Source: Sulfurimonas sp. (GTDB lineage: Bacteria > Campylobacterota > Campylobacteria > Campylobacterales > Sulfurimonadaceae). Taken from it: a stretch of 32,155 nucleotides of DNA. Each line of letters opens with the position of its first letter. Position 1 is the first letter of the stretch. Shown here in pieces: positions 1 to 32,155 of the stretch. The position numbers and the translations under genes are program-made. A model generated the notes under the pieces. The model was not told where the DNA came from. It saw nothing but the letters and a program-made list of their open reading frames with translations, and did not search any database. The stretch spans positions 1 through 32,155 of the forward strand of contig JADGEZ010000024.1 in the NCBI GenBank assembly GCA_016744115.1, in the 5' to 3' direction.

Positions 1-8
1 GGATCCTT

Positions 9-1136
9 ATGAAAATTAAAATTATTATTTTATTATTAATTATAGCATTTGTTGCCTCTATGCCATTTATCTTTAATAAAAGTACTGCAACGGCATCACC
101 GCATAAGCTTGATGTAGATGGCAACTTTATACTTTATGATTGGCATCATGATAGTTTTAAAGAAGGATCTCGTACAGGTGCTAATAAAGAATGGGATTAT
201 AATCTAAAACCTGTTCAAGTGAGTGAGAGAGTTTGGTGCTTCTTTGGTGCTATGGAAATGCCAACAAAAGAAAATGCTGGTGATATGTCAAACAGTTGTT
301 ATATTAAAGGTGAAGATAGTTGGATAGCATGGGATACAGGACCTTCTTATATTTTTGCAAAACAGGCTCATGCGGCTATGAAAAAAATCGCTGATTTACC
401 TGTTAAGACAGTTATTGTAAGTCATGAACATGATGATCACTGGTTAGGAAATAACTATTATACAGAGACTCAGGGTGCCGTTGTATATGGTCCAAAATCT
501 GTAAATGTGAATTATCTAGGTTTTGATGAACATACTGGAAAGCCAAATGAAAATACTAGAGAGATACCACCCCAAACTAGAATGATTAGAGCTCTTTATC
601 AAAATGCAATTAGAGGTACTAAGCTAGTTCCAGTGGATAACTCATTTGAAGATACAACAAATTTTACACTCCATGGCGTAAACTTTGAATATGTTAAAGT
701 TGGTTATGCACACTCTGAAGAGGATTGGTTTTTGTATCTTCCAGATGATAAGGTTGTCCTTGTTGGTGATATTGTAATGAATGGTAGAGTGACTTCCAAT
801 CGTGATGGTATTGTTGTAGGTCAGCTTAATGCACTTAAAGCAATTCAGGCAAGAGATTGGAATCATTTAGTTCCAGGTCATGGTTTTGTTACAGATCAGA
901 CTGCCGATGATGAATGTGTTCAATACTTTACTCTTTTAAAAGATAGAGTTCTTGAAGGAGTTGAAGAAGAGATTGATCCTGATTATATTACAAAACATGT
1001 AACGCTAGAAGAGTTTAGAGAAAAAGATTTATATTACCTTTTAAGTCCAGGTAATGTTTTTAGATCTTATGAAGAACTTGAGATGTACGAAGAAGAAGAT
1101 GATGAAGACGAGGAAGATGAAGACGAGGAAGAATAA
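9..1136 (+). CDS. Exported MBL-fold metallo-hydrolase, SoxH-like, with acidic tail
   Basis: A zinc-dependent metallo-beta-lactamase-fold hydrolase. Residues 1-20 form a hydrophobic signal or anchor segment, so the protein probably acts in the periplasm. The metal-binding motif is SHEHDDH with H139, H141, D143 and H144; further ligands are probably H235, D254 and H291 (PGHG). The last 17 residues are nearly all Asp or Glu, an unusual ending. The block SERVWCFFGAMEMP resembles MBL proteins annotated SoxH or quinoprotein-relay metallohydrolase, but the substrate is unknown. It is separated by 180 bases and a hairpin from the downstream flavoprotein operon. The start lies 8 bases from the window edge, so upstream signals cannot be judged. 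Fold assignment is firm; the sulfur link is inference from neighbours. Confidence 0.85.
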   Translation: MKIKIIILLLIIAFVASMPFIFNKSTATASPHKLDVDGNFILYDWHHDSFKEGSRTGANKEWDYNLKPVQVSERVWCFFGAMEMPTKENAGDMSNSCYIKGEDSWIAWDTGPSYIFAKQAHAAMKKIADLPVKTVIVSHEHDDHWLGNNYYTETQGAVVYGPKSVNVNYLGFDEHTGKPNENTREIPPQTRMIRALYQNAIRGTKLVPVDNSFEDTTNFTLHGVNFEYVKVGYAHSEEDWFLYLPDDKVVLVGDIVMNGRVTSNRDGIVVGQLNALKAIQARDWNHLVPGHGFVTDQTADDECVQYFTLLKDRVLEGVEEEIDPDYITKHVTLEEFREKDLYYLLSPGNVFRSYEELEMYEEEDDEDEEDEDEEE

Positions 1137-1170
1137 TCTTAGAGTTAGAGATTAGATAATCTTTAGTAGA

Positions 1171-1201
1171 GTAGAAAACTACCTTTAGGTGGATTTTCTA
1201 C
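1171..1201 (+). terminator. Hairpin after the MBL gene, possible terminator
   Basis: An 8-bp perfect arm (gtagaaaa / ttttctac) encloses a second short stem (acc / ggt) around a ttta loop. It lies 35 bases after the MBL stop codon. There is no long T-run after it, only catcttcttt, so intrinsic termination may be partial. Confidence 0.4.
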
Positions 1202-1249
1202 ATCTTCTTTGAGACGAGTTTTTCAAAGATACTTGTACTTACACTCCCT

Positions 1250-1255
1250 TATAAA
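1250..1255 (+). promoter_or_regulatory. Possible -10 element for the MOSC-DUF302-flavoprotein operon
   Basis: A TATAAA box sits about 60 bases before the MOSC start in the only sizeable gap upstream of this operon. No well-spaced -35 is visible. Low confidence because AT-rich DNA gives many such matches. Confidence 0.25.
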
Positions 1256-1316
1256 ATATAGAAAACAAATCAGTAAATTACCTTTGTTAAGATTCAAATG
1301 GGAGAAACAATAGCAG

Positions 1317-1754
1317 ATGTCCTTAATTCAAGTTGCTAAGATATTAGAATTGTATTACTCGACAGGTGATACTAAAGTACCTAGTCCCGAGCTAATTCTC
1401 GATAGTAGAGGCGTTGTAGGCGATAAATATTATAACAAAGATATACAAAGATCAGTTTTGATAGCTTCAGATGATAGCTATAAATTAGCTAAGATGAATG
1501 GTATAGATGCACAATATGGTGTATTAGGGGAAAATCTATTAATTGATTATAACCCTTATCATTTAAAATCAGGAGTTAGATTAAAAGTTGGTTCTGTTGT
1601 ATTTGAGATAACTCAAAACTGTACACTTTGCAATAGTTTGGCAAAAATAGATGCCAAATTACCTCAATTACTTCAAAATGACAGAGGTATATTTGCAAAA
1701 GTTATTCGTAGCGGAACTATCTATAAAGGTGATAATATTTATCTTCTAAATTAA
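1317..1754 (+). CDS. MOSC-domain protein
   Basis: A stand-alone MOSC domain of 145 residues. It shows the usual features: SRGVVGDKYY near residue 31, GVLGENLLIDY in the middle, and an NCTLC segment near residue 102 at the place of the conserved cysteine. The family is related to the C-terminal domain of molybdenum cofactor sulfurase and is thought to carry sulfur on a cysteine, often for molybdenum enzymes. Here it leads a run that includes a DUF302 protein, a flavoprotein and a thioredoxin-like protein, which suits a role in sulfur handling. A GGGAG at 1300-1304 lies 12 bases before the start, somewhat far. The substrate or partner is not known. Confidence 0.8.
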   Translation: MSLIQVAKILELYYSTGDTKVPSPELILDSRGVVGDKYYNKDIQRSVLIASDDSYKLAKMNGIDAQYGVLGENLLIDYNPYHLKSGVRLKVGSVVFEITQNCTLCNSLAKIDAKLPQLLQNDRGIFAKVIRSGTIYKGDNIYLLN

Positions 1755-1790
1755 ACAAATAGAAGTTTATATCAAAAAAAAGGAAAAGAA

Positions 1791-2732
1791 ATGAAGTCGA
1801 TTATAAAAGGTTTAGTTCTAACAGTTATATTAGGAGCAGGTATAGTAGTTAGTGCATCAGAGGATATTCAAATTTATACAGCTGATAATTCTAAGGGTAA
1901 AATCACAGGAGAATCAATTGAAAAAGCTTTTGAAGATGCAGGATTTGTAATCTCTGGACGAAATGATATGAATATCGCATTTAAAGGTAAGTTTCAAAAA
2001 ACACATCATAAGATGTTTCACCTTTTTACTACATATAAAGCTGACTTAGTTTTAGAGTTGGTTAAAATATCTCCAAAAGCAGCACTATTTGCACCTTTAA
2101 GTATGTCCTTTTATATGGATAAAGGTTCAAACAATATTTCTGTTTCTTCTTTATCTATTGATGGAATGGAAAAAATCACTGGAATCTCAGCTACAAATAA
2201 GCATATGATGCAGTATTCAAAACTTATTAAAGACACTCTTGCTAAAGCTTTACCAAATGGTCATTTTGAAAAAAGCAAATATAAAGCATCAAAAGCAGTT
2301 GGTGAATTAGTAAGTACTTTTTCTTTTGAAATAGAAGCAACAAATGAGGAAGAGATTGAAGAAGAGTTAGAGGGTGTTCAACTAGAGATGGAAGGTTCAT
2401 TAGAAACTGTAGGTTTTGTAATAGCAGGATTTAACAGACTAGCTGATGAGTTTAAAGAAGCAGGATATAAAAAATATGACTTTTTTGATGCTTATTCTAT
2501 TTGTAAACTCCCTGTAATTTTTCAAATAGCAAAGACACATCCAGAAGCGGGTGCATTAGCTCCATGTACATTTTACATGTATAAAGAAAAAGGTTCTTCA
2601 ATGGTTCACATGGCATATCCATCAGTATATAATTGGTTAAGTTCTTTAGCAATAAAAGATAAAAAATCATTAGAAGTACTAAATAATGCACAAAAGCTTA
2701 TGGTAGATGTTGTTAACGAAACAATAGAATAG
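1791..2732 (+). CDS. Exported protein with two DUF302 domains
   Basis: Residues 1-22 form a cleavable signal peptide (likely cut after VSA). Two similar halves follow, about residues 27-160 and 195-313. They share the pattern FxxAGFVI, LVKISPKAALFAPLSMSFYMDKGS in the first half and IAKTHPEAGALAPCTFYMYKEKGS in the second, marking an internal duplication of the DUF302 fold. DUF302 proteins often occur beside sulfur-oxidation and thioredoxin-type genes, but their activity is unknown. A strong ribosome site (aaggaaaag) precedes the start. The next gene begins 20 bases after the stop, so co-transcription with the flavoprotein is very likely. Confidence 0.8.
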   Translation: MKSIIKGLVLTVILGAGIVVSASEDIQIYTADNSKGKITGESIEKAFEDAGFVISGRNDMNIAFKGKFQKTHHKMFHLFTTYKADLVLELVKISPKAALFAPLSMSFYMDKGSNNISVSSLSIDGMEKITGISATNKHMMQYSKLIKDTLAKALPNGHFEKSKYKASKAVGELVSTFSFEIEATNEEEIEEELEGVQLEMEGSLETVGFVIAGFNRLADEFKEAGYKKYDFFDAYSICKLPVIFQIAKTHPEAGALAPCTFYMYKEKGSSMVHMAYPSVYNWLSSLAIKDKKSLEVLNNAQKLMVDVVNETIE

Positions 2733-2752
2733 TTTTAAAAAAGGGTTAAAAT

Positions 2753-4096
2753 ATGGCTATATCAAGAAGAGAAGCTTTACAGTTTTCAGGTGCAGTTGTC
2801 GCTGCAACTGCAATAAGTGGATGTTGTAAAAATGAAAAAGAAATTGGTTCTGCACAAGGTGATGTTAAAACGACTCATAAAGCTCCTATAGCTGATACAA
2901 AATCTCCTAGAGTAGTTGTTGTTGGTGGGGGTTGGTCTGGACTTTCTATTGCGAAATATACAAAAATATTTGCTCCTAGTGCTGATGTAATTTTAGTGGA
3001 ACAAAGACATAATTTTACCTCATGTCCTATGAGTAATTTATGGTTAGTAGATAAGGTTGATATGGAGTATTTAACTCATGATTACCTCCAAGGGGCAAGA
3101 GAAAATGATTATACTTATTTTCATGCAACAGCTACTGGTCTTGACAAAAAAAAGCGTATTTTAAAGACAAGTGAGGGTGATTTAAGTTTTGATTATTTGG
3201 TGTTTGCACCAGGAATTGATTATGATTATTCCCGTTGGACGAGCGATATTGCATTTGAAAATAGACTTAGACAAGAGTATCCTGCTGGTTTTATTCCTGG
3301 GTCTGAGCATTTAACATTAAAAAATAAGATTCAAAACTTTAAGGGTGGTAATTTTATTTTAACAGTACCTAGTGGAAACTATAGATGTTTACCTGCTCCT
3401 TATGAAAGAGCCTGTGTTATTGCTGAGTATTTTAAACAAAAAAACTTAAAAGCAAAAGTTATTATATTGGATGAAAACAATACTATTACCATCAAAAAAG
3501 AGGGATTTTTATCAGCTTTTTATGAACTGTATAGTGACTATATTGAGTATATACCTAATACAACTATTAAAAATATTGATTTAGAAAATAAAATAGTAGA
3601 AACAGATTTTGATGAAATAAAATTTGAAGATGCTGCTTTTTATCCTCATGTTAGAGGTGCTAAAATCTTGCAAAGAGCAGGAGTTGCTAAAGATGCGAAA
3701 AATATGTTAGAGGGCGATATTGATCCTTTAACCTATGAGGTGCATGGTGAGAAAAACATATTTGTAACAGGTGATGCTAGACCGATGGGATTTTCTAAAT
3801 CAGGAAATACATCAAATTCTGAGGGTCATTTTGTTGCAAAATTAATAGCTCAAAAAATAAATAAAACGCCTGCTGTAAAATGGGAATCACCAGTTACTAC
3901 TTGTTTTTCTATTATCTCTACAGCACCAATTAAAGCTATATATGTGTATAGTGAATATGCCTATAATAAGGAAAATTCTAGTTTTAGTTTTACGAGTACT
4001 AGTGCTAGTGAAAATTGGAAAAAAGAGGGAGTAGTAAATGCAGATTCTGTATATAATTGGGCTACTGCTTTATATGCAGATATGTTTAGTAAATAA
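2753..4096 (+). CDS. Tat-exported FCSD/SoxF-like flavoprotein
   Basis: An FAD-dependent oxidoreductase of the flavocytochrome c sulfide dehydrogenase (FccB/SoxF) family, expected in the periplasm. A twin-arginine signal (SRREALQF, residues 4-11) is followed by ISGC, a possible lipobox, so C24 may be lipidated. The dinucleotide-binding motif GGGWSG is at 58-63. C91 in TSCPMSN matches the cysteine that binds FAD covalently in FccB. C212 in YRCLPAPYERA matches one cysteine of the redox-active disulfide. The other cysteine (GWCPV in FccB) aligns with NML near residue 318 and is missing. The C-terminal TTCFSI at 382-387 fits the FCSD C-terminal domain. No cytochrome subunit with CxxCH is nearby. 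Sulfide or another sulfur compound is a likely substrate but is not shown. Confidence 0.82.
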   Translation: MAISRREALQFSGAVVAATAISGCCKNEKEIGSAQGDVKTTHKAPIADTKSPRVVVVGGGWSGLSIAKYTKIFAPSADVILVEQRHNFTSCPMSNLWLVDKVDMEYLTHDYLQGARENDYTYFHATATGLDKKKRILKTSEGDLSFDYLVFAPGIDYDYSRWTSDIAFENRLRQEYPAGFIPGSEHLTLKNKIQNFKGGNFILTVPSGNYRCLPAPYERACVIAEYFKQKNLKAKVIILDENNTITIKKEGFLSAFYELYSDYIEYIPNTTIKNIDLENKIVETDFDEIKFEDAAFYPHVRGAKILQRAGVAKDAKNMLEGDIDPLTYEVHGEKNIFVTGDARPMGFSKSGNTSNSEGHFVAKLIAQKINKTPAVKWESPVTTCFSIISTAPIKAIYVYSEYAYNKENSSFSFTSTSASENWKKEGVVNADSVYNWATALYADMFSK

Positions 4097-4117
4097 CACT
4101 CTTTTGTAGAAGTTGTT

Positions 4118-4516
4118 ATGAAACATATACTTCTTATATTTTTGTTAATCTCGTCTCTTTATAGTTATGAACTAGATTGGTTAAATGACTATAATAAGGC
4201 ACTCACACTAGCAAAAAAAGAAAATAAGTCTGTGTATCTTTTCATTGGTGCAGATGATTGTAGATTTTGTGAACGATTTAAGGATTTGACACTTTCAAAA
4301 AAAGATATAATGGAAACTTTGAGAAAAGATTATATACCCTTATATCTTTCTAGAGATCAGCATGAGATTCCTGCTCATTTTAAAATCAAAGGTGTTCCAA
4401 GACATTATTTTTTAACTGCAAGTGCTAAGATTATTCATGAAGATGCAGGAAGTAGAGAACCTGCTGGATTTTATGATATACTAGATGAAGTAGATTTAAA
4501 ATTAGATGATGATTAA
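4118..4516 (+). CDS. Exported thioredoxin-like protein
   Basis: A small periplasmic thioredoxin-fold protein of 132 residues with a signal peptide at 1-16 (cut near SYE). The active site is DDCRFC with C48 and C51, and the cis-proline loop is GVPRHY with P94. It resembles thioredoxin_7/SoxW-type proteins that keep periplasmic cysteines reduced. It begins 21 bases after the flavoprotein stop and is probably in the same transcript, so it could service that enzyme. Its TAA stop overlaps the stop of the convergent DUF493 gene within the bases TTAA. Confidence 0.8.
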   Translation: MKHILLIFLLISSLYSYELDWLNDYNKALTLAKKENKSVYLFIGADDCRFCERFKDLTLSKKDIMETLRKDYIPLYLSRDQHEIPAHFKIKGVPRHYFLTASAKIIHEDAGSREPAGFYDILDEVDLKLDDD

Positions 4517-4782
4517 AGAACCATCTTGATATTTTGATGTGCTTTTAATGCTTCATATATAAAATTTCTTTCTTCTTCATTTTGGATTATTATATCAAGG
4601 TTCATACTTACATACTTTCCTTTTTTGGACTTATTAGAGTGATTTAGAGTATGCTCTCTTTCTAAGATTACATCGTGTATCGCTTTTTGTAAGACCTCTT
4701 TTTCATGCCCTATAAGTTTATAACACCAAGAGCAAGGATATTCTAGTTCTAATTTTTTTTGACTATCGTTTATAATCTCCAT
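4513..4782 (-). CDS. DUF493 family protein, HP0495/YbeD type
   Basis: A small cytoplasmic protein of 89 residues with the ferredoxin-like DUF493 pattern: [11 protein letters not shown] near the N-terminus and a central [20 protein letters not shown]. The function of the family is not established; it has been proposed to be regulatory. I start it at the ATG at 4782 because an excellent ribosome site (aggaggt) lies just before it, whereas the longer frame to 4815 has no such site. The start overlaps the end of moaC by 20 bases, so translation is probably coupled to moaC. Confidence 0.8.
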
Positions 4783-5233
4783 TTTTACCTCCTGATTTTT
4801 TTTCAAGTTGCACATTTTTGATAATCATTCCCTTATCAATCGCTTTAACCATATCATATATAGTTAAAAGACCAATACTCGTTCCCATAAGAGCTTCCAT
4901 CTCAACACCAGTTTGTCCATTAAGTTTGGCTGTTACAGTTAGTTTAAATCCTGGTAAAGCACTTATCTCATCAATATCACAGTTTATACCACTAAGGTTT
5001 AGAGGATGGCACATAGGAATTAATTCGCTTGTTTTTTTTACACCCATGATAGCTGCGATAACTGCAGTTTGCAATACTGGTCCTTTTTTTGTTTTTTCAC
5101 TTACAATAGCGTCAAAAGCATCTTGACTCATCTCTATAATACCACTTGCAATAGCTACTCTTGTTGTTTGTTTTTTATCAGATACATCAACCATTTTAGG
5201 GCGTTGATTTTCATCAAGATGTGTTAAATTCAT
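4763..5233 (-). CDS. moaC: Cyclic pyranopterin monophosphate synthase MoaC
   Basis: Converts the MoaA product (3',8-cyclo-7,8-dihydro-GTP) to cyclic pyranopterin monophosphate in molybdenum cofactor synthesis, in the cytoplasm. Length (156 residues) is typical. Diagnostic segments are the N-terminal [20 protein letters not shown] at 73-78, EMEALMG, and [11 protein letters not shown] with D127 and K130 matching the catalytic pair of the E. coli enzyme. It lies downstream of mobA, so two molybdenum cofactor steps are encoded together, presumably serving molybdoenzymes encoded elsewhere. Confidence 0.95.
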
Positions 5234-5276
5234 ATAGTCTCTTTATTTTTATTTAGCTTATTATAGCAAATAGGAG

Positions 5277-5849
5277 TTAAATAAGTGTTAGGGCTTTTTG
5301 ATACTCTGAGGGATTATTAATATTTAAAAAAAGTTTTGTATTTTCAAAATTTATATAGTTGGTTTTAGAGTTCTTGAGTAATTGCCCTAGTTTATGATTG
5401 TCTTTTTCTACCATAAGCATTAGCTTAGCTTGCATAGAGCGGTGATATATCCCACACATTGGTTCGATACCATTGATAGTTTTAGCTATTGTAGCGTCAA
5501 ATGACTTATCATCATTTGCAAAAATTTCATCAATTATAGCCTTTGAGATAAAAGGGGAATCTACACTTATTACAAAAAATTTTTCTACAGATAGTTTTTC
5601 AAATATAGAGATAAAAGCTATGGAAGGTGCAAAAATATTTTTACTTTGAATATCTTCAATAAAATTTGCTTTAAAATCAAACTTTGAAGATTCTTTACAT
5701 GAAATATAAACAGTTTTAAATATTTTATTGAGGCGAGAGAGTTGAAATTGTGTGAGTGTAGAAGACGAAGAGAAAGGGAGAAGAGACTTATCCTCTCCCA
5801 TACGAGAACTTTTTCCACCTGCAAAAATTACACAGGGGATATTAAGCAT
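5277..5849 (-). CDS. mobA: Molybdenum cofactor guanylyltransferase MobA
   Basis: Transfers GMP from GTP to molybdopterin to make the guanine dinucleotide cofactor used by DMSO-reductase-family enzymes. The nucleotidyltransferase signature AGGKSSRMGEDKSLLPF occupies residues 10-26, and SVDSPF (central) and GIEPMCGIY are typical of MobA. The 190-residue length fits the family. Its ATG directly abuts the TAA of the OmpA-family gene upstream, with no gap, so the two are probably on one transcript although their roles appear unrelated. moaC follows after 43 bases. Confidence 0.92.
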   Translation of the reverse strand: MLNIPCVIFAGGKSSRMGEDKSLLPFSSSSTLTQFQLSRLNKIFKTVYISCKESSKFDFKANFIEDIQSKNIFAPSIAFISIFEKLSVEKFFVISVDSPFISKAIIDEIFANDDKSFDATIAKTINGIEPMCGIYHRSMQAKLMLMVEKDNHKLGQLLKNSKTNYINFENTKLFLNINNPSEYQKALTLI

Positions 5850-6998
5850 TTAGTTTTTAATAAGATGTGCTTGGGTTCTTCTATTTTTTGCACGATTTTC
5901 TTTTGTATCATTTGACACAAGTGGTTCTGATTCCCCTTTTCCAGCAACTGATAATCTTGAAGCATCAACTTTTCCCTCATCTATGATGTATTGGCTAACA
6001 ATATTTGCTCGTTTTTGAGAAAGAATTGTATTGTAAGATTTTGAACCTATAGAATCTGTATGCCCCTCAATAGTAGCTTTATAATCTTGATAATCATTCA
6101 TGAAGTTAGCAAAGTCCATGATATTAGAATGTGATTGCTTTGTTAGTTTAGAAGAATCAAATTGAAATTTAACATGTAAATCTACACTAAGAACACAGCC
6201 ATCACTATCTACTTTTATGACATTAGTATGTGTATTTGGACATTTGTCTTTAGAGTTAAACACACCATCTTTGTCATTATCACCATCTACTTCACTTTGA
6301 ACAATTTTTGTAGGTATAGATTCAACTATTTTTACAACTTTAGTCTCAACAAGTTTTGTAACTTCTGGCTCAATAATACTTGCAACTTTTGTCTCAACAA
6401 GTTTTGTAACTTCTGGCTCAATAATTCTTGCAACTTTTGTCTCAACTGGAGGCATTTTTTGAGCTTTCTCGCCAAATGCAATATTTAAACCAGCTAAAAG
6501 AGCGAGATTACTATCATGTCTTTTGTCATTGTCTTTTATCATATAAATTGCTTCAAGTTTCAAAGCAATAATATCTGAGAATGGAATCTTTACACCAGCA
6601 CCAAAATCAATAAATAAACTATTTCTATTCTTATGATAAGGGTCATCCATAAACTCATAACCTACTCCGGCTTTTACAAGAGGTATTATTGAAGCAAAGT
6701 TTTTATATTCATAAACACCGTTCAATGCGACACGGTATACTGTAGTATCTGCTATATCCTCGTAGCCAAGTAAATTTTTTTCATAATCAGCAATAGAATA
6801 TAAAAAAGACAATTCAGGTTTAATGACCGAATCTACATCATTAAATTGAAGCTCAGCACCATATATAGCATAATCTTGTAAGTAAAGATTTCCCTCGGCA
6901 ATGTTATACCCAACAACAGGAGTAATTTCGTAGTCATAATTTGACGCAACTAGAGATGTGTTTAACAATAAGACTAGAGTTAAAAAGAGTGTTTTCAT
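5850..6998 (-). CDS. OmpA-family outer-membrane protein with tandem repeat linker
   Basis: Residues 1-19 are a signal peptide. Residues 20-175 look like an eight-strand beta-barrel of the OmpA type. Residues 185-227 are a linker made of two copies of the 16-residue unit VETKVARIIEPEVTKL plus a partial third. Residues 238-255 (DGDNDKDGVFNSKDKCPNT) are a thrombospondin type-3-like calcium-binding repeat. Residues 270-382 are the OmpA peptidoglycan-binding domain with GHTDSIG (D315) and NRRTQA. The protein probably ties the outer membrane to peptidoglycan. The overall design resembles OprF/OmpA of other Proteobacteria. Confidence 0.9.
   Translation of the reverse strand: MKTLFLTLVLLLNTSLVASNYDYEITPVVGYNIAEGNLYLQDYAIYGAELQFNDVDSVIKPELSFLYSIADYEKNLLGYEDIADTTVYRVALNGVYEYKNFASIIPLVKAGVGYEFMDDPYHKNRNSLFIDFGAGVKIPFSDIIALKLEAIYMIKDNDKRHDSNLALLAGLNIAFGEKAQKMPPVETKVARIIEPEVTKLVETKVASIIEPEVTKLVETKVVKIVESIPTKIVQSEVDGDNDKDGVFNSKDKCPNTHTNVIKVDSDGCVLSVDLHVKFQFDSSKLTKQSHSNIMDFANFMNDYQDYKATIEGHTDSIGSKSYNTILSQKRANIVSQYIIDEGKVDASRLSVAGKGESEPLVSNDTKENRAKNRRTQAHLIKN
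6343..6438 (-). repeat. Two tandem 48-bp units inside the OmpA-family gene
   Basis: The units 6343-6390 and 6391-6438 differ at one base, and each encodes 16 residues, so copy number changes would keep the frame. A partial third unit adjoins them. The near identity suggests a recent duplication or ongoing slippage. Confidence 0.9.
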
Positions 6999-7063
6999 AA
7001 GTGTATCCTTTTTTAAGATTATACCTAAAACTTAGGAGCTTTAGGTAATTTAAATTATGATTA

Positions 7064-8323
7064 TTAGCGTGGATCTGCAATATATCCAGTAATCGCCGAA
7101 ATTGCGGCTACTGCAGAGTTGGCTAAATATACCTTAGAACTTCTGCTTCCCATGCGACCAACAAAGTTACGGTTAGTAGTTGAAACTGCCACTTCACCAT
7201 CTCCTAGTATTCCCATATATCCACCAAGGCATGCACCACAAGTAGGGTTTGAAACGACTCCACCTGCATCTATAATAATGTCCATATATCCAAGTTTATA
7301 AGCTTCTTTAAGAATTTTTTGCGTTCCAGGTGTTACGATAAGACGAACATCCTCGTGAACTTTCTTACCTTTTAAAATTTTAGCAGCAGTTTTTAAGTCA
7401 CCTAAACGACCATTGGTACAACTTCCGATAAATGCTTGATCTATCTTGATATTATCAGTAACTGCTTTGCTGATTGAGTGTCCATTTGATGGTAAAAATG
7501 GATAAGCGATTACAGGTTCTAGGTTTGCAACATCAATTTCAAGTATTTGAGTATAACTAGCATCAGCATCGGAGTAATGGATTTTAGGTTCTCTTGCTAA
7601 GTCCTTATCTGCTAAAAATTCTTTTGTGATCTCATCATAAGCCACTATTCCACTTTTCGCACCAGCTTCTATCGCCATATTACACATTGAAAATCTATCA
7701 TCCATACTTAAGTGTTGTATTGTGCTACCAGTGAACTCTAGTGTTTTATATAAAGCACCATCAACACCAATCATTCTGATAATTTCTAAAATAACATCTT
7801 TACCAGTAGTGTGAAGTTTAGGTTTCCCACTTAAAACTACTTTAATGGATTCTGGTATTTTAAACCAATTTCCTCCAGTTATCATGGCAAAGGCTAAGTC
7901 TGTTGAACCCATGCCAGTAGAAAATGCACCTAAAGCACCATGTGTGCAAGTGTGAGAATCTGCACCAATTATTACATCACCTGGAACGATTAGACCTTTT
8001 TCAGGCAAAAGAGCGTGTTCTATTCCCATGTCTTTTTCATCAAAAAAGTTCTTTAGTTTATGCTTTTTTGCAAATTCACGAGAGATTTTTGCTTGATTTG
8101 CAGATGCTATATCTTTAGCAGGGATGAAGTGATCAAGAACTATAGAAAACCCATCTGGATTAGCTAGTTCTTTTGCTCCACTTAGATTGAATGCAGATAT
8201 TGAGATAGGAGTTGTAATATCATTTCCAATAACCATATCAATAGTAGAATGGATTATCTCACCTGCAAAAACTTCACGACTAAGATGCTGAGAAAATATT
8301 TTTTCTGTTATAGTTTGTGCCAT
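7064..8323 (-). CDS. leuC: 3-isopropylmalate dehydratase large subunit LeuC
   Basis: Large subunit of the [4Fe-4S] enzyme that isomerises 2-isopropylmalate to 3-isopropylmalate in leucine synthesis. The cluster cysteines are C302 in GSCTNGR and C362 and C365 in NPTCGACLGG. GADSHTCTHGALGAFSTGMGSTD at about 120-142 is the aconitase-family active-site region. The 419-residue length is that of the archaeal/epsilon-type LeuC. The partner leuD and the other leu genes are not in the window. A homoaconitase-like activity cannot be excluded from sequence alone, but LeuC is the usual role. A ribosome site (aaggc) lies six bases before the start. Confidence 0.92.
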   Translation of the reverse strand: MAQTITEKIFSQHLSREVFAGEIIHSTIDMVIGNDITTPISISAFNLSGAKELANPDGFSIVLDHFIPAKDIASANQAKISREFAKKHKLKNFFDEKDMGIEHALLPEKGLIVPGDVIIGADSHTCTHGALGAFSTGMGSTDLAFAMITGGNWFKIPESIKVVLSGKPKLHTTGKDVILEIIRMIGVDGALYKTLEFTGSTIQHLSMDDRFSMCNMAIEAGAKSGIVAYDEITKEFLADKDLAREPKIHYSDADASYTQILEIDVANLEPVIAYPFLPSNGHSISKAVTDNIKIDQAFIGSCTNGRLGDLKTAAKILKGKKVHEDVRLIVTPGTQKILKEAYKLGYMDIIIDAGGVVSNPTCGACLGGYMGILGDGEVAVSTTNRNFVGRMGSRSSKVYLANSAVAAISAITGYIADPR

Positions 8324-8377
8324 TATATGCCTTAAATATATAAATTATTCTATAATTATACCATGAGTGCTTTAAAG

Positions 8378-9223
8378 CTATGGCATCACACTGCCAAAGA
8401 CCTTTCTAAGAGTTGCAGTTGTTTGGTGAGCTGGATTTGTACGAATCATTTTTTCCTGTTGAGCAATCATTAAAAATATAGCATCTATTGTATGATTGGT
8501 TACATATTCTTCTATATTTACTCCCTCTTGTGGGATATGCTTTTTTATATGTAGTTTTTCAGCCATATCCATAAAGTTTGAAACTTTAGCAAATGCTTTC
8601 ATCCCAGGATCGGCTACTTCTTTTATAGCATCATAGTATTTATAGACCTTATTTGTTTTCATCTCTTTAATGATGATAGGAGTGATAAGCTTTTTTAGAT
8701 CTTCTCTTGTATGTTTTTTAAAGTAATCCGTTGCAGGACTTCCATCCATCATTAAAATATCTGCAGCATCATTAAAAGACATCTCATCAACTGAATCAAC
8801 AAAAACAGCAGCAGTTTGTGGAGCAGCTTGAGCCGCAGCTCTATTCATAGACAAGATAAAGTCATCTATCATAGCTCCACCTCCACCTGCACGAATCATT
8901 GACTCCATTTGAGAAAATGGTGGAGGTAAGGGAATATGAACGGCTGGATTGTCCATAAAGCCACCTTTTTTACCTAAAATATCAACAGCTTTTTCTACGC
9001 CTATTTTTAAGGCTTGTTTAAAGGCTTTTGTAATGAGTTCAGTACTTAGAATTCCGCCTGTCATGGTTTGGACAACCTCTTTAGGACTCATATCAGAAGG
9101 GTGAGCGAACTTTTTAAAATCTTTCACTGAGTCTTCCGCCTTATTCATCATCTCACTAAAGCTAAATGCTTGAAGTGAAATAGAAGCGATTAGTATTGAA
9201 CTTAATAGAATCTTTTTTCTCAT
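8378..9223 (-). CDS. Exported DUF4197 family protein
   Basis: A 281-residue protein with a signal peptide at 1-20 (cut near LQAFS), expected in the periplasm. The body fits DUF4197, an all-helical domain of unknown role: KQALKIGVEKAVDILGKKGGF, IPLPPPF, and LILMMDGSPATDYFKKHT-like text in the middle. The C-terminus NHTIDAIFLMIAQQEKMIRTNP is also typical. It sits nine bases after the unknown gene upstream and shares its transcript. No function can be named. Confidence 0.75.
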   Translation of the reverse strand: MRKKILLSSILIASISLQAFSFSEMMNKAEDSVKDFKKFAHPSDMSPKEVVQTMTGGILSTELITKAFKQALKIGVEKAVDILGKKGGFMDNPAVHIPLPPPFSQMESMIRAGGGGAMIDDFILSMNRAAAQAAPQTAAVFVDSVDEMSFNDAADILMMDGSPATDYFKKHTREDLKKLITPIIIKEMKTNKVYKYYDAIKEVADPGMKAFAKVSNFMDMAEKLHIKKHIPQEGVNIEEYVTNHTIDAIFLMIAQQEKMIRTNPAHQTTATLRKVFGSVMP

Positions 9224-9232
9224 TATTTTCCC

Positions 9233-9736
9233 TTATATTTCGTATTTTAACGCTTTTTTAGTAAATTCAGTTGAACAAAAAAACATTGCAATAAAAATTG
9301 GATTTAGTTTTACATCATTCTCATCAACTATATCAAAAATTTTAAAGCTAAACCCTTCTCCGTCATTAGGATTTTGTGGTTTTACTAAAAATTCTATAGG
9401 TGCGAGAGTTTTGAGCATATTTAAGATAATCTTTCTTTTTTTAGCATTATCATAGTTTAAAATATTTAAGTCTGAATTTTCAGAACTTCTATACTCTAGT
9501 AAAATTTCTTCTAAGACATCGATCTTATCTTTGAAAACAACTTTATTCCACGAGATACTTGTCTTATTAGAACTGATTTTTTTTTCTTTACTCATAAGGG
9601 GATTTGGTCTTTTTGTTTTCATAGCTTCAATAAGCCCAAGTAAAAAATTTGTCCCTCCTACGCTTTGAGAAGCTTTTTCCATAAAAAGATGGATGAAGGC
9701 TTTTGCATCTTGATTTTGTTTAGTAAAATTGCACAT
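9233..9736 (-). CDS. Conserved-looking protein of unknown function
   Basis: A 167-residue protein without signal peptide or membrane segment, so probably cytoplasmic. I do not recognise a family. Visible features are a lysine-rich middle (residues 45-70), an acidic helix DVLEEILLEYRSSENSDL near 73-90, and a C-terminal FKIFDIVDENDVKLNPIFIAMFFCS. A ribosome site (aggaa) precedes the ATG, and the DUF4197 gene follows after nine bases, which supports it as a real gene and an operon partner. Confidence 0.6.
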   Translation of the reverse strand: MCNFTKQNQDAKAFIHLFMEKASQSVGGTNFLLGLIEAMKTKRPNPLMSKEKKISSNKTSISWNKVVFKDKIDVLEEILLEYRSSENSDLNILNYDNAKKRKIILNMLKTLAPIEFLVKPQNPNDGEGFSFKIFDIVDENDVKLNPIFIAMFFCSTEFTKKALKYEI

Positions 9737-9963
9737 TGAATTTTTCCTATTTTGGTATTTTACTATTATACATTAATATATATTGTTTTTCCGAGGAATA
9801 AAATGTAAGTCAGAAAGTATAAATAAACGAACACTATGCTTAATAATACTTACAGTAATTTTTACAAAATAACAATATAATTTATAGCAATATTTCATGT
9901 AAATAACATCCCTATACTATCAAAATAAACTTTGTTTAAAGCCGATTATTATGCTACATCAGC

Positions 9964-9969
9964 TATAAT
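9964..9969 (+). promoter_or_regulatory. Candidate -10 element for metH
   Basis: TATAAT at 9964-9969 in the 369-base gap upstream of metH. Start of transcription would fall near 9976. The rest of the gap (9737-9960) is very AT-rich, with no gene and no clear riboswitch or hairpin that I could see. Confidence 0.35.
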
Positions 9970-9998
9970 TACTAATCTTAAAAGTAAGGTTTTATCTA

Positions 9999-10106
9999 TT
10001 GAAAACACAACAAGTTAAATATCAATTTCTAATAAAATCAAAGAAGACAATTATGCTAGCAAAACACTCAAAATTCAATTATTCCATAAAGAAGCTATTT
10101 TTATAA
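9999..10106 (+). CDS. Possible 35-residue leader ORF overlapping the metH start
   Basis: A TTG-initiated frame with an AAGG nine bases upstream. Its stop TAA shares the A of the metH ATG (TAATG). A shorter ATG version from 10053 encodes MLAKHSKFNYSIKKLFL. Because metH itself has no well-spaced ribosome site, ribosomes finishing this frame could restart on metH. Basic composition, no homolog recognised. This is inference from layout. Confidence 0.3.
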   Translation: MKTQQVKYQFLIKSKKTIMLAKHSKFNYSIKKLFL

Positions 10107-13100
10107 TGACAACAAAACAATATATCTTAAAAACAATTCAAACTCGTCCGCTTATCATTGATGGGGCGATGGGTACACAACTTCAAGAGAGAGATGATAA
10201 TATTCCAGAATCTGCGTGGGAAGGAAATGAGGGTTGTAATGAACTTCTTAATGTTACATGTCCTCAAGTTCTAAGTGAAATATTTCATGCTTATCTCACT
10301 TCTGGTGCTGACTTTATCACAACAAATACCTTTGGTTCTTTTTCATGGGTTTTAGATGAGTACCAGATAGGTAGCCGTGCTTATGAACTTACAAAGGCTG
10401 GAGCGAAGCTTGTAAAACAAGAGTGTGATAAGTTTTCAACTCCTACTCATCCGAGGTTTTGTCTGGGTTCAGTTGGTCCTGGAACAAAACTTCCCTCTCT
10501 TGGACACATCACTTATGATGAGATGTATGAGGGTTATACTGATTTTTGCTGTGCCTTGATAGATGGGGGTGTTGATGTTTTCTTACTAGAAACTTGTCAA
10601 GATCCACTCCAAATAAAAGCAGCACTTCATGCAGCTCAAGAAGCCTCTAGGTTACGAGATAAAGAGATTCCAATCATGGTTTCTGTTACGGTTGAGCTAA
10701 GTGGAACTATGCTCATTGGTACTGATGCAGAAACTATTGCCACTATTTTAGAGCCTTTTGATATTTTAAGTCTTGGGTTTAACTGTGGGACTGGACCAGA
10801 ACAAGTCTTAAAACATGTAAGAACTCTCAGCGAAGTATGGCATAAGCCTATCTCTATTCATGCAAATGCAGGACTTCCTCAAAACCATGGAGGATATACT
10901 TACTATCCTATGAACCCAGAGGAGTTTTCAAAACATCAGGAAAAATTTTTAGACTTTGATGGAGTAAGCTTTTTGGGTGGATGTTGCGGAACTACACCTC
11001 AACATATTCGCTCTCTTGTAGATAAAGTCTCAACTCTCAAACCTAAAGCACCAACAGGGAGTCACCCTACTTCTGTTGCCTCACTTTTTAATACCGCCCT
11101 ATTGATGCAAGAACCTGCTCCTTTACTTATGGGAGAACGCTCAAATGCAACAGGTTCAAAAGCCTTTCGTGAACTTCTTTTGGCCGAAGATTACGAGGGA
11201 ACTTTGAGTGTCGCTCAACAGCAAGTTCGAGCAGGAGCTCATGTCATAGATGTCAATGTTGGTTTTGCAGGTAGAGATGAAACCAAGGATATGAATGCAG
11301 TAATGGGGATGTATAACCAAAAAATCGTCCTCCCTTTGATGCCAGATTCTACTCAAACATCTGGACTTGAAACTGCACTTAAAAATATCGGTGGAAAGCC
11401 TATATTAAACTCGGTAAACCTTGAAGATGGTGAAGAAAAATTTGACTCAGTTTGTGCTTTAGCTAAAAAGTACGGAACATCTCTAGTGTGTCTTACTATT
11501 GATGAGCTAGGAATGGCTAAAACAATTGAAGATAAACTCAAAGTTGCAGATAGGATTATCGACCTTGCAACAAACCGCCATGGTATCAAAAAAGAGGATT
11601 TAATCTTTGATGTTCTTACCTTTACTCTAGGAAGTGGAGATCAAGAATACTGGGATGCTGGGATTAATACTATAGAAGCGATTAAAGCATTACGCATCAA
11701 ACATCCAGAGGTTAGTGCGACTTTGGGTCTCTCAAACATCTCTTTTGGTTTAGATAAAGATGCTCGACCTTACCTAAACTCTATGTTTTTGCATCATTGT
11801 TTAAAAGCTGGTCTTACTTCTGTTATTATCAATGTGAAGCATATTATCCCTATTAATAAAATAAGCAAAGAAGATCAAGAAATTTGTGATGATCTCATCT
11901 TTAACCGCAAAGCAAATGGTCAAGCACTTTTTGCTTTTATTGAGCATTTTAGTAGCAAAGAAGCGATTGATACCTCCCTTGATGATGCGGAGTATTTAGC
12001 CATGAATGATGAAGAAAAAATTGCTAAACTTCTTATGGATGGAGATAAAGAGAGAATGATACCTCTCGTTGAAACAGCCCGTCAAAAAATAGCTCCAGAG
12101 AAAATAGTAAATGAGATTTTAATTGATGCTATGAAAGTCGTAGGGGAACTTTTTGGAAGTGGACAGATGCAACTCCCTTTTGTACTTCAATCAGCAGAAA
12201 CAATGAAAAAAACAGTAAATTACCTCAATCCATACCTACCAAAAATCGAAAAAGAAGTTGATACCACTTTAGCCTTAGGAACTGTAAAAGGTGATGTGCA
12301 TGATGTTGGTAAAAATCTTGTAGATATTATCCTCTCAAACAATGGTTATAAGGTTGTCAATCTCGGTATCAAAGTTGAACTTGATACATTTTTACAAACC
12401 TTAGATAAAGGACATATTTCCGCTTTTGGAATGAGTGGACTTTTGGTTAAATCTACACAGGTGATGCAAGAAAATCTCAAAATTTTAAAAGAAAAAAACA
12501 TTACAATTCCTATTCTTTTAGGTGGAGCTGCCCTTACTCGTACCTTTATAGATGATTTTTGCCGTCCATTTTATGATGGACCTATCTTTTACTGTAAAGA
12601 TGCCTTTGATGGAGTAACTGCGATGAGTAGAATAGAATCTGGCAATCTTGATACAAATCTTCATGGTAAAGATGGCGAAGAAAAAGTAACTAAAAAGAAA
12701 AAAGAGATAATTATTCCTCCATTTGAAGACTTAAAGATGCCCTCACGAGATGTGAGAGTTCCCACTCCTCCTTTTTGGGGTAGGCGTGAGATAAAACTTA
12801 CACAACAACAAATTGAGATGGCTTTTGAATGGATAAACCATAAAATACTTTTTAAATCTCGTTGGGGCTATAGCTCTAAGGGGATGACTAAAGAAGCTCA
12901 TGAAAAGCAACTAGATGAGGTTGTCTGGCCAGCTTATGAAAAACTCAAAAAGCAATTTTTACAAGAAAAACTATTTGAGCCAACTATCATTTATGGTTAC
13001 TGGCCTTGTAGAAGTGATGATAACAAACTCCTTATCTTTGATGAGCATCAGGGCTATAATTCTGATAAACAAATAAACAGACTTCCATTAGATGAGCGAA

Positions 13101-13597
13101 GAAAACAAGCCATAAAAGAGTTCTCATTTCCAAGGCAAAGAAAATCACCCCACCGTGCGTTGAGTGACTTTTTTCATGCTGATAGAGACGATGTTATAGC
13201 ACTAACCTGTGTGAGTGCTGGAGCTAAAATATCCGATGCTGAAAGAGAAGTTATGGATGCTGGAGACTACACACTCTACTATCAATTTCATGGATTAGGA
13301 GTTGAACTCGCCGAAGCTCTTGCGGAGATAGCCCACAAACAAGTAAGACTTGATTTAAACATTAGCGATAATGAGGGGAGTAAACTCTCAGATGTACAGA
13401 TGAACAAATACCAAGGAAGTAGATACTCTTTTGGCTATGCAGCCTGTCCAGATTTAGAACTCAATCGCCCTTTATTTGACTTACTAGAACCCGAAGAATT
13501 TGCAATAGAGTTAAGTGAAACTTTTCAAATTCACCCCGAACAATCAACATCAGCATTAGTAGTGTATCATCCTAATGCTACTTATTATAATGTCTAA
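10106..13597 (+). CDS. metH: Cobalamin-dependent methionine synthase MetH
   Basis: Transfers the methyl group of methyltetrahydrofolate to homocysteine through methylcobalamin. All modules are present in 1163 residues. The homocysteine domain (1-310) has zinc ligands C227 (NCGTG) and C293/C294 (GGCCGT). The folate domain is about 335-600 (MGERSNATGSKAF at its start). The cobalamin cap and binding domains are about 640-880, with H732 in DVHDVGKN as lower cobalt ligand. The AdoMet-binding reactivation domain is about 900-1163, with RYSFGYAACPD near 1106-1116. It is slightly shorter than E. coli MetH (1227) but complete. The nearest purine-like ribosome site is about 12 bases from the ATG, which is weak. 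Confidence 0.97.
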   Translation: MTTKQYILKTIQTRPLIIDGAMGTQLQERDDNIPESAWEGNEGCNELLNVTCPQVLSEIFHAYLTSGADFITTNTFGSFSWVLDEYQIGSRAYELTKAGAKLVKQECDKFSTPTHPRFCLGSVGPGTKLPSLGHITYDEMYEGYTDFCCALIDGGVDVFLLETCQDPLQIKAALHAAQEASRLRDKEIPIMVSVTVELSGTMLIGTDAETIATILEPFDILSLGFNCGTGPEQVLKHVRTLSEVWHKPISIHANAGLPQNHGGYTYYPMNPEEFSKHQEKFLDFDGVSFLGGCCGTTPQHIRSLVDKVSTLKPKAPTGSHPTSVASLFNTALLMQEPAPLLMGERSNATGSKAFRELLLAEDYEGTLSVAQQQVRAGAHVIDVNVGFAGRDETKDMNAVMGMYNQKIVLPLMPDSTQTSGLETALKNIGGKPILNSVNLEDGEEKFDSVCALAKKYGTSLVCLTIDELGMAKTIEDKLKVADRIIDLATNRHGIKKEDLIFDVLTFTLGSGDQEYWDAGINTIEAIKALRIKHPEVSATLGLSNISFGLDKDARPYLNSMFLHHCLKAGLTSVIINVKHIIPINKISKEDQEICDDLIFNRKANGQALFAFIEHFSSKEAIDTSLDDAEYLAMNDEEKIAKLLMDGDKERMIPLVETARQKIAPEKIVNEILIDAMKVVGELFGSGQMQLPFVLQSAETMKKTVNYLNPYLPKIEKEVDTTLALGTVKGDVHDVGKNLVDIILSNNGYKVVNLGIKVELDTFLQTLDKGHISAFGMSGLLVKSTQVMQENLKILKEKNITIPILLGGAALTRTFIDDFCRPFYDGPIFYCKDAFDGVTAMSRIESGNLDTNLHGKDGEEKVTKKKKEIIIPPFEDLKMPSRDVRVPTPPFWGRREIKLTQQQIEMAFEWINHKILFKSRWGYSSKGMTKEAHEKQLDEVVWPAYEKLKKQFLQEKLFEPTIIYGYWPCRSDDNKLLIFDEHQGYNSDKQINRLPLDERRKQAIKEFSFPRQRKSPHRALSDFFHADRDDVIALTCVSAGAKISDAEREVMDAGDYTLYYQFHGLGVELAEALAEIAHKQVRLDLNISDNEGSKLSDVQMNKYQGSRYSFGYAACPDLELNRPLFDLLEPEEFAIELSETFQIHPEQSTSALVVYHPNATYYNV

Positions 13598-13606
13598 AAT
13601 TTACTT

Positions 13607-13650
13607 CTTTTGTCACCCTGAACTAGATTTTGAATCAAGTTTAGAATGAC
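13607..13650. repeat. REP-like palindromic repeat, copy 1
   Basis: An imperfect inverted repeat between 13612-13624 (gtcaccctgaact) and 13638-13650 (agtttagaatgac). The 18 bases at 13607-13624, read on the minus strand, match 18488-18505 at 17 of 18 positions. It lies between the convergent metH and transglycosylase genes. Confidence 0.65.
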
Positions 13651-13651
13651 G

Positions 13652-13668
13652 GGCTATGTGAAATAGCC
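13652..13668. terminator. Short hairpin between convergent genes
   Basis: A perfect 6-bp stem GGCTAT / ATAGCC around a 5-base loop, directly after the palindromic repeat and six bases before the stop codon of the opposing gene. No T-run follows on either strand, so its action as a terminator is uncertain. Confidence 0.35.
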
Positions 13669-13673
13669 GTGAG

Positions 13674-14645
13674 TTACTTAGTGATACTGAGGTGTGTATC
13701 ATACGCTAGCCTCATCACCCCTATAGCATAGTTAGAGGAGTTATTATATCTCATAATATATTTTGCATATTTTTTTAGATATTGCAACTCTTTTTTGTCA
13801 CAAGCAAAACAATCATACTTTTTCCCTGTTCTTGTACTTTGACTATAAACAAAAGAAGCATTTTTATGTTCAAAATCATACTCATACCAATCAGCCTCAA
13901 CTTTTGACATATCTGGAATTTTTTCCCATTGTATGAGTTTAGAGTAGCTAGCTTTTTTATTTAAATATTTTGCAGCCGAGAGGATAGCATCGTTCATATT
14001 TGTTAAATCTCCAACTTTATCTGTATCACTATCTATATAAATGAAACTACTCGGCATAAACTGAGGGATTCCAACTGCTCCTGCATATGAGCTAGCAAGA
14101 TTACATTCCAATGGGCTAAAACCATTATTATAACAGTAGGAGATGATTGAAACCATATTCGATTTTCCCATATTTAACAACCATCTCTCACGCTTAGTTT
14201 TTGGATTCACCTTTAGTACAAGAGTATTAAAAACTTCAAAGGCATCATAACTTGGTTTAATTATTCCTAGTTTTGTTTCTTTCATTAAAATAGCGGCGAT
14301 GACTTCTCTATTAACCCCGTATTTTAACTCGGCTCTATCATATACTTTATCATATTTTTTTACATGTTCTATAATCTTTGGAAGATATTTCACTAAAGCA
14401 TTATTTGCTTTTTTTTCATTTGCACGGTGCGTTTTAATTTTATTTGGATGGAAAAGTTTAAAACTTCTCTCATCCATTTTTTTTGTTTTTGATGAAAGTA
14501 AAAAGAGATTTGCCTCATAAACAGGGACACCTTTTTTTATAACTTTCTTACAAATCTCTGTATAATTTTTGTTTTGAAATTCACAGTTTGTGTATTTAGC
14601 AAAAAGCATAGTGCTTAACACTAAAAGTAAAAGAGTTTTAATCAT
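13674..14645 (-). CDS. Lytic murein transglycosylase, MltB-like
   Basis: An exported peptidoglycan-cleaving enzyme of the SLT_2/MltB type, which releases 1,6-anhydroMurNAc ends. Signal peptide at 1-16. The probable catalytic glutamate is E123 in AAILMKETKLG. The substrate-binding block SSYAGAVGIPQFMPSSF is at 185-201, followed by DSDTDKVGDL. No lipobox is seen, so it may be soluble. Its ATG overlaps the end of murU by eight bases (ATGATTAA), so it is translationally coupled to the MurNAc salvage genes. Its product is what anmK upstream would use, which gives the operon a simple logic. Confidence 0.88.
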   Translation of the reverse strand: MIKTLLLLVLSTMLFAKYTNCEFQNKNYTEICKKVIKKGVPVYEANLFLLSSKTKKMDERSFKLFHPNKIKTHRANEKKANNALVKYLPKIIEHVKKYDKVYDRAELKYGVNREVIAAILMKETKLGIIKPSYDAFEVFNTLVLKVNPKTKRERWLLNMGKSNMVSIISYCYNNGFSPLECNLASSYAGAVGIPQFMPSSFIYIDSDTDKVGDLTNMNDAILSAAKYLNKKASYSKLIQWEKIPDMSKVEADWYEYDFEHKNASFVYSQSTRTGKKYDCFACDKKELQYLKKYAKYIMRYNNSSNYAIGVMRLAYDTHLSITK

Positions 14646-15306
14646 TTTTCATCCTATCGTTAATATCTTTTAATCTTTGAGGAGTGCCTATGTCATACCA
14701 TTCTCCGTGATAAATCTCAGCACTTATTTTTTTATTTTCTATCTCTTGTCTTAGCAGTGGACCTAGAGGAGATTTTCCTGGACTAAGAGAGTGGAAAAGT
14801 TTTGGATTGTAGTACCCAATACCTGAAAAAGTATATTGCTCGTCTGCTTCATTTAAAACTAAAGTTCTGTTTAAGCCAAAATCACCATTTGGATTATGAT
14901 TAGGGTTTTTTACTAAGATTAGATGTGCTAACATATCATTCAAATTAAATTCTGCATCAAAACTATAATCACAAAATATATCTCCATTAATAACTAAAAA
15001 AGGCTCGTTTCCTAAGAGTGGGAGTGCTTTTTTTATTCCACCAGCACTCTCTAAACCACCACTTTCTTGCTCGTTTGAGTAGATTATCTCTATCCCATAC
15101 TTTGAGCCATCACCAAGATATGCAGGAATTTTATCCCCTAAATAAGCGATGTTAATTATGAGCTCTTTAAAGCCTGATTTTACAAGCTTTTCTATATGGT
15201 AAAGTATTAAAGCTTTTTTATTTACCTCTAAAAGAGGTTTCGGCATAAAATCTGTAAGGGGCCGCATTCTCTCACCTCGACCAGCAGCCAATACCATCGC
15301 CTTCAT
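14638..15306 (-). CDS. murU: N-acetylmuramate-1-phosphate uridylyltransferase, MurU-like
   Basis: A sugar-phosphate nucleotidyltransferase of 222 residues expected to make UDP-MurNAc from MurNAc-1-phosphate, bypassing MurA/MurB. The signature LAAGRGERMRPLT is at 6-18, with K23 in MPKPLLEV and INGDIF later. I start it at 15306 (MKAMVLAAG) because the family begins there and an aaagag site precedes it; a longer frame to 15369 would lie inside amgK. The amgK stop is one base upstream. General NTP_transferase proteins look alike, so the MurU call rests largely on the adjacent amgK and anmK. Confidence 0.85.
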   Translation of the reverse strand: MKAMVLAAGRGERMRPLTDFMPKPLLEVNKKALILYHIEKLVKSGFKELIINIAYLGDKIPAYLGDGSKYGIEIIYSNEQESGGLESAGGIKKALPLLGNEPFLVINGDIFCDYSFDAEFNLNDMLAHLILVKNPNHNPNGDFGLNRTLVLNEADEQYTFSGIGYYNPKLFHSLSPGKSPLGPLLRQEIENKKISAEIYHGEWYDIGTPQRLKDINDRMKND

Positions 15307-15307
15307 A

Positions 15308-16243
15308 CTACAGCTCTTTAAATATTTGGTGCAGAGGTTTTGTTTCTTCGTAAAGTCTTGCTGTATCAAAAAGATATTGAAGCGTAAGGGGTATATTTTC
15401 TAAATACTGCATTTTTTCATCTCTTTTAAAAAGTCTTGCAAAAATACCAAGCACTTTCATATGTCTTTGCATACTTGCGAAATCAAACCATCTTATAAAT
15501 GTAGCATCATCAATTTTAATCCCTTTCTTATCTCTAAAGTAAAGAACTAATTTTAGTATATCTTCACGCTTAAACTCTATATATGAATCTTCTAAAAGTG
15601 ATGCTAAGTCATAAGTGATTGCTCCACTCATTGCATCTTGATAATCTATAATACCTATTTTTTCATTTTTTTTAAGCATAATGTTACGAGAATGAAAATC
15701 TCTATGAACAAAAACATTTTGTGTTTGAGTTAAAACAACATCTGAAACAGCATCTATTACATTAGAAATGATATTTTTTTGCTCTTTACTAAGGTTTACA
15801 GGAAGGAATTTATCTATATACCACTCTTGCATCAAATTCATTTCACTTATTAAAAAGCTTTTATTGTATACTGGCAGTCCTGAAACATCTGCGTCTTGCA
15901 TTTTTATTATTTCATCAATAGCTTTTTTATAAAGATCTTCAAAATTATTTTCATCTAATATATCAAGATAATGTATTGAACCCAAATCTTCTAAGATTAA
16001 AAAACCCTTTTTAATATTTTGTCTTAGTATTTTAGGCACTTTTACCTTTACGGCTAAAAGCTTTTTTGTCACACTTACAAAAGGTTTTACGCAGTCTAAT
16101 TCAAGTGAAGCATCCATCAAAATAAGGCTCTTTTCACCTTTAAATAACCTATAGTATTTTCTAAAACTCGCATCAGCGAACACAACTTCGATCTCATAGT
16201 CTTTGTAAGAAGTTTTATTTAACCAAGTTATAATATTATCCAT
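15308..16243 (-). CDS. amgK: Anomeric MurNAc/GlcNAc kinase, AmgK-like
   Basis: A phosphotransferase of the aminoglycoside kinase/choline kinase fold, expected to form MurNAc-1-phosphate from free MurNAc. Catalytic loop VHRDFHSRNI (H180, D182, N186 region) and the metal-binding IDYQDA (D200). N-terminal DASFRKYYRL fits AmgK. I prefer the ATG at 16243: AGGTGG sits five bases before it, whereas the upstream GTG at 16252 has no site. Its start region overlaps the last codons of anmK, and murU follows one base after the stop, giving a tight anmK-amgK-murU chain. Confidence 0.87.
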   Translation of the reverse strand: MDNIITWLNKTSYKDYEIEVVFADASFRKYYRLFKGEKSLILMDASLELDCVKPFVSVTKKLLAVKVKVPKILRQNIKKGFLILEDLGSIHYLDILDENNFEDLYKKAIDEIIKMQDADVSGLPVYNKSFLISEMNLMQEWYIDKFLPVNLSKEQKNIISNVIDAVSDVVLTQTQNVFVHRDFHSRNIMLKKNEKIGIIDYQDAMSGAITYDLASLLEDSYIEFKREDILKLVLYFRDKKGIKIDDATFIRWFDFASMQRHMKVLGIFARLFKRDEKMQYLENIPLTLQYLFDTARLYEETKPLHQIFKEL

Positions 16244-17321
16244 AAATTCCACCTAAAATTGAATTTTTATTTGCCCCTGTTACACAACTTAAATTTACTT
16301 CTTTAGCTTGGATTCTCATATACGCTAACCAAGCAAAAGCCATAGATTCCATAAAGTCACTACTTACTCCTAAGTTATTACTTATCTTAACATCTATTAG
16401 ACACAATTCACTAATTCTTTGCATCAAAAACTTATTTTTCGTACCACCACCACAAACTATCAGCATCTCAACATCGGTATTTTTTAATGTATTTGAAATA
16501 CTTTGTGCCGTTAGTTCTAAAAGTGTTCTCTGTATATCTTCATCCTTAATACTTTGAAATGAGGGCAGATGATTTGCAAGCCAAGTAGCATTAAAGTACT
16601 CTCGTCCAGTACTTTTTGGTGGAAGTTTTTTAAAGTAACTATCTGATAGAAATTTTTCTAATAACTCCTCATTGATTGTACCTGAGAGTGCAAAATAGCC
16701 ATCTTTATCATAAGAAGTATTTTTACAAGTACTGACCCAATAATCTAAAAGAGCATTTCCTACACCAATATCCCAACCATTGAGCTTATCTCCTAAAAAT
16801 GTGATATTTGCCATTCCCCCAATGTTTAATACAGCTATATTTTGCTTGAGCGAAGAGAAGATAAACTGATGAAACGCTGGTACAAAAGGTGCTCCTTGCC
16901 CACCATTTGCTATATCCATACTTCTAAAGTCTGTTACAACCTGTATATTTGTTTGAGCAACAAGTATATTTGGACATCCTAATTGCATAGAAAAAGGAAA
17001 ATTACCAAATGGCTGATGCCAAAGAGTTTGACCGTGGAGACCAATAGCTTCTATAGTGCTTGCGTCAAGCTTATTTTCTTTAAGAAAGACTTTTATCGCA
17101 TCAGCAAATAAATACCCAAGCTTTGTATGTAAAATTCCGATTATCTCAAGCGTAGTCTGATTAGAGAGTAGGTACAAAATTTCTTCTTTAAGAGTCTCAT
17201 CAAAGGGGTACTCAAGCGAGCAAAGGAGTGCACATGATTTCTCATCAATCCGACATAAGCACACATCTACCCCATCAAGACTTGTACCGCTCATCACACC
17301 GATATATAGATTAGAACTCAT
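16236..17321 (-). CDS. anmK: Anhydro-N-acetylmuramic acid kinase AnmK
   Basis: Opens and phosphorylates 1,6-anhydroMurNAc to MurNAc-6-phosphate using ATP. N-terminal phosphate loop YIGVMSGTSLDGVD is at 6-19, with VTDFRSMDIANGGQGAPFVPAFH and NIGGMANITF in the middle and a C-terminal VCGGGTKN. The 361-residue length is typical. It overlaps amgK by eight bases. Known pathways then need a MurNAc-6-phosphate phosphatase (MupP) before AmgK can act, and none is encoded here. Confidence 0.95.
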   Translation of the reverse strand: MSSNLYIGVMSGTSLDGVDVCLCRIDEKSCALLCSLEYPFDETLKEEILYLLSNQTTLEIIGILHTKLGYLFADAIKVFLKENKLDASTIEAIGLHGQTLWHQPFGNFPFSMQLGCPNILVAQTNIQVVTDFRSMDIANGGQGAPFVPAFHQFIFSSLKQNIAVLNIGGMANITFLGDKLNGWDIGVGNALLDYWVSTCKNTSYDKDGYFALSGTINEELLEKFLSDSYFKKLPPKSTGREYFNATWLANHLPSFQSIKDEDIQRTLLELTAQSISNTLKNTDVEMLIVCGGGTKNKFLMQRISELCLIDVKISNNLGVSSDFMESMAFAWLAYMRIQAKEVNLSCVTGANKNSILGGIYG

Positions 17322-17345
17322 TATTCTATGAAACTGATACTAGAT

Positions 17346-18341
17346 TTACACCATCACCACTTCTCGTTTCCCTTGAACTATCTCACCAATCAAATAAGCA
17401 TCAGTTTGGGATAAGATTTTTTGGACATTTGACTCTTCAACCACTAGTATCATCCCTACGCCCATATTAAAAGCTCGAAACATCTCGTCTCTATCTATAT
17501 GCTTAGACATGAGTTCAAATATTGGAAGCACCTTAATAGAATCTTTTTGTACCCTAGCTTGTAAGTTTTTAGGAAGCACACGAGGAAGATTTTCTACTAT
17601 TCCCCCTCCTGTAATATGAGCCATTGCTACTATCTCACTTTTAAGTGCTTTAAATGTTTTTACATAGATATTTGTAGGTTCTAGTAAGGTTTGGATTAAG
17701 GGCTTACCATTAAAATCATCTTCAAATTCCATCCCCATTTTTTCAAACAATACTTTTCTTGCAAGTGAAAAGCCATTTGAGTGAAGTCCTGAACTAGGAA
17801 GTGCTATAAGTTTATGTCCTGCACGCACGAGTGACACTCTATCCATCTCAGATTTTTCACATACACCAACTGCAAAACCAGCTAAGTCATAATCATCATT
17901 TGAGTACATCCCTGGCATCTCAGCAGTTTCCCCACCGATTAAAGCACACTCACTTCTTATACAACCCTCTGCAATACCTGCTATAACGCTTGTAGCAACA
18001 TCTACATCAAGTTTGGCAGTAGCATAATAGTCTAAAAAAAACGAGGGCGTTCCAAAGTTACAAAGCAAGTCATTTACACACATAGCAACTAAATCAATTC
18101 CAACAGTATTGTGAATACCTGAATCAATCGCAAGTTTAAGTTTTGTGCCAACTCCATCAGTCGCTGCTAACATGACTGGTTCTTTAAAGCCAGTAGGAAG
18201 TTCAAATGCACCAGCAAATGATCCTATCCCCCCTAAGACACCAGGTGTTTTTGTGGATTTTACAAGAGGTTTGATATTTTCAACGAAACTGTTACCTGCG
18301 TTTATATCAACACCAGCATCTTTGTATGTAATTTGGCTCAT
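17346..18341 (-). CDS. purM: Phosphoribosylformylglycinamidine cyclo-ligase PurM
   Basis: Fifth step of purine synthesis: ATP-dependent closure of FGAM to AIR, in the cytoplasm. Diagnostic blocks are SQITYKDAGVDINAGN at the start, MLAATDGVGTKLK, GGETAEMPGMY and LPSSGLHSNGFSLAR. I choose MSQITY at 18341, where GGAG lies six bases upstream; the in-frame ATG at 18353 has no ribosome site. anmK begins 24 bases after its stop, so purM may lead the cell-wall salvage operon, although the functions are unrelated. Confidence 0.95.
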   Translation of the reverse strand: MSQITYKDAGVDINAGNSFVENIKPLVKSTKTPGVLGGIGSFAGAFELPTGFKEPVMLAATDGVGTKLKLAIDSGIHNTVGIDLVAMCVNDLLCNFGTPSFFLDYYATAKLDVDVATSVIAGIAEGCIRSECALIGGETAEMPGMYSNDDYDLAGFAVGVCEKSEMDRVSLVRAGHKLIALPSSGLHSNGFSLARKVLFEKMGMEFEDDFNGKPLIQTLLEPTNIYVKTFKALKSEIVAMAHITGGGIVENLPRVLPKNLQARVQKDSIKVLPIFELMSKHIDRDEMFRAFNMGVGMILVVEESNVQKILSQTDAYLIGEIVQGKREVVMV

Positions 18342-18439
18342 TAAGAACTCCATTTATAAAGTACGAAATTATATCTTATAAGTGTTGAGAGAAAAATAAG
18401 GGCTGTTTCTCTTCTTCAGAATATAGCATAATAAACTAG

Positions 18440-18505
18440 ACCCTGAATTGGTATGCCCTTTGGGTACAAGTTCAGGGTTACAAAACAAGTTCAGGGCGAC
18501 AAAAG
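18440..18505. repeat. REP-like palindromic repeat, copy 2
   Basis: A long imperfect hairpin from 18440 to 18478, with arms accctgaa and ttcagggt and a partly paired interior (gta..tac, ccc..ggg). A further direct copy of the arm (agttcagggcgacaaaag, 18488-18505) follows. The same 18-base word, inverted and with one mismatch, occurs at 13607-13624. Confidence 0.65.
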
Positions 18506-18517
18506 ATAATAAACAAA

Positions 18518-18526
18518 TGGTACAAT
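18518..18526 (+). promoter_or_regulatory. Candidate extended -10 element for the rqcH-like gene
   Basis: TGGTACAAT is an extended -10 match (TGn followed by TACAAT). It ends six bases before the ATG, so transcription would begin at or next to the start codon. No ribosome site lies between them. Confidence 0.4.
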
Positions 18527-18532
18527 CATAAT

Positions 18533-19858
18533 ATGAAACTATCACACTTAAAACAAATCGTAAGATATATACAAAAGTTTAATAAAATTTCGGCTATTTA
18601 TAGAGTGAGTGATAGTATCGTAAAAATTGCTTTTGATAAAGATGATGAGATTTACTTTAACATGCAACGCTCTAGTTCTAGCATGTTTTCTTGTAGCTCT
18701 TTTTCTCGTTCAAAAGTTTATAATGCACCTTTTGATGTAGTTTTGGCAAAAAGATTTAATCGTGCTAATGTTTTAAGTGTTTCCCTTTTAAATGATGATA
18801 AAATTGTACGATTTAAAACTTCTATTAGCTCGGCTTATAAAGAAGAGATTAGCTTTTTGCAGTTTGAATTTACTGGAAAGTATACAAATATAATTATTTT
18901 AGATGAGCAAAATATTGTACTTGAAGCTCTTCGTCATGTCGATTTATTTTCATCCTTTCGTGAGGTAAGAGTAGGGCAGATACTTTTAGATGTACCAACA
19001 GCTCCCTACCTTGCCAAAGAATACCCCCTTGCCAATGTTGAAGAGTTTTTGTATGCAAATTATGCAAATGAACAAGCACAAAAATTAAGCTCACTCAAAA
19101 AACAAAAAGTAATTTTTTTAAATAAAAAATTAAAAAAACTTCAAAAATTATATGATTTCTTAGATGATGAAAAAAGTTTAGCAAAAATCGCACAAGAAGC
19201 TCAGTACTTTGGAAATCTAATCTTATCAAATATGCACACAATTAAACCCTATGAAAAACTTTTAAAACTCAATGATTATGATGGAAAGGAGATAGAGATA
19301 TACTTACAAAAAAGCTACTCTAGCGTAGCTCAAATGTCAAATGCACTTTTTACTAAGGGTAAAAAAGCAAAACAAAAGGCTAAGAATCTTCATATAGAAA
19401 AAACATCACTTAAATTTAAAATACAACATCTCAAACTTTTTATAAATACAGTGCAAGAAGCCAAAGACGCATCAAAAATTCTACTCCTTTTTCCAAAAAA
19501 AGAACAAAGTAAAAAAATAAAAATAAATGACTCAATAGAGAGTTTTTTGATAGAGGGCTATAAAGTTTCTTTAGGAAAAAATGAAAAAGGAAATATTGAA
19601 GTACTTAAAAATGCAAGGGCTAGGGATATTTGGATGCATCTCAAAGATAGACCCTCTTGTCATGTTATCATAGGAACTGATAAGCAAAATTTGCCGATGC
19701 ATATTATACAAAGTGCAGCAAGATTATGTGTAGATTTTACAACAACTTCAAAAGATAAGTATTTAGTCGATTATACTCCAAGGCGTGAAGTAACTATGCA
19801 AAATGGGGCAAATGTACTGTATAACAAGTACAAAACAATTGAAATAGACACTAAATAA
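18533..19858 (+). CDS. rqcH: NFACT-family protein, RqcH-like
   Basis: A 441-residue member of the RqcH/NEMF/FbpA family, which binds stalled 50S subunits and extends nascent chains with alanine in ribosome quality control. Residues 1-160 match NFACT-N. A lysine-rich coiled-coil segment spans about 160-310 (LSSLKKQKVIFLNKKLKKLQ). The NFACT-R domain is at about 345-440 with ARDIWMHLKDRPSCHVI. It is shorter than the roughly 570-residue Bacillus protein. By eye, the functional Asp-Arg pair of NFACT-N aligns with D89-K90. It has no visible ribosome site and may be leaderless. The small gene downstream starts 16 bases after its stop. Confidence 0.85.
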   Translation: MKLSHLKQIVRYIQKFNKISAIYRVSDSIVKIAFDKDDEIYFNMQRSSSSMFSCSSFSRSKVYNAPFDVVLAKRFNRANVLSVSLLNDDKIVRFKTSISSAYKEEISFLQFEFTGKYTNIIILDEQNIVLEALRHVDLFSSFREVRVGQILLDVPTAPYLAKEYPLANVEEFLYANYANEQAQKLSSLKKQKVIFLNKKLKKLQKLYDFLDDEKSLAKIAQEAQYFGNLILSNMHTIKPYEKLLKLNDYDGKEIEIYLQKSYSSVAQMSNALFTKGKKAKQKAKNLHIEKTSLKFKIQHLKLFINTVQEAKDASKILLLFPKKEQSKKIKINDSIESFLIEGYKVSLGKNEKGNIEVLKNARARDIWMHLKDRPSCHVIIGTDKQNLPMHIIQSAARLCVDFTTTSKDKYLVDYTPRREVTMQNGANVLYNKYKTIEIDTK

Positions 19859-19874
19859 TAGGAGGTAAATGATT

Positions 19875-20174
19875 ATGGCTATAGGTCCAATAGGAAGTGC
19901 AATATTTGTAAACCAAATGACTGCCAATGTTTCTTCTGTGCAAAATGCACAAAATAATCGTATAGAATTTCAAAATATGGTAGCTCAAGCTGCTGCAAAT
20001 GAAAAAGATGAGAAAGTTTTAAAAGTGCGTCCTGCTGAGGAAAATCAAGAAGTAGATGAAGACCGTGAACATACACGAGATGAAGCAGATAGAGAGACAC
20101 AAAGAAATAAAAAAGAGCAAGAAACAGAAGAAGAAAATCTAGGAAATCTATATAAGCTAGATATTAAGGTGTAG
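19875..20174 (+). CDS. Small charged protein of unknown function
   Basis: A 99-residue protein beginning MAIGPIGSAIFVNQMTANVS, with a mildly hydrophobic start and then a very polar Glu/Lys/Arg-rich helix (about 45-90) ending in GNLYKLDIKV. No family recognised; proteins of this shape are common in Campylobacterota. A perfect AGGAGG at 19860-19865 sits nine bases before this ATG but only three before the in-frame ATG at 19869, so I prefer 19875. It follows the rqcH-like gene after 16 bases and is probably co-transcribed. Confidence 0.65.
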   Translation: MAIGPIGSAIFVNQMTANVSSVQNAQNNRIEFQNMVAQAAANEKDEKVLKVRPAEENQEVDEDREHTRDEADRETQRNKKEQETEEENLGNLYKLDIKV

Positions 20175-20276
20175 AAAGTTTATTTCTTCTTCAAAAAAGT
20201 AAAAACTGTTTATTAGTTCCAAGGTTTTTTAATAATATATTTTGAGATATATTAAATACCATAGAGATAACTTTGC

Positions 20277-20282
20277 TATAAT
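20277..20282 (+). promoter_or_regulatory. Candidate -10 element for the gluconate-dehydrogenase-like locus
   Basis: A consensus TATAAT, 23 bases before an ATG at 20306 that has an AAGGAG ribosome site. The strong promoter and ribosome site suggest the locus was once well expressed. Confidence 0.45.
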
Positions 20283-20305
20283 AGTGCTAAGGAAAAGGAG
20301 ATTTT

Positions 20306-20386
20306 ATGTGCATCCCTCATGGAGCTTTAGTAAGTATAAGTAATGGCTTTATTAAAAAAGAGAAGTATGCTTTTAAAACCTCGTAG
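20306..20386 (+). pseudogene. 26-residue frame, possible split N-terminus of the subunit-3-like gene
   Basis: This frame starts MCIPHGALVSISNGF behind the best ribosome site of the locus (AAGGAG, spacing five) but stops after 26 codons. It shares DNA with the start of the next frame. Removing one A from the A6 run at 20352-20357 would join it in frame to the downstream protein, so it may be the original start, now frameshifted. Alternatively it is a leader peptide. Confidence 0.35.
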
Positions 20387-20858
20387 AGTGTTTTTTAAGA
20401 CTGCATTCTTAACTACTCTCATTATTATTAGCTCAAAAAATAAACTTTTTGCTTCTCTTACCCCACTCCAAACTTTGGCTATTGTTCAAGAAGATTTATT
20501 TCCTCAAAAGATGATTAGTAACTCCAATGCACTTTCGTATATCAGCATAATTTTTAAACATTCTCGCATCAGTGCAGACAATAAACAGTTTTTACGCAAT
20601 GGCACAAAATGGTTAAATGAAGAAGCAGTATCTCAGTACGATAAACTCTATACAAAGCTAGACTCCAAACAAAGGCAAACTATACTCAAAATCATTTCAA
20701 AAGAATCATGGGGAAAAAGCTGGATAAAAACAGTTCTTAGCTACATAATGGAAGCAGTTTTAGGCGACCCAATATATGGCATAAATAAAAATGAATTTGG
20801 CTGGAGATGGTTAAACCATGAGAGTGGATTACCTCGACCCAAAGAGGCTACATTGTGA
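20343..20858 (+). CDS. Gluconate 2-dehydrogenase subunit 3-like protein
   Basis: A 171-residue protein of the Gluconate_2-dh3 type, the small exported subunit that accompanies a membrane-associated GMC flavoprotein. A twin-arginine-like signal (KPRRVFFKTAFLTT, about 12-25) precedes a hydrophobic stretch. The C-terminus has the family pattern LGDPIYGINKNEFGWRWLNHESGLPRP. The 20343 start lacks a good ribosome site; 20367 or a frameshifted start at 20306 are alternatives. The stop overlaps the GTG of the GMC fragment by four bases, a typical coupled pair. With the catalytic subunit truncated, this subunit probably has no partner here. Confidence 0.7.
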   Translation: MALLKKRSMLLKPRRVFFKTAFLTTLIIISSKNKLFASLTPLQTLAIVQEDLFPQKMISNSNALSYISIIFKHSRISADNKQFLRNGTKWLNEEAVSQYDKLYTKLDSKQRQTILKIISKESWGKSWIKTVLSYIMEAVLGDPIYGINKNEFGWRWLNHESGLPRPKEATL

Positions 20859-21034
20859 AAAATGATTATGATATTTGCATCATCGGAAGTGGTGCTGGTG
20901 GTTCACCCATAGCCTATGAACTTAGCAATGCTGGGTATAATGTAGCAGTCTTAGAAAAGGGAAAAAACTACACAGAAAAATTTTTTTCACTTATATCCTT
21001 TAAATTTGTGTCTTGTATTTTACACTATTTATGA
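20855..21034 (+). pseudogene. Truncated GMC-family oxidoreductase, N-terminal FAD-binding end only
   Basis: GTG start coupled to the preceding stop (GTGA), with aaagagg upstream. The frame encodes 59 residues. Residues 1-43 are clearly the start of a GMC flavoprotein: DYDICIIGSGAGGSPIAYEL, then VAVLEKGKNYTEKFF, including the FAD-binding GxGxxG and the acidic residue after the second strand. After that the sequence becomes unrelated and stops. Family members are about 500-700 residues, so more than 90 percent is missing. No remnant of the C-terminal part is visible in the next 160 bases, which suggests a deletion rather than a point lesion. Confidence 0.8.
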
Positions 21035-21078
21035 TAAATATACTTAGTTTTATACTATGGAATAATTTAATAGATGAA

Positions 21079-21115
21079 AATTAGGTTTAGTACCATGCCT
21101 GAACTAAACCTAATT
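21079..21115. terminator. Perfect 13-bp hairpin, probable bidirectional terminator
   Basis: Arms aattaggtttagt (21079-21091) and actaaacctaatt (21103-21115) pair perfectly around an 11-base loop. On the minus strand TTTTC is read through at the end of the stem, as expected for a terminator of the flavodoxin transcript 82 bases upstream. It would also stop transcripts from the truncated GMC locus. Confidence 0.65.
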
Positions 21116-21197
21116 ATTATTTAATCTTAAGAAATAGGAATCAACTCTTACTTATTTTTTTACCATTTTGCTCCTCTTTATGAATTTAGTTAGTTTA

Positions 21198-21707
21198 TTA
21201 TTTATTAAAATAAGGTGTGATTTGTTCTATCCACTTATCTATTCTTTCATTTGAAAGTTCACTTTGATTGTCTTCATCAAGTGCTAATCCAACAAACTCG
21301 CCATCATTTACTGCCATTGATTCATCAAAGTCATAACCATCCGTACTCCATGATCCTATGACATTTGCCCCATGTTGAACAATTTTTTTATAGATAATTC
21401 CCATAGCATCTAAGAAGTTATCGCAATAATCTTCTTGATCTCCTAATCCAAACATTGCAACAGTTTTTTGAGAAAAATTTACATTGTCTAAGTTATCTAT
21501 ATAATCTTCCCAATCATCTTGTAGTTCTCCCTCACCCCATGTTGAAGACCCAATAATAATTAAATCATAATTTTGCATAGCATTGTCTACTGTATCTGCG
21601 ATATTATGTAAATCAACCTCATTTTCAGTCATCTTGGCTTTTATTAATCTTGCTATATCTTCTGTATGTCCTGTAGAACTTGCATAAAACAAACCTATTT
21701 TTGGCAT
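21198..21707 (-). CDS. fldA: Flavodoxin
   Basis: An FMN electron carrier of 169 residues, the long-chain type, in the cytoplasm. The FMN phosphate loop YASSTGHTED is at 8-17. GSSTWGEGELQDDWEDY and GLGDQEDYCDNFLDAMG supply the two isoalloxazine loops. In Campylobacterota, flavodoxin accepts electrons from pyruvate and 2-oxoglutarate oxidoreductases and can replace ferredoxin when iron is scarce. A strong ribosome site (aaggag) precedes it. It overlaps the upstream unknown gene by 13 bases, and that transcript starts from a region with Fur-box-like dyads, so iron control is likely. Confidence 0.95.
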   Translation of the reverse strand: MPKIGLFYASSTGHTEDIARLIKAKMTENEVDLHNIADTVDNAMQNYDLIIIGSSTWGEGELQDDWEDYIDNLDNVNFSQKTVAMFGLGDQEDYCDNFLDAMGIIYKKIVQHGANVIGSWSTDGYDFDESMAVNDGEFVGLALDEDNQSELSNERIDKWIEQITPYFNK

Positions 21708-22489
21708 CTTTTCTCCTTCCTTTGTATATATGAAAATGAATATGGAACTATTTTTATTTTTTCCAAAGCTTGATTTCTTAGCGTAATATGTTTTTTGAAA
21801 TTATCAGTTTTAGGATATACTAAATAACATTCGTCTATATCATTCTTTTTTAATTGACGGAATCCATTCTCTATGTCACTATTTCTTTGTTTCAAATTTT
21901 GAGGATTTATATGTCTCCATTTTGGAAGCAATCTTGTAGTAATTCCATCTTGATTTATATGAATATAGGGTGATTCTAGGGTAACAGTTTTGTTTATTTC
22001 TTGCTTAATTCTTTTATAGATAGTTCGTGTAAATATCTCATTTAAATCAAGCATCATCTCTAGTTCTTTTCCATTAAAGATAAGTTGTATTAAGTCTATT
22101 ACAGGATGTGCATATCCGAGTAATATTTTAAACTCAGAATTAAAGTAAGTATTTTTACTCATATATTTCATCTTGAAACTTTTACTTTGTTTAAAATATT
22201 GTTGAAACAAAAGAGAATCTTGTTTATATATTTTTATCACTTTTTGAGGCTTCTCAGGTCTAAATTTATAAAATTGAAAAAATGACATTATTTTATCTTC
22301 AAAAATATACAATAAAGTGTTTTTAAATACATGATTATTGTTTAAATTTAACTGCGATTGTGCTGATAAATACTGATTTATCATCGTACAAAACATTCTT
22401 CGCTGGCATGTTATTTCATTAATTTTATATGTTTTAGGCAAAATTTCTTTTGTCTGATTTTTATATTTTGTAAAACCAATTTTACGCAT
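21695..22489 (-). CDS. Unknown protein coupled to flavodoxin, probably iron-regulated
   Basis: A 264-residue protein with no signal peptide and no clear membrane helix. I do not recognise the family. It is rich in Lys, Asn, Gln and Ile and basic overall. Features: CQRRMFC at 28-34 with two cysteines, a hydrophobic patch FKILLGYAHPVIDLIQLIF near 120-138, and a C-terminal IENGFRQLKKNDIDECYLVYPK at about 207-228, which reads like the most structured part. An AAAGGAAA ribosome site precedes the ATG. The overlap with fldA implies a shared transcript. A link to flavodoxin or iron-limited metabolism is inference from position only. Confidence 0.65.
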   Translation of the reverse strand: MRKIGFTKYKNQTKEILPKTYKINEITCQRRMFCTMINQYLSAQSQLNLNNNHVFKNTLLYIFEDKIMSFFQFYKFRPEKPQKVIKIYKQDSLLFQQYFKQSKSFKMKYMSKNTYFNSEFKILLGYAHPVIDLIQLIFNGKELEMMLDLNEIFTRTIYKRIKQEINKTVTLESPYIHINQDGITTRLLPKWRHINPQNLKQRNSDIENGFRQLKKNDIDECYLVYPKTDNFKKHITLRNQALEKIKIVPYSFSYIQRKEKRCQK

Positions 22490-22510
22490 ATTGTTTCCTT
22501 TTTTTGAAAA

Positions 22511-22542
22511 TATAGACTCATTATGTATGGTATGAGTCTATA
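22511..22542 (-). promoter_or_regulatory. Perfect 11-bp hairpin just upstream of the fldA-operon start
   Basis: Arms tatagactcat (22511-22521) and atgagtctata (22532-22542) pair perfectly around a 10-base loop, ending 22 bases before the ATG of the unknown gene. On the minus strand it is followed by TTTTC and an A-run. It could be an attenuator terminator, an RNA-stability hairpin or a dimeric protein site. Confidence 0.5.
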
Positions 22543-22614
22543 AATTATTAATCTTAGCGGTAATAGGAGAATATTATCTGCTGTCTTTGAGTTTTGTACT
22601 TACATACCAGTATA

Positions 22615-22668
22615 TTAATACTCTTCATTAGGTATATAAGGGAGATATAATACATTAAGTATCTTCAT
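22615..22668 (-). CDS. Possible 17-residue leader peptide 2
   Basis: Encodes MKILNVLYLPYIPNEEY within the 344-base leader of the fldA operon. The ribosome site (agag) is weak. Its stop comes about 70 bases before the hairpin. Kept only because it follows a better-supported mini-ORF in the same leader. Confidence 0.2.
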   Translation of the reverse strand: MKILNVLYLPYIPNEEY

Positions 22669-22676
22669 ATATATCT

Positions 22677-22703
22677 CTAATCTTGTTTAAGTCTTTCTTT
22701 CAT
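22677..22703 (-). CDS. Possible 8-residue leader peptide 1
   Basis: Encodes MKERLKQD with an excellent ribosome site (AAGGAGTGAA then ATG). It is the first start codon after the Fur-box-like sites. Too short for any homology argument; a regulatory upstream ORF or the remnant of a former gene start are both possible. Confidence 0.3.
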   Translation of the reverse strand: MKERLKQD

Positions 22704-22715
22704 TTCACTCCTTAT

Positions 22716-22730
22716 TGATAATCGTTATTA
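22716..22730 (-). promoter_or_regulatory. Fur-box-like dyad 1
   Basis: TGATAATCGTTATTA, an imperfect dyad close to the GATAAT-based Fur consensus. It lies just before the ribosome site of the first mini-ORF, where it would overlap the transcription start of a promoter with a TATTAT -10 box. Confidence 0.5.
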
Positions 22731-22767
22731 GAATAATACATTTAATTAGCTTAAAGTATTATTATAT

Positions 22768-22782
22768 TGATAATCAGTATCA
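22768..22782 (-). promoter_or_regulatory. Fur-box-like dyad 2
   Basis: TGATAATCAGTATCA, with perfect TGATA / TATCA half sites spaced by five bases, 37 bases upstream of the first dyad. Two such sites before a flavodoxin operon agree with iron-responsive control. Confidence 0.5.
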
Positions 22783-22833
22783 TATAATAAAGATACATCA
22801 AAGTATCATGTAAAAAATAATTGATTTTTTATA

Positions 22834-24168
22834 TTAAAAAGATAAAACTAAAAAAAAGATAAGTGCTATTACTCCACTGATGAGGGCATAAGGTAGTTGA
22901 GTTTTAACATGTTCTATAAGCTCGCACTCAGCTGCCATAGAGGAGATAATAGTAGTATCTGAGATAGGAGAGCAATGATCACCAAAAATTCCACCAGAGA
23001 TGACCGCTCCTATACAAAGAGCAACATTAGCATCCATCCCTATAGCCATAGGTACAGCTATTGGAATCATGATACTAAATGTACCCCAAGATGTTCCCGT
23101 AGAAAATGATATAAGAGAACTTAGTAAAAAAATCATACTTGCTAAAAATACTACATCTAAGTTTTCACTTGCTAAGGCTGCTAAATAATTTCCTGTTTCT
23201 AACTGTGTACTAATCTCCCCAATAGAAAAAGCAAAGATGAGTATCAAAGAAACATGAAATAATTTCTTTGCTCCTAAAAAAGATCCAATAGCAAACTCTT
23301 TTACACTCATCACCTTTGTAGGGATATAATAAACAAACATAAAAAGCAAGGTACTTAGCATCGTGTAGAAAATCGAACTAGAACCACTCCCTTTTAAAAT
23401 ATCTCCATCTCCTGTGATATAAAGAAAGACAAAAACTAAGACTAGCATCAAAAATATTGGTGATAGCATCAAATACATACTTTTTTGTTTTAGCTCTATA
23501 CTACTCTTTGAACTTTGCTTGTATAAAACACTTTTCATAGCACCAATATCAAATCCGTATAAAATATATAAAAATGTAACAAGCAAAGCACTCATAGCGT
23601 AAAAATTGTAAAAAATAGAATCTATCAAAATATTTATAGCCTTACCCTCTAAAGTGCCGTCTGTAATTTGTATAGTGATAAGACCAAGTAAAAGTACTCC
23701 ATAACCATTAAATATCACTAAAGAACCAATAGGTGCAGATGTAGAATCACAAACAAAAGCAAGTTTAGCTTGTGGAATATTATATTTTGCACAAAAAGGT
23801 TTCCCTACCGCTCCAGCGATTAATGCTGTTATAGAGGTTTCTATAAAAACAAAAACACCAATCATATAACTTAACATCAAGGCTGAACGCTGGGATTTAA
23901 CAAATTTTTTTTCATAAAGTGCGTAGTTTATAAAACCACCTACACCTCCACTTTTTTCAATCAAAGAAATAATAGAACCGACTAAAATTACAAAACCTAA
24001 GGTTTTAAGTATCCAAGGAGTTGTTAAGAGGTTTGCAAAGAGTTCATAGGTAGCTTCGAGTGATGCAAAGAATGAAAACCCATTTAAAATAAAAACACCT
24101 AAAAGCGTTCCTGAAAAAAGTGATAAAAGTACATTTTTTGTGTAAAGGGCAAAGAATATTGCCAACAA
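22834..24168 (-). CDS. Na+/H+ antiporter, NhaC family
   Basis: A polytopic inner-membrane protein of 444 residues or slightly more, with about 11 hydrophobic helices. It carries the NhaC-type segments FIETSITALIAGAVGKPF, CDSTSAPIGSLVIFNGYG and, near the C-terminus, STGTSWGTFSIMIPIAVPMA and GGIFGDHCSPISDTTI. It would exchange sodium for protons; an amino-acid/H+ antiporter role is possible for this family. The coordinates use the first conventional codon (TTG at 24168), but family-like sequence (EPSFLTLLPSL) continues upstream to an ATA at 24201 preceded by AAGG at the ideal distance, so translation may begin there. The gene follows the GNAT gene closely. Confidence 0.88.
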   Translation of the reverse strand: MLAIFFALYTKNVLLSLFSGTLLGVFILNGFSFFASLEATYELFANLLTTPWILKTLGFVILVGSIISLIEKSGGVGGFINYALYEKKFVKSQRSALMLSYMIGVFVFIETSITALIAGAVGKPFCAKYNIPQAKLAFVCDSTSAPIGSLVIFNGYGVLLLGLITIQITDGTLEGKAINILIDSIFYNFYAMSALLVTFLYILYGFDIGAMKSVLYKQSSKSSIELKQKSMYLMLSPIFLMLVLVFVFLYITGDGDILKGSGSSSIFYTMLSTLLFMFVYYIPTKVMSVKEFAIGSFLGAKKLFHVSLILIFAFSIGEISTQLETGNYLAALASENLDVVFLASMIFLLSSLISFSTGTSWGTFSIMIPIAVPMAIGMDANVALCIGAVISGGIFGDHCSPISDTTIISSMAAECELIEHVKTQLPYALISGVIALIFFLVLSF

Positions 24169-24210
24169 AGAGGGTAAAAGAGTAAGGAAGGAGGGTTCTA
24201 TATCTTTACC

Positions 24211-24834
24211 TTAAAACTCTAATTCCAAAAGAACTTGTCCAGCACGACCAAACTTTTCTTTGTATAAATCACATTCTTTTTCTTGAACTTGCTTAAAGCC
24301 GAGTTTTTTATAAAAAAGAATAGTCTCTAGTGAGCCTATTTCAACAAGGGTTTGACCTATTCTATAACCCTTTAATCTAGCAGTTAAGAGAGATTTACTC
24401 ATCAAGGTTTTTAAGATACCTACATCTATAAAACCCTCTAATTCTTCCATAAAGTCAAACATAAGCGTACGGTTATTTAAGTCAAAATCACAACAAGACA
24501 TAACTTCAATCGCTTCGGACACATCATTTTTACAGCCTATTTCTTTGAGGGCTTGGATAAAAGACTCCGCATTAGAGATTCTAGGTTCATAACTACACAA
24601 AGAACCAATAAGTTTACCATCAAGTTCAGCAACTAAAAAATTATTAAAATTACAATGTGATTTAACACTTGTTTGTGTTAAAGATTTTAAAGCTTTTATA
24701 ATTGTTTTATTATCATTCGTTTGAAAGATTAAATCAAAAATCCCATCTTTTTTTCCAGCACGGGAACTTTGAAGCATCATCTGTGCTAAAAATGTAGCAT
24801 CCCCACTCGTAGCTTTTCGTATTTTAATACTCAT
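24211..24834 (-). CDS. GNAT-family N-acetyltransferase
   Basis: A 207-residue acetyl-CoA-dependent acetyltransferase-like protein, cytoplasmic. The start IKIRKATSGDATFLAQMM is typical of GNAT proteins. FLVAELDGKLIGSLC forms the central strands, and the end has LETILFYKKLGFKQVQEKEC. The acetyl-CoA loop is less canonical (LLTARLKGYRIGQTLVEIG). The substrate is unknown. I choose the ATG at 24834 with ggaaaa nine bases upstream; the in-frame TTG at 24846 has no site. It leads the antiporter gene on one transcript. Confidence 0.8.
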   Translation of the reverse strand: MSIKIRKATSGDATFLAQMMLQSSRAGKKDGIFDLIFQTNDNKTIIKALKSLTQTSVKSHCNFNNFLVAELDGKLIGSLCSYEPRISNAESFIQALKEIGCKNDVSEAIEVMSCCDFDLNNRTLMFDFMEELEGFIDVGILKTLMSKSLLTARLKGYRIGQTLVEIGSLETILFYKKLGFKQVQEKECDLYKEKFGRAGQVLLELEF

Positions 24835-24887
24835 AATTTTTTCCAAAATTTAATTTAATTCATATAAGAGATATAGTACCATATATT

Positions 24888-25586
24888 ATGATAAAAACTT
24901 TCTTAATTTTAATAAATTTTTCTATTTTTCTTTATGCCTCCCAACAGATTATCCTAGTTGTAGCTGATGATTTTGATACAAAAAAAGCTCAATTAGAATG
25001 TTTTGAAGATGCTCGAAATGTCTTCTCAAGCATCCATGTAAACATCGGTAAGAAGGGCTTAGGATGGGGTATTGGCAAGCAAGATATAACTCATAATGAA
25101 AGTGAGATACAGAAGAAAGAGGGAGACAAAAAAGCCCCTATCGGTGTCTTTAAACTCACTTCTATCTTTGGATATTCAAAAAGTAACAATTTAAAGATGC
25201 CCTACCTTCATACATCAAAAAATCTAATTTGTGTAGATGATAGTTCTTCCAAAGATTACAATAAAATTATATATAAACAAGGCAAAGCGCCAAAAAGTTT
25301 TGAATATATGAAAAGAGATGATTTACAATATGAACTTGGGATTGTAGTCCAACACAATAAAAAGGGAATATTTGAAAAAGGCTCATGTATATTTATACAT
25401 GTAGAAAAATCACCTAATGCAGGAACAGCAGGTTGCACTTCTATGCACTTAAGTCATTTAAAGAAAATTACAAATTGGTTAGATGAGGAGAAAAATCCCA
25501 TCCTTATCCAAATTCCAAAATCTTCTTCTGCTGAAATATTAAAACTCTACCCAGAACTCAGAAATTCTCAATTACTTCGCAATTGA
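24888..25586 (+). CDS. Exported L,D-transpeptidase-fold (YkuD) protein
   Basis: A periplasmic peptidoglycan enzyme candidate of 232 residues with signal peptide at 1-17 (ends LYAS). The YkuD core has KKAPIGVFKL at 81-90 and the catalytic motif HVEKSPNAGTAGC with H171 and C183. Such enzymes form 3-3 crosslinks, attach lipoproteins or trim tetrapeptides; the helical-shape protein Csd6 of Helicobacter has the same fold with an added NTF2 domain, absent here. It is divergent from the GNAT gene and nearly abuts the convergent RND gene. Confidence 0.85.
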   Translation: MIKTFLILINFSIFLYASQQIILVVADDFDTKKAQLECFEDARNVFSSIHVNIGKKGLGWGIGKQDITHNESEIQKKEGDKKAPIGVFKLTSIFGYSKSNNLKMPYLHTSKNLICVDDSSSKDYNKIIYKQGKAPKSFEYMKRDDLQYELGIVVQHNKKGIFEKGSCIFIHVEKSPNAGTAGCTSMHLSHLKKITNWLDEEKNPILIQIPKSSSAEILKLYPELRNSQLLRN

Positions 25587-25600
25587 TAAGTTCCCTTATC
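25585..25600. terminator. Small hairpin between convergent genes
   Basis: GATAAG-TTCC-CTTATC, a 6-bp stem overlapping the stop of the YkuD gene and ending two bases before the RND stop. It may serve both transcripts, but it has no T-run. Confidence 0.25.
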
Positions 25601-25602
25601 CA

Positions 25603-27891
25603 TCACAAAAGGAGTGATTTCTCTCTATTATCTATCTTAGATATAAGTGCTGGAAGTGCTACTAAATCTACTATAACGGCTATAACTAAAGCAGTCGCTG
25701 TAACAACTCCAAAGTGATAGTTTGGATTAAAATCGCTAAACATAAATACTAAAAACGCGATACTTAAAATGATAGTGGTAAATATAATAGCACTACCTGC
25801 ATAACTCATCACATACTCTAAAGATGTTCGTAAATCATCGCCTCTCTTTCGTGATTCTACATACTTTACCATAAAGTGGATGGTATCATCTACTGCGACC
25901 CCTATTATGATTGCCCCAGCGATTGCTACTCCCATATCTATATCTATTCTTAACCATCCCATAACTCCTACAACAAGGGCTATCGGCAAGATATTTGGAA
26001 CAACAAAGAGGGGTAACATCCTCAAGTTTTTAAAGATAAGCAACATGATTATAGAGATAAGTGCTACGGCTAAAGTGATGGAGTATATGAGTGTATTTGT
26101 CACATCATGCTGCATGTGTGCGAACATTTTTGTTTGTCCGTTTATCTCAGCACTATAGGGTGTTTTATCCCACCATGATTCTGCCCACTTAATTATCTCT
26201 AAATCTTTTGAAGTATCAATCATATTTACAGATGCCGATACACGCAATAATCGCTCATTGATATCCATCTTATCGTTTATCTCCATCCCCTGAGGAAGAG
26301 AAAGTGAGTATAAAAGAAGATACTGTGCTATGAGGTTTTTATCCTCTGGAATAGTTTTTGAGTTACTCATCACATCGTTAAAAGTTTTTACCACATCCAT
26401 GAGTGAACTTATATGTCTTACATCAGGATACTTTGCATAAAACTCAGTATAAAACTGCTCAATTGTTTGTAAAAACTTCGGACTTTTTATCCCATCATTT
26501 TCTTTTGAATCTACGATAATCTCATACGACATTGGTCCTGTTAGATTGTCCTGTATAAAGTTTGTAGTAACTCGAAAGGGTACATTTTCTTTAAAATAAC
26601 GCACCGTATTAGAATCAACATTTGCCTTAAAAATTCCAAGCCCAATGGCTACAAAAATAAAGGCAGATACAAATAATATCTTCGTATTGTTTTGCAAGAT
26701 AAAATTTACATACCATTTAGAGATATTGTGATTTTTATTTTCCTCTTGAGTTTGTGCCTTTATCTTAGGATTAAGTATCGCTAAAAGGGCAGGAACAAAC
26801 AAGATAGTTAAAACAAAGGCAAGTATCGCAGCACTCGCTGTTGCAATTCCCAAAGTTTTAATAGGAATAACATTAGAGATACTTAGAGATGCAAAGCCAA
26901 CTGCTGTAGTGAGTGAGGTTAAAAGAAGTGCAAGAAAGTTTTTACTTACTGTATAGTGAATAGATTCTTTATTATCCATCCCTTTTTTTCTAGCAACTAT
27001 ATATATCCATAAAAGGTGCATAGCATCTGCTATACCAATAGCCACTACAAAAACTGGAATATTTGCTGTAAAGTTATTAAGCTTAAAGCCTAGCATCACT
27101 TGAATGGATAAAACGATTAAAAAAGTAAAAATAACAACGGATATACTTAGTAAACTCAGAGAAAATTTTCTAAATACAAGTAAAAGTAAAAACGCTGCTA
27201 CTAAAATGACAGCTGGAGTAAAAGTACCTCCATCATGTTGGGCTATCTCTATAAAAGAAGTATTTATAATCGGTCCACCATTGAGATAAAATTTTATCCC
27301 ATGTTTTTTAATTTCAGGCTCAATAATTTTTAGCACCGAATCACGCAACTTAAAGCTTACAACAGGATCATCTCCTGCCTTTGGTGTCATTCGCCCAACT
27401 ATCATAGTAGTTTTTGCATCTCCAGAAATAAGCTTAGCAACTATCAAATCTTCCCCAAGGGCTATATCTCTTTTTTTCTTTAAATCAGCATCACTTAAAG
27501 CATCAATATCCTCAATCAGATCTTCAACTATTATCTCATCAGGATACTCCGTATCACTATGAATATATTGATAATTAGTGATAGAATCTACTCTTGCAAT
27601 ATACTCGGTTTCCCAAAGTTTACGAGTGATATTTTCTATAACTTGGAGTGTTTCTTTGTTGAAAATCCCATCTTCAACTTTAAAAGCGATAGCAATAGCA
27701 TCATCATTTCCAAAAACTGCACGAAAATTATCATAATCTTTTAAAATCTTAGACTCTTCGCCAAACCAAATTCTATAACTCCCCTCAAACTCTAAGTTTT
27801 TAAGTGATGATGCCATTGTTAGCGTTATTAGAGGGATAAGGATAGCTATTGCCCATCTAAATTTTATTATTTTTTCTACAAAATTATTCAT
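25603..27891 (-). CDS. RND-superfamily (MMPL/HpnN-like) exporter
   Basis: A 762-residue inner-membrane transporter with two repeated halves, each with one helix, a large periplasmic domain and a group of five helices. Likely proton-relay aspartates are in VAIGIADAMHLLW and GVAVDDTIHFMVKY. The size and build are those of MMPL and hopanoid or lipid exporters, not of tripartite drug pumps (about 1000 residues). It is the third gene of a set with a LolA-like protein and an outer-membrane barrel, so export of a lipid or other hydrophobic envelope component is the best guess. It starts 18 bases after the barrel gene. Confidence 0.9.
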   Translation of the reverse strand: MNNFVEKIIKFRWAIAILIPLITLTMASSLKNLEFEGSYRIWFGEESKILKDYDNFRAVFGNDDAIAIAFKVEDGIFNKETLQVIENITRKLWETEYIARVDSITNYQYIHSDTEYPDEIIVEDLIEDIDALSDADLKKKRDIALGEDLIVAKLISGDAKTTMIVGRMTPKAGDDPVVSFKLRDSVLKIIEPEIKKHGIKFYLNGGPIINTSFIEIAQHDGGTFTPAVILVAAFLLLLVFRKFSLSLLSISVVIFTFLIVLSIQVMLGFKLNNFTANIPVFVVAIGIADAMHLLWIYIVARKKGMDNKESIHYTVSKNFLALLLTSLTTAVGFASLSISNVIPIKTLGIATASAAILAFVLTILFVPALLAILNPKIKAQTQEENKNHNISKWYVNFILQNNTKILFVSAFIFVAIGLGIFKANVDSNTVRYFKENVPFRVTTNFIQDNLTGPMSYEIIVDSKENDGIKSPKFLQTIEQFYTEFYAKYPDVRHISSLMDVVKTFNDVMSNSKTIPEDKNLIAQYLLLYSLSLPQGMEINDKMDINERLLRVSASVNMIDTSKDLEIIKWAESWWDKTPYSAEINGQTKMFAHMQHDVTNTLIYSITLAVALISIIMLLIFKNLRMLPLFVVPNILPIALVVGVMGWLRIDIDMGVAIAGAIIIGVAVDDTIHFMVKYVESRKRGDDLRTSLEYVMSYAGSAIIFTTIILSIAFLVFMFSDFNPNYHFGVVTATALVIAVIVDLVALPALISKIDNREKSLLL

Positions 27892-27909
27892 ATATTCTCT
27901 CTTTTGATT

Positions 27910-29136
27910 TTAGAAGTGATAGGCTAGATTTAAGCCAATTCGCTGATGCCTACCTAAAAATGAATAAGCGGTCCGTGTATTTTTTGATGGTTCTATATAA
28001 TAATAATCTAACTCTATTTTAAAATTATCCCCTACTCTACTCATATACTCCAGATAATAAACTTGTTCATTATACTCTAAGTCATGAATGAGACCGCCAA
28101 CTACAGAACTATCATCAGCATCATTGAGAGTATATCTAGCACCTAAAAAAATATCATCTTGCATAGTCTCAAAAAGTTGTAAATCATTATATTTATCTGA
28201 TTCATAGGTATCATATCTGTAGTACTCACAAATAAGTCCTAAAGAAGCTCCATTATCAAAATCTTCTAAAGTATGTTCTATCCCTAAGGCAAGGTGAGAA
28301 TAGTCTCCAACGCTTACATCTTTTTCAACAAAAGCATATAAGGCTTCTAACTTTATAAGTGTTGCATTGACAACGAGAGTATTATAGGTCATAAATTTAT
28401 TAACGAGATAAGCACTTTGAAAATAAGATGAGGGCTTGTTTGCTAGACTTGAAAAATAGCGTTGTGAATCATAGCCATTTTGGTATACAAAAGCATAATC
28501 AAGGGCGTAGTCACTCTGGGTAGTTGAACTGTATGTTAGATATAAAGAGGGTCTATACTCTTTGTTTGAGCTTAGAAGATTATGATTATAATTTATTGTA
28601 GGTGTAAAGAAATAATATACATAAGGATAGGCTGCCATTTTTTGATCTTGCTCAGATACTTTTATTATAAGACTTAACTCTCCATTTTGTGTGTAGTGAG
28701 TGTAAGAGCTATTTAAAGCCCCTAATTTATTTGTCTTAAACATATCATCTCTTAGCTCATTTGAGTTAAATACATCTACAATATTACGCAACTCTAATGC
28801 TCCCCAATATTTTATGCTTTTACCAATTTGTAGAGTATCATCTTCAAAGTCAAGCCTTAAAAACAGTTCATCAAGGCGTATAAATGTTCTTTTAGTATCA
28901 TCTGCATCTCTTAAAAAATCTTTATAGGCTTCTTGTGCATAAAGTTTAGCAAATATACTCAAATCATCTTTTATATATTTTAACTCTAATGTTTGTTTTA
29001 AAGTAAAAGAGTTAGCATGTTTAGTATCTGGCTTTGAGATATAAAACTGTGAATCTAAGTCTATGTGTCCAGATATTTGCGTATCAGCAATTACTATAAC
29101 ATAAGCAAAAACAAATACTACAAATGCTTTTATCAT
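27910..29136 (-). CDS. Outer-membrane beta-barrel protein of the RND/LolA-like cluster
   Basis: A 408-residue exported protein with a signal peptide at 1-17. The body alternates polar and aromatic residues in many short strands (for example KIELDYYYIEPS, QRIGLNLAYHF) and ends in phenylalanine, the usual BAM recognition residue. I cannot name a family with confidence; it resembles DUF1302-type barrels seen in such clusters. Its ATG overlaps the stop of the LolA-like gene by four bases (ATGA). Confidence 0.75.
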   Translation of the reverse strand: MIKAFVVFVFAYVIVIADTQISGHIDLDSQFYISKPDTKHANSFTLKQTLELKYIKDDLSIFAKLYAQEAYKDFLRDADDTKRTFIRLDELFLRLDFEDDTLQIGKSIKYWGALELRNIVDVFNSNELRDDMFKTNKLGALNSSYTHYTQNGELSLIIKVSEQDQKMAAYPYVYYFFTPTINYNHNLLSSNKEYRPSLYLTYSSTTQSDYALDYAFVYQNGYDSQRYFSSLANKPSSYFQSAYLVNKFMTYNTLVVNATLIKLEALYAFVEKDVSVGDYSHLALGIEHTLEDFDNGASLGLICEYYRYDTYESDKYNDLQLFETMQDDIFLGARYTLNDADDSSVVGGLIHDLEYNEQVYYLEYMSRVGDNFKIELDYYYIEPSKNTRTAYSFLGRHQRIGLNLAYHF

Positions 29137-29885
29137 TTTTTAAGGTATCTTTTATGGAAGTTCTTATCACTTAGTCCCGTATTAACCTCTTCTTTAGTCC
29201 AAGTAAGTATAGTTATTTTATCATTTTGAATATTTTTCATAGTGATTTTTCCTATTCGGTTAATCTTTGCAAATTTTTTATAATTTTCAAAATAAGAGGT
29301 TTTTAAGAGTTTTTTCTTTCTATCAAAATACTCTATTTTCTGAATTAAAAAACTACTTTTATCTATATAGGAAATTAGTTTTGTGTATCCAGAGTATTTT
29401 GAAACAGGCACACTTTCTCCAATATATACCTCTTTATCGTTAAGTATTCCAAGTTTTGCATCTCCTGTGTATGTATATTTGTTCACATTAAAAGCACTCA
29501 AGTCTTCATAAGAAAATTCACTTCCCATAAATGCACCAGATTTATTTTTTGAAGCGATTCTCTTCACACGCTTGAGTGCAGGGAGATATAACCATTGGTC
29601 ATCATCTTTGTTTATATGCTCATAACTTAAAAACTTTGTTCCTTTCACATCCGCAGGAGTATCAAACTCCATTAAAGATTTATCTGCTTCTTCTCCCTCA
29701 AGAACTTTCATACTCATCTGACGAATTTTTTCTTGCCCTCGTGCATTTATAAGTTTCATCTCCATGACAGATACAGAATCTACAAAACCGCTTAAAGCAT
29801 CATCACTTTTTTGTGCTACTTCTTGGTTAGTAATTGCAAATACTGAACTTGTCAATACTAAAGCCGTTGTAAAAATTTTCAACAT
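29133..29885 (-). CDS. Outer-membrane lipoprotein-sorting-like (LolA-fold) protein
   Basis: A 250-residue periplasmic protein with signal peptide at 1-17. It matches the LolA-like family annotated as outer membrane lipoprotein-sorting protein: MKLINARGQEKIRQMSMKVLEG, LMEFDTPADVKGTKFLSYEH, DDQWLYLPALKRVKRI and SGAFMGSEFSYEDLSAF. The fold forms a half-barrel that carries lipids across the periplasm. It is not the housekeeping LolA. AAGG lies seven bases before the start. It leads the barrel and RND genes. Confidence 0.88.
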   Translation of the reverse strand: MLKIFTTALVLTSSVFAITNQEVAQKSDDALSGFVDSVSVMEMKLINARGQEKIRQMSMKVLEGEEADKSLMEFDTPADVKGTKFLSYEHINKDDDQWLYLPALKRVKRIASKNKSGAFMGSEFSYEDLSAFNVNKYTYTGDAKLGILNDKEVYIGESVPVSKYSGYTKLISYIDKSSFLIQKIEYFDRKKKLLKTSYFENYKKFAKINRIGKITMKNIQNDKITILTWTKEEVNTGLSDKNFHKRYLKK

Positions 29886-29940
29886 GATTTAACCTTTTTA
29901 TTTTAAAAAGTGCCAAATATCAGCACCTTGTTCCTGATTT

Positions 29941-30138
29941 TCATAAAACAATATCTTCAAACACATCTAGTGAAATCTTAACTGCATCAAATAGAGTTTA
30001 TACTTTTAATTTTTTTCTTAAAGACCCTTGTCTTCTGTTAAAGTTATAGTATATCAAGAACTTATTTAAATCTTTTTGAAGATCTTTAAAAGAGTATGTC
30101 TTTGCTAAAGTAGTATTTTTGATTTTAAGTCTAATCAT
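29941..30138 (-). pseudogene. Relic of the C-terminal end of an IS481-like transposase
   Basis: In the gap between the LolA-like and YqaA-like genes, the minus strand reads FKDLQKDLNKFLIYYNFNRR, then QGSLRKKLKV, a stop (TAA at 29998-30000), and in the same frame TLFDAVKISLDVFEDIV. This is the pattern of the tail of an IS481/IS3-type DDE transposase (family text resembles NRRHGSLRKELKVKTPFEAV). Only about 50 residues remain and the frame is interrupted. No terminal inverted repeats were seen. Confidence 0.6.
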
Positions 30139-30150
30139 TAGTTCTATTAC

Positions 30151-30555
30151 TCACATCATAAAGCTAAGAAAATAATATCTTAAAATACGCAAAGTTCCTG
30201 CAACAGTTATAAATACTATAAAGCTCATTCTTAGAAGCCCCGCTACTAAAGTTAAAGGGTCTCCAATGAGGGGAAGCCATGAAAGTGCTAAGCTGAGATA
30301 GCTGTGTTTATACGCATATTTTAAAGATTTTCTGGCAATTTTTGAAGTGTTTAATTTGTCTTTAGTTTTATCATAAAGTACGTAGCCTAGAAAATAATTT
30401 AAAATTATTGCTAAAACATTGCCACTTGATGCAAAAAATAAGGCTGTGTATTTTGGCATACCATTTTCTAAGGCAACTATAAATGTAAGTTCTGAACTAA
30501 GAGGAAGAATAGTCGCTGCCAAAAAGGCAGAGATAAATAAGAGTAATTCTTCCAT
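30151..30555 (-). CDS. YqaA/DedA-like (VTT-domain) membrane protein
   Basis: A 134-residue inner-membrane protein with four or five hydrophobic stretches. ILPLSSELTFIVALENG, SSGNVLAIILNYFLGY and SWLPLIGDPLTLVAGLLRM are typical of YqaA, the short branch of the DedA/VTT family (related members flip lipids or affect proton-motive force). It is shorter than DedA proteins. I choose the ATG at 30555; the TTG at 30564 abuts the stop of the dehydrogenase gene. The ribosome site is poor either way, so it is probably coupled to the gene upstream. Confidence 0.8.
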   Translation of the reverse strand: MEELLLFISAFLAATILPLSSELTFIVALENGMPKYTALFFASSGNVLAIILNYFLGYVLYDKTKDKLNTSKIARKSLKYAYKHSYLSLALSWLPLIGDPLTLVAGLLRMSFIVFITVAGTLRILRYYFLSFMM

Positions 30556-30564
30556 AACAAGCAA

Positions 30565-31488
30565 CTACTTTATGGATAAAATATTCTCAATTGTTGAGCC
30601 AATAAGTGCATCTCGTGCCTCAACAGATGTCCAAGCGATATGAGGTGTTATGTAAAGGTTTTCTTTATTTTTTACAGCTAAGAGTGCATTGTTTGGAGCT
30701 ATTGGTTCTTTTGTTAAAACATCTAAGGCAAAAAATATATTTTTCTCGTCAATTATCTTTGCTATTGCATCTTCGTTGATAATTCCACCACGACCAAGAT
30801 TTAAAACAATCGCACCCTCTTTAACGCTTTGTAAAGCCTTGTAGTCTAAAAGCTTATTTGTTTTTTCATTGAGTGGACAATGTACAGAGATTATGTCACA
30901 AAAACTTAGTAGGTATTTTAATTCTACTCGTGAAAAATCTTGAGAATGGTTTTTGCCACTTGTGGAATAATAACAAACTTCAGCACCAAACGCATCTGCG
31001 ATTTTTGCCACTCCACGCCCAATAGAACCTAAGCCTATAATTCCCCACTTTTTACCCTTAATCTCAAAAAATGGTTTTGACACATCTGTAAATATGGGAC
31101 TCTTAGAATATGTTCCATTCTTGACAACCTCATCATAATAGCGTGAATGCCCCATAAGATAAAACAGCATCGAAAAAGTATGTTGAATCACCGAATCAGT
31201 TGAGTATCCAGCTACATTTTTTACCTTTATATCTCTTTGAGAAGCAGCTTCTAAGTCTATATTATTCATCCCTGTAGCTGCTACACAAATGAGTTTTAGC
31301 TGAGGGCAAGAATCCATGTGTTCTTTTGTTATAACAACCTTGTTAGTGACTATAACATCAAACTCTCTCACACGCTCTAAGACTTCACTTTGAGCTGTTG
31401 TTTGATGCACAACTACATCACCCAGAACATCAAACCCACTTAAATTAGTCTCTCCAAAAGTGAGAGCATCAAGTAAAACTATCTTCAT
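30565..31488 (-). CDS. D-2-hydroxyacid dehydrogenase (HprA-like)
   Basis: A 307-residue NAD(P)-dependent 2-hydroxyacid dehydrogenase. The Rossmann motif GLGSIG is at 152-157. Catalytic R233 (LGRGG), E261 (TKEP) and H283 (TPHIAW) are present. Typical substrates are hydroxypyruvate, glyoxylate or pyruvate. After the second strand the sequence is YYSTSGKN, without the usual Asp that selects NAD. It is followed directly by the YqaA-like gene. Confidence 0.88.
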   Translation of the reverse strand: MKIVLLDALTFGETNLSGFDVLGDVVVHQTTAQSEVLERVREFDVIVTNKVVITKEHMDSCPQLKLICVAATGMNNIDLEAASQRDIKVKNVAGYSTDSVIQHTFSMLFYLMGHSRYYDEVVKNGTYSKSPIFTDVSKPFFEIKGKKWGIIGLGSIGRGVAKIADAFGAEVCYYSTSGKNHSQDFSRVELKYLLSFCDIISVHCPLNEKTNKLLDYKALQSVKEGAIVLNLGRGGIINEDAIAKIIDEKNIFFALDVLTKEPIAPNNALLAVKNKENLYITPHIAWTSVEARDALIGSTIENILSIK

Positions 31489-31611
31489 TTTAAGTATCCT
31501 TATTTTTCTTAATATTGCAAGGATTATATCAAAACTGCATTAAATTTTAGATATTCAATCACAGGAGCTATAGGAAAGAGGAAACAGCCGTGATAATTAA
31601 ACTTTTGTGAT

Positions 31612-31639
31612 TTGCTTGTTTGTTATTTTATGTTAGAAT
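31612..31639 (+). promoter_or_regulatory. Candidate promoter of the 47-residue membrane protein gene
   Basis: TTGCTT (31612-31617) and TAGAAT (31634-31639) are 16 bases apart, with a TGn extension before the -10. Transcription would start near 31646, just before a perfect ribosome site. The rest of the gap from 31489 shows no gene. Confidence 0.45.
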
Positions 31640-31662
31640 TTATGAAGTACTAGGAGGTTTAG

Positions 31663-31806
31663 ATGCTTGAACAATTGAGAGAGTTTATTGAATTTATTAT
31701 TGTTTTAGTGGTTCTTTTGCCTATAATACTCATTGCTTACTTTTTTTATCAAAACGATGAGACTTGCAATAATGATGATGTAGATAACGGTTTAGATTTT
31801 GACTAA
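31663..31806 (+). CDS. Small single-pass membrane protein, 47 residues
   Basis: AGGAGG at 31652-31657 lies five bases before the ATG. The product has a short amphipathic start (MLEQLREFIEF), one long hydrophobic helix (about 11-28, IIVLVVLLPIILIAYFF) and an acidic tail with one cysteine (NDETCNNDDVDNGLDFD). This layout fits an inner-membrane protein. No family recognised. The clear promoter, ribosome site and codon pattern make it likely real. Confidence 0.7.
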   Translation: MLEQLREFIEFIIVLVVLLPIILIAYFFYQNDETCNNDDVDNGLDFD

Positions 31807-31820
31807 TAGACTTCTTACCT

Positions 31821-32141
31821 TTATGAGGTCATAATTTCGTAAGGTCTTTGTATCTCTTTGATAACTTCATTTACACTCATATGGCGTGATTTTCTTAGAA
31901 ATTCTTTCCCATCTAAAAAAATTAAAACTGTCGGAATTGCGAAAACCCCAAAATGGGGTGCAATGTCTTCTTCTACTGATATATCCACACTCTCAACCAT
32001 AAACTCTTTAAAATTGGAATCAATTGCTTCAAGGAGTTTTGGTTTAAGTGCGTGACATACATTACATGTTGGTGCGGAGAAGTAAACCATCACCGCAAGA
32101 TTTTCTTTAATCGTGTCATTTATCTTTTGAACTGTTTGCAT
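31821..32141 (-). CDS. Cytoplasmic thioredoxin-like protein
   Basis: A 106-residue thioredoxin-fold protein without a signal peptide. The redox motif is APTCNVC near 28-34 in place of WCGPC, and AIPTVLIFLDGKE carries the cis-proline. The missing tryptophan and altered dipeptide suggest a specialised partner. An aaagag ribosome site precedes the ATG. It is convergent with the small membrane protein gene. Confidence 0.85.
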   Translation of the reverse strand: MQTVQKINDTIKENLAVMVYFSAPTCNVCHALKPKLLEAIDSNFKEFMVESVDISVEEDIAPHFGVFAIPTVLIFLDGKEFLRKSRHMSVNEVIKEIQRPYEIMTS

Positions 32142-32155
32142 TGCTACTCTTTGTT

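Follow-up and report, generated by a model that had tools for sequence, protein, structure and literature searches.

A probable McrC-derived pseudo-nuclease of the Campylobacterota Fur regulon, encoded beside flavodoxin

The position of an uncharacterised gene directly ahead of a flavodoxin gene in a Sulfurimonas genome raises the question of what its product is and what it might do when iron is scarce. The window, that is, the whole stretch of 32,155 nucleotides analysed here, had already been read from its sequence alone, and that reading described a basic protein of no recognised family, overlapping fldA by 13 bases, preceded by Fur-box-like sites and possibly devoted to iron limitation. 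The description of the gene itself has held up well. The start codon of fldA lies inside the end of the 264-residue open reading frame (ORF), giving a 13-nt overlap at 21695-21707, two Fur-box-like sites are found upstream (Table 1) and the product has a pI of 9.8. Three congeneric genomes carry homologues with 59-68% identity, and together with a phylum-wide family of relatives these indicate that the ORF is a real gene. FAM is used here as a working name for this family, whose basic character is widespread (median pI 9.5, above 8 in 87 of the 91 distinct members, lowest 5.9).

Table 1. Features of the FAM-fldA locus, in window coordinates.
Feature	Position	Strand	Basis or remark
FAM coding sequence, very probably a McrC-derived pseudo-nuclease, 264 aa, ATG start	21695..22489	-	ORF, homologues, AlphaFold model
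fldA, long-chain flavodoxin	21198..21707	-	TIGR01752, 224.7 bits (cut-off 146.75)
N-terminal IGF...KEILPK segment, aa 4-19	22433..22480	-	By eye, resembles McrC VGxIQ...EILPK
C-terminal PD-(D/E)xK-like domain, about aa 140-258	21716..22072	-	Model, VIA, hhalign
Degenerate active-site stretch PYIHINQDGITTRLLPKW, aa 174-191	21917..21970	-	Alignment with McrC
Fur-box-like site TGATAATCAGTATCA, 1 mismatch to TGATAATNATTATCA	22768..22782	.	Motif scan
Fur-box-like site TGATAATCGTTATTA, 2 mismatches	22716..22730	.	Motif scan
TATAAT, possible -10 element between both Fur-box-like sites	22761..22766	-	Read in the sequence; putative

The view that the protein belongs to no family survives only for curated models. 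The window protein matches no Pfam family at E <= 1 and no NCBIfam model at cut-off, and no Pfam or NCBIfam cut-off is reached by any of the 30 members of the family alignment; the Pfam McrC model (PF10117) is detected in two of these 30 (best E 0.012), its gathering score being attained neither by them nor by the window protein. Sensitive profile and structure comparison, on the other hand, leads from this phylum-wide, uncharacterised family to McrC, which is the endonuclease subunit of McrBC. An AlphaFold2 model of the window protein was obtained from 30 aligned members (pLDDT 86, pTM 0.82). Foldseek returned no match for it at E 0.001 or better and listed E. coli McrC at the top (E 1.6e-3, probability 0.99). 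When Foldseek's own list was re-aligned with VIA-align 2, Thermococcus McrC came first (6ut7_G, Z 14.4, rmsd 3.5, 240 aligned, residues 1-259), followed by E. coli McrC (Z 10.7, 9.6 and 9.5). The best row other than McrC reached Z 8.8 with 83 residues aligned, and many of the remaining rows carry the names of restriction or repair nucleases, whose alignments cover FAM residues ~148-255. The model of a second member, of Arcobacteraceae type by similarity (L095), again placed 6ut7_G first (Z 14.0, rmsd 3.8, 235 aligned), although the two models are not fully independent because most alignment rows are common to both. At the level of the overall fold, the models appear to contain the scaffold part, the finger part and the PD-(D/E)xK domain of McrC.

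Profile comparisons point in the same direction. Twenty-four of the Campylobacterota McrC proteins found by PF10117 were used, of which 13 were aligned, and hhalign matched FAM to these 13 over the nuclease domain (probability 92.8, E 4.1e-7) and the 91 FAM members to all 24 (probability 81, E 1.3e-6); 14 control families drawn from the FAM loci reached at most 0.2. The LLFDMNLLF, DTKWK and YLIYPK segments match in the FAM/McrC alignments, and the N-terminal segment of Table 1 was left unaligned by hhalign. Single comparisons are weaker. The FAM profile brought one of the 24 McrC proteins over the inclusion threshold (E 1.9e-5), and in ten McrC-bearing genomes it matched the McrC place in three (E 3.2e-7, 0.08 and 0.09), recovered one true FAM member (G115) and gave nothing at E <= 1 in six. 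In the opposite direction, the McrC profile matches single FAM members weakly (best E 4.4e-5 among 91). FAM thus shares with McrC (PF10117; PDB 6ut7, 6ut6, 6hz4, 7vsr) the fold over nearly the whole chain and a profile-level similarity of the nuclease domain, but it is shorter, with 264 aa where the McrC proteins compared here have about 405-485 aa, has lost the catalytic D, D, K, does not need McrB and has an iron box upstream and fldA alongside. It is very probable that FAM is a McrC-derived pseudo-nuclease under Fur. A literature search that mostly excluded subscription journals retrieved no paper linking FAM to McrC.

The loss of catalysis can be followed residue by residue. The catalytic residues of Thermococcus McrC have been reported as D340, D354 and K356 (PMC7680126), and in the Campylobacterota McrC proteins compared here they lie in PD and DTK. 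The FAM stretch PYIHINQDGITTRLLPKW aligns without gaps and at equal length with PDIVINKDEQQLIADTKW of one such McrC (L138), an alignment in which the first D is replaced by Y175 and the second by L188, and only the lysine is kept, as K190. The loop between the catalytic motifs varies in length in other McrC proteins, and the first catalytic position is less certain since hhalign agrees on the register of the second motif but puts the first D near Q180. In none of the 91 members are acidic residues (D/E) found near both 175 and 188 alongside a K near 190. The near-invariant positions of the C-terminal domain are instead aromatic, proline or basic (F153, Y222, P226, K/R227, F231, K/R246, P249 and Y250), and no recognised binding motif was seen among the near-invariant FAM positions. 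Versions reduced to the C-terminal part (147-148 aa) occur in genus g20 (L009, L010, L061, L085) and at L083 and L101, an indication that FAM has its core in this domain. The profile match extends upstream across stop codons in several genomes of g20, which looks like decay of the N-terminal part, and at the other extreme stands a member with a long N-terminal extension (L054:3995-5230, minus strand, 411 aa, start codon uncertain).

Regarding regulation, the two Fur-box-like sites noticed earlier lie 226 and 278 nt ahead of the FAM start codon; a simple sigma-70 scan gave no promoter on the minus strand at either. The whole window holds 14 Fur-box matches with up to three mismatches against 8.2 expected, a number reached by 4 of 100 shuffles, so that only the better sites carry weight. 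Across the 2.05-Mb genome six places have at most one mismatch, the FAM operon among them. Others of the six precede feoB and a rubrerythrin/desulfoferrodoxin-like gene, and two (L161, L163), which adjoin copies of a repeated gene, are perhaps not targets of Fur. At these two places the same ORF start (MRVINANYAKYF...) is found on two contigs, each time beside an identical Fur-box-like TGATAATGATTATCC, and the repeated element is probably mobile. The Fur boxes are conserved across the phylum. Of 89 distinct FAM upstream regions, drawn from related species and hence non-independent, 72 carry a Fur box with at most two mismatches against 1.15 expected from dinucleotide shuffles, 44 one with at most one mismatch against 0.05 expected, and three a perfect site; eight have nothing better than four mismatches. 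FAM has, as a member of the Fur regulon would, a Fur-box-like operator upstream that is kept in relatives. The leader ahead of the window gene seems unusually long, and an eight-codon ORF (MKERLKQD, 22677-22703, minus strand) with a good Shine-Dalgarno sequence lies just downstream of the second site. Elsewhere, genes for a Fur-family protein (PF01475) and a TonB receptor stand directly upstream of FAM on the same strand (L078:6355-8909, minus strand, G420), with genes resembling ExbD/ExbB by eye beyond them.

Expression has been recorded for an apparent counterpart in C. jejuni. In a 1.5-Mb genome (G229, L050), the order fldA - FAM - DUF2325 is followed by a divergent catalase gene and an ankyrin gene. 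A matching arrangement is described for C. jejuni, where Cj1382c is fldA with Cj1383c as its neighbour (PMC9612045), cj1384c carries DUF2325, katA is cj1385 and the ankyrin gene is cj1386 (PMC9426514). Cj1383c is tentatively assigned to the family on this shared gene order, Cj1384c-Cj1383c-fldA, as it occupies the same slot between fldA and a DUF2325 gene, with katA and the gene for the ankyrin protein close by; the likeness drawn on is that of gene order, and the window differs, since a DUF2325 gene was looked for in its genome and is absent. Both Cj1384c and Cj1383c have been described as iron- and Fur-repressed (PMC3815106, PMC4491227), with the pair rising in a fur mutant and cj1384c listed as having a Fur repression motif (PMC4491227). 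Cj1383c is counted among the genes reported to respond strongly to iron. In addition, it is reported to differ 179-fold between avian and mammalian mucus (PMC6338021), its protein is more than 16-fold up in co-culture (PMC6470190), and in the text available from three of these sources it is labelled hypothetical or uncharacterised (PMC6338021, PMC9612045, PMC6470190). The earlier suggestion of an iron-limitation protein tied to fldA is therefore strengthened by the conserved Fur boxes, by the presence of flavodoxin in all 147 family genomes and by the published repression of this counterpart, the expression itself being that of C. jejuni and not of the window organism.

The computation supports McrC homology, loss of the catalytic residues, existence without McrB, and conserved Fur boxes together with fldA linkage. 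On these grounds a complete explanation can be put forward that is, on balance, slightly favoured: a dead McrC-derived PD-(D/E)xK protein that belongs to the Campylobacterota Fur regulon and would bind nucleic acid during iron starvation. As iron becomes scarce, Fur would leave the promoter and, presumably in the window organism too, FAM would be produced along with flavodoxin, which replaces ferredoxin and contains no iron. The least certain step is the following one, in which FAM, as an iron-sparing or stress-response factor, might bind RNA or DNA through its basic pseudo-nuclease fold without cutting it. Small basic Fur-controlled proteins that act with a small RNA, such as FbpB of Bacillus, offer an analogy. 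Nucleic-acid binding is tentatively preferred as mechanism because FAM is basic, descends from proteins that handle nucleic acid and has a precedent in CoCoNuT-type McrC homologues, whose inactivated PD-(D/E)xK domain is thought to be retained for nucleic-acid binding (PMC11090510). Both keep a dead domain of this type, with the CoCoNuT binding role only proposed, but CoCoNuT-type McrC proteins work with McrB-like GTPases in defence operons, whereas no gene of that kind adjoins FAM in the loci read, and FAM is under iron control. In its widest form, the idea that a disarmed subunit of a restriction nuclease has become an RNA- or DNA-binding regulator, induced by iron starvation alongside flavodoxin and free of McrB over much of the phylum, is possible, though somewhat doubtful. 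If true, a defence enzyme would have been recruited into metal homeostasis. The identity as a disarmed McrC gives the family of the apparent counterpart Cj1383c a fold and near-invariant residues for mutation, and it sharpens the question of whether RNA, DNA or flavodoxin is the partner of FAM.

The main rival to nucleic-acid binding is that the dead fold serves as a protein platform that holds FldA or passes it to a client, with pyruvate or 2-oxoglutarate oxidoreductase and ribonucleotide reductase as candidates. In C. jejuni, FldA is described as the electron acceptor of POR and OOR, and work on ribonucleotide reductase is cited in the same source (PMC9426514). The co-occurrence of FAM with fldA, proposed earlier as a check, was followed over the phylum. 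A first similarity search had matched FAM in 13 of 149 related genomes, and the profile search found relatives in 147 of 397 Campylobacterota genomes; a further match, in G244 (E 5.7e-4), is probably its McrC gene, since a later family-profile match in that genome is McrC, which brings the count from 148 to 147. Long-chain flavodoxin (TIGR01752) is present in 315 of the 397 genomes and in all 147 with FAM, an association (Fisher p 6e-18, computed with 148 genomes) that is not taken as proof because relatedness among the genomes is ignored. Among the 91 distinct FAM genes gathered in loci (one of them a 64-aa fragment), flavodoxin directly adjoins 85, downstream in 83 and upstream in two, and in the two genomes with two FAM copies a flavodoxin adjoins each copy (L062; L031 and L066). 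A DUF2325 gene (PF10087) is adjacent upstream in 53 of the 91, nearby in seven and unseen in 31, some of these loci being short. In four Arcobacteraceae loci (L032, L038, L039, L041) three consecutive flavodoxin ORFs lie behind FAM.

Against a flavodoxin partner stand the 168 of 315 flavodoxin genomes that have no FAM member, from which it follows that FldA works without it. FAM is found in 94 of 119 flavodoxin genomes of f11, 29 of 33 of f9 and 14 of 20 of f20, but in only 4 of 33 of f1, the family of the window genome, and 2 of 92 of f14. Evolution of FAM is also much faster than that of FldA (median pairwise identity 31% against 51%). Six of the 91 genes are not adjacent to flavodoxin. Two of them concern a contig end and a fragment (L002, L090), and in L073 the flavodoxin is 1.4 kb away. 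The other three are located elsewhere: one lies behind feoB (L080, the same gene as L114), one precedes a gene resembling, by eye, the receptor gene of L079 (L089), and one is near multihaem cytochrome genes (L053). Fur-box-like sites are retained at L053 (1 mismatch, -119), L089 (2, -46) and L114 (1, -27), and this pattern in the sequence speaks against a strictly flavodoxin-bound role. A function as flavodoxin partner is consequently regarded as rather unlikely, its standing as the main rival notwithstanding.

Nucleic-acid binding also has to be weighed against a role within restriction itself, in which the dead McrC would bind the McrB GTPase where present and tune or block McrBC at low iron. 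McrC itself stimulates this GTPase and supports the cleavage of modified DNA. The ancestry of FAM is in line with this, and so is the co-occurrence with McrC: among 200 genomes searched, 92 have McrC, and at least 46 of them also have FAM (47 with G244), mainly of Campylobacter type. Phage infection of C. jejuni has moreover been reported to raise Fur-regulon genes together with mcrC (PMC6024767). However, the genome of the window has neither McrB nor McrC, so FAM can exist without them. In 30 hand-picked FAM genomes, McrB was found in seven, McrC in the same seven and neither in 23, a proportion that is not a frequency since the picks include none of the 92 McrC genomes. No McrB gene adjoins FAM in the loci read, and a McrB-linked regulator is accordingly held to be quite improbable.

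A slightly smaller chance still is given to FAM being a passenger or translational leader of fldA, retained mainly for coupling between its end and the fldA start. The 13-nt overlap in the window fits such a role, as does the way in which FAM disappears. A survey of 12 FAM-less flavodoxin genomes of the Campylobacter-type genus g24 (L143-L154), out of 25 such genomes in f11, found DUF2325 ahead of fldA on the same strand with no FAM ORF between them in 11; L144 has no DUF2325. By tblastn, a decayed FAM copy was recognised in L143 and a fragment in L147. Loss or decay in several Campylobacter-type genomes indicates that FAM is dispensable in some lineages. L157 (f9) shows the arrangement of the 11 loci, FAM and DUF2325 are both missing from L155 and L156 (g69), and the three FAM-less flavodoxin loci of Sulfurimonas (L140-L142) have different neighbours. 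Against a passenger role stand the conserved core over 91 distinct members, the confident structure model, the persistence of FAM away from fldA and the increase of Cj1383c protein in co-culture mentioned above.

Finally, an active nuclease with a rearranged active site, for defence or RNA decay, is very improbable: the PD-(D/E)xK-like fold and sub-threshold matches to the toxin-RNase model Ntox50, obtained with five of the 30 members (best E 0.0059), would favour it, but the set of two acidic residues and Lys is missing from all 91 members even with one position of slack, and the near-invariant positions of the C-terminal domain include no acidic residue.

Several further matches were set aside. 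Ntox50 was not adopted as family, given that both structure models lead to McrC. An NCBIfam RLI-ATPase match, seen in one of 30 members (E 0.0033, 16.2 bits where the cut-off is 469), and a match to complement C7 among PDB sequences (E 0.93) are attributed to chance. The same applies to a second match in the window's own genome (G000:C65:10363-10713, E 5.4e-5), which lies in a 136-aa ORF with neighbours of phage-like appearance, as judged by eye (L014), in view of these surroundings and of the single G000 match in the profile search. Rfam gave one match over 20800-22900, far under the gathering score. On the other side of fldA, the plus-strand region 20343-21031 contains an ORF of the gluconate 2-dehydrogenase subunit-3 type (PF13618, 20343-20858), and the ORF starting at 20855 begins like a FAD-binding oxidoreductase by eye (VKNDYDICIIGSGAGG...) and stops after 59 codons, as a broken oxidoreductase gene.
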